From Pseudomonas abietaniphila (GTDB taxonomy: Bacteria; Pseudomonadota; Gammaproteobacteria; Pseudomonadales; Pseudomonadaceae), in assembly GCF_900100795.1 (NCBI RefSeq), contig NZ_FNCO01000001.1:558001-622000 (forward strand): DNA of 64,000 bases. Reading direction: 5' to 3'. A model generated the notes under the pieces. The model did not search any database and was not told the origin of the DNA. It saw only the letters and a program-made list of their open reading frames with translations. The translations under genes were made by a program, and so were the position numbers. This document shows, in pieces, positions 1 through 64,000 of the stretch. Positions within the stretch are counted from its first letter, which is position 1, and every line of letters begins with the position of its first letter.

Positions 1-2
1 TG

Positions 3-16
3 CGACGTCTTTGTCG
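3..16 (-). promoter_or_regulatory. candidate ANTAR-target hexaloop hairpin downstream of nasT
   Basis: Read on the minus strand, CGAC, loop AAAGAC, GTCG forms a short hairpin with a six-base loop that has A at loop position 1 and G at position 4. ANTAR proteins such as NasT recognise that pattern. It lies about 60 bases beyond the nasT stop, where a leader for downstream nitrate genes could begin. The stem is only 4 bp and the partner hairpin is not convincing, so this is a weak call. Confidence 0.2.
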
Positions 17-77
17 AAAGTGGGGCAACCGCCGTTGGCTACCTGTGGAAACTATCTAGCAAAACGTGGGCCAATCG

Positions 78-653
78 TTAACCCAGTAGCTCGCTCATGG
101 CGATAATCTGCTCCGCCACTTGCACCAGCTTCTGCTGCCGGCTCATGGCCTGACGGCGCATGAGCGTATAGGCCTCATCCTCGGTGCAGCTCTTCATTTT
201 CATCAGCAGGCCTTTAGCGGTTTCAATGCGCTTGCGCTCGGCCAGTTGCTGGTCACGGGCGTGGAGCTGCGCGCGAAGGTCCTGATCGCTCTCGAAGCGC
301 GCCATGGCCACGTCGAGAATGGGTTGCAGGCGTTGTGCGTGAATGCCTTCAACGATGTAGGCGCTGACCCCGGACTTGATGGCCTGGCGCATGACGCCCG
401 GGTCGTGCTCGTCGGTGAACATCACGATCGGGCGGGGCAGGTCGCGGGTAATCAGCACGACTTGCTCCAGCACGTCGCGTCCCGGCGATTCGGTGTCAAT
501 CAGAATGACATCCGGACGCACCGCCTGCACGCGCCCGGGCAGATCGATAATCAGCCCGGACTCATCGATCACCTCGAAACCGGCCTCGATGAGCGCAGCC
601 TTCAAGCGTCCTACTTTCTTGGGGGTGTCGTTGATCAACAGGATTCGCAGCAT
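78..653 (-). CDS. nasT: NasT-type ANTAR response regulator (nitrate antiterminator)
   Basis: A 191-residue protein with an N-terminal receiver-like domain (MLRILLINDTPKKVGRLKAAL at the start, about residues 1-120) followed by a helix and a C-terminal ANTAR domain (about 125-185, with ERKRIETAKGLLM and EDEAYTLMRRQAM). NasT proteins bind paired hairpins in nitrate/nitrite assimilation leader RNAs and prevent termination. They are held inactive by NasS until nitrate is present. The start chosen is the ATG at 653, which has an AGGGAGA ribosome binding site just upstream; an in-frame TTG lies 18 bases earlier. It sits 14 bases behind nasS in the same direction, so the two are co-transcribed. The regulated nas/nir genes would lie left of the window. 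Confidence 0.93.
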   Translation of the reverse strand: MLRILLINDTPKKVGRLKAALIEAGFEVIDESGLIIDLPGRVQAVRPDVILIDTESPGRDVLEQVVLITRDLPRPIVMFTDEHDPGVMRQAIKSGVSAYIVEGIHAQRLQPILDVAMARFESDQDLRAQLHARDQQLAERKRIETAKGLLMKMKSCTEDEAYTLMRRQAMSRQQKLVQVAEQIIAMSELLG

Positions 654-667
654 GATGGCGTCTCCCT

Positions 668-1876
668 TCAATGATCAATGGAGGCAGGCGCGGCAGGGGC
701 CAGCGCGTGCAGTTTGAAACCATGGGCATAACCCACCGGATCGCTGCCATCCCAGACCTTGCCGTCGATGAGCTGGCTGCTGCGCATCGCTGACGCGGGC
801 ACGGGGATGTTCAATGCCTCGGCAGCCTGTCGATAGAGTGCGAGCTGCTGCACCCGCCGGGCGATGTCGCGGTAATCCGGGTCCTCGCGCAGCAAGCCCC
901 AGCGGCGAAACTGGGTCATGAACCACATGCCGTCCGACAGATAAGGCATGTTCACCTCTCCGTTGCGATGGAAACTCACGGCATGTGGGTCCTGCCAGTG
1001 GTTGCCGAGACCGTCGCCGTACTGGCCGAGCAGACGACCTTCGATGTCCTCGACGGGGGCGTTCACGTAATCGCTGCCGCTGAGCATATGCGCGGCACTG
1101 CGGCGATTTTCCGGGCTCTGTTCGATGAATCGGCTGGCCTCCAGCACGGCCATGACCAGGGCGCGCGCGGTATTGGGGTATCGCTCGACGAACTCCAGGC
1201 TGCAGCCAAGCACCTTTTCAGGATGATCTGGCCAGATGGCCTGGGTGGTCGCCAGGGTGAAGCCCAGGTTCTGGCTGACGGCGCTCGCACCCCAGGGCTC
1301 ACCGACACAAAAGCCGTCGATGCGTTGCGCCTTGAGGTGTTCGACCATCTGCGGCGGTGGGACGACCACGCTGTCGACGTCCTGCAAGGGGTGAATCCCC
1401 TGACTGGCCAGCCAGTAATACAACCACATGGCGTGATTGCCCGTCGGAAAGGTCTGCGCAAAGGTGAGTTTTGTTCCGCTTTGGTGCGTGCGACGGTCCA
1501 GCGCCTCAGGAGTGATCACCCCTTGTGCCTGGAGGGCCCGGGAGAGATTGATGCTTTGGCCGTTTTGATTCAGCCCCATCAAAACCGCCATGTCTTTCGC
1601 AGGGCCGCCAATCCCCAGCTGTGCGGCGTACACCAGACCGTAAAGGCTGTGGGCGGCGTGCAGTTCGCCATTGACCAGGTTGTCGCGCAGGCTCGCCCAG
1701 GACGATTGCCGGTGCAGGTTGATGTTCAGGCCGTACGGTTGAGCGAAACCCTGCGTCGCGGCAATGATCAGCGAAGCGGCGTCGGTGAGCGCCATGAAGC
1801 CTACGTCGATGGTGGTCAGTTCCGGAGCGTCGCTGCCGTTGACCCAGGCCAGTGGTGTATCAAGGGTGTCGTTCAT
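668..1876 (-). CDS. nasS: NasS nitrate-sensing NrtA/SsuA-like protein
   Basis: A 402-residue protein of the nitrate-binding NrtA/CmpA family without any export signal, as expected for the cytoplasmic sensor NasS. Recognisable features are the LTTIDVGFMALTDAASLIIA start of the periplasmic-binding fold and the GxxFCVGEPWG segment near residue 185. NasS sequesters NasT in the absence of nitrate and releases it when nitrate binds. The ATG at 1876 was chosen because homology begins there and AGGCGGA lies upstream; the reading frame stays open for another 35 codons without a convincing start. It is the first gene of a nasS-nasT pair and diverges from pyrD. Confidence 0.92.
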   Translation of the reverse strand: MNDTLDTPLAWVNGSDAPELTTIDVGFMALTDAASLIIAATQGFAQPYGLNINLHRQSSWASLRDNLVNGELHAAHSLYGLVYAAQLGIGGPAKDMAVLMGLNQNGQSINLSRALQAQGVITPEALDRRTHQSGTKLTFAQTFPTGNHAMWLYYWLASQGIHPLQDVDSVVVPPPQMVEHLKAQRIDGFCVGEPWGASAVSQNLGFTLATTQAIWPDHPEKVLGCSLEFVERYPNTARALVMAVLEASRFIEQSPENRRSAAHMLSGSDYVNAPVEDIEGRLLGQYGDGLGNHWQDPHAVSFHRNGEVNMPYLSDGMWFMTQFRRWGLLREDPDYRDIARRVQQLALYRQAAEALNIPVPASAMRSSQLIDGKVWDGSDPVGYAHGFKLHALAPAAPASIDH

Positions 1877-2152
1877 GGTTTTCGGTTCCGCCTGAAGATC
1901 GACGTGCCCGCAGGCGCTGCCGGTCTTCCATAAAAAAACGTCGCCACGTCCGGGCCTTAACCGGGACGAAAACGACGCCATTGTCCGATCACTCTCTCCG
2001 CCGTTGGAGGGAGCTCGATAACCTGTTCAAGCAAGCGATATGCCAGTGAGCGGTCGAACGTTGAGCAAAGTGCTCGACATGCCTCGCGCTGCACCCCTGT
2101 GCGCGTCTATAATCCGCCGCTGACTTCAGCCTCAAACGAGCCGCGCCCGCCC
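1877..2152. other. intergenic region between divergent nasS and pyrD
   Basis: This 276-base gap must hold the promoters of nasS (minus) and pyrD (plus). No convincing operator or RNA structure is visible. Open frames reaching into it are upstream extensions of nasS and pyrD without ribosome binding sites. Confidence 0.5.
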
Positions 2153-3175
2153 ATGTATAACCTGGCCCGCCAGTTACTGTTCAAACTCTCCCCGGAAACC
2201 TCCCACGATCTGTCCATCGACCTGATCGGCGCGGGCGGTCGTCTGGGGCTCAATGGCCTGCTCAACAAGGCGCCCGCGCGGTTGCCGGTGACGGTCATGG
2301 GCTTGCAGTTTCCAAACCCGGTCGGGCTTGCCGCGGGTCTGGACAAGAACGGTGCGGCCATCGACGGGTTTGCTCAGTTGGGTTTCGGCTTCGTTGAAAT
2401 CGGCACCGTCACGCCGCGTCCGCAGCCGGGCAATCCCAAACCGCGGATTTTCCGACTGCCCCATGCCGAAGGCATCATCAACCGCATGGGGTTCAACAAC
2501 CTGGGCGTCGACAACCTGATCAGTCGTGTGCAGGCCGCCAAATACAACGGCGTGCTGGGCATCAATATCGGCAAGAACTTCGACACCCCGGTCGAGCGTG
2601 CGGTCGACGATTACCTGATCTGCCTGGACAAGGTTTACACCCACGCCAGCTACATCACCGTCAATGTCAGCTCGCCGAACACCCCTGGCCTGCGCAGCCT
2701 GCAATTCGGTGATTCGCTCAAGCAGTTGCTCGAAGCGCTGCGTGTACGTCAGGAGGCCTTGACGCTGGCCCATGGCAAGCGCGTGCCGCTGGCCATCAAG
2801 ATCGCCCCGGACATGAGCGACGAAGAAACGGTACTGGTCGCCAGCGCGCTGCTGGAGTCGGGGATGGACGCGGTGATCGCCACCAACACCACATTGAGCC
2901 GCGTGGGTGTCGAAGGGCTACCTCACGGCGACGAAGCGGGCGGTCTGTCGGGTGCGCCAGTGCGTGAGCAAAGCACGCACATCGTCAAAGTGCTGGCCAG
3001 TGAGCTGGGCGGCAAGTTGCCGATCATCGCGGCGGGCGGCATCACCGAGGGCAAGCACGCAGCGGAGAAAATCGCCGCCGGTGCGAGCCTGGTGCAGATT
3101 TATTCAGGGTTCATCTACAAAGGTCCGGCGCTGATTCGCGAGTCGGTTGACGCCATCGCCGCGATGCCGAAATAG
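2153..3175 (+). CDS. pyrD: dihydroorotate dehydrogenase (quinone), class 2
   Basis: A 340-residue class 2 dihydroorotate dehydrogenase, which oxidises dihydroorotate to orotate at the inner membrane with quinone as acceptor, the fourth step of pyrimidine synthesis. The short N-terminal membrane-associating helix ([20 protein letters not shown]) marks class 2. FMN-site segments [31 protein letters not shown] (with the catalytic serine of this class) and IAAGGITEG are present. Start ATG at 2153 matches the family; an in-frame GTG 54 bases earlier has no support. It is followed by a strong hairpin shared with convergent rmf. Confidence 0.98.
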
Positions 3176-3208
3176 ATCACGCCAGCGCGCTTGAAAGGCC
3201 GAAACAAA

Positions 3209-3236
3209 AAGAGGGGTTCCGACTGGAACCCCTCTT
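3209..3236. terminator. bidirectional hairpin terminator between pyrD and rmf
   Basis: A perfect 12-bp stem (AAGAGGGGTTCC) with a GACT loop. On the minus strand it runs into CTTTTTG, giving rmf a classical intrinsic terminator. On the plus strand the tail is less T-rich but the same hairpin closes pyrD. Confidence 0.9.
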
Positions 3237-3350
3237 GGGCTTTAGCCCGCCGTCCGGATGGGACGTGCATGGTTAGGGTGAAACGAATCTGATTGTCGAA
3301 TTTCCTGAGGAAATCTTAAAAAGTCGGAATGTCCCTTTGGTCGTTAAGCG

Positions 3351-3566
3351 TCAGCCGACCGCGTGAAGTTCGTTGAGCCTGTGTATACCCGCAGTGCCGG
3401 TCATACCGTCCCAGTTGTCGCCTCGTCCTTCTCGCCAGCCATTGATCCAGGCTTGACGTACCGACGGTAGAGTAAATGGGCAAAGCTCACGGGATTTACC
3501 AGTTACGCCGTATTGATATCCGCGCGAAAAAGCTCTTTCCAACGGATCACGCTTAAGTCTTCTCAT
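3351..3566 (-). CDS. rmf: ribosome modulation factor
   Basis: A 71-residue basic protein beginning MRRLKRDPLERAFSRGYQYG, the hallmark of RMF. It binds the 30S subunit near the anti-Shine-Dalgarno region in stationary phase and helps form inactive 100S dimers. The length equals that of other Pseudomonas RMFs, slightly longer than the 55 residues of E. coli. The ribosome binding site GAGGG lies 9 bases before the ATG. It sits between pyrD and rlmL and has a long structured leader of its own (see 3606-3699). Confidence 0.97.
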   Translation of the reverse strand: MRRLKRDPLERAFSRGYQYGVTGKSRELCPFTLPSVRQAWINGWREGRGDNWDGMTGTAGIHRLNELHAVG

Positions 3567-3605
3567 AGGGTGTTGCCCTCGTTTGTTGACTGTTATGTCC
3601 TTGGA

Positions 3606-3699
3606 GACCTCGTGTCGAGGTCAGGCAGAAATCTTCTGCCTCTGCAGGCCCGCTGCCGGCGTCGCGGGCCAGGTGCTGTCGCCGTTGCGACGACAACCT
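3606..3699 (-). ncRNA. rmf leader RNA: tandem hairpins (rmf RNA motif)
   Basis: Immediately upstream of rmf (minus strand) four inverted repeats follow one another. GACCTCG/CGAGGTC with a 3-base loop spans 3606-3622. AGGCAGAA/TTCTGCCT with a 3-base loop spans 3623-3641 and abuts the first. GGCCCGC/GCGGGCC with a 10-base loop spans 3647-3670. An imperfect one spans 3671-3699. A conserved RNA called the rmf motif is known from 5' untranslated regions of Pseudomonas rmf genes, and I infer that this is it. Its mechanism is not established. Exact ends are uncertain. Confidence 0.7.
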
Positions 3700-4141
3700 G
3701 AGTTGATTTCTAACCAATGCATGGGACGCTGTGAATGATCGTTTTGTCATAAGAACGTAACCATTGAGGCGTTACGACCATAAGAGACGAGCGGTTTGAA
3801 GGGTGATTTTTTCACCAGGCGCCCTGATTCGGGGGTCTTCATGAGATTCGCGACTGGTTCTCATGTAGGTCTGATGGCTGATTGACGTCAGATTTAAAAC
3901 GACGAAGGGTCAGTGATGTGACTTTTTATTACTGCCGGCGTCGGGCTGAATAGTGGTTTTTTAATATCAGAATGTCGGCCCGCCATTGCGGGCCGGCACA
4001 GCTGCCACACTCGAAATGTATCGGTGTGGTGGATCGGCACAATGTGTGTGCCACGCAGGCGTCCTCCATGAAAGGCGTCTGTTTGAATCGGGCTGGACAA
4101 TGCGTTGTCCAGCCACTCATAGCCAAGGCTCTGGAATACTC
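3700..4141. promoter_or_regulatory. rmf/rlmL divergent promoter region
   Basis: This stretch holds the rmf promoter (minus) and the rlmL leader (plus) and no gene. CGTAAC and GTTACG form a 6-bp inverted repeat with a 9-base spacer (3756-3776), a possible operator. A 7-bp GGCCCGC/GCGGGCC hairpin with CATT loop lies at 3977-3994. A perfect 10-bp stem, GGCTGGACAA/TTGTCCAGCC with a TGCG loop, lies at 4091-4114, only 27 bases before the rlmL start codon. Confidence 0.4.
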
Positions 4142-6412
4142 ATGTCGGACCGTTACGAACTTTTCCTCACCTGTCCCAAAGGCCTCGAAGGGCTGCTCGC
4201 TGAGGAAGCCACTGCACTTGGCCTCCAGGAAACCCGCGAGCACACCTCGACTATCCGTGGCAGCGCCGACATGGAAACCGCCTACCGGCTGTGTTTGTGG
4301 TCGCGGCTGGCCAACCGTGTTTTGCTGGTGCTCAAGCGCTTCCCGATGAAGGACGCCGAAGACCTCTATCACGGCGTTCACGACATCGAGTGGGCCGACC
4401 ATCTGGAGTCCGACGGCACACTGGCCGTGGAGTTCAGCGGTCACGGCTCGGGCATTGACAACACCCATTTCGGCGCCTTGAAGGTCAAGGACGCCATCGT
4501 CGACCGCCTGCGCACCTCGGACGGTTTGCGCCCTTCGATCGACAAGCTTAACCCCGACCTGCGCGTTCATCTGCGGCTGGACCGTGGCGAAGCCATTCTC
4601 TCCCTGGACCTGTCCGGCCACAGCCTGCACCAGCGTGGGTATCGCTTGCAGCAGGGTGCGGCGCCGTTGAAGGAAAACCTGGCAGCCGCCATCCTCATTC
4701 GTTCCGGCTGGCCGCGTATCGCCGCGGAAGGCGGCGCACTGGCTGACCCGATGTGCGGTGTAGGCACATTCCTGGTCGAAGCTGCCATGATCGCCGCCGA
4801 TATCGCCCCGAACCTGAAACGTGAACGTTGGGGCTTTTCTGCCTGGCTGGGGCATGTTCCGGCCCTGTGGCGCAAATTGCACGACGAAGCGCTGGCGCGT
4901 GCCGAGGCGGGCCTTGCCAAGACACCGTCCTGGATCCGTGGCTACGAAGCCGATCCACGATTGATTCAACCGGGCCGCAACAACGTCGAGCGCGCCGGCC
5001 TGTCGGACTGGATCAAGATCTATCAGGGTGAAGTTGCGACCTTCGAGCCACGTCCGGATCAGAACCAGAAAGGCCTGGTCATCTGCAACCCTCCGTACGG
5101 CGAACGGCTGGGTGATGAGGCGAGCCTGTTGTACCTCTACCAGAACCTCGGCGAGCGTCTGCGTCAGGCATGCCTGAACTGGGAAGCAGCCGTGTTTACC
5201 GGCGCCCCGGACCTGGGCAAGCGCATGGGTATCCGCAGCCACAAGCAGTACGCATTCTGGAACGGTGCATTGCCCTGCAAGCTGTTGCTGATCAAGGTCC
5301 AGCCAGACCAGTTCGTCACGGGCGAGCGGCGTACCCCGGAGCAGCGTCAGGCTGAGCGCGAGCAGGCCGCGTACGACCAGACACCGGACGAGCCGCAAGC
5401 GCGTCAATTCAACAAGAACGGCAACCCGATCAAACCGGCACCCGCGCCGGCTCCGGTCATCGAGCAGCCACGCCTGAGCGAAGGCGGGCAGATGTTTGCC
5501 AATCGCCTGCAGAAGAACCTCAAGGCGATGGGCAAGTGGGTCAAGCGCGAAGGGATCGACTGCTATCGCGTCTACGATGCGGACATGCCTGAATACGCGA
5601 TGGCCATCGACCTGTATCACGACTGGGTTCACGTTCAGGAATACGCAGCACCGAAGTCCATCGACCCTGAAAAGGCCTCGATTCGCATGTTTGACGCGTT
5701 GGCCGCGATTCCGCAGGCGCTGAACATCGACAAGAGCCGCGTGGTGGTCAAGCGCCGTGAGCGCCAGAGCGGCACCAAGCAATACGAGCGTCAGAGCGCG
5801 CAGGGCAAGTTCAACGAGGTGAACGAGGGCGGCATCAAGCTGCTGGTCAACCTGACCGACTATCTGGATACCGGTCTGTTCCTCGATCACCGACCCATGC
5901 GAATGCGCATTCAGCGTGAAGCGGCGGGCAAGCGTTTCCTTAACCTGTTCTGTTACACCGCCACGGCCAGCGTCCATGCGGCCAAAGGTGGGGCACGGAG
6001 CACCACCAGTGTCGATCTGTCGAAAACCTATCTGGACTGGGCGCGCCGCAACCTCTCGCTCAACGGTTTCTCGGACAAGAACCGTCTGGAGCAAGGCGAT
6101 GTCATGGCCTGGCTTGAGTCCAGTCGGGACGAGTACGACTTGATCTTCATCGACCCGCCGACCTTCTCCAACTCCAAGCGCATGGAGGGTGTGTTCGACG
6201 TGCAGCGCGATCAGGTGCAACTGATTGACCTGGCGATGGCGCGTCTGGCCAGCGGCGGGGTGCTGTATTTCTCGAACAACTTCCGCAAGTTCCAGCTGGA
6301 AGAAAACCTGGCCGAGCGTTATGCCGTCGAGGAAATCACCCAGCAGACCATCGACCCGGATTTCGCCCGTAACGGCAAAATCCACCGCGCCTGGAAAATC
6401 ACCGCGCGCTGA
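4142..6412 (+). CDS. rlmL: bifunctional 23S rRNA methyltransferase RlmK/RlmL
   Basis: A 756-residue fusion of two S-adenosylmethionine methyltransferases that modify helix 74 of 23S rRNA: RlmL makes m2G2445 and RlmK makes m7G2069. The N-terminal half has a THUMP domain (about 45-155) and the first methyltransferase with the NPPY catalytic motif at 316-319 (NPPYGERLG). The C-terminal half is the RlmK domain with FLNLFCYTATASVHAA for cofactor binding and IDPPTFSNSK from residue 670. The start MSDRYELFLTCPKGLEGLL matches the family; the frame extends 52 codons upstream through the leader hairpins, which argues against a longer protein. Confidence 0.97.
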   Translation: MSDRYELFLTCPKGLEGLLAEEATALGLQETREHTSTIRGSADMETAYRLCLWSRLANRVLLVLKRFPMKDAEDLYHGVHDIEWADHLESDGTLAVEFSGHGSGIDNTHFGALKVKDAIVDRLRTSDGLRPSIDKLNPDLRVHLRLDRGEAILSLDLSGHSLHQRGYRLQQGAAPLKENLAAAILIRSGWPRIAAEGGALADPMCGVGTFLVEAAMIAADIAPNLKRERWGFSAWLGHVPALWRKLHDEALARAEAGLAKTPSWIRGYEADPRLIQPGRNNVERAGLSDWIKIYQGEVATFEPRPDQNQKGLVICNPPYGERLGDEASLLYLYQNLGERLRQACLNWEAAVFTGAPDLGKRMGIRSHKQYAFWNGALPCKLLLIKVQPDQFVTGERRTPEQRQAEREQAAYDQTPDEPQARQFNKNGNPIKPAPAPAPVIEQPRLSEGGQMFANRLQKNLKAMGKWVKREGIDCYRVYDADMPEYAMAIDLYHDWVHVQEYAAPKSIDPEKASIRMFDALAAIPQALNIDKSRVVVKRRERQSGTKQYERQSAQGKFNEVNEGGIKLLVNLTDYLDTGLFLDHRPMRMRIQREAAGKRFLNLFCYTATASVHAAKGGARSTTSVDLSKTYLDWARRNLSLNGFSDKNRLEQGDVMAWLESSRDEYDLIFIDPPTFSNSKRMEGVFDVQRDQVQLIDLAMARLASGGVLYFSNNFRKFQLEENLAERYAVEEITQQTIDPDFARNGKIHRAWKITAR

Positions 6413-6571
6413 GCGGTCATCGCGCTACGTTAGGCGCCAACCCGCACGGGCTGGCGCTTCGACGCGTTATAAGCGGAGCGACACACAGCACTATGCAAAC
6501 TAATGGCGAATAGCTATAAGTGAATTCTGGCCACGTGTCGCGGCAACACTGTGGCGTCATGAGTTCAGCGT

Positions 6572-8581
6572 ATGTCGTCAAACAAGGCAAGCGCCAAGAT
6601 CCTTGGCCTCATCAGCGAAGACAGCTCCTCATGGGTTGTGGGTACGCTCGTGTTTTCGGCGGGCGCGGTGCTGACTGCCTTGCTGGCGCTGGCCAATGTC
6701 GAGTTGTACCAGCGTCAGTTGCGTCAGCGGTTCGAACTGCTGGCCAGCGAGCGCGTCAGCCGGATCGAGGACCGCCTCCAGGGACAAGTCCGCGGGCTGG
6801 ACAGTCTTCGTCGCTTTTTCGTGTATTCCGATGAGGTGTCCGAGGACGAATTCAATGGATTCGCCCACCCTTTGCTGGTGTACACCCAGGCCTACTCGTG
6901 GACGCCAAAAGTGGCCGACGCCGAGCGGGAATCGTACGAGCATCGCGTGCGCGAGGCCGGTGTGACGGATTATTCCGTGCGAGAGCTTGGTCCCGACAGC
7001 AGCCTAAAGGTCGCCGACACACGCCCGTATTACTTCCCGGTCCGGTATACCCTTAGCCGCAGCACCCTGGCCTTGCCATTGGGTTTCGATGTAAATTCCG
7101 AACCCGTACGGCGGGCAACGCTTGAGCGCGCGCTCCAATCGGGTGATATGGCAGCATCGTCCCTGATGGAACTGGTCGGCCTGGAAACGGAAAACCGTAA
7201 AGGGGTGCTGTTGGTCGCACCCGTGACCGCCCGCTCTCATACCACCGGGGCCGAGGCGGGGCCGTTTCAGGGTTTCCTGCTGGCGGTGATCAGCCTGCGC
7301 AAATTGATGACCGAAGGTCTGCCCGCCACTGATGAGGACAATCTGGCGGTGGGTCTGGAGGACATCACGTCGGCGCAGGCGCCCCAAGTGTTATATGGGT
7401 CGGCTGCCAAAGCGGCGATCAGCGATCTGCAACTCACTCAAACGGTGGATTTTGCTGGGCGCAGCTATCGCTTGCAGGTTCGCCCGACGGCGGTGTTCAT
7501 GACTGCCAACCCGTCCGGCAATGACAGCGTGGTGGTCCTCGGCGCGTTGCTCAGTTTCATGCTCAGTGCCTTGTTGTATGCCTTGATCAGCCAGCGTCAG
7601 CGCGCCGTGCGGCTGGTGGAGCAGCGCACTGTGCAATTGCGTCAGCGCGAGCAGCAATTGCGCAGCGCGCACGGCCAGTTGCGTAATGTGCTGGACGCCG
7701 CGACGCAGGTGGCGATCATCGCCACCGATCTGGAAGGGGTGATCACCACCTTCAATATTGGCGCCGAACGCATGCTGGGTTACAGCAGTGCGCAGGTGTG
7801 CGGGCAACTCACCCTGCGTCAACTGCACCTGTCGTCCGAACTGGCCGAGCATGTCTGCGAGCTGAGCCAGCGATATGGACGCTCGATCAAGACCGGCGAA
7901 GCCATGCTCGTGGAGTCGGTGGAGGAGCATGGCCATCAGGCACATGACTGGACATTGGTGCGCCAGGACGGCAGCCATCTGCAGGTCAACATGCAGGTCA
8001 GTCCGGTGCTGGATGAGCACGATCAGTGGATTGGCTACCTGGCGGTGTGTCTGGACATCACCGAGCGTAAGCGTGTCGAGGAAGAGCTGCGCACCATGTC
8101 AGTGACCGACGCGTTGACCGGCGTCTACAACCGTCGCTATTTCCAGGAGCGTCTGCAGGCGGAACTGCTGCGTGTCGACCGCCACGGCGGGATTTTCTCG
8201 GTGGTGATGCTCGACATCGATCATTTCAAGTGCATCAACGATCAGTTGGGGCACGCGGTGGGTGACCATGTGTTGCAGGCGATCTGCAAGCGCTTGTGTC
8301 ACCGTTTGCGCCGCAGCGATGTGTTCTGCCGCCTGGGAGGCGAGGAGTTCATGGTGCTGTGCCCGGACACCGATGGCGATCAGGCGTTTGCACTCGCCAG
8401 TGAGTTATGGGCGGCGTTGCGTGCTGAGCCGGTGGACGGCGTTGGCCGGGTGACCGCGAGTTTCGGGATCGCCAGTTGGCGTAAAGGCGAGGGCGGCGAT
8501 GCCTTGCTGCTGCGCGCGGATTCGGGCGTCTATGCCGCGAAAATGGGAGGGCGGGACCGGATCGAGCCGGAGCTGCCGTGA
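6572..8581 (+). CDS. membrane diguanylate cyclase, CHASE-PAS-GGDEF
   Basis: A 669-residue protein predicted to synthesise cyclic di-GMP. Order: transmembrane helix about 22-42, periplasmic CHASE-type sensor about 70-300 (RIEDRLQGQVRGLDSLRRFF start), second transmembrane helix about 316-336, PAS domain about 370-490 ending LDITERKR, and GGDEF domain from about 505. The active-site motif is intact as GGEEF at 589-593, and RRSD at 580-583 is the product-inhibition site at the canonical five-residue spacing. No EAL domain follows. The ligand of the CHASE domain cannot be told. The ATG at 6572 has only a weak ribosome binding site. It is a single-gene unit closed by a hairpin facing paoC. Confidence 0.9.
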   Translation: MSSNKASAKILGLISEDSSSWVVGTLVFSAGAVLTALLALANVELYQRQLRQRFELLASERVSRIEDRLQGQVRGLDSLRRFFVYSDEVSEDEFNGFAHPLLVYTQAYSWTPKVADAERESYEHRVREAGVTDYSVRELGPDSSLKVADTRPYYFPVRYTLSRSTLALPLGFDVNSEPVRRATLERALQSGDMAASSLMELVGLETENRKGVLLVAPVTARSHTTGAEAGPFQGFLLAVISLRKLMTEGLPATDEDNLAVGLEDITSAQAPQVLYGSAAKAAISDLQLTQTVDFAGRSYRLQVRPTAVFMTANPSGNDSVVVLGALLSFMLSALLYALISQRQRAVRLVEQRTVQLRQREQQLRSAHGQLRNVLDAATQVAIIATDLEGVITTFNIGAERMLGYSSAQVCGQLTLRQLHLSSELAEHVCELSQRYGRSIKTGEAMLVESVEEHGHQAHDWTLVRQDGSHLQVNMQVSPVLDEHDQWIGYLAVCLDITERKRVEEELRTMSVTDALTGVYNRRYFQERLQAELLRVDRHGGIFSVVMLDIDHFKCINDQLGHAVGDHVLQAICKRLCHRLRRSDVFCRLGGEEFMVLCPDTDGDQAFALASELWAALRAEPVDGVGRVTASFGIASWRKGEGGDALLLRADSGVYAAKMGGRDRIEPELP

Positions 8582-8668
8582 TCCGCTGCCTTGATTCTGC
8601 CCGCAGCGCTAGCGCGCTCCTACGCCCTCGGCAGAGGCGCAGCGGTGGATGAGAGGCTCTTGATTCTA

Positions 8669-8708
8669 CCCGCAGGGCGTAGCGAGGCTCGCTCGTACGC
8701 CCTGCGGG
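8669..8708. repeat. palindromic REP-like element between convergent genes
   Basis: CCCGCAGGGCGTA and TACGCCCTGCGGG form a perfect 13-bp stem around a 14-base loop. A related, less perfect unit starts at 8590; both are preceded by TTGATTCT followed by CCCGCAG. It lies between the ends of the diguanylate cyclase gene and paoC and probably acts as a terminator for both. Confidence 0.7.
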
Positions 8709-8717
8709 CACAAGCAC

Positions 8718-10952
8718 TTACGCACTCATCGTTGGCGGTAACTCCATCAATTTGTCGAGGGTGATCGGCAGGTCTCGGATGCGTTTGCCGGTGGCGTGCG
8801 ACACAGCGTTGGCGACGGCAGCGGCCAGGCCCGTGATGCCGATCTCGCCAATGCCGCGTGCGCCGAACTCATTGAGTTCGTAATCGGGATAATCGAGCAG
8901 GATCACGTCAATTTCCGGCTGGTCCGCGTGCACGGGCACCACGTACTCGGCGTAGTTGTTATTGACCGGCATGCCGTCGCGTTCGTCGAAATCAGTGGCT
9001 TCGAACAGTGCCATTCCGACGCCCATGACGATGGCGCCTTCGACCTGATTGAGCGAGGTCTTGTGGTTGATCACTTTGCCGACGTCGATGGCGCTGACCA
9101 CTCGCGCGACGCGCAGCCGCGAGATGCCCGGATCCCAGCGAACTTCTACGAAATGCACGCCGAACGAGCGGAATGAATGCTTGCTGGTGTCGTTCATCCC
9201 GGTTTTCGCTTCGCCGAAAGCGCTGGACTGCTTTTGCGCCTTGAGCACGTCGGCGATGGCAAAGGATTTCTCTGCGCTTTTCAACTGACCCTGTTCAAAA
9301 CTGATCTGATCGGCCTTGGTCCCTGCAAACACGCCTTTGGGCGCTGCAGAGAAGGCTTTCAGCTGCTCGATGGCCTGACGCGTCGCTTCGGCTATCGCAG
9401 GCAACACGCTGGCCGTCGCCCATGAGCCGCCCGATACGGGCGCGGGCGGGAACGAGGAGTTGCCGAGTTCGACGTCGATTTTGTCCAGCGGTATGCCGGT
9501 GATGCTGCTGACCACCTGCGCCACGATGGTGTAGGTGCCGGTGCCGATGTCCTGCACACCGCAGATCGCGTACGCCGTGCCGTCTGCACGCAATGAAACC
9601 TGCGCCTCGGCGGGGGTGCGATAGGCGTCCCAGTTACAGGCCGCCATGCCATAGCCGATGATTTCAGTGCCTTCCTTCATCGAACCCGGTTTGGGATTGC
9701 GCTTGCTCCAGCCGAAGCGTTCAGCCGCCTGATCGATGCATTCCTGCAAATGGTTGCTGGACCATGGCAGGTTCTGGCTCTCGTCACGCTCCGAGACGTT
9801 AAGCTTGCGGAACTGCAGCGGGTCCATGTCGATCTTGTCGGCCATTTCGTCCATCGCCGATTCCAGCGCGAACAGTCCGGGCGCGGCGCCTGGCGCGCGC
9901 ATCGAGGTCGGTGTGCCGCGATTGACCTCGATGGTCTTGTGGGTCACCAGCACATTCGCGCAGCTGTACAGGCTTTTGGTCGAGGTGCCGCAGTTTTCCT
10001 TGTACGGGTCGGTGAACGAGGTGGTGTTGATCGACTCGTGACGGACCGACACCAGCTTGCCCTGGTCGTCGGTGGCCAGGCGCAGTCGCTGCCGGGTTTC
10101 AGGCCGATGCCCGGTGGTGGTGAACATCTGTTGCCGCGGAACCACCAGTTGCACAGGGCGGTTGAGGACTTTGGCTGCGCCACAGGCTGCGACCGAATGC
10201 GGCCAGATCCACAGTTTGCTGCCAAACCCCGAGCCAATGAACGGCGCGCGAACCTCGACCTTTTCAGGCATCAACCCGAAGATTTTCGCCAGCGAGTTGC
10301 GATGCGCAACCACGCCCTGGGAGGCCTCATAGACAATCAGTCGGCCATCTTCCCAACTGGCGACGGTGGCGTGCATTTCCATCGGGTTGTGGGTTTCAAC
10401 CGGCGTCGAATACGTCGCGTCGATGCTGTGCGCGGCGCTGTCAAAGGTCGATGCCGCATTCCCTCGCGTGTGGTTCGGGCTGCCGTCCTGCAGCGTGCCG
10501 GCTTTCAGGCCCTGCTCAAGGTTGGCAACGGCGGTGGTCTTGCTGTAACTGACCTTGATCTTGTAGGCCGCCGCGCGGGCGTGCTCGAACGTATCGGCCA
10601 CTACCAGGGCGACGAACTGCCCGGCGTAGTACACCGTGTCGTCCTCGAACGGCAGGCGGCTTTCGTCGGACTTGGCCGCCTTGAGGATCTGCGCGAAAGA
10701 CATCGGCAGCGCGGAGTTGTGGTACAGCGACGGGAAGTTGCCGTGGTGGAAAACCTCCAGCACGCCTGGGGATTTGCGCGCCGCGTCGAGGTCCAGGGCG
10801 GTGATCTTGCCGCTGGCGACGGAGCTGAAAACGCCGTAGCCGTACGCCATGTTTTTCAGGTGGTGATCAGAGGCGTACATGGCCGTGCCGGTCACTTTGC
10901 GTCGCCCGTCGATCCGGCGTGGCGCCGAGCCGATCATGGTTGAGTCCGTCAT
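8718..10952 (-). CDS. paoC: aldehyde oxidoreductase, molybdenum cofactor-binding subunit (PaoC-like)
   Basis: A 744-residue large subunit of the xanthine oxidase family, closest in type to E. coli PaoC. It starts IGSAPRRIDGRRKVTGTAMYASD and carries cofactor-binding segments such as GSGFGSKLW, RAPGAAPGLFALESAMDE and the C-terminal GARGIGEIGITG, whose glutamate is the catalytic base in this family. PaoC oxidises aldehydes to acids in the periplasm with a molybdopterin cytosine dinucleotide cofactor. It is the last gene of paoA-paoB-paoC with a 16-base gap from paoB. A paoD chaperone gene, needed for cofactor insertion in E. coli, is not seen in the window. Confidence 0.9.
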   Translation of the reverse strand: MTDSTMIGSAPRRIDGRRKVTGTAMYASDHHLKNMAYGYGVFSSVASGKITALDLDAARKSPGVLEVFHHGNFPSLYHNSALPMSFAQILKAAKSDESRLPFEDDTVYYAGQFVALVVADTFEHARAAAYKIKVSYSKTTAVANLEQGLKAGTLQDGSPNHTRGNAASTFDSAAHSIDATYSTPVETHNPMEMHATVASWEDGRLIVYEASQGVVAHRNSLAKIFGLMPEKVEVRAPFIGSGFGSKLWIWPHSVAACGAAKVLNRPVQLVVPRQQMFTTTGHRPETRQRLRLATDDQGKLVSVRHESINTTSFTDPYKENCGTSTKSLYSCANVLVTHKTIEVNRGTPTSMRAPGAAPGLFALESAMDEMADKIDMDPLQFRKLNVSERDESQNLPWSSNHLQECIDQAAERFGWSKRNPKPGSMKEGTEIIGYGMAACNWDAYRTPAEAQVSLRADGTAYAICGVQDIGTGTYTIVAQVVSSITGIPLDKIDVELGNSSFPPAPVSGGSWATASVLPAIAEATRQAIEQLKAFSAAPKGVFAGTKADQISFEQGQLKSAEKSFAIADVLKAQKQSSAFGEAKTGMNDTSKHSFRSFGVHFVEVRWDPGISRLRVARVVSAIDVGKVINHKTSLNQVEGAIVMGVGMALFEATDFDERDGMPVNNNYAEYVVPVHADQPEIDVILLDYPDYELNEFGARGIGEIGITGLAAAVANAVSHATGKRIRDLPITLDKLMELPPTMSA

Positions 10953-10968
10953 GTTCGTGTCCTCCCGG

Positions 10969-11952
10969 TCATGCCGTCAGGGTGCTGAGGTTGCGCACGA
11001 TCGCCTGTTGCCCAAGGGCGATCTTGTAGGCGTTATGGCGATAGGGTTTGGCGCCTTGCATGGCGATCGCGGCCGCTTTCTCCATGTTTTGAAGTGTCAG
11101 CGTTGCACCTTTGAGCGCACGTTCGGCTTCCATCGCCCGCCACGGTTTGGTGCCCACGCCGCCCATGGCAATGCGTGCCTCGCGCACGGTGTCGCCGTCC
11201 ATCACCAGAATCACCGCGCTGGACGCCAGGGCAAACTGATACGACGCCCGGTCCCGCAGCTTCAGGTAACCCGATGTGCTCCCGGCCAGCGGTGCCTCCA
11301 GCACCACGTGGGTGATCAATTCGTCGTCCTGCAGGGCGTGCTCTTTCCAGGGCGTCGAACCGGGCAGCAGATGGAAGTCGAGGAAGTCGATGCTGCGTTT
11401 GCCTTTGGGCCCCTGCACGTCGACGGTTGCACCAATCGCCGCCATTGCCACGCACATGTCCGACGGATGCGTCGCGATGCATTGGTCGCTGGTGCCGAGG
11501 ACCGCGTGCACGCTGCGGTTATGGCCGTCGATGGCCGCGCAGCCTGAACCGGGCTGGCGTTTGTTGCACGGCGAATAGCCGTCGCGGAAGTAATTACAGC
11601 GCACCCGCTGCATCACGTTGCCCGCCGTGGTCGCCTTGTTGCGCAACTGCGTGGTCGCACCGGACAGAAGCGCCTGAGACAGCACCGGGTAGTGTTCGAC
11701 AATGTAGGCGTGATGCGCCAGATCGCTGTTGGTCACCAGCGCCCCGATGCGCACGCTGCCGTCTTTCTGCACGTCGATCTGCTTGAGGGACAGGTGATTG
11801 ACGTCGATCACCTGATCGGCTGGCATCACGTCGAGTTTCACCAGGTCGAGGAGGGTGGTACCACCGGCGAGAAAAAATGCCGTGTCGCTTTTCGCGTGGG
11901 TCGCGACGGCCTGCTCGACGCTGTCCGCGCGCACGTAATCAAAGGCTCTCAT
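10969..11952 (-). CDS. paoB: aldehyde oxidoreductase, FAD-binding subunit (PaoB-like)
   Basis: A 327-residue subunit with the FAD-binding fold of the molybdenum hydroxylases (FLAGGTTLLDLVK for FAD phosphate binding, GATTQLRNKATTAGNV). A cysteine cluster (RCNYFRDGYSPCNKRQPGSGC, about 120-145) is like the one that binds an extra 4Fe-4S centre in E. coli PaoB and is absent from most relatives, which makes the Pao assignment more specific. Electrons pass from the molybdenum centre through iron-sulfur clusters to FAD. The ATG at 11952 shares its first base with the paoA stop (TGATG), indicating translational coupling. Confidence 0.9.
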   Translation of the reverse strand: MRAFDYVRADSVEQAVATHAKSDTAFFLAGGTTLLDLVKLDVMPADQVIDVNHLSLKQIDVQKDGSVRIGALVTNSDLAHHAYIVEHYPVLSQALLSGATTQLRNKATTAGNVMQRVRCNYFRDGYSPCNKRQPGSGCAAIDGHNRSVHAVLGTSDQCIATHPSDMCVAMAAIGATVDVQGPKGKRSIDFLDFHLLPGSTPWKEHALQDDELITHVVLEAPLAGSTSGYLKLRDRASYQFALASSAVILVMDGDTVREARIAMGGVGTKPWRAMEAERALKGATLTLQNMEKAAAIAMQGAKPYRHNAYKIALGQQAIVRNLSTLTA

Positions 11953-12614
11953 CAGGTCACCTCCTGCAGCTTGATTCTCGCGCTCTGAATCGCCGCCAGA
12001 ATGTTCTTGTAGGCGCCGCAGCGGCAAATATTGCCGCTCATGGCCTCGCGCACGCTGTGGTCGTCACTGCCGATGTTCTTGTCCTGAAGCATGGCCACGG
12101 CGCTCATGATCTGGCCGCTGGTGCAGTAACCGCATTGATAAGCGTCGTGTTCCCAGAAGGCTTCCTGCACCGGGTGCAGTGTTCCGTTTTTCGCGAGGCC
12201 TTCAACGGTGGTGACCTCGTCGCCTTCGTGCATGGCGGCGAGCGACAGGCATGAGTTGATTGCAGTGCCATTGACGTGGACGGTGCAGGCCCCGCACTGG
12301 CCGTGGTCGCAGCCTTTTTTGGTGCCTGTCAGTTGCAAACGGTCACGCAGGACATCCAGCAGCGCAGCATTGGCGGGGAGGTTGAGGGTATGGGCCTGGC
12401 CATTGACCTTGAGGGTCATGCGCCGCTCATCTTTGGCCGGTGGGTGGGTGTCGTCCGGCACGGCCGCCTGCGCTTCCAGTGCCTGGGTCCAGATCGGCGC
12501 CGTCGCTGCGGCGAGGCTGGAAACACCGATGGATTTGAGGAAGTTTCTGCGCGACGGCACGGTGAAGGCCGTGAGGTCGGTTTGCGGCTCATTTTTATCA
12601 GGCTGATCGGTCAT
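11952..12614 (-). CDS. paoA: aldehyde oxidoreductase, 2Fe-2S subunit (PaoA-like)
   Basis: A 220-residue iron-sulfur subunit with a twin-arginine signal (SRRNFLKS near residue 21, followed by a hydrophobic stretch ending AQAAV) that would carry the assembled complex to the periplasm. A plant-type 2Fe-2S site ([21 protein letters not shown]) and a helical-domain 2Fe-2S site (CGYCTSGQ and CRCG) are both complete. It is the first gene of paoABC. No regulator gene is adjacent; an inverted repeat lies about 120-150 bases upstream (12731-12764). Confidence 0.92.
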
Positions 12615-12974
12615 GGACAGGTTCCTCGTCAGCGTTGAGTCAAGCCTGGCCCCCGACGGTGAGCGGGCGCCCAGGCATGTACGGCAGTTGATGCGTCAAG
12701 CGACCCACCATAATCAATGAACGGTCTGCGCATTCATTTGAATAAGTACATACACTTTTGAATGGTTCTCTCTAATCCCTGCCATGGGTATGAAAAACAG
12801 GCTGGCGACTCGGGCGGAACAAGGGAGTGCGGGGCTTGCGGAGCAAGGGACGCAGGGTTTGTGACCTGTGCTGGAGGGAATGGTTGCGGGAATTTCGCAG
12901 ATGAAAAACACAGATTGTTACTAAAGGTGCAGGGTTGATCAGGTGAAACTGATCAGCCCTGCACCTGGGAAGTA
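12615..12974. promoter_or_regulatory. paoA upstream region and adh terminator
   Basis: No gene is supported in these 360 bases. AAGT-ACATAC-ACTT (12744-12757) lies inside CATTCA...TGAATG (12731-12736 and 12759-12764), a candidate operator for the pao operon. At 12925-12966 an 18-bp stem with one mismatch and a GTGAAA loop follows the end of the alcohol dehydrogenase gene and fits its terminator. Short open frames here have no ribosome binding site or family resemblance. Confidence 0.45.
12925..12966 (-). terminator. hairpin terminator of the alcohol dehydrogenase gene
   Basis: Arms AGGTGCAGGGTTGATCAG and CTGATCAGCCCTGCACCT pair over 18 positions with one wobble. The minus-strand tail is TTTAGT, only moderately T-rich. 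It starts 9 bases after the stop codon. Confidence 0.75.
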
Positions 12975-14039
12975 TCAGGCGGCTGACGCTTCTTCTTTAA
13001 GGGTGGCCATGTCGATCACGAAACGGTACTTCACGTCGCCCTTGACCATGCGTTCGTAGGCTTCGTTGATGTCCTTCATATGAATCATCTCGATGTCCGA
13101 GACGATCCCGTGTTTGGCGCAGAAATCCAGCATGTCCTGGGTTTCCTTGATGCCGCCAATCAGCGAGCCGGCCAGGCTGCGGCGCTTGAAGATCAGGTTG
13201 AACACCGAAGGCGATGGATGAGGATGATCCGGCGCGCCGACCAGCGTCATGGTGCCGTCGCGCTTGAGCAGGTTCAGGAACGCATCCAGATCGTGAGGCG
13301 CGGCGACGGTGTTGAGGATGAAGTCGAGCTGGTTGGTTTGAGTCGCCATCTCATCTGCGTTTTTGGAGACGATGACTTCGTCGGCGCCCAGGCGCAGGCC
13401 GTCTTCACGCTTGTTCGGCGAAGTCGTGAACAGCACCACGTGTGCGCCCATGGCATGCGCGATCTTCACGGCCATGTGACCCAGACCGCCGAGCCCGACC
13501 ACGCCGACTTTCTTGCCTGGGCCGACTTTCCAGTGATGCAGCGGGGAATAGGTGGTGATCCCGGCGCACAGCAGCGGCGCCACAGCGGCAAGGTTGTCGC
13601 TGTGAGAAATCTTCAGAACGAACTTCTCCTTCACCACGATCTTGTCGGAGTAGCCGCCGAAGGTGTTCTCACCGCCGAACACAGGCCCGTTGTAGGTGCC
13701 GGTGAAACCGCTTTCGCAATATTGCTCGTCGCCTTCAGCGCAGGAAGCACAGTGCTGGCAGCTGTCGACCATGCAACCGACGCCCGCCAGATCACCGACC
13801 TTGAACTGTTTGACGTTGGCGCCAACGGCCGTGACTTTGCCGACGATTTCGTGGCCCGGCACCGAGGGATACAGGGTGTTCTTCCATTCGTTGCGCGCGG
13901 TGTGCAGGTCGGAGTGGCAGACGCCGCAAAAGAGAATGTCGATCTGCACGTCATCGGCGCCCGGATCACGGCGCTCGATTTGAAAGGGCGCCAGTTTGTC
14001 GGTGGCGCTTTGCGCGGCATAGCTGTAAGTCTTGATCAT
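12975..14039 (-). CDS. zinc-dependent alcohol/aldehyde dehydrogenase, YahK type
   Basis: A 354-residue medium-chain dehydrogenase of the cinnamyl-alcohol-dehydrogenase subgroup, resembling E. coli YahK, an NADPH-dependent aldehyde reductase. Catalytic-zinc ligands are in CGVCHSD and PGHEIVG; the structural zinc site is C-x2-C-x2-C-x7-C (CQHCASCAEGDEQYC); the nucleotide-binding loop is GLGGLGHMAVK. The ATG at 14039 has GGAG 11 bases upstream; a longer frame of 23 codons is unsupported. Together with paoABC on the same strand it suggests local aldehyde detoxification capacity, but the genes are separated by a terminator. Confidence 0.9.
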   Translation of the reverse strand: MIKTYSYAAQSATDKLAPFQIERRDPGADDVQIDILFCGVCHSDLHTARNEWKNTLYPSVPGHEIVGKVTAVGANVKQFKVGDLAGVGCMVDSCQHCASCAEGDEQYCESGFTGTYNGPVFGGENTFGGYSDKIVVKEKFVLKISHSDNLAAVAPLLCAGITTYSPLHHWKVGPGKKVGVVGLGGLGHMAVKIAHAMGAHVVLFTTSPNKREDGLRLGADEVIVSKNADEMATQTNQLDFILNTVAAPHDLDAFLNLLKRDGTMTLVGAPDHPHPSPSVFNLIFKRRSLAGSLIGGIKETQDMLDFCAKHGIVSDIEMIHMKDINEAYERMVKGDVKYRFVIDMATLKEEASAA

Positions 14040-14335
14040 TTTGCGATCATCTCCAGTTGGGCAAAAAGGACGGTGTTTTGGGGTTTTGAGACCGGGGAAA
14101 ACGGTCAAAGGACAATCGCTGGCAGCGCAACGTTGCAGACCCTTTACCCGACCAGCGTTTCAGCAAAATCTTTCATTTCGATGCCAGCCTGCCGATAAAG
14201 AAGCGGGAGTCACGTGAAATGTCGTGAAATTCCGATTTTCCGTCGTTTATAGGCAGCAAAAACGAATATGGCGCTTGCAACCATCTGTCAGACCCCATGA
14301 AGATAGCCCAGTCCCACGCTGGCAATGGAGCGCCA

Positions 14336-17221
14336 ATGAATTCCCGTGTCTCGAACCCTACCCAGCGCTCGCCATTCGCCGACGAACAGGCGACGCGATC
14401 ACCCGACCACGGGCTGGAAGATGTGTCTTCGATGATCGACGAAACCACCCTTGAATCGTTGTTGCGCGCAGCGAAGCTGGCCGCTCCTGACTTGAGCTGG
14501 GCGGCCTACCGTGCCGGCCAGCACATGCATCTGATGGGGCAGGGCAATGCGTCGACCGAGTGGCCCCGGCTGATTGCGCGGGAAGACTTCGCCGTGTTCT
14601 GTCGCGATCATGGTTTGCAGCGCTGGGTAACGGGGCACGGCGAATCGGCCTTGGGCTGGTTACTGACCCCTGAGCGCGAGTCGGGGAATCCGTTTCTGGT
14701 GGCGTTGGCCAGCAAGCTGGGGATGCGTTTGCAGACCGATGCGCTGGCGCGCGCCCAGGCCACTCAGCGGGTGCTGTACGAGATCACCTACCTGGCGAGT
14801 TCGACCCGTGACCGTTCGGCGTTTCTTCAGGGTGTTCATGAACAGCTGTCCACGCTGATCGACGCCGAAAACTTCTACCTGGCGCTGTACGAGAGCCACA
14901 GCGGCAAGGTCACCTATCCGTATTACATCGACATCACCGACGTGGACGCGCTGGAGGCCGAAACCCAGGAGTTTCTCGACCCGGAACGGCTGTCCATGAC
15001 CGGGTATGTCCTCACCACCGAGCAACCGCTGTTCGTTGATGCCGCCGGTATCGAGCGCGCACAGGCGCTGGAGCATTTTCACTGCGTCGGGCACCGCCCC
15101 GAGTTCTGGATGGGGGCGCCGCTGAAGAATGCCTCCGACGATGTGTTCGGCATGCTCGCGATGCAAGTCTATGACGTTTCGCGGGTCTACAGCGTTGAGG
15201 ATCAGGAGCTGTTTCTGGTCGTCGCCCGTCACGTGGCCATGGCGCTGGACCGCATCCTGCACCGCGCTCAGCTGGAAGAGACCGTGGCCCGCCGGACCCT
15301 TGAACTCTCGCGCCTCAACGACGCCTTGCGCAGTGAAGTCGCCGACCGCGAGCGCGCCGAACACTTGCAGAGTGCGCTGTTCCAGATCACCGAGCTGTCC
15401 AGTCAGCCGGGCGATATGGCCGACTTATTCAAAAGCCTGCACGGCATTGTGGGCGAGCTGCTGTTTGCCCTGAACTTCTACATCGCGCTGTTCGACGACG
15501 CGACGGGGGAGGTGACCTTCCCGTACTACGTCGACGAGCGCCTGACCCGCCGACCGGAGCCGCGACGGGGTGAGCGTGGGTTCACCGAGTACGTCATTCG
15601 CCAGCGCCGTCCGTGCCTGATCGACAGTGCCGAGGCACGGCGCCTGGAAAACTCGGGTGAGATCACGCTCCAGAACGAAATCAACCGTTCCTGCTCCTGG
15701 CTGGGGATCCCCCTGTTCGACGGCGATGTCGTGCGCGGGGTGCTGGCGGTGCAGAGTTATTCGCCGCAGGTGAGTTATTCGCTTCGCGATCAGGATTTGC
15801 TGACCTTCGTTTCCCGGCACATCGACACCGCCTTGTCACGCCGCAGCGCTGCCGAGGCGATCCATACCGCCAATCTGCGGCTTGAAGCCCGTGTGCAAGA
15901 CCGCACCCGTGAGCTGGATTACGCGAACGCCAAGCTGCAGCATGAAAACGCCCATGACTCACTGACCGGCTTGCCCAACCGCAGTCATTTGCAACAGCGT
16001 CTGCAGGTGGCGTGGGACAACTTCTGCGACAAGGGTCAGGAACTGGCGGTCATGTTCATCGACCTCGATCGCTTCAAGATGGTCAATGACAGCCTGGGGC
16101 ATCATTCGGGCGACTTGCTGTTGATTCAGGCCGCCGACCGCTTGCGCAGTTGCATGCGTGACAGCGACCTGCTGGCGCGGCTGGGGGGCGACGAGTTCGC
16201 GGTGCTGGCCTATGCGGCGCCGCCCGACATCACGGTTGCGATTGCCGAGCGCATTCTGCTGGCGTTCGACGTGCCGTTTTACATCGACGGGCACGCGGTG
16301 TTTTCCTCGTGCAGCATCGGTGTGGTGGGGGCGGATTTGCAGTTCCACAAAGAGCCGGCCGATCTGCTGCGCGATGCCGACACGGCGATGTACCGCGTCA
16401 AGAACGCCGGCCGCGACAGTTATGCGGTATTCAACCAGGAAGTGCGCCGCGAGGTGTCCGACCAGATGGAGCAGGAAGGGGCGCTGCGCAATGCGCTCAA
16501 GCGCACCGACGAATTGCTGCCGTATTTTCAGCCGATCATTGATGTCGCTACCGGCAGGATTCTCGCGCTGGAAGCGCTCATTCGCTGGCGCCAGGCCGAT
16601 GGCCGGGTGATTGCGCCTGGGCAATTCCTGCCCGCGCTGGAGGGGTTGCGCCTGATCGGCAGACTGGATTTCTACATGCTGCAGCAGGTCGTGGCGATGC
16701 TCGCCCAGCCCGAGCATGCGCATTGGCCCACGGTGCACGTGAATTGCTCAAGCTACAGCATCAGCCGGCCCGAGTTCGCCAGTGAGGTGCTGGGCTTGCT
16801 CAGTCAACACGGCGTGGCGCCGGGGCGAATTTGCCTCGAGCTGACCGAAGGTGCGCTGGTGGCAGAGCCCGAGTTGGCCCGTCAGGCCATGAAGCACCTG
16901 GCCGACAACGGTGTTTCCGTGGTGCTCGACGATTTCGGCGCGGGTTTCTCCTCGCTCAGTTACGTGCACCAGTACCATTTCAGCGGTTTGAAGATCGACA
17001 AGTCGTTCACCCTGGAACTGACCACCAGTTCCCGTAGCCGCGCCATCGTCCGCGCTATTGTGCGCATGGCCGAGTCCCTGGGGCTGACGGTGGTCGCAGA
17101 AGGGGTCGAGGACGCGGCAACTCTGCAGCTGTTGAGGGAGATGGGCGCAGGGCAGGCGCAGGGCTATTATTTTTCGATGCCGGTGCCGCAGGACAAACTG
17201 GACCTCAGTACGCTGCAATGA
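14336..17221 (+). CDS. GAF-GAF-GGDEF-EAL cyclic di-GMP protein
   Basis: A 961-residue soluble protein. Two GAF-like sensor domains (about 140-315 and 345-510), related to each other (each has NFY[LI]AL and VTYPYY/VTFPYY), are joined by a coiled coil. A GGDEF domain follows with intact GGDEF at 617-621 and an RDSD product-binding site five residues before it, then an EAL domain with E746-A-L and later LELTEG, DDFGAGFSSL, DKSF and AEGVE motifs. Both cyclase and phosphodiesterase residues look intact, so either activity is possible. The ATG at 14336 is preferred because GGAG lies 6 bases before it; the ATG at 14297 is the alternative. Its end overlaps the convergent SRAP-like gene by 17 bases. 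Confidence 0.9.
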   Translation: MNSRVSNPTQRSPFADEQATRSPDHGLEDVSSMIDETTLESLLRAAKLAAPDLSWAAYRAGQHMHLMGQGNASTEWPRLIAREDFAVFCRDHGLQRWVTGHGESALGWLLTPERESGNPFLVALASKLGMRLQTDALARAQATQRVLYEITYLASSTRDRSAFLQGVHEQLSTLIDAENFYLALYESHSGKVTYPYYIDITDVDALEAETQEFLDPERLSMTGYVLTTEQPLFVDAAGIERAQALEHFHCVGHRPEFWMGAPLKNASDDVFGMLAMQVYDVSRVYSVEDQELFLVVARHVAMALDRILHRAQLEETVARRTLELSRLNDALRSEVADRERAEHLQSALFQITELSSQPGDMADLFKSLHGIVGELLFALNFYIALFDDATGEVTFPYYVDERLTRRPEPRRGERGFTEYVIRQRRPCLIDSAEARRLENSGEITLQNEINRSCSWLGIPLFDGDVVRGVLAVQSYSPQVSYSLRDQDLLTFVSRHIDTALSRRSAAEAIHTANLRLEARVQDRTRELDYANAKLQHENAHDSLTGLPNRSHLQQRLQVAWDNFCDKGQELAVMFIDLDRFKMVNDSLGHHSGDLLLIQAADRLRSCMRDSDLLARLGGDEFAVLAYAAPPDITVAIAERILLAFDVPFYIDGHAVFSSCSIGVVGADLQFHKEPADLLRDADTAMYRVKNAGRDSYAVFNQEVRREVSDQMEQEGALRNALKRTDELLPYFQPIIDVATGRILALEALIRWRQADGRVIAPGQFLPALEGLRLIGRLDFYMLQQVVAMLAQPEHAHWPTVHVNCSSYSISRPEFASEVLGLLSQHGVAPGRICLELTEGALVAEPELARQAMKHLADNGVSVVLDDFGAGFSSLSYVHQYHFSGLKIDKSFTLELTTSSRSRAIVRAIVRMAESLGLTVVAEGVEDAATLQLLREMGAGQAQGYYFSMPVPQDKLDLSTLQ

Positions 17222-17657
17222 ACCCATCACCCGGAATGTGCGCGATCAGCGGCCAGCGGTCGTGAATGGCTGAAAACTGCAGCGGCGATGAGGCGGTCAC
17301 GACATACACGCGTTGGTTGCCCGGCTCACCGGTTACCACGCATTCCAGCGCCTGCCCATCTTCCACGTCGAACCAGTGCGACACGCGCTCTGCGTCTTTC
17401 TCCATGTAGCGGTTGATCAGCCCGAATGCGCGCTGGGGACGGTATTTCGCCCAGCTGCCATTTTCTAAACTCTCCTGTCGTGCCCAGCCGCCTTGCGGCC
17501 CGCTGCCAGGTTGTTCTTTACGACGTCCCCACGGCAACCATCCCAGATCGGTGCCGTCTTCCAGCATGACCGGGAACGCCGCCTTGGGATTGGGGAAATA
17601 CACCCGCACGGGCTCGTACGCCCGGTTCTTGTCTTTCGCTTCGATTCCGCCGCACAT
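17205..17657 (-). CDS. compact SRAP (YedK/HMCES)-like protein, SOS-linked
   Basis: A 150-residue protein starting Met-Cys-Gly, as in SOS response-associated peptidases, which use Cys2 to crosslink abasic sites in single-stranded DNA. By-eye alignment with E. coli YedK matches MCG, the LGWLPWG strand, WARQES (YedK NARVET) and TASSPLQFSAIHDRWPL (YedK TAAADQGLVDIHDRRPL), so Cys2 and the active-site histidine are kept. The Asn of NARVET is Trp here and the WFEW glutamate appears as Asp in WFDV. It is about 70 residues shorter than YedK. A perfect LexA box lies between it and the divergent 99-residue gene. The family is probable; activity is uncertain. Confidence 0.75.
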   Translation of the reverse strand: MCGGIEAKDKNRAYEPVRVYFPNPKAAFPVMLEDGTDLGWLPWGRRKEQPGSGPQGGWARQESLENGSWAKYRPQRAFGLINRYMEKDAERVSHWFDVEDGQALECVVTGEPGNQRVYVVTASSPLQFSAIHDRWPLIAHIPGDGFIAAY

Positions 17658-17719
17658 GAGCAGTCACCTTGTCGGAATGAGGTTCAGCGCCGTTGACCCT
17701 GCGCGCCCTGTTGCGTTAA

Positions 17720-17735
17720 CTGTATATACGTACAG
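17720..17735. promoter_or_regulatory. LexA (SOS) box
   Basis: CTGTATATACGTACAG matches the LexA consensus CTGT-N8-ACAG exactly and extends symmetrically to AACTGTA...TACAGTT. It lies between the divergent genes at 17657 (minus) and 17755 (plus), 19 bases before the latter's ATG, and could repress both. Confidence 0.88.
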
Positions 17736-17754
17736 TTAATCGAGCAACCCCACC

Positions 17755-18054
17755 ATGCAATTTGTCATCACCCCTCGACGCAGCAAAGGCGTTGCACTCC
17801 AGTCGGTGCCTGCAAAACGCACCGCAGCCATCCTCGGCGACCTGACCATCGCCCACCGCGTGTGCGAATCGCTGAACCGGCATTCCAACGTGGCGAGCCT
17901 GCGACCGGTCTACGGGGCGGGCGCGTTGTTATTGCCAGAACTCTACGACGCGACGGTTTCGGCGATGGCCAGAGAGGGCTTCACGCTGAGCGGGATCGAG
18001 TTCGATGGCGAGCGCTGGTACGCGCAATCGTGGTGGTGCCGTGCTGCCCAGTGA
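17755..18054 (+). CDS. unknown 99-residue SOS-controlled protein
   Basis: Not recognised. The protein is basic at the N terminus (ITPRRSKGVALQSVPAKRTA), has no signal peptide or membrane segment, and ends in an aromatic patch (GERWYAQSWWCRAAQ). One cysteine is at about position 37 and another near the end. Codon use is like that of neighbouring genes. The gene starts 19 bases after a perfect LexA box and diverges from the SRAP-like gene, so DNA-damage induction is the one thing the sequence argues for. The ribosome binding site is weak. Confidence 0.7.
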   Translation: MQFVITPRRSKGVALQSVPAKRTAAILGDLTIAHRVCESLNRHSNVASLRPVYGAGALLLPELYDATVSAMAREGFTLSGIEFDGERWYAQSWWCRAAQ

Positions 18055-18140
18055 AACGCACGTCGATTGCTTGCACGGGTCGGATTGACCTCGGGAATGG
18101 GCGCTTTCCAGTGCCGTATGCCCTTGCTAGACTCCCGCCC

Positions 18141-18518
18141 ATGTCAGACATCCCTACCAAGAAAACAGACTTCAAGGCCATGCCGACCTACGCCTTTTGC
18201 CCGGTGATTACCGCGCTGGAGGTCATTGGGGAGCGGTGGGTGATCCTTATCCTGCGTGATTTGTTGCGCAACCCCACGCGACGTTTTCAGGACCTGCAGG
18301 ACTCGCTCAAGGGGTGCGCGCCCAGCACTCTGTCGACGCGGCTCAAAGCGCTTGAAGCCCACGGTTTGATCGAGCGCCGTCTGTACGAACAGCACCCGCC
18401 ACGGCTGGAATACCTGCTGACCGTCAAGGGGAGAGCGGTCGGGCCGGTGGTCGCGTCGTTGCGTGACTGGGGCTTGCAGTTGCAGGCTGAAGACCCCGAT
18501 TCACAATCGCCGGTGTAA
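18141..18518 (+). CDS. HxlR-family transcriptional regulator
   Basis: A 125-residue winged-helix protein of the HxlR family (CPVITALEVIGERWVILILRDLL...RFQDLQDSLKGCAPSTLSTRLKALEAHGLIERRLY), with the early cysteine of CPV that is common in redox- or electrophile-sensing members. It starts at the ATG at 18141, 86 bases after the SOS-linked small gene. No clear target gene is adjacent; the MetX-like hydrolase downstream is a candidate. Confidence 0.85.
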   Translation: MSDIPTKKTDFKAMPTYAFCPVITALEVIGERWVILILRDLLRNPTRRFQDLQDSLKGCAPSTLSTRLKALEAHGLIERRLYEQHPPRLEYLLTVKGRAVGPVVASLRDWGLQLQAEDPDSQSPV

Positions 18519-18662
18519 CGCGCGAACACGGCAGTTCATCCCTTCTTTCATTCCCCGCGATACAACCGTCTACGCTGAGCCTGCAGCACGACGGCATGGT
18601 CTGTGACGTACATGGTTTTCCTCGGCCGCATTATTGACGTCTGATCTTCTTGGGGGAAGGCC

Positions 18663-19694
18663 ATGAATCTGTTTCGAATGACGGGCCAGACGCTCTGCGC
18701 GCTGCTGGCGGTGACGAGTGCCTGTGTGTCCATCGCGTCTGAACAACAACTGGCGAGTATCGGCTCACTGACGATGGTTGGCGGCAAGGTCAAACAATGC
18801 TCGATCGGCTATCGCACCTACGGCACGCTGGCGGCTGACCAGAGCAATGTGGTGCTGGTGCCGACCTGGCTCACCGGACGGACGGCGGATCAGGTCGACA
18901 TGATCGGCCCTGGCAAGCTCATCGACACCGACCGCTGGTACGTCATCGCACTGGATGCGGTGGGCAATGGCGTGTCGTGTTCGCCCTCCAACAGCAAGAC
19001 CGACCCGCGCCTGAAGTTCCCTCAGTTCGGGATTCGCGACATGGTCAAGGCACAACATCGGTTGCTGGCATTGACCTTGGGCATTGATCACGTCCATGCC
19101 ATCGTCGGCATTTCGATGGGCGGCATGCAGGCGTTGCAATGGGCCGTGATGTACCCCGATTACGCCAGCAACATCGTGACCATCGTCGGCACGCCGCAAC
19201 CGACGGCCAACGATCTGCAGATCTGGAACGCCGAGTTGACCGCCATCGAGCGCAATCCAGGGTGGAACGGCGGAAATTACCTGCCGGGCACGCCCTTCAA
19301 AAACCTTGCCGCGCTGCACACCGAGTCGCTGTGGACGCCGGAGCATGCCGCGGCGAAAACCGTGGCGGCCAGGCGCCCCACGGAAGACCGCCTCCATGGC
19401 ACGCAAACCAGCCAGAGTTTCAGCGCGGTTGACTGGTATCGACAATTGCAGGCCATGACCACCTTTGATCTGGTGCGGGACGGCGACATGGCAACCTTGT
19501 CCCGCAAGATCAAGGCCCGGATGCTCATCATCACCTCCGAGCAGGATCGTCTGGTCGATCCGGCGCCCTCCAAAGCCCTGGCCGCCCAGAAACGCACCAC
19601 AAAACTGCTTGTGCTGGACAACGATTGCGGGCACATGGCACCGGTCTGCGAAATGAAAAAGGTCGACCAGACGGTGAAAGCGTTCCTTGAATGA
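18663..19694 (+). CDS. secreted alpha/beta hydrolase of the MetX (homoserine acetyltransferase-like) family
   Basis: A 343-residue protein with a signal peptide (MNLFRMTGQTLCALLAVTSACVSIAS) followed by a MetX-type alpha/beta fold. Nucleophile Ser lies in GISMGGMQALQWA; the acid is likely the Asp of SEQDRLVDP and the histidine that of CGHMAP. Cytoplasmic MetX makes O-acetylhomoserine, but an exported copy away from methionine genes is unlikely to do so; a hydrolase or acyltransferase on a periplasmic substrate is more likely. GGGGAAGG forms a good ribosome binding site. Function unknown beyond the family. Confidence 0.82.
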   Translation: MNLFRMTGQTLCALLAVTSACVSIASEQQLASIGSLTMVGGKVKQCSIGYRTYGTLAADQSNVVLVPTWLTGRTADQVDMIGPGKLIDTDRWYVIALDAVGNGVSCSPSNSKTDPRLKFPQFGIRDMVKAQHRLLALTLGIDHVHAIVGISMGGMQALQWAVMYPDYASNIVTIVGTPQPTANDLQIWNAELTAIERNPGWNGGNYLPGTPFKNLAALHTESLWTPEHAAAKTVAARRPTEDRLHGTQTSQSFSAVDWYRQLQAMTTFDLVRDGDMATLSRKIKARMLIITSEQDRLVDPAPSKALAAQKRTTKLLVLDNDCGHMAPVCEMKKVDQTVKAFLE

Positions 19695-19886
19695 GAGACG
19701 CGCGGAGTGACCCTGCGGCGAGCGGCTGCCGCCGACGGCAAATCGGGGCCGGTATTGCCGCTCCGGTTGGCGGACAGACAGGGTCGGAGGCCTTGCAGGA
19801 CGGGGCTTGCGTCATATGTAACGGCATGTGGCACCGGTTTTGCTGTGACCTGTGATACATCGATAACCTGGATAAGGAGGTGAAAG
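19695..19886. other. intergenic, no feature recognised apart from a strong ribosome binding site
   Basis: These 192 bases precede the unknown 204-residue gene. TAAGGAGGTGA at about 19873-19883 is a full match to the 16S anti-Shine-Dalgarno sequence. No clear operator or promoter could be picked. Confidence 0.5.
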
Positions 19887-20501
19887 ATGATCATCGGTAA
19901 CAGTGCCATCCAGCACTTTGCGTCGAAAGCCGTGGCCCACACGCACTTCGACCCAACGGAGAAGGATGCGTACACCGTCAGCGCGATGGCAGGGGCGTCT
20001 GCGCCTGTCGCGGCGATTGCCGGCAGTAACGACAGTTGGACCGCAAGCAGCACTGATCAGGGCTACAACGAGTCTTTCGCCAAAATGATGGTGAACCTCA
20101 AGGCGGCCATGGCCAACACCACCGCTTCAGTGTCGGATGACGACAAAGCAGCCGCTGCGGCTGCGTTTTCGTCCAGCGCTGATAAGCAAATCGCGGCGAC
20201 GGACAGCGTCACCAAAACCGTCGACAACGAAATGGCTGCGGTGGATGGCAGCGATTCCGGTACGTCGGCGACTTCATCGGCCAAAGAGCAGTTTTTGGCG
20301 TACATGAACCAGACCGATGCCGAGAAGGTGCGTCAGCAACTGACCGGTGTGAGCAAGGAAGAGTACGACGGCATGTCGCCGGAGCAGCAGGCGGCGGTCG
20401 ACAAGAAAGTGGCCGATTTGCAGAAGCAAAAGCAAGAGCAGCAGATCGCTGAGCAAGAGGTCAAGACCAAGATCGCGATGGCCAAGGCTGAAATGGCTTG
20501 A
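19887..20501 (+). CDS. unknown 204-residue Ala/Ser-rich protein
   Basis: Not recognised. The protein lacks cysteine, signal peptide and membrane segments. The N-terminal third is rich in Ala, Ser and Gly; residues about 55-130 carry Ala/Asp/Ser runs (DDDKAAAAAAFSSSADKQIAATD); residues about 135-204 are a charged Glu/Gln/Lys segment likely to form a coiled coil (KVADLQKQKQEQQIAEQEVK). The ribosome binding site AAGGAGGTGA is ideal, implying strong translation, and a clean intrinsic terminator follows 41 bases after the stop, so it is a monocistronic, probably abundant protein. Confidence 0.8.
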   Translation: MIIGNSAIQHFASKAVAHTHFDPTEKDAYTVSAMAGASAPVAAIAGSNDSWTASSTDQGYNESFAKMMVNLKAAMANTTASVSDDDKAAAAAAFSSSADKQIAATDSVTKTVDNEMAAVDGSDSGTSATSSAKEQFLAYMNQTDAEKVRQQLTGVSKEEYDGMSPEQQAAVDKKVADLQKQKQEQQIAEQEVKTKIAMAKAEMA

Positions 20502-20541
20502 GGGGTTGACTGGAAAGGTCAGCTGGGTGATTCATGAAGAG

Positions 20542-20572
20542 GGGCAGCGGTGTAAACCGGCTGCCCTTTTTT
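20542..20572 (+). terminator. intrinsic terminator
   Basis: GGGCAGC and GCTGCCC form a 7-bp stem with inner GG/CC pairs, followed by six T. It closes the 204-residue gene and faces the end of the convergent SMP-30 gene. Confidence 0.88.
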
Positions 20573-20613
20573 CTTTGCCCCTGAGCCAAACGGCTATGGG
20601 CCGGCGTTCACCC

Positions 20614-21714
20614 TCATTCGAAAGTGGCGCCCCGCGTGTTGACGAACAGCGAGTAGATCGAGTGGCTGCTGGCCATGAACAACCGGTTGCCTTCGCGTCC
20701 GCCAAAGCACAGGTTGGGGCAGCGTTCAGGCAGGGAAATATGCCCGATCGCCTTGCCTTGCGGGTTGAACACCCGCACACCGTCGAGCTTCTCCAGGTCG
20801 GCTTTCGGGTCGCCGTTGCCGCCCCAACCGCACCACAGGTTGCCGGCTTCGTCGCATTTCATGCCGTCGATGGCGGCAAAATCCAGCCCTTCAATGTGCT
20901 TGCGTCGGGCGCCCAGGGAGCCGTCTTCGCTCACTGTGATGGCCCAGATCAGGCGATTGGGCGTCGCACGGCCCTCGACCACATACAGGGTTTTCTCGTC
21001 CGGCGAAAAGCACAGGCCGTTCGGGCCTTTCATGTCGTCGATGACCCGGGTGACCTTGCCGCTCTGACCATCGATCCGGTACACGGCATGAGGCTGCGTC
21101 GGCGTGATCTTGTGCCCTTCGTAGTTGTTGCCGGTCTGGAAAGGCGGATCGGTGAACCAGATCGAGCCGTCGCGCTTGCAGACGATGTCGTTCGGCGAGT
21201 TGAAGGGTTTGCCGTCAAAGCTGTCCGCCAGCACGGTGATCCTGCCGTTGGGCTCGGTGCGGGTGATCCGACGACCTTCGCTGGTAGTGGTCGACCCCTC
21301 ACACACGATCAAACGCCCTTGGCGATCACGGCACATGCCGTTGGAGAAGTTTGAGTTCTGGCGATACACCGTGAAGGTGTCGGTGATCTCGTCCCAACGC
21401 ATGATGCGGTTGTTGGGGATGTCGCTGACCAGCAGATAGCGTCCGTCGCCGACCCACACCGGGCCTTCCGCCCAGCGCATGCCGGTGGCGAGCTTTTCGA
21501 CCCCGGCGTTGAACACGCGCAGTTCCAGAAAGCTGTCGTCGAGGATGTGGATCAGAGGGTCCGGATAACGCTGGCTAAGCGGTTCCACTGCACTGGCGAT
21601 GCGGGGCAGGGTGATGCTGCCAGCGGCGGCGAGGGTGGCCGAAACAGCCAGGGATTTTTTCAGGAAACGTCTGCGACCGTCGTTGCCGGGCAGGTCAGAA
21701 AGCGTTGAGTCCAT
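20614..21714 (-). CDS. Tat-exported SMP-30/gluconolactonase-like protein
   Basis: A 366-residue six-bladed beta-propeller of the SMP-30/gluconolaconase/LRE family with a twin-arginine signal (GRRRFLKKSLAVSATLAAAGSI...ASA). Metal-ligand segments are visible: the glutamate of RWAEGPVW, the asparagine of NSPNDIVCKRDGSIWFTDP and the aspartate of AAIDGMKCDEAGNLWCGW. Such enzymes hydrolyse aldonolactones in the periplasm. The ATG at 21714 has GGAGAACG upstream. The neighbouring membrane dehydrogenase operon on the same strand (22.0-25.8 kb) could supply lactones, but this link is inference; a terminator separates them. Confidence 0.88.
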   Translation of the reverse strand: MDSTLSDLPGNDGRRRFLKKSLAVSATLAAAGSITLPRIASAVEPLSQRYPDPLIHILDDSFLELRVFNAGVEKLATGMRWAEGPVWVGDGRYLLVSDIPNNRIMRWDEITDTFTVYRQNSNFSNGMCRDRQGRLIVCEGSTTTSEGRRITRTEPNGRITVLADSFDGKPFNSPNDIVCKRDGSIWFTDPPFQTGNNYEGHKITPTQPHAVYRIDGQSGKVTRVIDDMKGPNGLCFSPDEKTLYVVEGRATPNRLIWAITVSEDGSLGARRKHIEGLDFAAIDGMKCDEAGNLWCGWGGNGDPKADLEKLDGVRVFNPQGKAIGHISLPERCPNLCFGGREGNRLFMASSHSIYSLFVNTRGATFE

Positions 21715-21806
21715 GTAGCGTTCTCCGTTGATTGTTTTTCTTACGGGCGCGCTAGTAATACCTTGTGATAAGACATCGTACAAGTGTTGCGGTGGCGCGT
21801 TAAAGG

Positions 21807-21893
21807 GTAGGAGCGCGCTTGCCCGCGAGTGCAGTAGGTCTGGCTACGAGGCTGTTCATGGCTCACCGCAATCGCGGGCAAGCGCGCTCCTAC
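21807..21893. repeat. paired REP palindrome, family GTAGGAGCGCGCTTGCCCGC
   Basis: Two perfect 22-base inverted arms (21807-21828 and 21872-21893) flank 43 bases. The same unit recurs at 38316-38337 (single), 39872-39958 (imperfect pair) and 55278-55297 (degenerate single). Confidence 0.85.
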
Positions 21894-21948
21894 AGGTTTT
21901 TACGCAGTGCCGATCACGTATTTCGATGCACGTTTTGATGACGCTAAA

Positions 21949-21982
21949 AAATGCCCGACCTCATCTCTGAGGCCGGGCATTT
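21949..21982 (-). terminator. intrinsic terminator of the GMC dehydrogenase operon
   Basis: AAATGCCCG-A-CCTC pairs with GAGG-C-CGGGCATTT around a six-base loop, and on the minus strand the stem runs into TTTTTT. It follows the cytochrome c gene by 36 bases. Confidence 0.9.
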
Positions 21983-22018
21983 CATGTCGCCAACAGCCTG
22001 TGAACCGTTGCGGCGCGG

Positions 22019-23245
22019 TTACTTCGCTCGCAAGGCTTCGCGCACATCTTTCACGCTGGCGCTGGACACCGCCGGCGCGGCGTTGCCCCAGGTGTTGCGC
22101 ACGTAGGTCAGCACGTCAGCGACGTTATCGTCTGACAGGTTCCAGCCGAACGCCGGCATGGCCGGGGCGGTAGGCGCCGCGTCGGTGGCGCCTGCGCGAC
22201 TGCCCGCCAGGACCACACGGATCAGCGACGACGGGTCGTTGCTGTTGATCAGCGGGGCCATCGCCAGTTTCGGGAACAGGTTCGGCGCGCCTTCACCATT
22301 GGGCGTATGGCACGCCGAGCAGCGGTCGGCGTAGATCGCCTTGCCTGCCACCATCGAGGCATCGGTCGCTGCAACCGGTTTGGCCGCTTCCACCGGCTTC
22401 GCGCCGTCCTTCAGGTAAACCGCCACGGCCATCAGGTCCTGATCGGTCCAGTGTTGCGACGAGTGTTCGACTTCTTCGGCCATCGGCCCGGAGGCGATGT
22501 CGAAGCGGTTGGCGCCAGTCTTCAGGTACTTGACGATGTCGTCCTCGCTCCACGCGCCAAGCCCGTCGTGGCCGGTCGAGGTGATATTCGGCGCCACCCA
22601 GTTCTGCAGGTTGGCGCCGGTCAGGAACTGGTCATTCTTGTCCCCGCCAATCAGGTTTTTCGGCGTGTGGCAGGTGCCGCAGTGGCCCAGTCCTTCGACC
22701 AGATACGCGCCCCGGTTCCACTGTTCGGACTTCTGCGGATTGGCCTTGAATTCGCCTTCCTTGAAGTTGATCAGGTTCCAGCCGATCAGGCTGGTGCGCA
22801 CGTTGAACGGGAAGGGCAGCTGATTGGTCTCGACCTTGTTGTCCACCGGATCGACGGTTTTCAGATACGCGAAGATCGCCAGATTGTCCTCACGCAGGAC
22901 CTTGGTGTACGCGGTGAACGGCATGGCGCCATACAAGCGTTTGCCGTCCAGGCCGTGGCCCTTGGACATGGCGTTCTGGAAGTCTTCGAAGCTCCAGCGA
23001 CCGATGCCGTTGACCGGGTCCGGCGTGATGTTGGCGCCCGCCAGCTTGCCGAACGGCGTGTCGAGGATCACGCCGCCGGAAAACAGCGGTTTGCCCGGCA
23101 TGGTGTGACACGCCGTACAGTCGCCAACCGTGGCCAGGTAGCGACCTTTTTCCACGATGTTGTAGGAATCGGCACCGGTTGCGGCGTGAGCGATTGAAAA
23201 GGACAGTCCGATGACGCCCGCACAAACAGTCAGAAGGGTTTTCAT
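22019..23245 (-). CDS. triheme cytochrome c subunit of a membrane-bound FAD dehydrogenase
   Basis: A 408-residue protein with a signal peptide (cleavage after AHA) and three c-type heme sites: CTACH at 43-47, CGTCH in the middle and CSACH in the last third. It matches the cytochrome subunits of gluconate 2-dehydrogenase, sorbitol and related GMC dehydrogenases, which pass electrons from the flavoprotein to ubiquinone in the inner membrane. Its ATG overlaps the stop of the flavoprotein gene (ATGA). If the small subunit gene upstream is truly broken this cytochrome would lack its partner complex. Confidence 0.92.
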   Translation of the reverse strand: MKTLLTVCAGVIGLSFSIAHAATGADSYNIVEKGRYLATVGDCTACHTMPGKPLFSGGVILDTPFGKLAGANITPDPVNGIGRWSFEDFQNAMSKGHGLDGKRLYGAMPFTAYTKVLREDNLAIFAYLKTVDPVDNKVETNQLPFPFNVRTSLIGWNLINFKEGEFKANPQKSEQWNRGAYLVEGLGHCGTCHTPKNLIGGDKNDQFLTGANLQNWVAPNITSTGHDGLGAWSEDDIVKYLKTGANRFDIASGPMAEEVEHSSQHWTDQDLMAVAVYLKDGAKPVEAAKPVAATDASMVAGKAIYADRCSACHTPNGEGAPNLFPKLAMAPLINSNDPSSLIRVVLAGSRAGATDAAPTAPAMPAFGWNLSDDNVADVLTYVRNTWGNAAPAVSSASVKDVREALRAK

Positions 23246-25005
23246 AGTGTGATCATCTCCCCTGGACGCTTGAGGTAGCGGGTGCGGATGGCGTCCGCCG
23301 CTTTGAAGGCCAGCGCCGCGACGGTGCCGGTCGGGTTGTAGCCAGGGTTCTGCGGGAAGGCCGAGGAACCGACCACGAACAGGTTCGGTACGCCCCAGAC
23401 TTGCAGGTACTTGTTGACCGAGCTGTTCTTCGGATCGGCGCCCATGATGAAGCCGCCGACGATGTGCGAAGACTGATAGGGCGAACTGTTCCAGTGGCCG
23501 GTCTGGGCGCTCGGCACCATCTGGCGCGGGTTCATGCTCTTGGCGATTTCGCCGACCTTGCCCGTGACATACGCCGCCATCTTGCGGTCGTTTTCCGGGA
23601 AGTCGAAGGTGATGCGCAGCAGCGGACGCCCCAGCGGATCCTTGTAGGTAGGGTCCAGCGACAGGTAGTTGGTGCGTGTGGCGTAGCTGCTTGCTTCACA
23701 GCCGATGGACATGGTGCTGGCGTAGTTCTTGACCGTGGCCTTCTTCCATTCCGAACCCCAGGCAGGTGTGCCGGGTGGCAGCGGGCGCGAGTCGATAGGC
23801 GCGGCACCGATCGGCGTGACCCGCGTGCTGCCGCCACCGACGAAGCCCAGGCCCGAATGGTCGAAGTTGTCGTTGTTGAACTCGTCGATCCCCATGCCGA
23901 TCGCGCCGCCACCGATAAACGGGTTGAAGTTCTTGTCATCGAAGAACATGCGCACGCTGTTGGCGGTCTGGTACGCGTAATTACGGCCAGTAGTGCCGGT
24001 GTTGGTGACCGGGTCGTACGGTTGGCCGACGCCGGACAGCAACATCAGGCGCACGTTTTCAAAGATGAACGCGCTGATCACCACCAACTCCGCAGGCTGT
24101 TCCCACTCTTCGCCATTGGCGTCCATGTAGACGATACCGGTGGCGCGTTTACCGCTGCCGTCCATGGTCACGCGCAGGACTTCGCAGTTGGTCATCGCGG
24201 TGAAATTCGGCTTGCGGATCAGCACCGGCAACACGGTGGTGATGGCGCTGGCCTTGGAGTAGTTGGCGCAACCGTAGTTGGTGCAGAAGCCGCAATAGGT
24301 GCACGGTCCCATCGCGACGCCCAACGAGTTGACGTAAGGCTGGGACACCAGCGCCGATGGCACCGGAAACGGCTTGTAACCCAGGTTTTTCGCGGCTTCG
24401 GCAAACAGTGTCGGCGCGTAGGTCTGTTTCGTCGGCGGGTTGGGGTACTCCTCGGAGCGCGCACCCTCGAAGGTGTTGCCGCCTTCCTGAATCACGCCCT
24501 TGATGTTGCCGGCCTTGCCCGAGACGCCTGCCAGGCGGTCGAACTTGGTGTAGAACGGCTCCATTTCTTCCCAGTCGGTGCCCCAGTCTTGCAGGGTCAG
24601 TTCCGGCGACAGTTCCTTGCCGTACCGTTCCTTGAGGTGCGTGGCCAGATGGAATTCGTGAGGCTGGAAGCGGAAGGTGATGCCCGCCCAGTGATTACCC
24701 GCGCCGCCTGTGCCGTTGCCGGGGTGGAAAGAACCCCAGGCGCGCATGGGTAGCGCTGTCTCGGTGACGCTGTTACGAATGGTCGTGGTGTTTTGCCGGG
24801 TCCTCAGCATCAGTTCCTGGCGACGGGAATAACGCAATTCGTCGGCCGCCGAGGCGATGTTGAAGTCCGCAGCGGTGTCGCGCCATGGCCCACGTTCGAA
24901 GCCGATGATCTTCAGGTTTTCGTCAGCCAGTTCATTGGCGATGATGGATCCGGCCCAGCCGAGCCCGACAACCACGACGTCCGTGGAAGGTAGTTTTTTG
25001 GCCAT
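23242..25005 (-). CDS. GMC-family FAD dehydrogenase, catalytic subunit
   Basis: A 587-residue flavoprotein of the glucose-methanol-choline family, of the membrane gluconate/2-ketogluconate/sorbitol dehydrogenase type. The N-terminal FAD-binding motif VVVGLGWAGSIIANELAD, a GNGTGGAGNHWAGITFRF segment, a cysteine cluster (CTYCGFCTNYGC) of the kind that can bind an iron-sulfur centre in these enzymes, and the C-terminal GSSAFPQNPGYNPTGTVAALAFKAAD are present. It has no export signal of its own; relatives are co-exported with the Tat-signalled small subunit. It starts 6 bases after that subunit's stop. The exact substrate cannot be read from sequence. Confidence 0.92.
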   Translation of the reverse strand: MAKKLPSTDVVVVGLGWAGSIIANELADENLKIIGFERGPWRDTAADFNIASAADELRYSRRQELMLRTRQNTTTIRNSVTETALPMRAWGSFHPGNGTGGAGNHWAGITFRFQPHEFHLATHLKERYGKELSPELTLQDWGTDWEEMEPFYTKFDRLAGVSGKAGNIKGVIQEGGNTFEGARSEEYPNPPTKQTYAPTLFAEAAKNLGYKPFPVPSALVSQPYVNSLGVAMGPCTYCGFCTNYGCANYSKASAITTVLPVLIRKPNFTAMTNCEVLRVTMDGSGKRATGIVYMDANGEEWEQPAELVVISAFIFENVRLMLLSGVGQPYDPVTNTGTTGRNYAYQTANSVRMFFDDKNFNPFIGGGAIGMGIDEFNNDNFDHSGLGFVGGGSTRVTPIGAAPIDSRPLPPGTPAWGSEWKKATVKNYASTMSIGCEASSYATRTNYLSLDPTYKDPLGRPLLRITFDFPENDRKMAAYVTGKVGEIAKSMNPRQMVPSAQTGHWNSSPYQSSHIVGGFIMGADPKNSSVNKYLQVWGVPNLFVVGSSAFPQNPGYNPTGTVAALAFKAADAIRTRYLKRPGEMITL

Positions 25006-25011
25006 GTCGAA

Positions 25012-25758
25012 TTAACCCTTCTTGGTCCAGGCGGAGCTGCCGATGATGGAGAGCGGCACGAGGTCGAGCTTCTGGTTATGCAGGCCGATGTACTCGCGGT
25101 AGTCGTAGCGGGCACCGGGGAAGCCAATCATTTTCCACGACACCATGTCGCGGTTGCCGCCGTAGACCGGGTCGGCGAAGAAGCCTTCCATGGTGTTGCC
25201 CAATATCTGCTGGAAGAACAGCTTGGCGTCGATGCCGTCCAGGGCGATCTCGCCTTTTTCCAGGCCGACAAGGACCTTGTCCTGTTCTTCCGGGGCAAGG
25301 GCGGCGAAGCCCTTCTGGAACTGCTTCTGGCAGTACGCCTCAAGCCCGGCCAGGCCAAGGCGGTAACGGTCGCGTGGCACGAACTGCGACTGATCGCCTT
25401 GCATCGGCGTGCCTTTTTCGAAAGGGCCCTGCATGTACAGACGGCTGAACGTGCCGTATTCACCGGCCAGCTGGCGGTCGATGAACACGGCGCAACCGGC
25501 GTCTTTGCCGCTTACGCTCAATTCATCGGCCGGAATCAGGCGAGCGACGATGGCTTCGACCGCCGTGGCCTCGGCAGCACTGAAGAACTGCCAGCCTGGT
25601 GTGTCCTAGTGCATCGGACCGTTGTGGTCGAAGGGCACCCATTGTGGCACGCCGACGACGGTGGCGGCCTTGGCCGTAGCGGCAGCACCCACGGCCAGCG
25701 ACGCTGCTGAGGATTTCAGCAACTGCCGGCGGGTGAAGCCTTTGGATTTCTCTGTCAT
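25012..25758 (-). pseudogene. gluconate 2-dehydrogenase subunit 3-like gene interrupted by an amber codon
   Basis: The frame from the ATG at 25758 to the stop at 25012 is 249 codons and reads MTEKSKGFTRRQLLKSSAAS (Tat signal), ...VPQWVPFDHNGPMH, then TAG at codon 51 (25606-25608), then continues in the same frame as DTPGWQFFSAAEATAVEAIVARLIPADEL to the end. Both halves match the small (gamma) subunit of membrane FAD dehydrogenases. No frameshift is needed: one nonsense codon separates the signal peptide and linker from the whole mature domain. Restart inside the gene would give a protein without export signal, so the dehydrogenase complex is probably not exported, unless the TAG is read through or is a sequencing error. 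Confidence 0.85.
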
Positions 25759-26446
25759 TCAGGGCTCCTTGCGAACGCACCCGTCCAAGGGCCATGACGG
25801 GCACGGTCCAAAGGCGGGCGGCGTTAAAAGTGTCATTCACGGTTTTGCACGACAGCGCGAGGTGTCGTGCGGTCGTCTTAGCGGCAGGTGTGACATTAGG
25901 TCTCTGGCGAGCCCGCGAGCGAAAGGCGCACGCTAGGCGGGGCACTACCATTACCGACAGCCATCTTTTCCACGCGAATCACAATCATAGATGTGTTACT
26001 GGCTGTTGCATCCTGCGGGATCCGTAAATCACTGTTACGTATTTGGTAATAGTCGAGTTTTTTGCCCACGTGTGCGCTGATCCGGATCCTGTTGCAGCAC
26101 AGATATTCAAGATTGCCGGGAAGCAGGTATTTACTGAGTTTCGTGTGCTGATGGAAGGGGCGTGAAAAACGAGATCAATCTGATCCGTTCCAGGGGCGAT
26201 CATCTGTACTGATCGGCAGTCGGGCATTGCATTGGATTGCAGTAATAATTCTTCAATGAAAATGGCCTGGCGAGATCACATCAGCGATGACGGCCCTCGG
26301 TCGTTTTTCCCCAACATGACAGGATTTTCATGAAGTTCGGTCCATGAAAGAAGGCGCTTCTTGGTATCGTGCACGCCATTTGCGTCCAGACAATCTTCAG
26401 CGGACGCTGTCTGTGCCGTTCATATCTTCACCGAGTAGCTGTAGAA
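25759..26446. other. 688-base gene-free region before the PBP2 gene
   Basis: No gene is supported. It holds the promoter of the dehydrogenase operon (minus) and of the PBP2 gene (plus). The part from about 25,960 to 26,300 is clearly more A+T-rich than its surroundings. Two GATCA/TGATC palindromes, at 26173-26185 (3-base spacer) and 26198-26214 (7-base spacer), lie in tandem 27 bases apart and may be an operator. Confidence 0.45.
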
Positions 26447-28381
26447 ATGCCTGATCCCATACCCCTCAAGGACCATGAGAAAGAGACGCGACTGGTCAAC
26501 AAGCGGTTGATCGCCTGCGCCTTGTTCGTGGCCATCCTCAGCGTTGCACTGGTCTGCCGGATGTATTTCCTGCAGGTCACCGAATACGCCTATCACTCGA
26601 CCATCTCGGAAAACAACCGCGTTCACGTGCTGCCCATTCCACCGGAACGTGGGCTGATCTACGACCGTAACGGTGTGGTTCTCGCCGACAACCGTCCCAG
26701 CTTTAACCTGACCATGACCCGCGAACGGGCAGGGGACTGGCACGCGGTCATCGACACACTGATGCAGATCCTCAGCCTGCCGGACGAAGACCGCATCATC
26801 TTCGACAAGGCGATGAAGAACTCGCCGCACCGTTTCGTGCCGGTCACGCTGCTCTATGAACTCACCGAAGAGCAGATCGCGCTGCTGGCGGTGAACCAGT
26901 TCCGGTTGCCGGGGCTGGACGTCGAGGCGCAATTCGTTCGGCATTACCCGCTGGCCGAGCATTTTGCGCACTCCATCGGCTACGTCGGGCGTATCAACGA
27001 AAAAGAAGCCTCTCAGCTGGATCAAGTCGAATACCGCGGCACTCAATCAATCGGCAAGACCGGCATCGAGCGGTTCTATGAGAACGAACTTCATGGCCAC
27101 GTGGGCTATGAAGAGGTGGAAACCAATGCGCAGGGTCGGGTTCTGCGGGTCCTCAAACACACCGATCCGGTGGCGGGGAAAAGCATCACGCTGAGCCTGG
27201 ACATCAAGTTGCAGGAAGCGGCTGAGGCAGCGCTCGGTGATCGACGCGGCTCGGTGGTGGCCATCGATCCGGCCACCGGCGAGGTGCTGGCGATGGTCAG
27301 CAAACCCAGTTTCGACCCCAATCTCTTCGTGACCGGAATCAGCTTCAAGGAGTACTCGGCGCTGCGCGATTCGGTCGACAGGCCGCTGTTCAACCGCGTG
27401 CTGCGCGGGTTGTATGCGCCGGGTTCGACGATCAAGCCGGAAGTGGCGATCGCCGGTCTGGACAGCGGCATCATCACCCCATCGACCCGGGTGTTCGACC
27501 CGGGTTACTTCCAGTTGCCGGACTTCGATCACAAATACCGCAACTGGAACCACAGCGGCGACGGGTGGGTAGACCTCAACGCTGCGATCATGCGGTCCAA
27601 CGACACGTACTTTTATGATCTGGCGCACAAGCTGGGCATCGACCGGCTGCACGATTACCTGACCATGTTCGGCCTCGGGCAGAAGGTCTCGCTGGACATG
27701 TTCGAGGAATCCGCCGGCTTGATGCCGTCCAAGGAGTGGAAGCGCACTACCCGGCGTCAGGCGTGGTTCCCGGGCGAAACCGTCATTCTCGGTATTGGTC
27801 AGGGTTATATGCAGGTCACGCCGTTGCAACTGGCGCAGGCCACTACGTTGATTGCCAACAAAGGCGTATGGAACCGGCCGCACCTGGCCAAGGAAATCGG
27901 CGGGGTCGCACCGGTCGACGAGCACCCGATGCCGAACATCGTTCTGCGTGATCCTCGTGAGTGGGATCAGGTGAACAACGGCATGCAAGCGGTGATGCAC
28001 GACCCGCGGGGTATCGCCCGTGCCGCCGCGCAAGGCGCGCAATACCGAATTGCCGGCAAGAGCGGTACCGCGCAGGTGGTGGCGATCAAGCAGGGCGAGC
28101 GCTACAACCGTGAAAAGACGCTGGAGCGTCATCGTGACAACGCCTTGTTTGTCGGCTTTGCGCCCGCCGCCAACCCGAAGATCGCCGTCGCGGTGATGAT
28201 CGAGAACGGCGAGGCGGGCGGTCGCGTGGCCGGTCCCGTCGTGCGGCAGATCCTCGACGCCTGGCTGCTAGACCAGGACGGCCACCTCAAGCAGCAATAC
28301 GCGACGCCTGCGGCCACAGCGGTCAACCCGAAAGTGCAGATCGCCGCACCGAGCAAGGCCGTGGCGCAGCCGCCGGTGTGA
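26447..28381 (+). CDS. mrdA: penicillin-binding protein 2 (peptidoglycan DD-transpeptidase), orphan copy
   Basis: A 644-residue class B penicillin-binding protein of the PBP2 type that crosslinks peptidoglycan in side-wall elongation. One transmembrane helix lies at about 20-42; the pedestal domain (PPERGLIYDRNGVVLADN) and the transpeptidase domain follow. The three active-site motifs are present: STIK (in YAPGSTIKPEVA), SND (in MRSNDTYFYD) and KSGT (in IAGKSGTAQVV). The usual mrdA neighbours rodA, rlmH and rsfS are missing here, so this is likely a second PBP2 paralogue rather than the housekeeping copy. The ribosome binding site is poor. The downstream gap carries a REP pair. Confidence 0.88.
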   Translation: MPDPIPLKDHEKETRLVNKRLIACALFVAILSVALVCRMYFLQVTEYAYHSTISENNRVHVLPIPPERGLIYDRNGVVLADNRPSFNLTMTRERAGDWHAVIDTLMQILSLPDEDRIIFDKAMKNSPHRFVPVTLLYELTEEQIALLAVNQFRLPGLDVEAQFVRHYPLAEHFAHSIGYVGRINEKEASQLDQVEYRGTQSIGKTGIERFYENELHGHVGYEEVETNAQGRVLRVLKHTDPVAGKSITLSLDIKLQEAAEAALGDRRGSVVAIDPATGEVLAMVSKPSFDPNLFVTGISFKEYSALRDSVDRPLFNRVLRGLYAPGSTIKPEVAIAGLDSGIITPSTRVFDPGYFQLPDFDHKYRNWNHSGDGWVDLNAAIMRSNDTYFYDLAHKLGIDRLHDYLTMFGLGQKVSLDMFEESAGLMPSKEWKRTTRRQAWFPGETVILGIGQGYMQVTPLQLAQATTLIANKGVWNRPHLAKEIGGVAPVDEHPMPNIVLRDPREWDQVNNGMQAVMHDPRGIARAAAQGAQYRIAGKSGTAQVVAIKQGERYNREKTLERHRDNALFVGFAPAANPKIAVAVMIENGEAGGRVAGPVVRQILDAWLLDQDGHLKQQYATPAATAVNPKVQIAAPSKAVAQPPV

Positions 28382-28401
28382 GAAATACGTGAACGAACCC
28401 C

Positions 28402-28490
28402 TGTGGGAGCGAATTCATTCGCGAAGGATGTGGAAGGCGATGGAGATGTCTCGTCTGTACCGGCCAATCGCGAATGAATTCGCTCCCACA
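28402..28490. repeat. paired REP palindrome, family TGTGGGAGCGAATTCATTCG
   Basis: Perfect 23-base inverted arms (28402-28424 and 28468-28490) separated by 43 bases, just after the PBP2 gene. The same family recurs at 34119-34207, 42145-42234, 54215-54299 and 60716-60806. Confidence 0.88.
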
Positions 28491-28734
28491 AGGGTTGTGT
28501 GTGGCGCGTGAGATGTTGTGCAGGGCGCGGGAATGGTGCTCTGGCTTCGCCGCCGCCCTGACGCGGCCCCCGTTCCCACAGGTCCAGTGCAGTTCATTGC
28601 GTATTCGGCTGTCCACAAGGCGCACATCCTGACAAGCACTGAACTGTGACCGGTGCTACAGGTCGATTTGAAACGGCGCGCGATGTCGGCTTTGGCATCG
28701 TGCGTACCTTTTGACTCGACAAGGAACCTGCCCC

Positions 28735-30456
28735 ATGTCCAGCAGAACCATCGCCGACTACCTCGCGCAAACCCTCGCCGCTGCAGGCGTCTCGAAAATC
28801 TGGGGCGTCAGTGGCGACAGCCTGAACGGGCTGACCGACAGCCTGGAGCGTTTGGGCAAGATCAAGTGGATGCACACCCGGCATGAGGAAGTTGCGGCGT
28901 TTGCGGCTGGCGCCGAAGCGGCGACCACTGGCCAGTTGGCGGTGTGTGCCGGTAGCTGTGGTCCGGGCAACCTGCACCTGATCAACGGCCTTTATGACTG
29001 CCATCGCAGCCGCGTCCCGGTACTGGCCATTGCTGCGCAAATCCCGTCGTCCGAGATCGGGCTGAACTACTTTCAGGAAACCCATCCTACGGATGTGTTC
29101 AAGGAATGCAGCCACTTCGTCGAAGCGGTCAGCAGTGCCGAGCAGTTTCCCCGCGTGCTTGAGCGCGCCATGCGTGCGGCGATCAGTCAGCGTGGCGTTG
29201 CAGTGATCGTGATTCCGGGCGACGTCGCCCTGAGCGAGGCGCCGGACGCCAAACCTGCGTGGGTCAATCACACGCCACCGCATGTCATTCCGACCGAGCA
29301 CGATCTGCAACGGTTGGTGGACCTCCTCGACCAATCAAAAGCCGTGACCATTCTGGCCGGTGCCGGGTGCGCCGACGCTCACGATCAGGTGGTGGCGCTG
29401 GCGGAAAAGCTGTCGGCCCCCGTGGTCCATGCGCTGCGTGGCAAGCAATACATCGAATACGCCAACCCCTTCGATGTCGGCATGACCGGTCTGATCGGTT
29501 TCAGCTCTGGCTACCACGCGATGCTGTCCTGCGACACGCTGCTCATTCTGGGCAGCAGTTTTCCGTACCGCAATTTCTACCCGGAAAAAGCCAACATCAT
29601 TCAAATCGACATCGACCCCGCAGCGCTCGGCCGGCGTGTGCCGCTGACGTTGGGGTTGGCGGGCGGCATTGCCGAAACCATCGTCGCGCTGCTGCCACGG
29701 CTCAAGACTCATACCGACCGCAAGTTCCTGGACAAGGCGCTGGATCATTATGCCAAGGCCCGGGAAGAGCTCGACGAGCTGGCCACGCCGTCGGCACACG
29801 GCGAGCCGATTCATCCGCAATACCTGACGCGCATGGTCGATGCCTACGCCGACCCGGACGCGATCTTCACCGTCGATGTCGGCACACCGACGCTGTGGGC
29901 CGCGCGCTACCTGACCATGAACGGCCAGCGTTCACTGTTGGGCTCGTTCAACCACGGCTCGATGGCCAACGCCATGCCGCAGGCGCTGGGCGCGAAAGCT
30001 GCGCACCCGCAACGCCAGGTGGTAGCGCTGTGCGGTGACGGTGGCCTGTCGATGCTGATGGGGGACTTGCTGAGCATTCGTCAGCTCAACCTGCCGATCA
30101 AGATGGTGGTGTTCAACAACAGCTCGCTGGGTTTCGTTGCCATGGAAATGCAGGCCAGCGGTTACGTGCCACACGACACCGATCTGCACGCCACCAGTTT
30201 TGCCAACATCGCCATCGGCGCGGGCATTCTGGGCATCCGCGTGGAGGACTCGGCGGACCTGCCCAACGCCCTGAAAAAAGCCTTTGAACACCCGGGGCCT
30301 GTGCTGGTGGATGTGGTCACCGCCAAACAGGAATTGGGCCTGCCACCGAAGATCAAACTGGCGCAGGCCAAGGGGTTCAGCCTGTTCATGCTCAAGGCCG
30401 TGATGAATGGCAAGGCGGATCAGGTGCTGGAACTGGCGAAGACCAATTTGCGGTAA
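28735..30456 (+). CDS. poxB: pyruvate dehydrogenase (quinone) / pyruvate oxidase
   Basis: A 573-residue thiamine diphosphate enzyme, nearly the same length as E. coli PoxB (572). PoxB decarboxylates pyruvate to acetate and CO2 and passes electrons via FAD to ubiquinone at the inner membrane. The TPP-activating glutamate is in [16 protein letters not shown]; the TPP/metal motif is [30 protein letters not shown]. The C-terminal segment ([38 protein letters not shown]) corresponds to the amphipathic tail that binds the membrane in E. coli. The ATG at 28735 has AAGGAA upstream. Monocistronic, followed by a REP pair. Confidence 0.94.
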
Positions 30457-30465
30457 GCGCCATTC

Positions 30466-30606
30466 TCCTGTAGGAGCGTGGCTTGTCCCGCGATCGGCCG
30501 GGAACCGGCCGTGGATTCGGTAAACGCGGCGTTTGAGATACGACTCAGTGTGAGGGTTTACGACGACTCCGTCGCCGATCGCGGGACAAGCCACGCTCCT
30601 ACAGGA
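30466..30606. repeat. paired palindrome, family TAGGAGCGTGGCTTGTCCCG, 33-base arms
   Basis: The arms at 30466-30498 and 30574-30606 are perfectly complementary over 33 bases around a 75-base centre. A second copy with one mismatch in shorter arms lies at 43177-43302. Confidence 0.88.
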
Positions 30607-30731
30607 GAGCGGTCCAGGGATGTTTTTTGCCCATAAAAAGCGCATTTCGCGTCCCGCCCGCACCACCCTGAACCACAAAAACTCCCCACGGAAAACGCCT
30701 GAAAAAAATCATTGTGCCATCTCGAAAACCG

Positions 30732-30778
30732 ATGTTATGTTGGTAACATCCTGTCGATGAATGACCTCCTGATAACAT
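30732..30778. promoter_or_regulatory. candidate operator upstream of the RpiR gene
   Basis: ATGTTA-TGTTGG-TAACAT (30732-30749) is a 6-bp inverted repeat with a 6-base spacer, and a further half site TAACAT follows at 30773-30778. The position, 40-90 bases before the regulator, fits autoregulation. Confidence 0.4.
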
Positions 30779-30818
30779 TTTTCGACTCTCCTCAATGCCG
30801 GTTTCAAGCGGAATGTTC

Positions 30819-31670
30819 ATGGTCAAGAGTCCTTTCCTCGAGACGTTAGAGCAGCGGTTCAGCGACCTGACGCCGACCGGCAAACGTATCGCCGGGTATC
30901 TGTTGGCCAATCCCCAGAAGCTGCCGTTCGAGACTGCCGACAGCATCGCTCAGCAAACGGGCACCACCGGGATTTCGGTGGGCCGGTTCTTGCGTTCGCT
31001 GGGCTATCGCAACATTGACGACGTCAAGCAAAGCCTGCGCGGCGACAGCGTCAGCCCGTGGGTGATCACCGACCGTCTCGGGGCTTTTCGCGAAGAAAGC
31101 ACCCATGGCGATGCTCTGGAACGTTCGATGAACCGGGAGCTGGAAGCCATCCAGCGCGTCTACGGCCTGGCCCGCAGTGACACGTTCGTGCGCATCGTCG
31201 AGCGGCTGTGCAGTGCCGATGCGGTGTTCATCGTCGGTATTCAGACCACACGGGGGATTCTCAATGCGTTCTTTTCGCACCTCGAGTACATCCGGCCCAA
31301 GGTCTACTACGTCGATGGGCTTTCAGGCACCTATGCCGAATCGCTCAACTCGCAGTTCGACAACCCTTATGCGGTGATCGCTGACTTTCGCACCTACTCG
31401 GCGGTCACCCGAACGTTCTGCGAGGTGGCGCACCAGCAGGGCCTGGCGCTGGCATTTATCACGGATTTCCATTGCCCATGGGCGCGGGATTACCCCACCG
31501 ATCTGCTGCAACTGAACTCCGATGTCGGCCAGTTCTGGGACTCGCTCGCGCCGCTGACCTGCCTGTTCAACCTGATGGTGTCGGCGGTGGCCGAGAAGTA
31601 CGGAGACCGGCTCGATCAACGCTTGGCGAAGAACCGTGAACTGCAACAACTGTTCGGGCAGTTCGAATAA
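30819..31670 (+). CDS. RpiR-family transcriptional regulator of the ddp-like operon
   Basis: A 283-residue regulator with an N-terminal HTH_6 domain (SDLTPTGKRIAGYLLANPQKLPFETADSIAQQTGTTGISVGRFLRSLGY) and a C-terminal SIS sugar-isomerase-fold domain (about 125-260, with VFIVGIQTTRGILNAFFSHLEYIRPKVYYVDG). RpiR proteins usually sense phosphosugars such as MurNAc-6-phosphate. The ATG at 30819 is preferred because GCGGA lies 8 bases upstream; ATGs at 30813 and 30795 are alternatives. It is followed after 70 bases by a D-Ala-D-Ala dipeptidase and a peptide importer, pointing to control of cell-wall fragment uptake. Confidence 0.88.
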   Translation: MVKSPFLETLEQRFSDLTPTGKRIAGYLLANPQKLPFETADSIAQQTGTTGISVGRFLRSLGYRNIDDVKQSLRGDSVSPWVITDRLGAFREESTHGDALERSMNRELEAIQRVYGLARSDTFVRIVERLCSADAVFIVGIQTTRGILNAFFSHLEYIRPKVYYVDGLSGTYAESLNSQFDNPYAVIADFRTYSAVTRTFCEVAHQQGLALAFITDFHCPWARDYPTDLLQLNSDVGQFWDSLAPLTCLFNLMVSAVAEKYGDRLDQRLAKNRELQQLFGQFE

Positions 31671-31740
31671 CCCGATTGCCTGTTTGAGACAAGCGCCTTG
31701 GGCGTGATGAACCGTTTGAGCTGATCTGGAGAATGTTTAC

Positions 31741-32295
31741 GTGAATAGCCCCCTCGTCGAAGTCGATGCCAAGGCGCTGCAGGTCGAAGTCGACCTGATC
31801 TATGCCGGCGTCGACAACCTGGCCGGCAAGCAGATTTATCAGGATCCGCGCTGCCTGTTGCACCGCGACGCCGAAGCCTGCCTGCGCAAGGCCAGCCGAC
31901 TGGCGAGTCAGGCCGGGCTGACCCTGCGCATCTTCGATGCCTATCGTCCGCCGTACGCGCAATACCTGCTGTGGGAAGCGCTGCCCAACCCCGAATACGT
32001 GCGTGACCCGAGCCTTGGTTCGCATCATTCCCGGGGGGTGGCGGTCGACCTGACGCTGATCGATGCCACGGGACAGGCGCTGGACATGGGCACAGGCTTC
32101 GATGACATGCGTGAGCACTCTCACCAGTTTTTCGCCGATCTGCCCGCCGACGTGCAGCGCAATCGCCTGCTGCTGCTGGGGATCATGCTGGCCGCCGGAT
32201 TCACTTACATCGACAGCGAGTGGTGGCACTACGAGCTGCCTGGCGCCGACGATTATCCGCTGATCGACGACGGTTCGATCCGCCCCGCCCACTGA
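31741..32295 (+). CDS. ddpX: D-alanyl-D-alanine dipeptidase (DdpX/VanX family)
   Basis: A 184-residue zinc dipeptidase. The zinc and catalytic residues of the VanX family are present: SHHSRGVAVD supplies His and Asp ligands, and DSEWWHYE supplies the catalytic Glu and the third zinc ligand His. RIFDAYRPPYAQ contains the conserved arginine. DdpX cleaves D-Ala-D-Ala in the cytoplasm so that the alanine can be used. No signal peptide. Start at the GTG/ATG context at 31741 (GTG), with GGAG 11 bases upstream. It precedes the matching importer genes, as in the E. coli ddpXABCDF operon. Confidence 0.92.
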   Translation: MNSPLVEVDAKALQVEVDLIYAGVDNLAGKQIYQDPRCLLHRDAEACLRKASRLASQAGLTLRIFDAYRPPYAQYLLWEALPNPEYVRDPSLGSHHSRGVAVDLTLIDATGQALDMGTGFDDMREHSHQFFADLPADVQRNRLLLLGIMLAAGFTYIDSEWWHYELPGADDYPLIDDGSIRPAH

Positions 32296-32478
32296 CCGAG
32301 ACACCTGTGACACCTGACCGGGACGAACATGAATCCCGGCTGAACCTGGTGACGACCTGACTCGCAAGAGCAGGGCGCCCCCTGTCGAAGCCCGCAAGGC
32401 TTCGAGCTTTGACTGCCCGGTATAGCGCCAACAACAAACCTGACGAACTTCCACACATCGAACGATCAAGGAACCGGC
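32296..32478 (+). promoter_or_regulatory. leader of the binding-protein gene with hairpin and CA motif
   Basis: TCGAAGCC/GGCTTCGA forms an 8-bp stem with a 5-base loop at 32385-32405, followed by GCTTT. AACAACAA at 32430-32437 matches the AANAANAA motif recognised by Hfq-Crc in Pseudomonas, although it lies 42 bases before the start codon. Either could tune expression of the downstream importer. Confidence 0.35.
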
Positions 32479-34047
32479 ATGAAATCAATCGTTACCTCAC
32501 TCGCCCTCCCACGCACGCTGGCGATGGCAGTCCTCTGCACCGCCATGGGCCTGGGTGCCTGGCAATCGGCCAGCGCAGCCGTGCCTCAGGACACCCTGAT
32601 GATCGGCAAACCGTCCGACCCTCAGACCCTCGACCCGGCTGTGACCATCGACAACAACGACTGGACCGTGACCTATCCGGCATATCAGCGGTTGGTGACG
32701 TACAAGGTCGAGAACGGCAAAGGCAGCACCGAAGTCATGGGCGAGCTGGCCAGCAGTTGGTCGACGTCGGCGGACAACCTGACCTGGGAATTCAAGCTCA
32801 AGCCCGGCAACAAGTTCGATGACGGCGCCGACGTGAACGCCGAGGCGGTGAAGTTTTCGTTTGATCGGGTGATGAAGCTCAAGCAAGGGCCGTCCGGTGC
32901 ATTCCCGGACGACATGACGGTGTCGGTGGTCGATCCGCTCACCGTGAAATTCACGCTCAAAGCGCCTTACGCGCCGTTTCTCTCGACGCTGGCGCACAAC
33001 GGGGCGGCAATCATCAACCCCGATGTGGCCAAGAAAAGCGAAGGCGCCGAGGCTTATCTGTCGAACCACACTGCCGGTTCCGGTGCGTTCAAACTGGTCA
33101 ACTGGCAGAAGGGCCAGACCCTCACCATGGAGCAGAACAGCTACTACGCCGGTCCCAAGCCGACCCTGAAAAAGGTCGTGGTGAAGATCATCGGTGAGGC
33201 GTCGGTGCGTCGTCTGCAGCTGGAACACGGCGATCTGGACATCATCGAGGACATGCCCGAAGACCAGCTCGAAGCACTGGCGAAGAAGCCCGGCATCGTG
33301 GTCGGCGACTATCCGTCCTTGCGTGTCACCTTGCTCTACCTGAACACCCAGAAAGCGCCGATGAACAACCCGGATGCACGTCGCGCCATCGTCGAGTCGC
33401 TCGATTATGACGGCATCATCAACGGCATTCTCAAAGGCAAGGCCAAGCCGCTGAACGGCCCGATCCCTCAGGGCATGTGGGCGTACGACGAGAAGCAGCC
33501 TGCGTTCAAGCAGGACATGACCAAAGCGAAGGAAGACCTGGCCAAGGTCTCGCCGAAGATCAGCAACCTGACCTTCATGTATTCCGACAAGGACCCGAAC
33601 TGGGAGCCGATCGGTCTGACGCTGCAAGCCGGTCTGCAGTCGCTGGGTGTGAACCTGAAGATGGAGAAGCTGGCCAACGCGAGCATGCGTGAGCGTCTGG
33701 GCACCGGCGACTTTGACGTTGCCATCGGTTCCTGGAGCCCGGACTTCGCCGACCCCTACATGTTCATGAACTTCTTCTTCGATTCGAAGCTGAAAGGGCT
33801 GGCGGGCAACCGTTCGTTCTACGACAACCCGGCGGTGGACAAGCTGATCCGCGAGTCGGCGACCACCAACGACATGGCCAAACGCACCGAGCTGTACCAG
33901 CAGGCGCAGAAGATTGTGCTCAACGACAGCGTTTACGCCTACCTGTACCAGAAGGCCTACACCTTGCCGATGAGCGAGAAGGTCAAGGGCTACGTGTTCA
34001 ACCCGATGTTGGAGCAAGTGTTCAACATCGGCACGATCACCAAGTAA
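32479..34047 (+). CDS. ddpA: dipeptide ABC importer, periplasmic binding protein (DdpA-like)
   Basis: A 522-residue family 5 extracellular solute-binding protein. Signal peptide ends at about residue 34 (GAWQSASAA). The start of the mature part, DTLMIGKPSDPQTLDPAVTIDNNDW, and the later YLNTQKAPMNNPDARRAI segment are typical of oligopeptide/dipeptide binding proteins. Given ddpX upstream and the ddp-like gene order, D-Ala-D-Ala or related wall peptides are the likely ligands, but glutathione or other peptides cannot be excluded. AAGGAA is the ribosome binding site. A 236-base gap with a REP pair separates it from the permeases, which may let it be made in excess. Confidence 0.88.
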   Translation: MKSIVTSLALPRTLAMAVLCTAMGLGAWQSASAAVPQDTLMIGKPSDPQTLDPAVTIDNNDWTVTYPAYQRLVTYKVENGKGSTEVMGELASSWSTSADNLTWEFKLKPGNKFDDGADVNAEAVKFSFDRVMKLKQGPSGAFPDDMTVSVVDPLTVKFTLKAPYAPFLSTLAHNGAAIINPDVAKKSEGAEAYLSNHTAGSGAFKLVNWQKGQTLTMEQNSYYAGPKPTLKKVVVKIIGEASVRRLQLEHGDLDIIEDMPEDQLEALAKKPGIVVGDYPSLRVTLLYLNTQKAPMNNPDARRAIVESLDYDGIINGILKGKAKPLNGPIPQGMWAYDEKQPAFKQDMTKAKEDLAKVSPKISNLTFMYSDKDPNWEPIGLTLQAGLQSLGVNLKMEKLANASMRERLGTGDFDVAIGSWSPDFADPYMFMNFFFDSKLKGLAGNRSFYDNPAVDKLIRESATTNDMAKRTELYQQAQKIVLNDSVYAYLYQKAYTLPMSEKVKGYVFNPMLEQVFNIGTITK

Positions 34048-34118
34048 GCCGTCGTCGCCCATGGATTTCAAGAAGCCCATGGGCGGCAAAGTGATCGTGT
34101 TGCCATGCTTCTGACCCC

Positions 34119-34207
34119 TGTGGGAGCGAATTCATTCGCGATTGGCCGTACATCCAATAAATCTCTGCCGGATGTACCGCCGTATCGCGAATGAATTCGC
34201 TCCCACA
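34119..34207. repeat. paired REP palindrome inside the ddp-like operon
   Basis: 23-base arms (34119-34141 and 34185-34207) of the TGTGGGAGCGAATTCATTCG family. Its position between the binding-protein gene and permeases suggests transcript-end or stability effects within one operon. Confidence 0.85.
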
Positions 34208-34283
34208 GAGTATCGGTTGGATGGCAAGGCTGTGTCCGCGAGCTGATTCGCGTTGTCGATTGAATGCGTGACCGAGGTGCCTG

Positions 34284-35300
34284 ATGGCCTTCCTGAATAT
34301 TTTGCGTAAACGCCTGGGCGGTCTGCTGCTGGTGGTGTTTGGCGTTTCCCTGATTACCTTTTCCATCTCTCATCTGATTCCGGGTGATCCTGCGCGGCTG
34401 ATTGCCGGCGACCGTGCCACCGATGCGATTGTCGAGAACATTCGCCATCAACTGGGATTGGACTTGCCGCTGTACCAGCAATACGGCCGCTACATGCTCG
34501 ACCTGTTGCAGGGCGATCTGGGCACGTCCATCCGCACCCATCGTCCGGTGCTCGAAGACCTGCAAGCGTTCTTCCCGGCGACCCTCGAGCTGGCGCTGGC
34601 GGCGCTGACCCTGTCGATTCTGGTCGGGGTGCCGCTGGGCGTGTTGTCGGCGGTTTACCACAACCGCTTCATCGATCAGGTGGCGCGAACCCTGGCGGTC
34701 ACCGGGATTTCCACCCCGGCGTTCTGGCTCGGGCTGGGACTGATCGTGCTGTTTTACGGGCATTTGAACTGGCTGCCCGGCAGCGGACGGATTGACGAAG
34801 GCCTGGAACCGCCGCCGACGGTGACCGGTTTTTACCTGATCGATACCTTGCTGGTGGGGGATACCAGCCTGTTCTTCAATGCTGTCCAGCACCTGATCCT
34901 TCCGGCGATCACGTTGGGTTTCGTCAATCTTGGCGTAGTGGCGCGGCAGATCCGCTCGGCGATGCTCGATCAACTGGGTGAGGACTACATCCGGACAGCG
35001 CGGGCCTATGGTTTGTCGAAGTGGGCAGTGATCCTGCGCCATGCGCTGCCCAACGCCTTGATCCCTTCGGTGACCGTGCTGGGCCTGACCCTCGGCGATC
35101 TGCTCTACGGCGCGGTCCTGACTGAAACCGTATTCGCCTGGCCCGGCATGGGCGCCTACGTGGTCAAGTCGATCCAGTCGCTGGATTTCCCGGCGGTCAT
35201 GGGCTTCGCGATTCTGGTGTCCTTCATTTATGTACTGCTGAACATGGCGATCGATCTGGTGTACCGCCTGATCGACCCACGCATCGGCGAGGTCAATTGA
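34284..35300 (+). CDS. ddpB: dipeptide ABC importer permease 1 (DppB/DdpB type)
   Basis: A 338-residue inner-membrane permease with six predicted helices. The first is FGVSLITFSISHLIPGDPAR, the DppB-type start. The EAA loop that contacts the ATPase is EDYIRTARAYGLSKWAVILRHALPNALIPSVTVLG. Ends with a TGA one base before the next gene's ATG. GAGG lies 7 bases before the start. Confidence 0.93.
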   Translation: MAFLNILRKRLGGLLLVVFGVSLITFSISHLIPGDPARLIAGDRATDAIVENIRHQLGLDLPLYQQYGRYMLDLLQGDLGTSIRTHRPVLEDLQAFFPATLELALAALTLSILVGVPLGVLSAVYHNRFIDQVARTLAVTGISTPAFWLGLGLIVLFYGHLNWLPGSGRIDEGLEPPPTVTGFYLIDTLLVGDTSLFFNAVQHLILPAITLGFVNLGVVARQIRSAMLDQLGEDYIRTARAYGLSKWAVILRHALPNALIPSVTVLGLTLGDLLYGAVLTETVFAWPGMGAYVVKSIQSLDFPAVMGFAILVSFIYVLLNMAIDLVYRLIDPRIGEVN

Positions 35301-35301
35301 A

Positions 35302-36201
35302 ATGTCCACTCCCCTCACTGCGCCGGTCGCGGCGCCGCTGCCCAAGGCTTCGCGCTGGCAGGACAAACTCGCGTACCTGGCGCACCAGGTGCGGCGCAGC
35401 CCGCTGACCATGGCCGGGTTGCTGATCACCCTGATGGTGCTGCTGTGCATGGTCTTCGCGCCCTGGTTGGCGTCCCATGATCCCAATGCGCTTAATCTGG
35501 GCCAGCGCCTGGCGGCGCCGTCTGCCGCGCACTGGTTTGGCACTGACGAAGTGGGCCGCGACCTGTTCAGCCGGGTCTTGTACGGCAGCCGTCAGTCAGT
35601 GGGCGTCGGACTGTTCGTCGCATTCGCGTCATGTATCGCGGGCGGCTTGCTGGGCTGTATGTCCGGGATCATCGGCGGGCGCTTCGACAGCCTGATCATG
35701 CGCTTGATGGACATCATGCTCTCGGTGCCGTCGCTGGTGCTGATCATGGCGCTGGCCGCGGCGCTGGGCCCAAGCCTGTTCAATGCGATGCTGGCGATCA
35801 CCCTGGTGCGGATTCCGTTTTACGTGCGACTGGCGCGGGGGCAAGCCCTGAGCATCCGCCAGATGGGCTACGTCAAAGCCGCTGAAACCTTCGGCGCAGG
35901 GCGCTGGCACATGGTGCTCTGGCACGTGGCGCGCAACGCCATGCCGCCTTTGCTGGTGCAGCTCAGTCTGGACATCGGGAGCGCCATTCTCATGGCCTCG
36001 GCGCTGGGATTCATTGGCCTCGGTGCGCAACAGCCCACGGCCGAATGGGGGGCGATGGTCGCGACAGGGCGCAATTACATCCTCGATCAATGGTGGTATT
36101 CGACCTTTCCCGGTGTGGCGATTCTGATCACCGCCACGGGTTTCAACCTTCTGGGCGACGGCGTACGTGACCTGCTCGACCCACGCCAGCAGGGGAAATG
36201 A
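35302..36201 (+). CDS. ddpC: dipeptide ABC importer permease 2 (DppC/DdpC type)
   Basis: A 299-residue permease with an N-terminal cytoplasmic extension, a first helix (PLTMAGLLITLMVLLCMVFAPWLA), the HWFGTDEVGRDLFSRVLYGSRQSVGVG segment typical of DppC, and the EAA loop MGYVKAAETFGAGRWHMVLWHVARNAMPPLLV. Its stop overlaps the ATG of the first ATPase gene (ATGA). Confidence 0.93.
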   Translation: MSTPLTAPVAAPLPKASRWQDKLAYLAHQVRRSPLTMAGLLITLMVLLCMVFAPWLASHDPNALNLGQRLAAPSAAHWFGTDEVGRDLFSRVLYGSRQSVGVGLFVAFASCIAGGLLGCMSGIIGGRFDSLIMRLMDIMLSVPSLVLIMALAAALGPSLFNAMLAITLVRIPFYVRLARGQALSIRQMGYVKAAETFGAGRWHMVLWHVARNAMPPLLVQLSLDIGSAILMASALGFIGLGAQQPTAEWGAMVATGRNYILDQWWYSTFPGVAILITATGFNLLGDGVRDLLDPRQQGK

Positions 36202-37238
36202 CCATGCACGCACAAGCCTCCAATTCCGTTCTCGGCACTTCACCGGTATTGACCATCGACAACCTGAGCATCGAGTTCCCTGCGTACAAGAGCACCGTCA
36301 AGGCGCTCAATGGCGTGTCATTGCACGTCAATCCCGGTGAGATTGTCGGGGTGATCGGTGAGTCCGGGTCCGGCAAGTCAGTCACCGCGATGCTCAGCCT
36401 GCGTCTGTTGCCTGAACGCGCGTATCAGGTGAAGAGCGGCAGCCTGAGCATCCTGGGCCGCGACATGCTCAGCGCCAGGGAGAAAGACCTGTTGAAGGTC
36501 CGTGGCCGCGACGCCGCGATGATCTTTCAGGAACCAATGACTGCGCTGAATCCGACACGACGCATCGGCCGACAAATGCTCGACGTGATCATTCATCACC
36601 AGCAACTGAGCAAGACCGACGCCCGCGCCAAAGCCGTCGCCTTGCTTCGCGACATGCATATCGCCGATCCCGAGCAGGTAATGAACAGTTACCCGTTCGA
36701 GCTTTCCGGCGGCATGCGTCAGCGGGTGATGATCGCCCTGGCGTTCTCCTGCGATCCACAGTTGTTGATTGCCGACGAGCCGACCACGGCGCTGGACGTG
36801 ACCGTGCAGCGGCAGGTGTTGCTGCTGTTGCGCGAAAAAGCCCGCGAGCGAGGGACGGCGATTTTACTGATCACCCACGACATGGCGCTGGTCTCGCAGT
36901 TCTGCGACCGGGTCTATGTGATGTACACCGGCGCCGTGGTGGAGCAGGGCGTGACCTCGCAAGTCATGGCCGATCCTCGCCATCCCTATACCCGAGGGCT
37001 GCTCAGTGGTTTGCCGGAACAGGTCGAACCCGGTCAGGACCTGATGACCATTCCCGGTCAGGTCCCCAATCTGTCGGCTTTGCCTGAGGGCTGTACCTTC
37101 CGCGACCGTTGCGCTTATGCCATGCCCAAATGCCTGCAGCGTCCGCCCATGCAGGTCATTGATGCCGTTGCTGATCGCAAGAGCGCTTGCTGGTTGAGCG
37201 AGCCATCCCATTTCTCAGCACAGGAGATGCCGTCATGA
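36198..37238 (+). CDS. ddpD: dipeptide ABC importer ATPase 1 (DppD/DdpD type)
   Basis: A 346-residue ATPase with Walker A GESGSGKS, signature LSGGMRQR, Walker B LLIADEPTTALD and a C-terminal oligopeptide-transporter extension with the cysteines of CTFRDRCAYAMPKC, which in DppD/OppD homologues can hold an iron-sulfur cluster. It starts in an ATGA overlap with the permease; a second ATG two codons later is possible. It overlaps the next gene by 4 bases. Confidence 0.93.
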   Translation: MTMHAQASNSVLGTSPVLTIDNLSIEFPAYKSTVKALNGVSLHVNPGEIVGVIGESGSGKSVTAMLSLRLLPERAYQVKSGSLSILGRDMLSAREKDLLKVRGRDAAMIFQEPMTALNPTRRIGRQMLDVIIHHQQLSKTDARAKAVALLRDMHIADPEQVMNSYPFELSGGMRQRVMIALAFSCDPQLLIADEPTTALDVTVQRQVLLLLREKARERGTAILLITHDMALVSQFCDRVYVMYTGAVVEQGVTSQVMADPRHPYTRGLLSGLPEQVEPGQDLMTIPGQVPNLSALPEGCTFRDRCAYAMPKCLQRPPMQVIDAVADRKSACWLSEPSHFSAQEMPS

Positions 37239-38221
37239 CCCGTGCAGCACTTGAATCTTTGCCCGATGAACATCCGGTGATTCTCGGCCTTGAAGACGTG
37301 CGCGTGCATTACCCCATGGGCAAGGACTGGCTCGGTCGACCAAAGGCCCTGGCCCACGCCTTGAACGGCATCGACCTGCAGGTGCGTGCCGGGGAAACCC
37401 TGGGCGTGGTGGGGGAGTCGGGGTGCGGCAAGAGCACGCTGGCGCAATTGCTGATGGGGCTGATCAAACCGACCTCAGGCAAGCTCGAGTGGATTTACAA
37501 CAACGCCAAGGAGCGCAGCAGCAACGTGCAGATCGTGTTTCAGGACCCGCAATCGTCCCTCGATCCGCGGCTGCCGGTGTGGAAGGTAATCACCGAGCCG
37601 CTGTTCGTCCAGCGTTCGGCGCCGCGTCGGGACATGCGCGACATCGCTGCCAAAGTGGCTTCTCAGGTCGGAATCCGTACGGAGTACATGGACCGTTTTC
37701 CGCATCAGTTTTCCGGCGGTCAACGGCAGCGCATCGCCATCGCCAGGGCGCTGTCGTCGAACCCGGACATCATCGTCCTCGACGAGCCGACCTCGGCGCT
37801 GGATATCTCAGTGCAGGCGCAGATCCTCAACCTGTTGGCCGAACTGCAACGCAGTCGTGACCTGACGTACATCCTGATCTCGCACAACGTCTCGGTGGTG
37901 CGGCACATGGCCGATCGGGTCGCGGTGATGTACCTGGGGCAGATCGTCGAGCTGGGCAGCGCCGCCGAGGTGCTGGAGCGCCCGCGTCATCCCTACACCC
38001 AGTTATTGCTCGAAGCCGTGCCGCGCCTGGGCGTGGCGGTGGACGACGCCCAAGTCTCCGCGCCGACTGAATTGCCCGGCAATCGCAACCTGCCCACCGG
38101 GTGTTTCTTTCGGGACCGCTGCCCGAAGGCAACCGTGGGCTGCGATAAGCCGCAGGCGTTGTTGCCCGCCAGAGGCGCAGCCGGTGCCGAGTGGGTGAGG
38201 TGTCATTTGCAATCGGTGTGA
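37235..38221 (+). CDS. ddpF: dipeptide ABC importer ATPase 2 (DppF/DdpF type)
   Basis: A 328-residue ATPase with Walker A GESGCGKS, signature FSGGQRQR, Walker B IIVLDEPTSALD and C-terminal extension with CFFRDRCPKATVGC. The true start is the ATG at 37235, with AGGAG upstream and an ATGA overlap with the previous gene; a longer frame inside that gene is not used. It is the last gene of the operon; a single REP unit lies about 95 bases downstream. Confidence 0.93.
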   Translation: MTRAALESLPDEHPVILGLEDVRVHYPMGKDWLGRPKALAHALNGIDLQVRAGETLGVVGESGCGKSTLAQLLMGLIKPTSGKLEWIYNNAKERSSNVQIVFQDPQSSLDPRLPVWKVITEPLFVQRSAPRRDMRDIAAKVASQVGIRTEYMDRFPHQFSGGQRQRIAIARALSSNPDIIVLDEPTSALDISVQAQILNLLAELQRSRDLTYILISHNVSVVRHMADRVAVMYLGQIVELGSAAEVLERPRHPYTQLLLEAVPRLGVAVDDAQVSAPTELPGNRNLPTGCFFRDRCPKATVGCDKPQALLPARGAAGAEWVRCHLQSV

Positions 38222-38315
38222 ACTGGGCCAGAAGCCTGTCGGAGTGCGCGTGTTCCGGGTCGCATCCGGACGAGGCGGTATGCCTGCGACGAATGTATCG
38301 ACTGACACACCGTCT

Positions 38316-38337
38316 TCGCGGGCAAGCGCGCTCCTAC
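38316..38337. repeat. single REP unit
   Basis: One arm of the GTAGGAGCGCGCTTGCCCGC family in inverted orientation; no complementary partner is seen in the 95 bases before it. It lies between convergent ddpF and the LysR gene. Confidence 0.7.
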
Positions 38338-38417
38338 AAAAGCTGATCTGCGGTGAGCCTCACGCCTTGAATTTGCCCTTGATCGCGCGCGAGGCGTCGA
38401 GCCGATCGCGAATCCTC

Positions 38418-39284
38418 CTACAGGCGTTTTGGTGCCAGACACTCGCGAAACAACCGCTGCAGCGGGAGTTGCCGGTTCGCATGACGCATCACCAACGCCA
38501 GCTCACGGTAAAACGTCAGCGCACCGAGTTCGACGATCCGGATGTGGGCCGCGCGTTCCAGCCATAAACCCGCTCGCGGCACGAGCGATACCCCGAGTCC
38601 GGCCTCGACCATGCGCACGATGGCGTCGACTTCGTCCAGTTCGAGCCCCGGACGTGTTTCGATTTTCTGTTCACGCAGGAACCGCGTCACCTGACGGCCG
38701 CCGAATGAATGGCGGTCGTATCGCACGAACCGGCTGTCGCGAAGCAGTTGAAGGGCATCGTCGCCTTCTATCTGCACGGGTGCGATCAGCACGAACGGCT
38801 CGCGTTCGATGACCTCCAGCGACAATTCCTTGGGCAGTGCGAAGGGCGGTCGGATCAGGATTGCCAGGTCGATCTCGCCGGCATCAACGCTATTGAGCAA
38901 TGTCTGCGAAACACCCGGCACCACTTTGGCCTCGACCGTGGGCGCCTGGGTATTGAGTTGCACGAGCGCGTCGGGCAGCAAGCCGGTTTGCACGGTGGCG
39001 ATAGCGCCGATCACCAGCTCGCCAAAGTAGCCGCTGTCCGCTGATGGCGTGGCCATGCGTTCATACAGCTCCACGATTTCACGCGCCATCGGCAATGCGC
39101 GTTGACCGGCCGCATTGAGGGTGGCGCTGCGTCCGCTGCGATCAAACAGCTTCGTGCCGAGCGCTTTTTCCAGGGTGCGGATCTGCGCACTGACCGCCGA
39201 TTGGGTCAGGCCGATCTGGTTGCCCGCCGCAACGAACGTGCCCAGGCGTTCGACGGTTAGGAAGGTTTTCAACTCGCGAATCAT
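38418..39284 (-). CDS. LysR-family transcriptional regulator
   Basis: A 288-residue regulator with the N-terminal winged helix (MIRELKTFLTVERLGTFVAAGNQIGLTQSAVSAQIRTLEKALGTKLFDR) and a co-inducer domain from about residue 90. It diverges from a VOC-family gene with a 107-base gap, the usual arrangement of a LysR regulator with its target. TGAT-CTTTCA-ATCA at 39329-39342 in the gap is a possible binding site. The inducer is unknown. Confidence 0.92.
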   Translation of the reverse strand: MIRELKTFLTVERLGTFVAAGNQIGLTQSAVSAQIRTLEKALGTKLFDRSGRSATLNAAGQRALPMAREIVELYERMATPSADSGYFGELVIGAIATVQTGLLPDALVQLNTQAPTVEAKVVPGVSQTLLNSVDAGEIDLAILIRPPFALPKELSLEVIEREPFVLIAPVQIEGDDALQLLRDSRFVRYDRHSFGGRQVTRFLREQKIETRPGLELDEVDAIVRMVEAGLGVSLVPRAGLWLERAAHIRIVELGALTFYRELALVMRHANRQLPLQRLFRECLAPKRL

Positions 39285-39328
39285 GCTGGCTCACTGATCA
39301 AAATAGTTGTGGCTCGACGTGAAAATTA

Positions 39329-39342
39329 TGATCTTTCAATCA
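39329..39342. promoter_or_regulatory. candidate LysR binding site
   Basis: A 4-bp inverted repeat with a 6-base spacer in an A+T-rich patch between the divergent LysR and VOC genes. It fits the loose T-N11-A pattern, but short repeats of this kind are common. Confidence 0.25.
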
Positions 39343-39391
39343 ATGATTCAATGGGTAAAGATGTTCCCATCCCAAATAGAGGAAGTTGACC

Positions 39392-39832
39392 GTGACCGCC
39401 ACCCCGCAGAAGCTCTCGCCGTTTCACCTCGCCATTCCCGTCTATGACCTGGCCGCCGCACGGCATTTCTACGCCAACGTGTTCAATTTGCCCGAGGGCC
39501 GCTCCAGCGATCACTGGGTGGATTTTGATTTCTTCGGCCATCAACTGGTGATCCACGAACACCCGAAAACCGATTCGCAAGCCCACGCTGGCACCAACGC
39601 CGTGGACGGCCATGACGTCCCGGTGCCGCATTTTGGCGTGGTGCTGGGTTGGGAAGAATGGGAAGCGCTGGCGGATCGATTGCAGGGTCAGGGCGTGAAG
39701 TTTGTGATCGAGCCTTACGTGCGCTTCAAGGGGCAGGTCGGGGAGCAGGCGACCATGTTCCTGTTCGACCCGTGCGGCAACGCGCTGGAGTTCAAAGCAT
39801 TCAAGGACATCGGGCAGTTGTTCGCGAAATAA
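39392..39832 (+). CDS. VOC-family (glyoxalase/dioxygenase superfamily) protein
   Basis: A 146-residue single vicinal-oxygen-chelate fold protein. Likely metal ligands are the histidine of FHLAIPV, the histidine of PHFGVVL and the glutamate of GNALEFKAF, with the repeated beta-alpha-beta-beta-beta halves [13 protein letters not shown] and [13 protein letters not shown]. Members include lyases, isomerases, dioxygenases and antibiotic-binding proteins, so the reaction cannot be named. The GTG at 39392 is preferred: AGAGGA lies at proper distance from it, while the in-frame TTG at 39386 is too close to that site. Probably controlled by the divergent LysR. Confidence 0.85.
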
Positions 39833-40221
39833 CGACGTGCGTGTCGGGCCCTGACACGCCGCACATTTATTGTAGGAGCGCGCTTGCCCGCGAATGCGAT
39901 CTGTCTGAGATGAGTTTATCAACTGACACTCCGCAATCGCGGGCAAGCAAGCGCCTACACGTTATCGGCGTGATACACATTATTGGATCCAGCTTTAAAC
40001 ACACTTAGACGGATGTTTAAATTAAAATCCAACTATCGCCCCTAATAAGTACTGACCGATTAGTGTCGTCGACGACCGGCATTAAACTCTGCCACTCAAC
40101 GGCCGAAGTATATTTCAGGCCGCGTCTTCCCTTTCTTCGCATAACCCCGTAAAAAGCGCGGCGCGCGCCTGATCGGCTACGCATTCACGTCGCTGTCATT
40201 CTTGGTTATGGACACAATCGT
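39833..40221. other. intergenic region before the chemoreceptor gene
   Basis: Contains an imperfect REP pair (39872-39893 and 39937-39958; three mismatches) and then an A+T-rich stretch. TAAA at 40018-40021 followed after 16 bases by GCCCCTAA resembles a FliA (sigma-28) promoter, whose usual spacing is 15 and whose -10 is GCCGATAA, so it is only suggestive. No gene is seen. Confidence 0.4.
39872..39958. repeat. paired REP palindrome (imperfect), family GTAGGAGCGCGCTTGCCCGC
   Basis: 22-base arms with three mismatches around 43 bases, just after the VOC gene. Confidence 0.8.
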
Positions 40222-42114
40222 ATGATCAATCGTCTGGGTTTCAGCAGAAAGATCCTGCTGGCCGCTGCACTGATAGTTGTTGTTGCTTTCTCGTGTTTCA
40301 TACTGGTGAACGATTTTCGTCAGCGGGAAACACTGAAGAACAACGTAGACGCAGAACTGCAACAACTGGGCAGTCTGACCACGCAGAACATTCAAACCTG
40401 GCTGGACAGTCGCACTCAGCTTTTGTACTCCATGGCTCAGCAGATTGCGGCTGACGGCCCGGCACCGAGCAGTTTGCAGCGCATCGTCGGCCTGCCGGTG
40501 TACCCGGACAACTTCCAGCTCAGTTACTTCGGCGGCAAGGACGGCCTGATGTTCTCGGTCCCGGCCGGTAACCGGGCCGCCGACTATGACCCCCGTGCTC
40601 GCGGCTGGTACAAGGCGGCCGATGCCGCGCAGGGCATCATTGTCACCGAGCCCTACATCGCGGCTTCATCCGGCAAACTGGTGGTGACGCTGGCCACCCC
40701 GGTTCGTCAGCAGGGCCAGATGATCGGCGTTGCGGGCGCGGACATCTCGCTGGATGCCATCAGCAAGACCATCAACGCGCTGAATTTCGGCGGGCACGGC
40801 TACGCCTATATTGTCAGCGCCGACGGCAAGATCCTGATCCACCCCGACAGCAAGCTAGTCCTGAAGAACGTCAGTGAGGCCTACCCCAACGGGGCGCCGA
40901 AGATCGCCCCAGGCGTGGCTGAAATCGAATCGGGCGGCAAGGCGCAGTTCATTTCGTTCACCAGGGTTGAGGGCCTGTCCTCGGCCAACTGGTATGTCGC
41001 GCTGGTGCTGGACCGGGATGCGGCGTATTCGATGCTCAGTGAGTTCCGTTCTTCGGCGATCACCGCCATGGTCATCGCCGTGGCAATCATCATGCTGCTG
41101 CTTGGCCTGCTCATCCGCGTGCTCATGCAGCCGCTGCATCAGATGAGCCGCGCCATGCAGGACATCGCGGACGGTGAGGGCGACCTGACCAAGCGTCTGT
41201 CGATTGTCTCGCAGGACGAATTCGGCGCGATGGCGCAGTCGTTCAACCGCTTCGTCGAGCGTATTCATGGTTCGATACGTGAGGTGGCGTCCACCGCCGG
41301 TCAATTGGGTGAAGTGGCGGCCCGCGTTGTGGGCGCTTCCAACTCGTCGATGAGCAATTCCGACCAGCAAGCCAGCCGCACCAGCAGCGTGGCCGCGGCG
41401 ATCAATCAACTGGGTGCCGCAGCCCAGGAGATCGCTCAGAACGCCGCCATGGCGTCGCAGCATTCCAGCGAAGCCACGCAACTGGCCAGCGAAGGTCAGG
41501 GCGTTGTCACGCAGACGATCAAGGCGATGGATCAGCTGTCGGAAAAGATCAGCGAGTCGTGCCTGAACATCGAAACGCTGAACAACAAGACCGCCAACAT
41601 CGGCCAGATTCTCGAGGTGATCACCGGCATTTCGCAGCAGACCAACTTGCTGGCGCTCAACGCGGCCATTGAAGCGGCGCGGGCGGGTGAGGCAGGTCGT
41701 GGTTTCGCCGTGGTCGCGGATGAAGTGCGTAACCTGGCGCACCGGACGCAGGATTCGGCGCAGCAGGTGCAGGGCATGATCGAAGAGCTGCAGGTGGGTG
41801 CTCGCGATGCCGTGGCGAACATGACTGAAAGCCAGCGCCGGAGCGAAAGCAGCGTGACCATCGCCAACCAGGCCGGTGAGCGGTTGAACAGCGTGACGCG
41901 GCGCATCGGTGAAATCGACGGCATGAACCAGTCGGTGGCCACCGCGACCGAAGAGCAGACCGCCGTGGTCGAGTCGATCAACGTTGACATCACCGAGATC
42001 AACACCCTGAACCAGGAAGGCGTGGACAACCTGAAGTCGACGCTGGACGCCTGTACTCATCTTGAGCATCAGGCAGCGCGGTTGCAGCACCTGGTGGGGA
42101 CGTTCAGGATCTGA
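40222..42114 (+). CDS. methyl-accepting chemotaxis protein with dCache sensor
   Basis: A 630-residue chemoreceptor. Transmembrane helix at about 10-30, periplasmic double-Cache domain about 35-270, second helix about 278-298, HAMP domain about 300-350, and signalling domain with the conserved hairpin tip [42 protein letters not shown]. The membrane-distal Cache module has [13 protein letters not shown] and GADISLD, close to the amino-acid-binding dCache motif (R, W, Y and a distal D). The position often occupied by Asp after PY is Ala here (EPYIAASSG), so ligand choice may differ. No C-terminal CheR/CheB pentapeptide. It is monocistronic. Confidence 0.92.
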
Positions 42115-42144
42115 CAACATCGATTGCGGCGCAACGCACGCCTT

Positions 42145-42234
42145 TGTGGGAGAGAGTTCATTCGCGAAATGCCGTTGCATCCGCCGCGGATGTGTCGGCT
42201 GATGGATTGCATCGCGAATGGATTCGCTCCCACA
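42145..42234. repeat. paired REP palindrome (imperfect), family TGTGGGAGCGAATTCATTCG
   Basis: Arms 42145-42167 and 42212-42234 match with about four mismatches. Located after the chemoreceptor gene and facing the end of the esterase gene. Confidence 0.8.
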
Positions 42235-42277
42235 GGTTTTGTCGTGAGCACGGCTTATCGCTCAGAACCTCAGAACC

Positions 42278-43150
42278 TCAAGGCCGCTCGCGCAATCCGG
42301 CTGCCCTGCGCAAACCCAGATGCAACGCGGTGCTGAACATCTGGCCGTGGTTGCGGCCATTGAACTGCTCGTAGCTGGCCTCGGTGCCGGGCAGGGTGGC
42401 CAGGTGTTCTGCCAGCAGGCGATTGGCGTCGCTGGGCACTGCCTGCATCGCTTTCCTTCTTTCCGGCGAGCCGCCATCGAATTGTGCGATGGGCGGCTTG
42501 CCTTCTCTTTCGCCCCTGACCAGGCGCACGGTGCGTGTGGTCCCTTCGGGGAATTTTCCAAGCGCCATGCCATGGTCGAAGGTGATCGGCTGATACCACA
42601 GTGATGCACTGGCGGCGATCCAGGTCTGGAAAGCGTCAGGGCGTTCCAGCAGTGCAGAGAGCACGAACAGCCCGCCGAACGAATGGCCCCACAGCGTTTG
42701 TCGGGTGAGGTCGGTCGCGTAGCGCGCCTGTATCTGCGGTTTGATCGTTGACTCGATCAGTTCCAGAAACGCTTTAGACGTGGCCCCGGTGTAATCCCGG
42801 GTGCGCTGTTCGCCTTCGTAAGTGTCTTCGATGTCGTAGCCGATCATCACCAGCAGCGGCGGGGAGCCTGCGTCCAGCTCGCCCAGCCAGCTGTCCTGCA
42901 ACTCGGCCAACACGTTATTGCCATCCAGCAGGTACATCACCGGATAGCCAATCGCTGGCGCAGGGTTACGAGGGATGCCGATGTCGAGGCGGTAATGTCG
43001 CTGGCCATCCGGAGAATCGATGGTCAGGCGTTCGAAGCGGTAATGGGCAGAGCCGGTTGCGGCCAAAGTGGGCTTCTCCTGATTGTCGGCGCTGGCCAGG
43101 AAGGGCAAAACGCTGAGCAGTACGACGGTGAGGGTTTGTTTCCAGTTCAT
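42278..43150 (-). CDS. periplasmic alpha/beta hydrolase, IroE/PfeE-like esterase
   Basis: A 290-residue protein with a signal peptide (MNWKQTLTVVLLSVLPFLASA) and the fold of the COG2819 esterases such as IroE and PfeE, which hydrolyse catecholate siderophores in the periplasm. Nucleophile Ser is in WGHSFGGLFVLSALL; the histidine is likely that of FNGRNHGQMF. YPVMYLLDGNNVLAEL is a typical early strand. No siderophore receptor is next to it, so the substrate is uncertain. The reading frame is open far upstream but homology and signal begin at the ATG at 43150. The last codons lie in an 8-base tandem repeat (42261-42280). Confidence 0.85.
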   Translation of the reverse strand: MNWKQTLTVVLLSVLPFLASADNQEKPTLAATGSAHYRFERLTIDSPDGQRHYRLDIGIPRNPAPAIGYPVMYLLDGNNVLAELQDSWLGELDAGSPPLLVMIGYDIEDTYEGEQRTRDYTGATSKAFLELIESTIKPQIQARYATDLTRQTLWGHSFGGLFVLSALLERPDAFQTWIAASASLWYQPITFDHGMALGKFPEGTTRTVRLVRGEREGKPPIAQFDGGSPERRKAMQAVPSDANRLLAEHLATLPGTEASYEQFNGRNHGQMFSTALHLGLRRAAGLRERP

Positions 43151-43176
43151 TGATAGGTGCTCAGGTGCTGAATGTG

Positions 43177-43302
43177 TAGGAGCGTGGCTTGTCCCGCGAT
43201 CGGCCGGGAACCGGTCGTAATGCCTGCTACGCGTTTTACCTGACCCACTGCATTTTTCTTCACGACTTCTGCGCAGTTGATCGCGGGACAAGCCACGTTC
43301 CT
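43177..43302. repeat. paired palindrome, family TAGGAGCGTGGCTTGTCCCG
   Basis: Arms at 43177-43201 and 43279-43302, complementary with one mismatch, between the divergent esterase gene and phnC. Same family as 30466-30606. Confidence 0.82.
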
Positions 43303-43401
43303 TTCGTTCGACTTGTCTAGCCAGCACCCCCGCAAGGCCGCTGTTTTCGGCAAACATGTCGACAAAAACCGCCAATTACCCCGCATCAAATGGTCAACGA
43401 A

Positions 43402-43457
43402 CTGTTATCTCGCGTTCATGGACGGTTCATCGAACTGCCACACGCGCTCTCTAATGT
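43402..43457 (+). promoter_or_regulatory. tandem Pho box and -10 element of the phn locus
   Basis: Four 7-mers resembling the PhoB half site CTGTCAT start exactly 11 bases apart: CTGTTAT (43402), CGTTCAT (43413), GGTTCAT (43424) and CTGCCAC (43435). TAATGT at 43452-43457 begins 10 bases after the last one, the spacing expected where PhoB replaces the -35 contact. This predicts phosphate-starvation control of phnC onward with a leader of about 80 bases. Confidence 0.82.
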
Positions 43458-43543
43458 CACTCGCACCGAACGCGGCCAGGGACGGGCTGAACGGTAGAAC
43501 ATTCACCTCGGCAGGACGCCGCAATCAAAGACAAGAGAAGCCC

Positions 43544-44377
43544 ATGAACGCAGCCATCCATGTCGACCGCTTGAACAAGACATTTGCTCGCAAAACCGCT
43601 TTGGTTGACCTCGCATTGTCTATACAACCCGGAGAAATGGTCGCGCTGATCGGCGCTTCCGGTTCGGGAAAATCCACGTTGTTGCGCCATCTCGCAGGTC
43701 TGGCCTGCTGCGATCGCAGCAATGGCGGCAGTGTGCGGGTTCTGGGCCGTGAAGTGCAGGCCTCGGGCCGACTCAATGGCAAGGTCCGCCGACTGCGCGC
43801 CGACATCGGCTACATCTTCCAGCAGTTCAATCTGGTCAACCGCCTGAGTGTGCTGGACAACGTCCTGCTCGGTTGTTTGGGCCGCATGCCGCGCTGGCGT
43901 GGCAGCCTGGGAATGTTCAATGCCGAGGAAAAAGCCCGTGCGATGGCCAACCTGGGCCGCGTGGGTCTGGCCGATCTGGCTCACCAGCGTGCTTCAACAT
44001 TGTCCGGCGGTCAGCAGCAGCGCGTGGCGATTGCCCGGGCGCTGACCCAACAAGCCGAAGTCATCCTGGCGGACGAACCCATCGCATCGCTGGACCCGGA
44101 GTCCGCGCGCAAGGTCATGGAAATTCTTGCCGACATCAACCGTCAGGACGGCAAGACCGTCGTCGTCACCCTGCATCAGGTGGACTACGCCGTACGCTAT
44201 TGCCCGCGTGCCGTGGCCCTGAAGGGTGGCCGCATCCACTTCGACGGTAACGGTACAGAGCTCAGCGGACCGTTCCTCAACGACCTGTATGGCGCCGACG
44301 CCGACGCCAGTCTGATGTTCGCAGACAAAGGGCGCAATCAAGGCCACCCGCCACAGCTGGCGCTGGCCCAGGCCTGA
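43544..44377 (+). CDS. phnC: phosphonate ABC importer ATPase
   Basis: A 277-residue ATPase with Walker [10 protein letters not shown], signature LSGGQQQR and Walker [16 protein letters not shown]. It energises uptake of phosphonates with PhnD and PhnE. The ATG at 43544 is where family similarity starts ([23 protein letters not shown]), with AAGAGAAG upstream; the frame stays open 89 codons further up through the Pho-box region and is not used there. First gene of the phn locus. Confidence 0.94.
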
Positions 44378-44434
44378 CGACTGCGTCGCTTTAACCACTC
44401 ACAACACACCACAACTACGTTCCAGGAGCTCTCC

Positions 44435-45439
44435 ATGTTGAACCGTTTCGGTCGCGTGTTCGCGTCTGCCGCTGTGCTCGCCGGTTGCCTGATGGGCACC
44501 GCGCAGGCTGACGACAGCGCCATCAACTTCGGCATCATGTCCACCGAATCCTCGCAGAACCTGAAAAGCGTCTGGCAGCCGTTTCTCGACGACATGTCGA
44601 AGAAAACCGGTCTGAAAGTCAACGCCACCTTCGCCTCTGACTACGCCGGCCTGATCCAGGGCATGCGCTTCAACAAGGTCGACGTGGCCTGGCTGGGCAA
44701 CAAGGCGGCGATGGAAGCCGTGGACCGTTCAGGCGGCGAAATCTTCGCCCAGACCGCTGCCGCCAACGGCGCGCCGGGTTACTGGAGCGTGATCATTGCG
44801 CGCAAGGACAGCCCGATCAATTCGGTCGAGGACATGCTCAAGCACGCCAAGGAACTGACCTTCGGCAACGGTGACCCGAACTCCACTTCGGGCTACCTCG
44901 TACCGGGTTACTACGTGTTCGCCAAGAACCACGTTGATGCGGCCACCGCTTTCAAACGCACGCTGAACTCAAGCCACGAAGTCAACGCGCTGAGCGTTGC
45001 CAAGGGCCAGCTGGATGTCGCGACGTTCAACACCGAAAGCTGGGACCGTCTGGAAGTCACGCAGCCGGACAAGGCCGCCATGCTCAAGGTGATCTGGAAG
45101 TCGCCGATCATCCCGGCCGACCCGATGGTCTGGCGCAAGGGCATGGCCGATGAGACCAAGAACAAGATCCGCGATTTCTTCGCCAACTATGGCGACACCG
45201 ACGAAGAAAAAGCCGTGCTGAAGAACATGCAGATGGGCAAGTTCCTCAAGTCCTCGGACGACCAGTTGCTGACCATTCGCCAGCTTGAGCTGTTCAAGCA
45301 AAAGACCGAAACCACCGCCAGCACCACGCTCAGCGCCGACGAAAAGGCGAGCCGCCTGAAAGAGATCGACGCTGGCCTGACCAAACTGCAGGACCGCATT
45401 TCGGAACTGGAAAAACAGAACACCGCCAAGGCGGGTTGA
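44435..45439 (+). CDS. phnD: phosphonate ABC importer binding protein
   Basis: A 334-residue phosphonate-binding protein ([63 protein letters not shown]). E. coli PhnD binds 2-aminoethylphosphonate and many other phosphonates. The signal region could be cut after AQA at about residue 25, but it also holds LAGC, which satisfies a lipobox, so the protein may be either soluble or lipid-anchored. It lies 57 bases after phnC with a good AGGAG site. Confidence 0.94.
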
Positions 45440-45530
45440 TGGTATGGACGCGGCGCTCAAGCTGAGCCTCACGGCAAGCGGGGCGCCGCGTCAGTCACTG
45501 CAGTTCATGCATTCGCAATCGGGAAATTTT

Positions 45531-46319
45531 ATGACCACTCACGCTGCTTACGTTGAAGTCGCCGGCAAGCGCAGTTGGCCGCAATACCTGGGCTGGGGCC
45601 TGTTCCTCGCCATCATGGCCTGGGCCTGGCACGGCGCTGAAATGAACCCGCTGGCGCTGTACCGCGACTCCGGCAACATGGCGACGTTCGCCGCCGACTT
45701 CTTCCCGCCTGACTTCCATGAATGGCGCGCTTACCTCAAGGAAATGATCGTCACCGTGCACATCGCCCTCTGGGGCACGTTGCTCGCGATCGTCTGTTCG
45801 GTGCCGTTGGGCGTGCTGTGCGCCGACAACATCACCCCGTGGTGGATTCACCAACCGTTGCGTCGGGTCATGGACGCATTCCGCTCCATCAATGAAATGG
45901 TCTTCGCGATGTTGTTCGTCGTGGCCGTAGGCCTGGGCCCGTTCGCCGGTGTCCTGGCGTTGTGGATCAGCACCACCGGGGTGCTCGCCAAACTGTTCGC
46001 CGAGGCCGTGGAAGCCATCGATCCCGGCCCCGTCGAAGGTGTGCGTGCCACCGGTGCCAGTGCACTGCAGGAAGTGATCTTTGGGGTGATCCCGCAGGTC
46101 ATGCCGCTGTGGATTTCCTACGCCTTGTACCGCTTCGAATCCAACGTGCGCTCGGCCACGGTCGTCGGCATGGTCGGCGCGGGCGGGATCGGTGTGATCC
46201 TCTGGGAAAACATCCGCGCCTTCCAGTTCACCCAGACCTGCTCGGTGCTGTTGGTGATCATCGTGGTGGTCAGCGTGATCGACATCTTCTCCCAGCGCCT
46301 GCGCAAGCAGTTCATCTAA
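45531..46319 (+). CDS. phnE: phosphonate ABC importer permease
   Basis: A 262-residue permease with an N-terminal helix ([22 protein letters not shown]), further helices, and the coupling loop [64 protein letters not shown], diagnostic for PhnE. A single phnE is present. The ATG at 45531 is favoured by family length; upstream in-frame starts at 45444 and 45507 are possible. An intrinsic terminator follows within 40 bases. Confidence 0.93.
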
Positions 46320-46334
46320 TGCCAACGACAGGAG

Positions 46335-46354
46335 AGGGTGCGAACCCTTTTTTT
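46335..46354 (+). terminator. intrinsic terminator after phnE
   Basis: AGGGT, loop GCGA (a GNRA tetraloop), ACCCT, then a run of T to 46354. The 5-bp stem is short, so termination is probably partial. It splits the locus into phnCDE and phnF onward. Confidence 0.65.
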
Positions 46355-46364
46355 AGCCATGCAG

Positions 46365-46376
46365 TTGTCTAGACAA
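46365..46376. promoter_or_regulatory. candidate PhnF operator
   Basis: TTGTCTAGACAA is a perfect 12-base palindrome between the terminator after phnE and phnF. GntR/HutC-type regulators, the PhnF class, bind palindromes of this length. A partial copy (TTGTCTAG) lies at 43313-43320, upstream of the Pho boxes. Confidence 0.5.
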
Positions 46377-46415
46377 GCCGAAGCCCTGCACCGTGAACCC
46401 CCGCAGCGGGAATCG

Positions 46416-47108
46416 ATGAGCCGAGAACCGGTGTACCGCGAACTGGCGGACACCTTGCGCAGCGAATTGAACCGTTACATCGCAGGCGAATTCCTGCCCG
46501 CCGAAACGCAACTGGCGGCTCGCTTCGACGTCAACCGCCACACGGTGCGTCGGGCGATCGACGAGCTGGTCCGCGAAGGCAGCCTGCTGCGCCGTCAAGG
46601 CAAGGGCACTCAGGTGCTGGGCCGTCCGCTGGTGTACCCGGTGGCGGCGGAAAGCGCGTACAGCCAGTCGCTGTCGGCGCAGGGCCATGGCGTCGAAGCC
46701 ATTCTGCTGCAACGCCGCCCGTGCGTTGCGACGCGCGAGGAAGCCGGGCACCTGGGCCTCGAAGAACACGCGCCGCTGATCGAACTGCAAACCCTGCGTC
46801 GTCTCGACGGCCAGCCAGTGAGCCTGATTCGGCATCGTTATTGCGCCAGCCGCAGCGACCTGCTCGCCGACTACAAAAGCGGTTCGGTGCGCCAGTTTCT
46901 CGCGGCGCACGGCTTGCCGCTGACCCGCACGTTCAGCCTCATCGGCGCACGCCTGCCCAGCCGTGAGGAGGCCAGCGTGTTGCTGATGCCGCGCCACCTT
47001 CCGGCGCTGACCGTGCTCACCCTTTCCCGTGACGCGGACGGACACCCGGTGGAGATTGCCCATTCCACCAGCCGTTCCGACCGCTTCCAGTATCAGATCG
47101 TCACCTGA
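46416..47108 (+). CDS. phnF: GntR/HutC-family regulator PhnF
   Basis: A 230-residue regulator: winged helix (PVYRELADTLRSELNRYIAGEFLPAETQLAARFDVNRHTVRRAIDELVREGSLLRRQGKGTQVL) followed by a UbiC-type ligand domain (about 80-225). PhnF represses phosphonate genes in other bacteria. The start is uncertain: GTG 46338 lies inside the terminator hairpin, ATG 46359 lies just before the palindrome and has no ribosome binding site, and ATG 46416 places the operator in the untranslated leader and fits the length of E. coli PhnF, so it was chosen. Its stop overlaps the first in-frame ATG of phnG (TGATG). Confidence 0.88.
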   Translation: MSREPVYRELADTLRSELNRYIAGEFLPAETQLAARFDVNRHTVRRAIDELVREGSLLRRQGKGTQVLGRPLVYPVAAESAYSQSLSAQGHGVEAILLQRRPCVATREEAGHLGLEEHAPLIELQTLRRLDGQPVSLIRHRYCASRSDLLADYKSGSVRQFLAAHGLPLTRTFSLIGARLPSREEASVLLMPRHLPALTVLTLSRDADGHPVEIAHSTSRSDRFQYQIVT

Positions 47109-47122
47109 TGGAGATGCCCTCG

Positions 47123-47590
47123 ATGACTGCCACATCTGTTCCCGCTACCGCGCCTGAGCATGCTGCCCGTCAGCACTGGATCGGCGTGCTCTCGCGCACC
47201 CATCGCGCCGAGTTGCTGCCCCATGAAAACGCGCTGCGTGACGCCGAATACCAGCTGATTCGCGCGCCTGAAATCGGCATGACCCTGGTTCGTGGCCGCA
47301 TGGGCGGCAGCGGCGCCCCGTTCAACGTCGGTGAAATGAGCGTGACGCGTTGTGTCGTGCGCCTGGCCGATGGCCGCACCGGTTACAGCTATCTGGCGGG
47401 GCGCGATAAGGCCCATGCCGAACTGGCCGCGTTGGCCGATGCGCATTTGCAAGGTGCGCAACAGGCTCACTGGATGCGTGAGCTGATTGAACCGCTGGCC
47501 CAGGCGCAAGCCGCGCGCCGGTCCCGACAACAAGCCGAAACCGCAGCGACCAAAGTGGAGTTCTTCACGCTGGTCAGAGGAGAAAACTGA
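47123..47590 (+). CDS. phnG: carbon-phosphorus lyase core subunit PhnG
   Basis: A 155-residue subunit of the PhnGHIJ core complex (HWIGVLSRTHRAELLP...LIRAPEIGMTLVRGRMGGSGAPFNVGEMSVTRCVVRLADGRTGYSYLAGRDKAHAELAALADA). With PhnH, PhnI and PhnL it helps couple the phosphonate to ATP with loss of adenine. The ATG at 47123 has GGAG 9 bases upstream; an in-frame ATG at 47108 overlaps the phnF stop. Overlaps phnH by one base. Confidence 0.94.
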   Translation: MTATSVPATAPEHAARQHWIGVLSRTHRAELLPHENALRDAEYQLIRAPEIGMTLVRGRMGGSGAPFNVGEMSVTRCVVRLADGRTGYSYLAGRDKAHAELAALADAHLQGAQQAHWMRELIEPLAQAQAARRSRQQAETAATKVEFFTLVRGEN

Positions 47591-48195
47591 TGAGTGCGAC
47601 CCTTTTGCAGCCTGCTTTCGCTGACCCCGTGCTGGATGCCCAGCGCAGTTTTCGTGCCGCCCTCAAGGCCCTGGCAGGTCCCGGCGTCACGCAAAGCCTG
47701 CTGTCAGCGCAGACCCCGCCGCACCTTGAAGGCCTGGCATCGGCCAGTCATGCGCTGTGCCTCGCGCTGCTGGATATCGACACACCGCTGTGGCTGGCAC
47801 CGAGGTTCGACACCCAGGCGATTCGCGCCAACCTGACCTTTCATTGTGGCTGCCCGATCGTCAGCGACCGGCAGAATGCGCGCTTTGCCCTGCTGGACGA
47901 CAGCCAACTGCACGACCTCAGTGGCTTCGATCTGGGCAACGACCGTTATCCCGACCAGTCCTGCACGCTGCTGATTCAGCTGCCGAGTCTGCAGGGCGGG
48001 CGTCAGGTGGCCCTGCGCGGTCCCGGCATCGAAACCCGGAATCATGTGAGCCTGCCGTTGCAGGAAGCGTTCTGGGAAGAACGTGAAGCGCACAACGATT
48101 TCCCCCGTGGCATCGACGTGTTCTTCCTCGCGGGCAGCGAACTGATGGGCCTGCCGCGCAGCACCCAGGTCGCGTTCAAGAAAGGAGGTGCCTGA
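47590..48195 (+). CDS. phnH: carbon-phosphorus lyase core subunit PhnH
   Basis: A 201-residue subunit (FADPVLDAQRSFRAALKALAGPGV start; RGPGIETRNHVSLPL; EAHNDFPRGIDVFFLAGSELMGLPRSTQV end), typical PhnH, a PLP-transferase-like fold without PLP that assembles with PhnG, PhnI and PhnJ. It starts and ends in TGATG overlaps with phnG and phnI. AGAGGAGAAAA precedes the ATG. Confidence 0.94.
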   Translation: MSATLLQPAFADPVLDAQRSFRAALKALAGPGVTQSLLSAQTPPHLEGLASASHALCLALLDIDTPLWLAPRFDTQAIRANLTFHCGCPIVSDRQNARFALLDDSQLHDLSGFDLGNDRYPDQSCTLLIQLPSLQGGRQVALRGPGIETRNHVSLPLQEAFWEEREAHNDFPRGIDVFFLAGSELMGLPRSTQVAFKKGGA

Positions 48196-49268
48196 TGTAC
48201 GTTGCCGTCAAAGGTGGCGAGCAGGCCATCGACAATGCTCACAAGCTGCTGGCGAAGAAGCGCCGGGGCGACACCACGGTGGCGGAGCTCGGCGTCGAGC
48301 AAATCCGTCAGCAACTGCCGCTGGCCGTCGCCCGGGTCATGACCGAAGGCTCACTGTACGACGAAGAACTGGCCGCACTGGCGATCAAACAGGCGGCCGG
48401 CGATCTGGTCGAGGCGATCTTTCTGCTGCGCGCTTATCGCACCACGCTGCCGCGTTTCAGCGCGAGCCTGCCGATCGACACCTCGTCGATGCAGCTCAAC
48501 CGTCGTCTGTCCGCGACCTTCAAGGACGTTCCGGGCGGGCAGTTGCTGGGGCCGACCTTCGACTACACCCACCGTCTGCTGGATTTCACCCTGCTGGCCG
48601 AAGGTGAATACCCAGGGCCGCAAGGCAAACCGGATGCCACTGTAGAGGCTTGCCCGCGGGTGCTGGGCTTGCTCGCCAAGGAAGGGCTGATCAAGGAAGA
48701 GGCCGACACCGGCGCGCCGGTCGCCGACATCACCCGCGAACCGCTGGAATACCCGGCCAGCCGTGCAGAGCGTTTGCAGGCCTTGGCCCGGGGCGACGAA
48801 GGCTTCCTGCTGGCACTGGGTTATTCGACGCAACGTGGCTACGGCCGCAACCACCCGTTTGCGGGCGAGATACGGGTCGGAGGCGTCGAGGTCTGGATCG
48901 AGCCTGAAGAGTTGGGCTTCCCGATCGCCATCGGCGCCATCGAAGTCACCGAGTGCGAGATGGTCAACCAGTTCGTCGGTTCCGCCACCGAGCTGCCTCA
49001 ATTCACGCGCGGCTATGGCCTGGCGTTCGGTCATGCCGAGCGCAAGGCGATGGGCATGGCGCTGGTGGACCGTTCGCTGCGCGCTGGCGAATACGCCGAG
49101 GAAATCATCTCACCGGCGCAGCAGGAAGAATTCGTGCTCGCGCACTGCGACAACGTCGAAGCTTCAGGTTTCGTCTCGCACCTGAAACTGCCGCACTACG
49201 TCGATTTCCAGGCCGAAGTGGAACTGATCCGCAAACTGCGCAAGCCCTCCAAGGAGCAGGCCCAATGA
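48195..49268 (+). CDS. phnI: phosphonate-ribosyl triphosphate synthase subunit PhnI
   Basis: A 357-residue catalytic subunit (MYVAVKGGEQAIDNAHKLLAKKRRGD; SLYDEELAALAIKQAAGDLVEAIFLLRAYRTTLPRF; GYSTQRGYGRNHPFAGEIRVG). PhnI, with PhnG, PhnH and PhnL, replaces adenine of ATP by the phosphonate at ribose C1; alone it is a nucleosidase. Coupled by overlaps with phnH and phnJ (ATGA). GGAGG lies 7 bases before its ATG. Confidence 0.95.
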   Translation: MYVAVKGGEQAIDNAHKLLAKKRRGDTTVAELGVEQIRQQLPLAVARVMTEGSLYDEELAALAIKQAAGDLVEAIFLLRAYRTTLPRFSASLPIDTSSMQLNRRLSATFKDVPGGQLLGPTFDYTHRLLDFTLLAEGEYPGPQGKPDATVEACPRVLGLLAKEGLIKEEADTGAPVADITREPLEYPASRAERLQALARGDEGFLLALGYSTQRGYGRNHPFAGEIRVGGVEVWIEPEELGFPIAIGAIEVTECEMVNQFVGSATELPQFTRGYGLAFGHAERKAMGMALVDRSLRAGEYAEEIISPAQQEEFVLAHCDNVEASGFVSHLKLPHYVDFQAEVELIRKLRKPSKEQAQ

Positions 49269-50152
49269 ATGCCGCTACGCAACCTCGGCCGCAGTCTCGC
49301 CCACAGCGCGACGAGGCGTACAACTTCGCGTATCTGGATGAGCAGACCAAACGCATGATCCGTCGCGGCCTGCTCAAAGCCGTGGCAATTCCCGGCTATC
49401 AAGTGCCGTTTGGCGGGCGTGAAATGCCGCTGCCTTATGGTTGGGGGACCGGCGGCATGCAACTGACCGCCGCGATCCTGGGTGCCGAAGACGTGCTCAA
49501 AGTCATCGATCAGGGCGCCGACGACACCACCAACGCCGTGTCAATCCGCCGCTTCTTCGCCCGCACCGCTGGCGTCGCAACCACCGAGCGCACGCCGGAG
49601 GCGACGATCATCCAGACCCGCCACCGCATCCCGGAGACGCCCCTGCAAGCCGATCAGATCATGGTCTATCAGGTGCCGATCCCCGAGCCACTGCGTTTCA
49701 TCGAGCCCTCGGAAACCGAAACCCGCACCATGCACGCGCTGAACGACTACGGCGTGATGCACGTAAAACTGTACGAAGACATCGCCACGTTCGGTCACAT
49801 CGCGACGGCTTATGCCTACCCGGTGACCGTGGACGAGCGTTACGTGATGGACCCGTCGCCCATCCCTAAATTCGACAACCCGAAACTCGACATGAGCCCG
49901 GCGTTGATGCTGTTCGGTGCAGGCCGTGAAAAGCGTCTGTATGCGGTGCCGCCTTACACCCGCGTTACCAGCCTGGACTTCGAGGATCACCCGTTCGAGG
50001 TGCAAAAGTGGGAACACAACTGTGCCATCTGTGGCAGCCAGGACTCGTTCCTCGATGAGCTGATTCTCGACGATCAGGGCACCCAGAGCTTCGTCTGTTC
50101 GGACACCGACTACTGCGCGCAGCGGGTCAATGAGGGGAGGGAGGGCCAATGA
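49265..50152 (+). CDS. phnJ: alpha-D-ribose 1-methylphosphonate 5-phosphate C-P lyase
   Basis: A 295-residue radical S-adenosylmethionine enzyme that breaks the carbon-phosphorus bond, giving methane (from methylphosphonate) and the 1,2-cyclic phosphate of ribose 5-phosphate. Its unusual cysteine motif C-x2-C-x21-C-x5-C is complete (CAIC, then SFVC and SDTDYC near the end), so both the cluster cysteines and the catalytic cysteine are present. Start is the ATG at 49265 (MNAATQPRP, then DEAYNFAYLDEQTKRMIRRGLLKAVAIPGYQVPF), overlapping phnI by four bases. Confidence 0.96.
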   Translation: MNAATQPRPQSRPQRDEAYNFAYLDEQTKRMIRRGLLKAVAIPGYQVPFGGREMPLPYGWGTGGMQLTAAILGAEDVLKVIDQGADDTTNAVSIRRFFARTAGVATTERTPEATIIQTRHRIPETPLQADQIMVYQVPIPEPLRFIEPSETETRTMHALNDYGVMHVKLYEDIATFGHIATAYAYPVTVDERYVMDPSPIPKFDNPKLDMSPALMLFGAGREKRLYAVPPYTRVTSLDFEDHPFEVQKWEHNCAICGSQDSFLDELILDDQGTQSFVCSDTDYCAQRVNEGREGQ

Positions 50153-50964
50153 ACGCCGCTCAGAAGGTTTCTCAGGTGACGGTCGCGGATCGCACGCAAC
50201 CGCTGCTCAAGGTCAATGGCCTGACCAAACTGTACGGCCTGGAGAAGGGCTGTCAGGACGTCAGCTTCGAGCTGTACCCAGGCGAGGTGCTCGGCATTGT
50301 CGGTGAGTCCGGCTCGGGCAAATCCACGCTGCTTTCGCTGCTCAGCGGTCGCTGCCCCCCGGACCGTGGTGTCATCGATTACCGCACCACACAAGGCGCC
50401 TGGCTGGACCTGTACAGCGCCAGTGAAGCCGAGCGCCGCACGTTGCTGCGCACCGAATGGGGCTTCGTCGAGCAGAACCCCCGTGACGGTCTGCGCATGG
50501 CGGTGTCGGCGGGCGCCAACATCGGTGAACGCCTGATGGCTCAGGGCGTGCGCAATTATCAGCAACTGCGTGCAGCCGGCCTCGACTGGCTCAATCAGGT
50601 GGAAATCGATCCGGCCCGTATCGACGACCTGCCCCGGACGTTCTCCGGCGGCATGCAACAGCGTCTGCAGATTGCCCGCAACCTGGTTTCCGGACCGCGT
50701 CTGGTGTTCATGGACGAGCCGACGGGTGGCCTCGATGTGTCGGTGCAAGCGCGGTTGCTGGACCTGATGCGCAGCCTGGTGCGTGAGTTGGACCTGGCCG
50801 TGGTGATCGTGACACACGACCTGGCCGTGGCCCGTCTGCTGGCCGACCGCTTGATGGTGATGCGCCGTTCTCACGTGGTGGAAACCGGTCTCACGGACCA
50901 GATCCTCGATGACCCGCAGCACCCGTATTCGCAACTGCTGGTGTCCTCGGTGCTGCAGCCCTGA
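50149..50964 (+). CDS. phnK: C-P lyase associated ABC-type ATPase PhnK
   Basis: A 271-residue ABC ATPase without membrane partner (Walker A GESGSGKST, signature FSGGMQQR, Walker B VFMDEPTGGLDVS). PhnK binds the PhnGHIJ core and is needed for C-P lyase action in cells. ATGA overlap with phnJ. Confidence 0.94.
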   Translation: MNAAQKVSQVTVADRTQPLLKVNGLTKLYGLEKGCQDVSFELYPGEVLGIVGESGSGKSTLLSLLSGRCPPDRGVIDYRTTQGAWLDLYSASEAERRTLLRTEWGFVEQNPRDGLRMAVSAGANIGERLMAQGVRNYQQLRAAGLDWLNQVEIDPARIDDLPRTFSGGMQQRLQIARNLVSGPRLVFMDEPTGGLDVSVQARLLDLMRSLVRELDLAVVIVTHDLAVARLLADRLMVMRRSHVVETGLTDQILDDPQHPYSQLLVSSVLQP

Positions 50965-50997
50965 TTTGAATTCAGCCTTTGACTGTTAGGTGTCCCA

Positions 50998-51714
50998 ATG
51001 AACACGCTGATCGAGGTCCGTGACCTCTCGAAAACCTTCACCCTGCATCAGCAGAACGGGGTGGTGTTGAACGTGTTGCGCGGTTTGAGTTTCGCCGTAC
51101 GCGGAGGTGAGTGCCTGGTCTTGCACGGCCATTCCGGCGCCGGTAAAAGCACGCTGTTGCGCACGTTGTATGGCAATTATCTGCCCGCAGGCGGCAGCAT
51201 CCGCGTGCAGCATCAGGGCCAATGGCTGGAGCTGGTCGGCGCCGAGCCGCGCGACGTGCTGGCGGTACGGCAACAGACGCTGGGTTACGTCAGCCAGTTT
51301 CTGCGGGTGATTCCCCGTGTCGCGACGCTGGATGTGGTGATGGAGCCCGCCTTGGCCCGGGGCTGGAACCGTGAACAGGCCCAGGCCCGTGCCGAACACC
51401 TGCTGAGCCGTCTGAACATCCCGCAGCGCCTGTGGCAACTGGCGCCGGGGACCTTCTCCGGGGGCGAGCAACAACGGGTCAACATTGCACGGGGTTTCAT
51501 GGTGCCGTGGCCCGTGATGCTGCTGGACGAACCCACGGCGTCGCTGGATGACAGCAATCGCCAGGTGGTGCTGGAGCTGATCAACGAAGCGAAAGCTGCC
51601 GGTGCTGCCGTGATCGGCATTTTCCATGACCGTCTGGCTCGCGAGGCGGTGTCCGACCGCCATCTGGACATGACACCGCTCGACCTGACTGCGAAGGAGT
51701 TACTGCAATGCTGA
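50998..51714 (+). CDS. phnL: C-P lyase associated ABC-type ATPase PhnL
   Basis: A 238-residue ABC ATPase (Walker [10 protein letters not shown], signature FSGGEQQR, Walker [14 protein letters not shown]) that acts with PhnGHI in forming the phosphonate-ribosyl triphosphate. It starts 33 bases after phnK with TTAGGTG as ribosome binding site and overlaps phnM by 7 bases. Confidence 0.94.
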
Positions 51715-52871
51715 ACGAACAGATCCTGACGAATGCCAGAATCGTCACTGCCGATCAGGTGTTCACCGGCACCGTGGTCCTTCGCGACGGCCTGATCAGC
51801 GATGTTCAGACCGGCGTGAGCCATCTGCCTCAGGCACAGGACCTGGACGGCGATTACCTGCTGCCGGGGCTGGTTGAACTGCACACCGATAACCTGGAAA
51901 AACACCTGAGCCCGCGTCCGGGTGTGGACTGGCCGTCGGCCTCGGCGGTGATGAGCCATGACGCGCAGATCATCGCGGCGGGCATCACCACGGTGTTCGA
52001 CGCGCTGTCCATCGGCGACGTCAACCCCAAGGGCAAGCGCATGCAGCAACTGCCCGGCATGGTCGAGGCCATCGCCCAGGCCAATGCCGCCGACATGACC
52101 CGTGCCGAACACCGCTTGCACCTGCGTTGCGAGGTCTGTCACCCGGACACGTTGAGCGTGTTCCGCGATCTGGTGGAGCAGCCCCTGGTGCAACTGGTTT
52201 CGACCATGGACCATTCGCCGGGTCAGCGTCAGTTTGCCCTTGAATCCAAGTACCGTGAGTACTACATGGGTAAGTACCACCTGAGCAGCGAACAGATGGA
52301 TGAATTCATCGTCGAGCAAGTCGCCAACTCGAAGATCTACAGTGATCGGTACCGCCGCGCGATCGTCGACATTTGCCTGGAGCGCGGGCTGTCGGTCGCC
52401 AGCCACGACGACGCGACGGTCGAGCACGTCGAGGAGTCAGCCGGTTACGGCATGAGCATCGCCGAGTTCCCGACCACGCTGGACGCCGCGCAAGCGTGTC
52501 GTCGTCTGGGCATGAGCGTGCTGATGGGCGCGCCGAACATCGTCCGGGGCGGTTCGCACTCGGGCAATATTGCAGCGGCCACCCTTGCTAAAGAAGGGCT
52601 ACTGGATATTCTCTCCAGCGATTACTATCCGGCCAGCCTGCTGCAGGCGGCCTTTGCGCTGGGTGCGCAACTGGACCACGAACAGCAGGCATCCGGGGCA
52701 GGGCTGGCCAAAGCCGTGACCACGGTCAGTCTGGCCCCGGCACGTTCGGCCGGTTTGCAGGATCGCGGCGAAATCCGCGTCGGGCTGCGTGCCGACCTGA
52801 TCCATGCCCGCGCCGTGGGCACGCTGCCGGTGATCCGGCAGGTCTGGCGACAAGCGAAGAGGGTTTTTTGA
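51708..52871 (+). CDS. phnM: alpha-D-ribose 1-methylphosphonate 5-triphosphate diphosphatase
   Basis: A 387-residue amidohydrolase-superfamily enzyme that removes diphosphate from the ribosyl triphosphate intermediate. Features are [22 protein letters not shown] (metal-binding His and Asp), [13 protein letters not shown] and [18 protein letters not shown]. It is coupled to phnL (7-base overlap) and phnN (shared base). Confidence 0.95.
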
Positions 52872-53437
52872 TGGCAGGCAGGTTGATCTATCTCATCGGA
52901 CCGTCCGGTTCGGGCAAGGACAGCCTGCTGGATGCCGCGCGCGAACCGATGGCCGCACGCGGTTGCCGGATCGTGCGCCGGGTGATCACCCGTTCGGCGG
53001 AAGCCAAGGGCGAAGCGGCGCAGGCGGTCAGCGTCGAGCAGTTCAACCAGTTGCAGGCTGAAGGCGCTTTTGCCCTGGACTGGTTCGCCAACGGCCTGCA
53101 CTACGGGATACCGAAAGAGATCGATCAATGGCTGGCGGACGGTCACGACGTGTTGATCAACGGCTCGCGCGGGCATCTATCACAGGCCCGGGAGCGCTAT
53201 CCGGATCTGCTGGTGGTGCTGCTGTCGGTTGATCAGGCGGTGCTTCGTCAACGGCTGCTGGCGCGAGGTCGGGAGTCGGCGGACGAGGTCGAAGAGCGAT
53301 TGACGCGCAACGCGCAATTCGCCGATGACCTGCTCGCCGATGTTCCGTCAGTGATTGTGCTGGACAACTCCGGTGCGCTGGAACACACCGTCACCCGCTT
53401 GCTGCAACGAATCGATCGGGAGCACGCATGCGTTTGA
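52871..53437 (+). CDS. phnN: ribose 1,5-bisphosphate phosphokinase
   Basis: A 188-residue P-loop kinase (LIYLIGPSGSGKDSLLDAAR) of the guanylate-kinase fold, which converts ribose 1,5-bisphosphate to PRPP, returning the sugar to nucleotide metabolism. The ATG at 52871 shares a base with the phnM stop; a TTG directly before it is not needed. Overlaps phnP by 10 bases. Confidence 0.94.
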   Translation: MAGRLIYLIGPSGSGKDSLLDAAREPMAARGCRIVRRVITRSAEAKGEAAQAVSVEQFNQLQAEGAFALDWFANGLHYGIPKEIDQWLADGHDVLINGSRGHLSQARERYPDLLVVLLSVDQAVLRQRLLARGRESADEVEERLTRNAQFADDLLADVPSVIVLDNSGALEHTVTRLLQRIDREHACV

Positions 53438-54177
53438 CCTTGTTGGGGACGGGGGATGCGCGGCAGGTGCCGGTCTACGGATGTCAGTGTCCGGCCTGTC
53501 AGGCGGCCCATGCCGATGCACGTCTGCGTCGACGACCCTGCTCGGCGCTGGTGGAGCTGGGTGATCAACGCTGGTTGATCGACAGCGGCCTGCCAGACCT
53601 CACCGAGCGGTTCCCGCCGCGCAGCTTCAGCGGCATCCTCCAGACCCATTACCACGCGGACCACGCCCAGGGCTTGTTGCATTTACGCTGGGGGCAGGGG
53701 CTGGTGATTCCCGTGCATGGCCCGGCCGATCCGGAAGGGCTGTCGGACCTCTATAAACACCCGGGGATTCTGGATTTCAGCCAGCCGTTCTCGGCGTTTG
53801 AAACGCGCCTGTTTGGCGAGCTCAGCGTCACGGCCTTGCCGTTGTTGCATTCGAAACCGACCTTGGGCTATCTGCTGGAAGGCGGTGGGCGGCGGTTGGC
53901 GTACTTGACCGACACGGTGGGGTTGCCCGCCGACACCACGGCGTATCTGCAGCGCCAGGCACTGGACGCACTGGTCCTGGACTGCTCGATGCCGCCGCAA
54001 CCGCAGGCGCCGCGCAATCACAATGATTTGAACCTGGCGTTGCAGATCATCGAGGCATTGAAGCCTGAGCGGGCGGTGCTGACCCACGTCGGACACACGC
54101 TGGATGCATGGCTGATCCAGCATGCCGGGGAGCTTCCGGACGGTGTGCACGTGGCTCGAGACGGTATGGAGGTCTAG
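53428..54177 (+). CDS. phnP: phosphoribosyl 1,2-cyclic phosphate phosphodiesterase
   Basis: A 249-residue metallo-beta-lactamase-fold enzyme that opens the cyclic phosphate made by PhnJ to ribose 1,5-bisphosphate. The metal site THYHADHAQG, the late LTHVGH and the PhnP-specific cysteine loop YGCQCPACQAA are present. Last gene of the locus; phnO (acetyltransferase) is not present. A REP pair follows. Confidence 0.95.
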   Translation: MRLTLLGTGDARQVPVYGCQCPACQAAHADARLRRRPCSALVELGDQRWLIDSGLPDLTERFPPRSFSGILQTHYHADHAQGLLHLRWGQGLVIPVHGPADPEGLSDLYKHPGILDFSQPFSAFETRLFGELSVTALPLLHSKPTLGYLLEGGGRRLAYLTDTVGLPADTTAYLQRQALDALVLDCSMPPQPQAPRNHNDLNLALQIIEALKPERAVLTHVGHTLDAWLIQHAGELPDGVHVARDGMEV

Positions 54178-54214
54178 CGCCCATCGCGGCCGCATCTGAC
54201 CGCAAGCAATTCCC

Positions 54215-54299
54215 TGCGGGAGCGAATTCATTCGCGAGAGGCCAGAACAGCCGAGACATAGTTGGCGTCTGCACCCGCATCGCGAATGAATTCGCTCCC
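54215..54299. repeat. paired REP palindrome after phnP
   Basis: Arms of the TGTGGGAGCGAATTCATTCG family at 54215-54237 (one mismatch at the third base) and 54280-54299. Confidence 0.85.
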
Positions 54300-54405
54300 C
54301 CAGGTCATCCGCACCAGGCTTGAAACAAGCACATAACTTCAAGTCACGTTCACAATCCCGGACTACGCTCAATCTTCCCTACACAGTTCCCGAGGATTGC
54401 GTCCC

Positions 54406-55227
54406 ATGTCTATCTTGACCCTGAAAGACGGTACCGAGTTTTTTTACAAGGACTGGGGCACCGGCCAGCCAATCGTGTTCTCCCACGGCTGGCCACTGGA
54501 CGGCGACGCCTGGGACGCACAGATGCTGTTCCTCGGTCAGAACGGTTACCGGGTCATTGCCCATGACCGTCGCGGCCATGGTCGTTCGGGGCAGACCTGG
54601 GACGGCAACGACATGGACACCTACGCCGATGACCTGGCGCAGCTGTTCGAAGCGCTGGACCTGAAAGACGCAATCATGATCGGCCACTCCACCGGTGGCG
54701 GCGAAGTCGCACGCTACATCGGTCGCCACGGCACCTCGCGTGTGGCCAAAGCCGTCCTGATCGGCGCTGTTCCACCGATCATGCTGAAAACCGCGGCCAA
54801 CCCTGAAGGCCTGCCGATGGACGTGTTCGACGGCATCCGCGCCGGCTTCACCGCCGACCGCTCGCAATTCTTCAAAGACCTCGCGGTGCCGTTCTTCGGC
54901 TTCAACCGCGACGGCGCGAAAACCTCCCAGGGCGCGATCGATTCGTTCTGGTCGATCGGCATGCTCGGTAGCGTCAAAGGCGAGTTCGACTGCATCAAGG
55001 CGTTCTCCGAAACCGACTTCACCGAAGACCTGAAAAAGATCGACGTCCCGACCCTGATCCTGCACGGTGACGACGACCAGATCGTGCCGATCGTCGCGTC
55101 TGGCTACAAGAGCCACGAACTGGTGAAGGGCTCGACCCTGCATGTGGTGAAAGGCGGCGCTCACGGCATGTGCAATGTGCAGCCGGAAGAGATCAACAAG
55201 ATCCTGTTGGAATTCATCAAGGGTTAA
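54406..55227 (+). CDS. alpha/beta hydrolase, aryl esterase / cofactor-free perhydrolase type
   Basis: A 273-residue protein highly similar in pattern to Pseudomonas fluorescens aryl esterase and non-heme chloroperoxidases: oxyanion-loop [39 protein letters not shown], nucleophile in [12 protein letters not shown], acid in [10 protein letters not shown] and histidine in GGAHGMCN. These enzymes hydrolyse small esters and make peracids as a side reaction. The ATG at 54406 has GAGGA upstream. A hairpin terminator follows at 55243-55268. Confidence 0.9.
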
Positions 55228-55242
55228 TACGTTCCAGCCCTC

Positions 55243-55268
55243 GGCCGGCAGCGCAGGCGCTGCCGGCC
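55243..55268 (+). terminator. hairpin terminator of the aryl esterase gene
   Basis: GGCCGGCAGCG and CGCTGCCGGCC form a perfect 11-bp stem with a CAGG loop, followed by TTT. A degenerate REP unit follows at 55278-55297. Confidence 0.8.
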
Positions 55269-55277
55269 TTTGGCAAA

Positions 55278-55297
55278 TCGCGGGCAAGCGCACTCCC
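55278..55297. repeat. degenerate single REP unit
   Basis: TCGCGGGCAAGCGCACTCCC matches one arm of the GTAGGAGCGCGCTTGCCCGC family with one change. No partner arm is seen. Confidence 0.55.
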
Positions 55298-55357
55298 GAA
55301 CCTTGTCGACGAGGGGCTGCGCAGCCGTCACACGTCTGCGCGCTCGGTTTACCGACC

Positions 55358-56839
55358 TTACCGTTTTGCCACGTTCTCTTTGCTCGCCTGCGGCCAGCCG
55401 CCTCCCAGTGCGCGGAAGGTGGAAACAGCCGCGCGCGCATCGTTGGCGTGCAGTTGCGCCAATTGATCCCGTGAGACCAATAGCTGGCGATCCTCATCAA
55501 GCACTTCCACGAGGCTGATCGCACCCCCTTTGTAGGCATCCTGCGCCGCGTCGCGGGCGGTTTGGTGGGCAGTGACTTCCTGATCGACTTCGACCCGCTG
55601 CTGTTCCAGCTCTACCAGCGTGACGATGGCGTTTTCGACGTCCTCGGTGGCTTTGAGCATCACTTGACGGTATTCGGCCAAGGCTTCGGCGTTGGCACCT
55701 TTGGCCTGTGCGACCTCGGCGTCCACGCGACCGAAATCGAACAGCCGCCAGTGCAGGCCGAGGATCGCTTGTGGCTGGAACGCTGACGACGTGAACAATT
55801 GGCCGCTGTGAGCGGTGTCGAACCCCAGCAACCCGGACAACGACACCTTCGGGTAGTACTCGGAAATGGCCGCACCGATCCGTGCGTTGGAGGCTGCGAG
55901 CTTACGTTCGGCGGCGATCACGTCGGGGCGACGGCGCAGCAGCTCGGCCGGGCCTTCGGAGTCGCTGATGGTGGGCACGCTGTACTGCTGCGGGCTGTTT
56001 TTGAGTGCCTGAGCGTAAGTGCCGGGCTGCGCACCCATCAACACATCCAGACGATTGAGCTGAGTCGCCAGCTCGGTGCGCAGCGGCGGGATCGTCGCCC
56101 GGGCCTGCAACACCAGCGCCTGGGCCTGGGCCTGTTCACGGTTGGTGGACAAGCCACTGCCCATGCGGTCTTTGATCAGATCAAGCAGGCCATTCTGAGT
56201 CTTGACCTGATCTTCGGCCACGGCCAACCGCTGCTGGGCACCACGAATACGGAAGTAGGCGTCGGCCGCTTCTGAAGCAACCGAAATCCGCACACCCACA
56301 TGGTTTGCCTCGGCGGCCTGGGCTTCGTCTACCGCGGCTTCTTCGCCACGTTTCAAACCGCCTGCGAGGTCAGCTTCCCAGCTCGCGCCCACGCCAATGG
56401 TTTCCAGGGTCTGGTTACGGTCATAACCGGGAAAGGTGCTGCCCACCTGACCCTGCGAGCTCTCTGTGGACTGACGCTGACGGACCGCCTTGGCGTCCAG
56501 TGCACCTTGCGGCAGCCGGATGGCGCCTGCCTGTTGCGCGACGGCGCGCGCCTGCTCGACACGGGCGAAGGATTTTGCCAGGTCGAGGTTCTGATCCAGC
56601 ACGCGCTGAATGATGCGCGTCAGTTCCGGGTCATTGAAGCCGGTCCACCAGGTGTCCAGCGCCGGGGCGGGGGTTTCGCCGACCCGCTGCTGCAACAGGG
56701 TCTGGTTCTGGTATGACGCGGTCAGGGTGTTTTCCGGTTGTGTGTAATCCGGACCCACGGTGCAGCCGGCGACGGCGATAAACAGGGCGCTCAGGGCAAA
56801 AAGGCCGGTGCGTTTGAAACGAGACGCCAGAGTGTTCAT
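55358..56839 (-). CDS. outer-membrane efflux lipoprotein (OprM/NodT family)
   Basis: A 493-residue outer-membrane factor with a lipoprotein signal ending in AVAGC (residues 22-26), then CTVGPDYTQP and two repeats of the TolC-like fold; LLRRRPDVIAAERKLAASNARIGAAISEYYPKVSLSGLLGF is characteristic of the NodT group. It forms the exit duct for the EmrAB-type pump upstream. The ATG at 56839 has GAGGA upstream; an in-frame ATG 22 codons earlier is less likely because it would bury the signal. Last gene of the hxlR-emrA-emrB operon. Confidence 0.92.
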   Translation of the reverse strand: MNTLASRFKRTGLFALSALFIAVAGCTVGPDYTQPENTLTASYQNQTLLQQRVGETPAPALDTWWTGFNDPELTRIIQRVLDQNLDLAKSFARVEQARAVAQQAGAIRLPQGALDAKAVRQRQSTESSQGQVGSTFPGYDRNQTLETIGVGASWEADLAGGLKRGEEAAVDEAQAAEANHVGVRISVASEAADAYFRIRGAQQRLAVAEDQVKTQNGLLDLIKDRMGSGLSTNREQAQAQALVLQARATIPPLRTELATQLNRLDVLMGAQPGTYAQALKNSPQQYSVPTISDSEGPAELLRRRPDVIAAERKLAASNARIGAAISEYYPKVSLSGLLGFDTAHSGQLFTSSAFQPQAILGLHWRLFDFGRVDAEVAQAKGANAEALAEYRQVMLKATEDVENAIVTLVELEQQRVEVDQEVTAHQTARDAAQDAYKGGAISLVEVLDEDRQLLVSRDQLAQLHANDARAAVSTFRALGGGWPQASKENVAKR

Positions 56840-56894
56840 GGGGCTGTCCTCGAAACGTGATGCGAAAAGTGGGAAGGGGCTGTTCATGGCGGTC

Positions 56895-58508
56895 TCAATG
56901 AGCATCGGCGGAGGGCGCGGCCGGTGGAGCGACTTTGCGCATCAGCGGCACCATGGCCACGGCAATGATGAAACAGACCATGATCGCCAGAAACGCATCG
57001 GCGTAGGTCTGCGTCTGGGCCTCGCGGTACGTCAGCAGCCAGAGCTGATGCAGCGCGGAGTTACTGGCGTCGGCGGTGTTCTGTCCCAAACCTGCGAAGT
57101 TGCCGGCGACGGTGGACAGCCAGTTGTTCATGGCCTCGTTGGTGGTGTTCAGGTGCTCGGCCAAATGGGTGAAATGCAGGTTGGTGCGGTCGTTGAGGAT
57201 CGTGGCACAGGCCGCGATGCCGATAGCGCCGCCCAGGTTTCGCATCAGATTAAACAGCCCGGACGCCTGCTTCAGGCGCGACGGGTGCAGACCGCCCAGG
57301 GTCAAGGTCACGGTCGGCGGTACGGCCATCTGCTGGGCAAATCCACGAATGGCTTGCGGGAGGAGCAGTTCGTGTCCACCCCAGTCATGGGTGATGGGCG
57401 AGAAGTCCCACATCGAAAGCGCAAACAGTGACAGGCCGAACATCATGATCCAGCGCAGATCGACGCGGTTGGCGAGGAAGCCATAGACCGGAATGGCCGC
57501 CAACTGGAACACGCCGGTGGAGAAGATGGCTTCGCCAATGTCCAGCGCGCTGTAGCCACGCACGCGGCCAAGAAACAGCGGCGTCAGGTAAATCGTGGCG
57601 AACAGGCCGATACCGGTGACAAACGAGAAGAAACAACCGAGGGCGAAGTTGCGGTCTTTCAGGGCGCGCAGGTCGACGACCGGATTATTCACCATCAACG
57701 TGCGACTGATGAACGCAATCGCCGACAGACCGGAAATCCAGGCAGTGGTGAGGATGGTTTGATCGCTGAACCAGTTCCAGCGCGGGCCTTCTTCAAGGGT
57801 GTATTCCAGGCAGCCCAGAAACAGCGCTAGAAAGACCATGCTGATGTAATCGGCACCCTTGAGCAGCTTCAGGTCCGCCGAATCGATGTTCACCAGAATC
57901 GGCACCGCGATGGCAACGAAGATGCCGGGCACCAGATTGATGTAGAACAACCAGTGCCACGATGACACGTCCGTGATCCAGCCGCCGATGACCGGGCCAA
58001 GGGTCGGCGCCAACGAAGCAATGGCGCCAATGGTGGACGCCGCGATGACGCGCTGCTTGCCGGTGAAGAACATGAACGCCGAGGTGAACACCATCGGGAT
58101 CATCGAACCGCCGAGGAAGCCCTGCAGCGCACGAAACGCAATCATGCTCTGGATATTCCAGGCCAGACCGCACAACAGGCTGGCGAGGGTAAAGCCGACG
58201 GCCGAGGCGCAGAACAGCCAGCGAGTGGAGAACACCCGGGCAAGCCAGCCGGAGAGCGGGATGACCACGATTTCGGCGATCAGGTAGCTGGTCTGCACCC
58301 AAGCGGTTTCATCGGACCCCGCCGACAAGCCACCGCCAATGTCACGCAGCGAGGCGGAGACGATCTGGATGTCCAGCAACGCAATGAACATCCCCAGGCA
58401 CATGCTGGCGAACGCGAAGACCTTGGCCGCGGTGGCCATCGACGCGGCGTCTACCGGGCCTTTGGGTTTTGCAGCCGGTGCACTGGCATTGGCGGTTGCG
58501 GCGCTCAT
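56895..58508 (-). CDS. emrB: DHA2-family drug efflux transporter (EmrB type)
   Basis: A 537-residue major facilitator protein with 14 predicted helices. Motifs of the DHA2 group are present: LDIQIVSASLRDI in the first helix region, WVQTSYLIAEIVVIPLSGWLARVFSTRWLF and GPVIGGWITDVSSWHWLFYINLVPGIF. It exports hydrophobic compounds by proton antiport through the adaptor and outer-membrane partner encoded on either side. ATGA overlap with emrA; 55-base gap to the outer-membrane gene. Confidence 0.93.
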   Translation of the reverse strand: MSAATANASAPAAKPKGPVDAASMATAAKVFAFASMCLGMFIALLDIQIVSASLRDIGGGLSAGSDETAWVQTSYLIAEIVVIPLSGWLARVFSTRWLFCASAVGFTLASLLCGLAWNIQSMIAFRALQGFLGGSMIPMVFTSAFMFFTGKQRVIAASTIGAIASLAPTLGPVIGGWITDVSSWHWLFYINLVPGIFVAIAVPILVNIDSADLKLLKGADYISMVFLALFLGCLEYTLEEGPRWNWFSDQTILTTAWISGLSAIAFISRTLMVNNPVVDLRALKDRNFALGCFFSFVTGIGLFATIYLTPLFLGRVRGYSALDIGEAIFSTGVFQLAAIPVYGFLANRVDLRWIMMFGLSLFALSMWDFSPITHDWGGHELLLPQAIRGFAQQMAVPPTVTLTLGGLHPSRLKQASGLFNLMRNLGGAIGIAACATILNDRTNLHFTHLAEHLNTTNEAMNNWLSTVAGNFAGLGQNTADASNSALHQLWLLTYREAQTQTYADAFLAIMVCFIIAVAMVPLMRKVAPPAAPSADAH

Positions 58509-59641
58509 GGGGCTTTGTTCCCGTCAGCGGCGCTGGCGACGTGTTCGTTTTGAGCATCGGCCTGGGTGTCGACTTCGGCGATCACCGACAGACCAGGGCG
58601 CAGTTTGCCGAGTTTGCCGTCTTCGCCATCCAGATAAACCCTTACAGGAACCCGCTGAACGATTTTGGTGAAGTTGCCGGTGGCGTTCTCCGGCGGCAGC
58701 ACGCTGAATTGCGAACCGGTGGCGGGGGCGAGGCTGTCCAGATGACCGTGGAACACCTGACCGGGCAACACATCGGCTTCAATGGTGACTGCCTGGCCAG
58801 GGTGCATGTGGGTCAGTTGGTCTTCCTTGAAGTTGGCGTCGACCCACAAACCGGTGGCCGGTACGACAGCGAGCAGCTGAGTGCCGGCGGCGGCATACGC
58901 GCCGACCCGTGCCCGGCGGTTGCCGATCACGCCGTCGACCGGAGCACGCAGCTCGGTGTAACCGACGTTCAGGCGTGCCATGTCACGTTCGGCCCTGGCC
59001 TGCTCAAGGGCTGCGCGGGCTTGTTGTTTCTGAGTGGCAATCACGTCCAGTTGGCGTTGCGAGGCGAGCATTGACGCCTGCGCTTTTGCGCCGTTTGCCT
59101 GAGCTGTCTTATAGGTGGCGTCGGCGCGCTGAAAGCTTTCCACTGACACGGCCGAGCGACCGGACAAGACCTGGTAACGAACCTGATCGTCCCGCGAACG
59201 CACGGTTTCGGCATTGGCGGCATCGATGCCGGCCTTCGCCTGGCTGACGACGGCGTGTTGTAACTGTTCGGTGGCGTCGAGGTTGGCCAGCAAGGCTTGT
59301 TGCGCAGCGACTGCGCCTTCGGCCTTGTTGAGGGCCGCCACGTAATCACGGTCGTCAATTTTCACCAGCAGGTCGCCAGCGTGTACGAACTGATTGTCGA
59401 CCACTTTGAGTTCAGTGATGTAACCAGGGACCTTCGGACCAATCACCGTCACGTCGCCGCCGACATAGGCGTCGTCGGTGGATTCGAGGAAGCGCCCGAC
59501 GGTCCACCAGTGAATACCGAACAGGACCGCGCCGACCAGGATGGCAGCCGCGAGTAACAACAGGATAAGACGCTTGCCCCGAGCGGGTTTGGGCGGCGCG
59601 TCGGCGACGGCCGGCTCGGTGACGATGTGTGGGTTGTTCAT
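58505..59641 (-). CDS. emrA: HlyD-family membrane fusion protein (EmrA type)
   Basis: A 378-residue periplasmic adaptor with one N-terminal membrane helix (RLILLLLAAAILVGAVLFGIHWW), a split biotinyl-lipoyl domain (ESTDDAYVGGDVTVIGPKVPGYI and TELRAPVDGVIGNRRARVG), a long coiled-coil hairpin between them (about 95-225) and a beta-barrel domain. It bridges EmrB to the outer-membrane channel. It begins 6 bases after the HxlR gene. Confidence 0.93.
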   Translation of the reverse strand: MNNPHIVTEPAVADAPPKPARGKRLILLLLAAAILVGAVLFGIHWWTVGRFLESTDDAYVGGDVTVIGPKVPGYITELKVVDNQFVHAGDLLVKIDDRDYVAALNKAEGAVAAQQALLANLDATEQLQHAVVSQAKAGIDAANAETVRSRDDQVRYQVLSGRSAVSVESFQRADATYKTAQANGAKAQASMLASQRQLDVIATQKQQARAALEQARAERDMARLNVGYTELRAPVDGVIGNRRARVGAYAAAGTQLLAVVPATGLWVDANFKEDQLTHMHPGQAVTIEADVLPGQVFHGHLDSLAPATGSQFSVLPPENATGNFTKIVQRVPVRVYLDGEDGKLGKLRPGLSVIAEVDTQADAQNEHVASAADGNKAP

Positions 59642-59647
59642 CGCGGT

Positions 59648-60190
59648 TTACCTGTGGGTCTGCAGTGGGGTGGAAGGAGGGAGCGAGTCGCGGTAGGCGG
59701 TGCGGCGGGCGCGACCGGCCTCCAGGCGCCAGGCGGAAAGGCTGTCGGACGGGCCTTTGTAGCGAAGGCTGTGGTCCTGCATGTTGATGCGCTTGCCGGT
59801 GTTGCCATCGGTCAGCACCAGATCAACGGGCTGGCCGCTGGTCTCGTCCACCAGTTCGATGTTCGAGCCGTTGGGTGAGAAGTGCCGCGCGCCCCATTTC
59901 ATAAGGGTCAGCACGACAGGGCGAAAATCACGACCGCTGTCGGTGAGCACGTAGTCGTAGCGCGGCGGCTTGTCGGTGTAGGCGCGGCGTTCGACCAGGC
60001 CAGACTCGATCAGCCCGTTGAGGCGACGGGTCAGGGTGCTGGCCGCGATCCCCAGGCTCTTCTCGAATTCGTCGAAACGGCTCAGTCCGTAGGACATGTC
60101 GCGCAGGATCAAAATGTTCCACCAATCGCCCACGTGTTCGAGGCTGTGGGCGATCGGACAAGGCATGTCGGCGAAGCTTTTCTTTTGCAT
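59648..60190 (-). CDS. HxlR-family regulator of the efflux operon
   Basis: A 180-residue regulator with an N-terminal HxlR winged helix (CPIAHSLEHVGDWWNILILRDMSYGLSRFDEFEKSLGIAASTLTRRLNGLIESGLVERRAY) and an extra C-terminal domain of about 70 residues (ELVDETSGQPVDLVLTDGNTGKRIN) present in a subset of the family. A cysteine sits just before the first helix. The ATG at 60190 has GGAGG upstream. It is the first gene of the emrAB operon, so it probably represses its own transcription. CTTG-N14-CAAG at about 60243-60264 (reading across both strands) is a possible operator. Confidence 0.88.
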   Translation of the reverse strand: MQKKSFADMPCPIAHSLEHVGDWWNILILRDMSYGLSRFDEFEKSLGIAASTLTRRLNGLIESGLVERRAYTDKPPRYDYVLTDSGRDFRPVVLTLMKWGARHFSPNGSNIELVDETSGQPVDLVLTDGNTGKRINMQDHSLRYKGPSDSLSAWRLEAGRARRTAYRDSLPPSTPLQTHR

Positions 60191-60351
60191 GACCAGGCCT
60201 CCAACGCATCGTTTGCGTGAAAATGATGGGCGTAATCTAATCTTGTGGCTTTCATTATGCAAGTAACTATTTCTATGGGAGTGACGGCCGGTGTTTTGCG
60301 TCCGGTTTCAGCAGGCCGCTACACTGGCGGGATCGTGATGGGAGTGAACAC

Positions 60352-60681
60352 ATGACTACCGAGCCTTACGTGGCCCAAACGTTGAGCCGAGCGGACGTTG
60401 ATGCACTGCGCGGCGTCAGCGTCATCGAGTTCGGCACCAACTGGTGCGGTCACTGCAATGCCGCGCAGCCGTTGATAGAGGAAGTGATCGCCGAGTACCC
60501 GCAGGTGCGCCGCCTCAAAATCGAGGACGGCAGCGGACGCCGGCTGGGGCGTTCTTTCGGGGTGAAGTTATGGCCGACGCTGGTGTTTATGCGCGACGGC
60601 GAAGAGGTGGCCCGGTTGGTGCGACCGACCAAGGTCAGTTATATCGAGGAGGCATTCGAGGTGTTGGTGCAGCAGGGGTAA
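60352..60681 (+). CDS. thioredoxin-family protein
   Basis: A 109-residue single thioredoxin domain with active site WCGHC (NWCGHCNAAQPLIEEV) and the cis-proline in LWPTLVFMRDGEEV. WCGHC differs from the WCGPC of classical thioredoxin and resembles protein disulfide isomerase, which usually means a more oxidising potential. No signal peptide, so cytoplasmic. GGGAGTG is the ribosome binding site. It diverges from the efflux operon. Confidence 0.9.
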   Translation: MTTEPYVAQTLSRADVDALRGVSVIEFGTNWCGHCNAAQPLIEEVIAEYPQVRRLKIEDGSGRRLGRSFGVKLWPTLVFMRDGEEVARLVRPTKVSYIEEAFEVLVQQG

Positions 60682-60715
60682 TCGCCCTGGGTATTTTCGG
60701 TGTGGGTGAGAACCT

Positions 60716-60806
60716 TGTGGCAGCGAATTCATTCGCGAGAGGCTCGCACAGCCGACAGAGCGGTGTCTGTCGGCTGTGCTGAATCGCGAATGAATTCGCT
60801 CCCGCA
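60716..60806. repeat. REP pair with an inner perfect hairpin
   Basis: Outer arms of the TGTGGGAGCGAATTCATTCG family at 60716-60738 and 60784-60806 (two mismatches) enclose a perfect 14-bp stem, GCACAGCCGACAGA at 60746-60759 and its complement at 60766-60779, with a GCGGTG loop. It separates the convergent thioredoxin and LuxR genes. Confidence 0.85.
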
Positions 60807-60840
60807 GCAACCCTCGCACCGCAGGCGTTGAAGCGATCCG

Positions 60841-61506
60841 CTACCTGCGCAAATACGCCGCAAAATCGATGTCGCCCGCACTCAGGATCGCCTGCACCCG
60901 GTTATGCACGTTGAGTTTGCGCAAGATCGCCGAGACGTGCGCCTTCACCGTGGTTTCCGCAATGGTCAGGCTGTAGGCGATTTGTTTGTTGGAGTCGCCC
61001 TTGGTCATGCGCTCCAGCACCAGCAATTGCTTGCGGGTAAGCGCCTGAAGCAGTTCGGGCGGGAAGTGGGGCGCTTCATTGCCGCTGCGCCGTGTCGTGC
61101 TTTTCTGGCTGCGGATGATGTCTGACGGCAGGTACACATTGCCATTGAGAATCTGCTCGATGGCGTCGGTCATCTGCTTGCGGGGCGAAGACTTGGTGAT
61201 AAAGCCCACCGCGCCATAGGTGATTGCCTGCAGCACCACCTGTTTGTCCTGTTCGGCAGACACGATCACCACGGGAATGGTCGGCGCTTCGTTGCGCAGG
61301 TTGATCAGGCCATTGAGGCCGTGCATGCCCGGCATGTTCAGGTCCAGCAGAATCAAATCCAGATCGTCATGCTCCCGGGTCAGGGCCAGCGCGCTGTCCA
61401 GGTCTTCGGTTTCCATGACTTCACTGCCGGGAAAACCATCGCTGATGACGTTGTGAATGGCTTCCCGAAACAGCGGGTGATCGTCGGCAATCAGGATCTT
61501 GTACAT
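60841..61506 (-). CDS. LuxR-family response regulator (ErbR/AgmR type)
   Basis: A 221-residue response regulator: receiver domain with acidic pocket DDH, phospho-acceptor Asp in [10 protein letters not shown] and the Lys of ITKSS; then a LuxR HTH ([45 protein letters not shown]). Similarity in pattern and gene order to ErbR (PA1978)/AgmR of Pseudomonas, which control PQQ-dependent alcohol oxidation, is supported by the rhodanese and ABC genes upstream of it. The cognate histidine kinase is not in the window. Confidence 0.88.
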
Positions 61507-61537
61507 GGTGTTTCACCTTTTTTATTGTCGATGCCGT

Positions 61538-62098
61538 TTAGCGCAAAGGTTCGGGTTGTGCCGGTTCCACGGGCAGTCCGGCGGCCTGCCAGGCGTCCAG
61601 GCCATCGCGATACCAATACAGATGACTGTAGCCCAAGGCGCTGGCGCGTTTTATCGCGTTCCAGCTCAGCCAGCAATCGGCGCGGCAGTAGAACACCAAG
61701 GGCGTGTCCTGATGACCATCGGTCAGCGCGCGCAGGTTGAGGGTCAGGTATTCCATCCAGCGCGGGGCCAGTTCGCCGTCGCCGGTGTTGGCCAGCCAGT
61801 GACTGCCGGGGAGGTTGGCGTGGGGTTCGTCTTCAATGAAACGCCCTTGCAGCCATTGCCGGCGGTAAACGTCGATCAGGACAGGTTTGGGGCGTTGGCT
61901 GAGCATCGCCTGAAGTTGTGCTGTGTCGACGATCTGCGCACCGTCTACCTGTTCAGGCGTCGGGCTACGATACAGCGTGATGCGGTAACCGTCGGCGTTG
62001 AACAGCGGCGCGGCCGCATCAGCGGTTGCCGCCTGAACCGTCGGGCTTGAACCCAAGGCCAGCGCAAGCAGGCAGGCGAATGACAAGGCACGGGGCAT
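61538..62098 (-). CDS. PQQ-dependent catabolism-associated CXXXCW rhodanese-like protein
   Basis: A 186-residue exported protein (signal MPRALSFACLLALALGSSPTVQA) with a rhodanese-like domain whose active loop is CRADCWLSWNAIKRA, the cysteine-tryptophan motif that defines a family found beside PQQ alcohol dehydrogenase systems. Its role is not known; sulfur or redox handling in the periplasm is a guess. The ATG at 62098 has AAAGGA upstream; the open frame extends 44 codons further without support. It lies between the LuxR regulator and the ABC exporter, all on the same strand. Confidence 0.88.
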   Translation of the reverse strand: MPRALSFACLLALALGSSPTVQAATADAAAPLFNADGYRITLYRSPTPEQVDGAQIVDTAQLQAMLSQRPKPVLIDVYRRQWLQGRFIEDEPHANLPGSHWLANTGDGELAPRWMEYLTLNLRALTDGHQDTPLVFYCRADCWLSWNAIKRASALGYSHLYWYRDGLDAWQAAGLPVEPAQPEPLR

Positions 62099-62204
62099 GG
62101 CGAGAATTCCTTTCTTCTTATGAACTGCATTACAAGCCACTCCCGCTGCTTTGTGAATGCGACCATAGAAAGGAAAACCAGTACTAAAGTCGTAATTTCG
62201 TCGT

Positions 62205-62996
62205 TCAGCCCGGTTTGCGCACCGCCGCATGCTGCGGGTTGAAGGTCAGTACGGCGAGCCAGGCAAACAGCACGGTCAATACCAGGCAGACCGCCAATGC
62301 CAGCGGGTTCAGCCGTTCGTACAGTGCATAACGCACCAGCTCCACCGCATGGCTGAACGGATTGACCGCGCACAGCCCGTACAGCCACTCGCTGGCCTCG
62401 CGCATCTTCCACAGTGGGTACAACGCCGAAGACATGAAAAACAGCGGGAAGATCACGAAGTTCATCACCCCGGCGAAGTTCTCCAGTTGGCGAATGGCGT
62501 TGGACAGCAGCAAACCCAGGGCGCTGAGCATCAACGCGACCAACAGCAAGGCCGGCAATGCAACGAGCAGCCCCGCCGCGGGTGGCTGCACGCCATACAC
62601 CCACGCCACGGCCAGAAACGCATACACCTGCAACAGCGAGATCAGCGAAGTCGCCAGCAGTTTGCTCACCAGCAGGAATGTGCGGGGCAGGGGGCTGGTC
62701 AGCAGCACGCGCATGCTGCCCATCTCACGGTCATAGACCATCGACAGGGAACCCTGCATGCCGTTGAACAGCAGGATCATGCAGGCCAGGCCCGGGATGA
62801 TGTACACCTCATACGGAATGTAGGTGTCATACGGTTCGATGATCGCGATGCCCAGTGCCGCGCGGAAACCGGCGGCGAACACCAGCAGCCACAGCAACGG
62901 CCGCACCAGTGCGCTGAGGAACCGTGTGCGTTGCAGTACGAATCGCAGCCATTCACGCAGGACGATCCCGCTGAAACAATGCCAATAAGCGCTCAT
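62205..62996 (-). CDS. ABC-2 type permease of the PQQ-alcohol region (PedC-like)
   Basis: A 263-residue ABC-2 permease with six helices (RPLLWLLVFAAGFRAALG; YIIPGLACMILLFNGMQGSLSMVYDREMGSMRVLLTSPLPRTFLLVSKLLATSLISLLQVYAFLAVAW). Such permeases accompany PQQ-dependent alcohol oxidation genes in Pseudomonas (pedC in P. putida U); the substrate is unknown. ATGA overlap with the ATPase gene. Confidence 0.88.
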   Translation of the reverse strand: MSAYWHCFSGIVLREWLRFVLQRTRFLSALVRPLLWLLVFAAGFRAALGIAIIEPYDTYIPYEVYIIPGLACMILLFNGMQGSLSMVYDREMGSMRVLLTSPLPRTFLLVSKLLATSLISLLQVYAFLAVAWVYGVQPPAAGLLVALPALLLVALMLSALGLLLSNAIRQLENFAGVMNFVIFPLFFMSSALYPLWKMREASEWLYGLCAVNPFSHAVELVRYALYERLNPLALAVCLVLTVLFAWLAVLTFNPQHAAVRKPG

Positions 62997-63730
62997 CGTG
63001 GGGACGCTCCCGCGGAGGTGGTCAAGCGATTGAAGGCCGTGTCCAGACCGCCCCCGTGTTCGGCGCTGACCTCACGGGCCTGGCCGCTGGCAACCAGGCG
63101 GCCCTGATGCAGAATCAGAAGGTCGTCGTCGCTGTGGACTTCGTCGAGCAAATGGGTGGTCCAGAGCACGCTGATACCCTGTTCGCGGCACAGGCTGCGC
63201 ACATGCTGGTTCAGCGCCAGACGACTCCCCGGGTCCAGGCCCACGCTGGCTTCGTCCAGCAGCAGAAGGCGTGGTTGATGCAGCAACGCTCTCGCGATTT
63301 CCACCCGGCGTCGGTGGCCGCCATTGAGCTCGCGGACCCGCTCGCGACGGCGCTCGCTCAACCCCTGACGTGCCAGCTCCTGTTCAACCCGTTCGTTGAC
63401 CTCACGCCGGGCCAGGCCATGCAGCGCGGCGTGATACCGCAGGTTCTGTTCAACGCTCAAGTCCAGATCCAGCGTGCTTTGCTGAAACACCACGCCCAGT
63501 TGCTTCAGGGCTGGACGAGGTGACTGACGCAGCGAAAACTCGCCTATACGGATCTCGCCTTTTTGCACGTCGTAGAGACGGGTCAACAGCGCGATCAAGG
63601 TGGATTTTCCCGCGCCGTTCGGGCCCAGCAAGGCGGCGAAGCGACCGGGCGCCAGGCTGAACGAAACCTGCCGCAATGCCTCGCGCGGGCCGTAGGAAAA
63701 GCTCAATTGATCGACGTGCAACGCGCTCAT
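62993..63730 (-). CDS. ABC exporter ATPase of the PQQ-alcohol region
   Basis: A 245-residue ATPase with Walker A GPNGAGKSTLIALL, Walker B LLLLDEASVGLD and signature region RELNGGHRRRVEIARALL, where the usual LSGGQ is altered to LNGGH, as in many ABC-2 exporters of this type. The ATG at 63730 (MSALHVDQLSFSYG) overlaps the stop of the beta-propeller gene; the frame is open 49 codons further inside that gene. Confidence 0.9.
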   Translation of the reverse strand: MSALHVDQLSFSYGPREALRQVSFSLAPGRFAALLGPNGAGKSTLIALLTRLYDVQKGEIRIGEFSLRQSPRPALKQLGVVFQQSTLDLDLSVEQNLRYHAALHGLARREVNERVEQELARQGLSERRRERVRELNGGHRRRVEIARALLHQPRLLLLDEASVGLDPGSRLALNQHVRSLCREQGISVLWTTHLLDEVHSDDDLLILHQGRLVASGQAREVSAEHGGGLDTAFNRLTTSAGASPR

Positions 63731-64000
63731 GGCGCCACCACCACACCCCACGGATAACGCCCGACCTTGACCGACTTGAGCACCTTGAGGCTGGTCACGT
63801 CGATCACCGAAACGTCGCCGCTGACACCGTTGGTTGCCAACAGCTGTTTCTGATCCGGGGTGAAGGACAACTGCCACACCCGTCGCCCCACCAGCAGGTA
63901 GTCGATGACGTCCAGGGTTTTTGCATCGATCACCGCGACATGGTTCGCTGGCCCCAGGGCGACAAATGCGTATTTGCCGTCATCGCTGATCTTGATGCCC
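63727..64000 (-). CDS. YVTN-type beta-propeller protein of the PQQ-alcohol region (partial)
   Basis: Only the last 90 codons are in the window; the gene continues past 64000. It reads GIKISDDGKYAFVALGPANHVAVIDA, KTLDVIDYLLVGRRVWQLSFTPDQKQLLATNGVSGDVSVIDVTSLKVLKSVKVGRYPWG, i.e. two blades of a YVTN propeller. Propeller proteins of this kind stand next to the ABC exporter in PQQ-alcohol regions. ATGA overlap with the ATPase gene. Confidence 0.85.
   Translation of the reverse strand, partial: GIKISDDGKYAFVALGPANHVAVIDAKTLDVIDYLLVGRRVWQLSFTPDQKQLLATNGVSGDVSVIDVTSLKVLKSVKVGRYPWGVVVAP

Follow-up and report, generated by a model that had tools for sequence, protein, structure and literature searches.

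The window, a stretch of 64,000 nucleotides from Pseudomonas abietaniphila, carries on its minus strand three adjacent genes for the small (subunit 3), flavoprotein and cytochrome c subunits of a predicted gluconate 2-dehydrogenase-type complex, with a gluconolactonase-like gene downstream (Table 1). The subunit 3 frame is 249 codons long, running from an ATG at 25758 to a TAA at 25012–25014, and has a single internal stop. The initial annotation had reported a TAG at codon 51 of an otherwise open frame consisting of a Tat signal and a subunit 3 domain, and this was confirmed.

Table 1 Features of the interrupted dehydrogenase operon in the window.
Feature	Position	Strand	Family or comparison
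Internal amber stop (TAG) at codon 51 of subunit 3, in frame	25606–25608	-	Sense codon in 101/101 distinct related loci
Subunit 3 codons 1–50 (Tat-type signal peptide, then the beginning of the mature chain)	25609–25758	-	
Mature domain of gluconate 2-dehydrogenase subunit 3, 197 codons and stop	25012–25605	-	PF13618
GMC-family flavoprotein (large) subunit, 587 aa, intact	23242–25005	-	PF00732 and PF05199
Cytochrome c subunit, 408 aa, intact	22019–23245	-	PF00034
SMP-30/gluconolactonase-like protein, Tat-like start (by eye), downstream of the operon	20614–21783	-	

Residues 1–50 contain the motif RRQLLK and an AKA-A cleavage-like site (both identified by eye) and gave a weak match to the Tat-target model TIGR02811 (E = 4e-4), which is below the cut-off of that model. 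The 197 residues that follow the stop match Gluconate_2-dh3 (PF13618) over positions 2–135 of 135 (E = 5.5e-34; small subunit score 117.9 bits, cut-off 23.4), in agreement with the earlier claim that a complete domain lies beyond it. When translated past the stop, the frame shares 97% identity over 248 residues with the uninterrupted ortholog of Pseudomonas sp. NFACC02, and the match is therefore far beyond chance. The description of the stop as lying between the Tat signal and the mature domain was correct in part. The Pfam domain does begin beyond it, 11 residues past the amber codon, but by eye the stop is about 20 residues past the cleavage site, inside the exported chain and in a conserved linker that precedes the domain.

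Both partner genes are open frames, as had been annotated. The N-terminus of the flavoprotein leads straight into the FAD-binding motif GLGWAG with no signal peptide (by eye), and its nearest solved relatives are the large subunits of fructose dehydrogenases. By eye, the cytochrome subunit has a Sec-type signal and contains CxxCH three times; its nearest solved relative is the glucose dehydrogenase beta subunit 8hdd_B. PF13618 matches once above its cut-off in the whole genome, where no second subunit 3 over this cut-off was found. Replacement of the small subunit by a paralog was rejected, the other match to the family (contig C10) scoring 14.8 bits, below the cut-off. The proposal that the small subunit carries the only export signal of the flavoprotein fits the direct start of the flavoprotein at its FAD-binding motif, the lack of a second subunit 3 over the cut-off, and the Tat signal on the small subunit of the homologous complexes described in two reports (PMC6719666, PMC9692623).

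In 70/70 GTDB loci the small subunit is followed by a flavoprotein match, and 60 of these loci also have an adjacent cytochrome match (two of the other ten are cut by contig ends). A lactonase match was present in the DNA around just 9 of these 70 loci, one of them the partial NFACC02 copy, and the SMP-30/gluconolactonase-like gene is thus probably not a core part of the operon. Between the cytochrome and lactonase genes of the window there is a dispersed, palindromic REP-like element of about 90 bases (21807–21899), with many matches, in places to the two strands at once, among those listed for three of the four related genomes searched. In NFACC02 (L179:8330-10250, G419) about 1.7 kb of other DNA separates the cytochrome gene from the lactonase remnant; the end of the cytochrome gene is repeated after this insert, and the lactonase is without its first 151 residues. 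The insert includes a 430-aa frame (8673–9965) with a weak match to a StcE beta-sandwich Pfam family (29.5 bits, cut-off 27).

The position of codon 51 was extracted from 118 loci, obtained by whole-genome searches and a scan of GTDB genomes. A stop occurs in one of them, that of the genome itself; removal of this locus and of duplicates left 101 distinct loci, all with a sense codon (Table 1). Codon 51 encodes tyrosine in 37/37 loci with at least 73% identity (32 TAC, 5 TAT), a dividing line set after inspection of the data, and in these 37 closest loci the alignment begins at residue 1 or 2 after the stop. Tyrosine is present in 11/34 loci at 60–73% identity, the others having I, V, F, L, P, Q or N, and in 0/30 loci below 60%; in distant loci the codon position was extrapolated without gaps where the alignment starts later and is hence approximate.

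The nearest relative found in the comparison collections, in which each species is represented by one genome, is NFACC02, with 96% identity after the stop and 50/50 identical residues before it. Its small subunit is uninterrupted and its gene order is the same. The usual boundary between species is 95% DNA identity, and since the NFACC02 DNA is about 90% identical over the region, NFACC02 probably represents another species. A search of 398 genus genomes with the uninterrupted NFACC02 protein gave a match at E = 1e-20 in 217 (own genome included), and among the matches listed an in-frame TAG was seen in this genome alone. Thirteen of the listed matches contain one TAA or TGA; these are probably natural ends because the alignments extend to query residue 244 or beyond. 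Two further loci (L014 and L018) are similar to these thirteen.

The first 50 codons differ from those of NFACC02 by 0 nonsynonymous and 11 synonymous changes. The dN/dS ratio against NFACC02 is 0.048 for the part after the stop, and the flavoprotein and cytochrome genes have ratios of 0.028 and 0.032, respectively. When changes after the stop were polarised with three outgroups, 1 nonsynonymous and 5 synonymous changes were assigned to this lineage (six changes in all, sites of outgroup disagreement having been dropped). About 17 nonsynonymous changes would be expected if the sequence had been neutral over the whole branch (P of one or fewer = 7e-7), and neutrality for 30% of the branch gives P = 0.04. 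A long-standing pseudogene was therefore rejected, as constraint after the stop is not relaxed. Since this sequence is still constrained, the stop is either recent, arising roughly no earlier than the final third of the branch, or a base-call error. Unrelaxed constraint is in keeping with a very recent event, but a sequencing error or functional readthrough would account for it just as well.

The quality of the assembly was judged by comparing ORFs with NFACC02 (at least 100 aa and at least 75% identity; ORFs without third-position bias and overlapping ORFs were dropped), using filters under which a strongly decayed gene would go unnoticed. Nine of the 114 coding-like NFACC02 ORFs matched in this contig meet an in-frame stop here. 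Eight of the nine stops fall within the first 50 residues, seven with partial identity upstream and the eighth with 5/5 comparable residues; from their early position and upstream identity, these eight are probably over-extended starts or spurious ORFs. One of the nine, a 115-aa ORF (355127–355474) with stops at residues 44 and 49 and 42/48 identity upstream, was taken as a doubtful ORF. The subunit 3 gene alone has full upstream identity over a long stretch before the stop (50/50), and its internal stop is the only convincing one among the 114 conserved ORFs. The reverse comparison gave stops in 5/116 ORFs, all within the first 46 residues. Two NFACC02 ORFs are split over frames in this genome (contig C51, 341087–342079 and 434353–435342), and one ORF of this genome is split over frames in NFACC02. 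An error-prone region is not supported by these comparisons, and the assembly has no clear excess of breaks relative to NFACC02.

Programmed or suppressed readthrough would need a suppressor tRNA or a weakened release factor 1. From 155 first-look tRNA candidates, 150 were scored against RF00005, giving 57 tRNA matches in the genome (56 over the Rfam cut-off), and ARAGORN was run on the DNA around them (48 loci). No CTA (CUA) anticodon was found at the 57 matches, and amber suppression by a dedicated tRNA was rejected on this basis. One tRNA-like match at C20:22690-22770 in this genome, which scores 27.3 bits against the Rfam cut-off of 29, is a second tRNA-Ser(TGA) according to ARAGORN. The gene for release factor 1 (prfA, TIGR00019) is an open frame scoring 560 bits, so that at the open-frame level a weakened factor is not supported. 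Programmed readthrough would also be expected to keep the stop at the same site in relatives, where it occurs in 0/101 loci. TAG ends one of the 29 window genes chosen from the comparison, TAA nine and TGA 19. Nothing in these sequences points to recoding; with no CUA-anticodon tRNA found, release factor 1 open and no stop in 101 distinct relatives, readthrough is unlikely.

Of the options named in the initial annotation (loss of function, sequencing error and readthrough), all of them sound, the comparison with relatives favours loss of function. The sequence is probably a recent nonsense allele of the Tat-signal-bearing small subunit of a membrane-bound flavoprotein–cytochrome c dehydrogenase of the gluconate 2-dehydrogenase type, an allele that appears private to this genome among the loci examined, in an operon that appears accessory. 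Translation of the small subunit would end after 50 residues. The folded flavoprotein, having no export signal, would not be carried through the Tat pore and would be stranded or degraded in the cytoplasm, and the Sec-exported cytochrome subunit would be left without its catalytic partner. This stranding and silencing of the complex, with loss of periplasmic oxidation, should follow because the anatomy is the same as that of the published complexes. The 600 bases that come next would be untranslated, and reduced expression of the two genes downstream may be a further consequence.

An error in base calling or assembly, in which case the gene would be intact and the complex would work normally, is considered improbable. 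Little beyond the single base separates the gene from functional orthologs: no nonsynonymous difference from NFACC02 precedes the stop, constraint after it is normal, and a single base change would turn the tyrosine codons found in close relatives into TAG. Against this, no other convincing internal stop was seen in the 114 ORFs (two frame-split ORFs aside), and the assembly, of 54 contigs, has a completeness rating of 100% and a contamination rating of 0.8%. A random error would also be unlikely to land as a stop, since a stop results from only 77 of the 2223 single-base changes possible in the gene.

Very improbable is functional amber readthrough, by which an amino acid inserted at codon 51 would yield a low level of full-length exported subunit and a reduced level of the complex. 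The region after the stop is still conserved, and an inserted residue might be tolerated at a linker site where distant homologs vary (at an approximate position), but the tRNA and release factor results weigh against it, and no examined relative keeps the stop at codon 51, giving no sign of a selected mechanism. More improbable still is a regulatory role, in which low-level readthrough would throttle Tat export of the flavoprotein at translation and so restrict this lineage to few copies of the periplasmic dehydrogenase. The least probable of these readings is reinitiation past the stop, from an in-frame TTG at 25521 that opens a 169-aa frame, to give a signal-less subunit that binds the flavoprotein in the cytoplasm; no clear ribosome-binding site was seen by eye, and the product, having neither a Tat signal nor the first part of the Pfam domain, would not restore export.

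The operon subtype is sparse in the genus, and the subunit 3 gene is accessory: a match at E = 1e-60 was found in 34 of 398 sampled genomes (own genome included). In another genus member (G034; L020 and L024, C1:1068235-1068713) a distant subunit 3 lies in two pieces in different frames and may be a frameshifted copy. With the damaged lactonase of NFACC02 and this possible frameshift, damage in or around such operons is not confined to a single lineage, in keeping with a dispensable function. Other genus members (G009, G112, G163 and others) have open frames of about 845 aa that run through the subunit 3 match and may be fusions of the small subunit and flavoprotein. A mobile or viral origin was rejected: viral contigs gave one pattern match but no flavoprotein relative. 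Four plasmid records matched, and the two long matches are from Rhizobium at 73% identity.

The nonsense allele predicts that the isolate, unlike its close relatives, is without one periplasmic sugar-acid oxidation step. In Pseudomonas sp. JP233, 2-ketogluconic acid is reported to be the principal metabolite that solubilises phosphate (PMC9777792), and if 2-ketogluconate is the product here the loss could matter for phosphate release. No interrupted small subunit of gluconate dehydrogenase in Pseudomonas was found among the matches listed from the titles and abstract openings of the open-licence literature. With its two partner genes open, the locus would also serve as a naturally occurring one-base knock-out of a Tat hitchhiker subunit, in which the fate of the stranded flavoprotein could be studied; in other respects it is an ordinary nonsense allele.

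In the FAD glucose dehydrogenase of Burkholderia, the small subunit is described as a Tat hitchhiker on which the FAD subunit depends to fold and to be secreted (PMC6719666). The P. abietaniphila locus shares with the Burkholderia cepacia enzyme and its hitchhiker gamma subunit the three-component logic (PMC6719666), and its flavoprotein and cytochrome are related, but its small subunit has no match at E = 0.01 among solved structures. The NFACC02 operon differs in its downstream lactonase-like gene, which matches from residue 152 on. For the gluconate 2-dehydrogenase of Gluconobacter, SignalP is reported to predict a Tat/SPI signal in the small subunit, a Sec/SPI signal in the cytochrome and no signal in the flavoprotein (PMC9692623). 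The gene order (small subunit, flavoprotein, cytochrome) and the distribution of signals are the same here, the Tat and Sec signals having been identified by eye, and the sizes are similar, at 236, 592 and 437 aa in Gluconobacter and 248, 587 and 408 codons here, counting the interrupted gene (PMC9692623). Gluconate is a family label, the substrate here being putatively gluconate or a polyol. Unlike in Gluconobacter, the small subunit is interrupted by a stop, and both activity and substrate are predicted. A PF13618 small subunit, an adjacent signal-less GMC flavoprotein and a multi-haem cytochrome c are all encoded, but the stop at codon 51 precludes a small subunit translated in full with its Tat signal. 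The comparison suggests that the locus is a gluconate 2-dehydrogenase-type complex by descent, the working state of which is predicted to have been lost.
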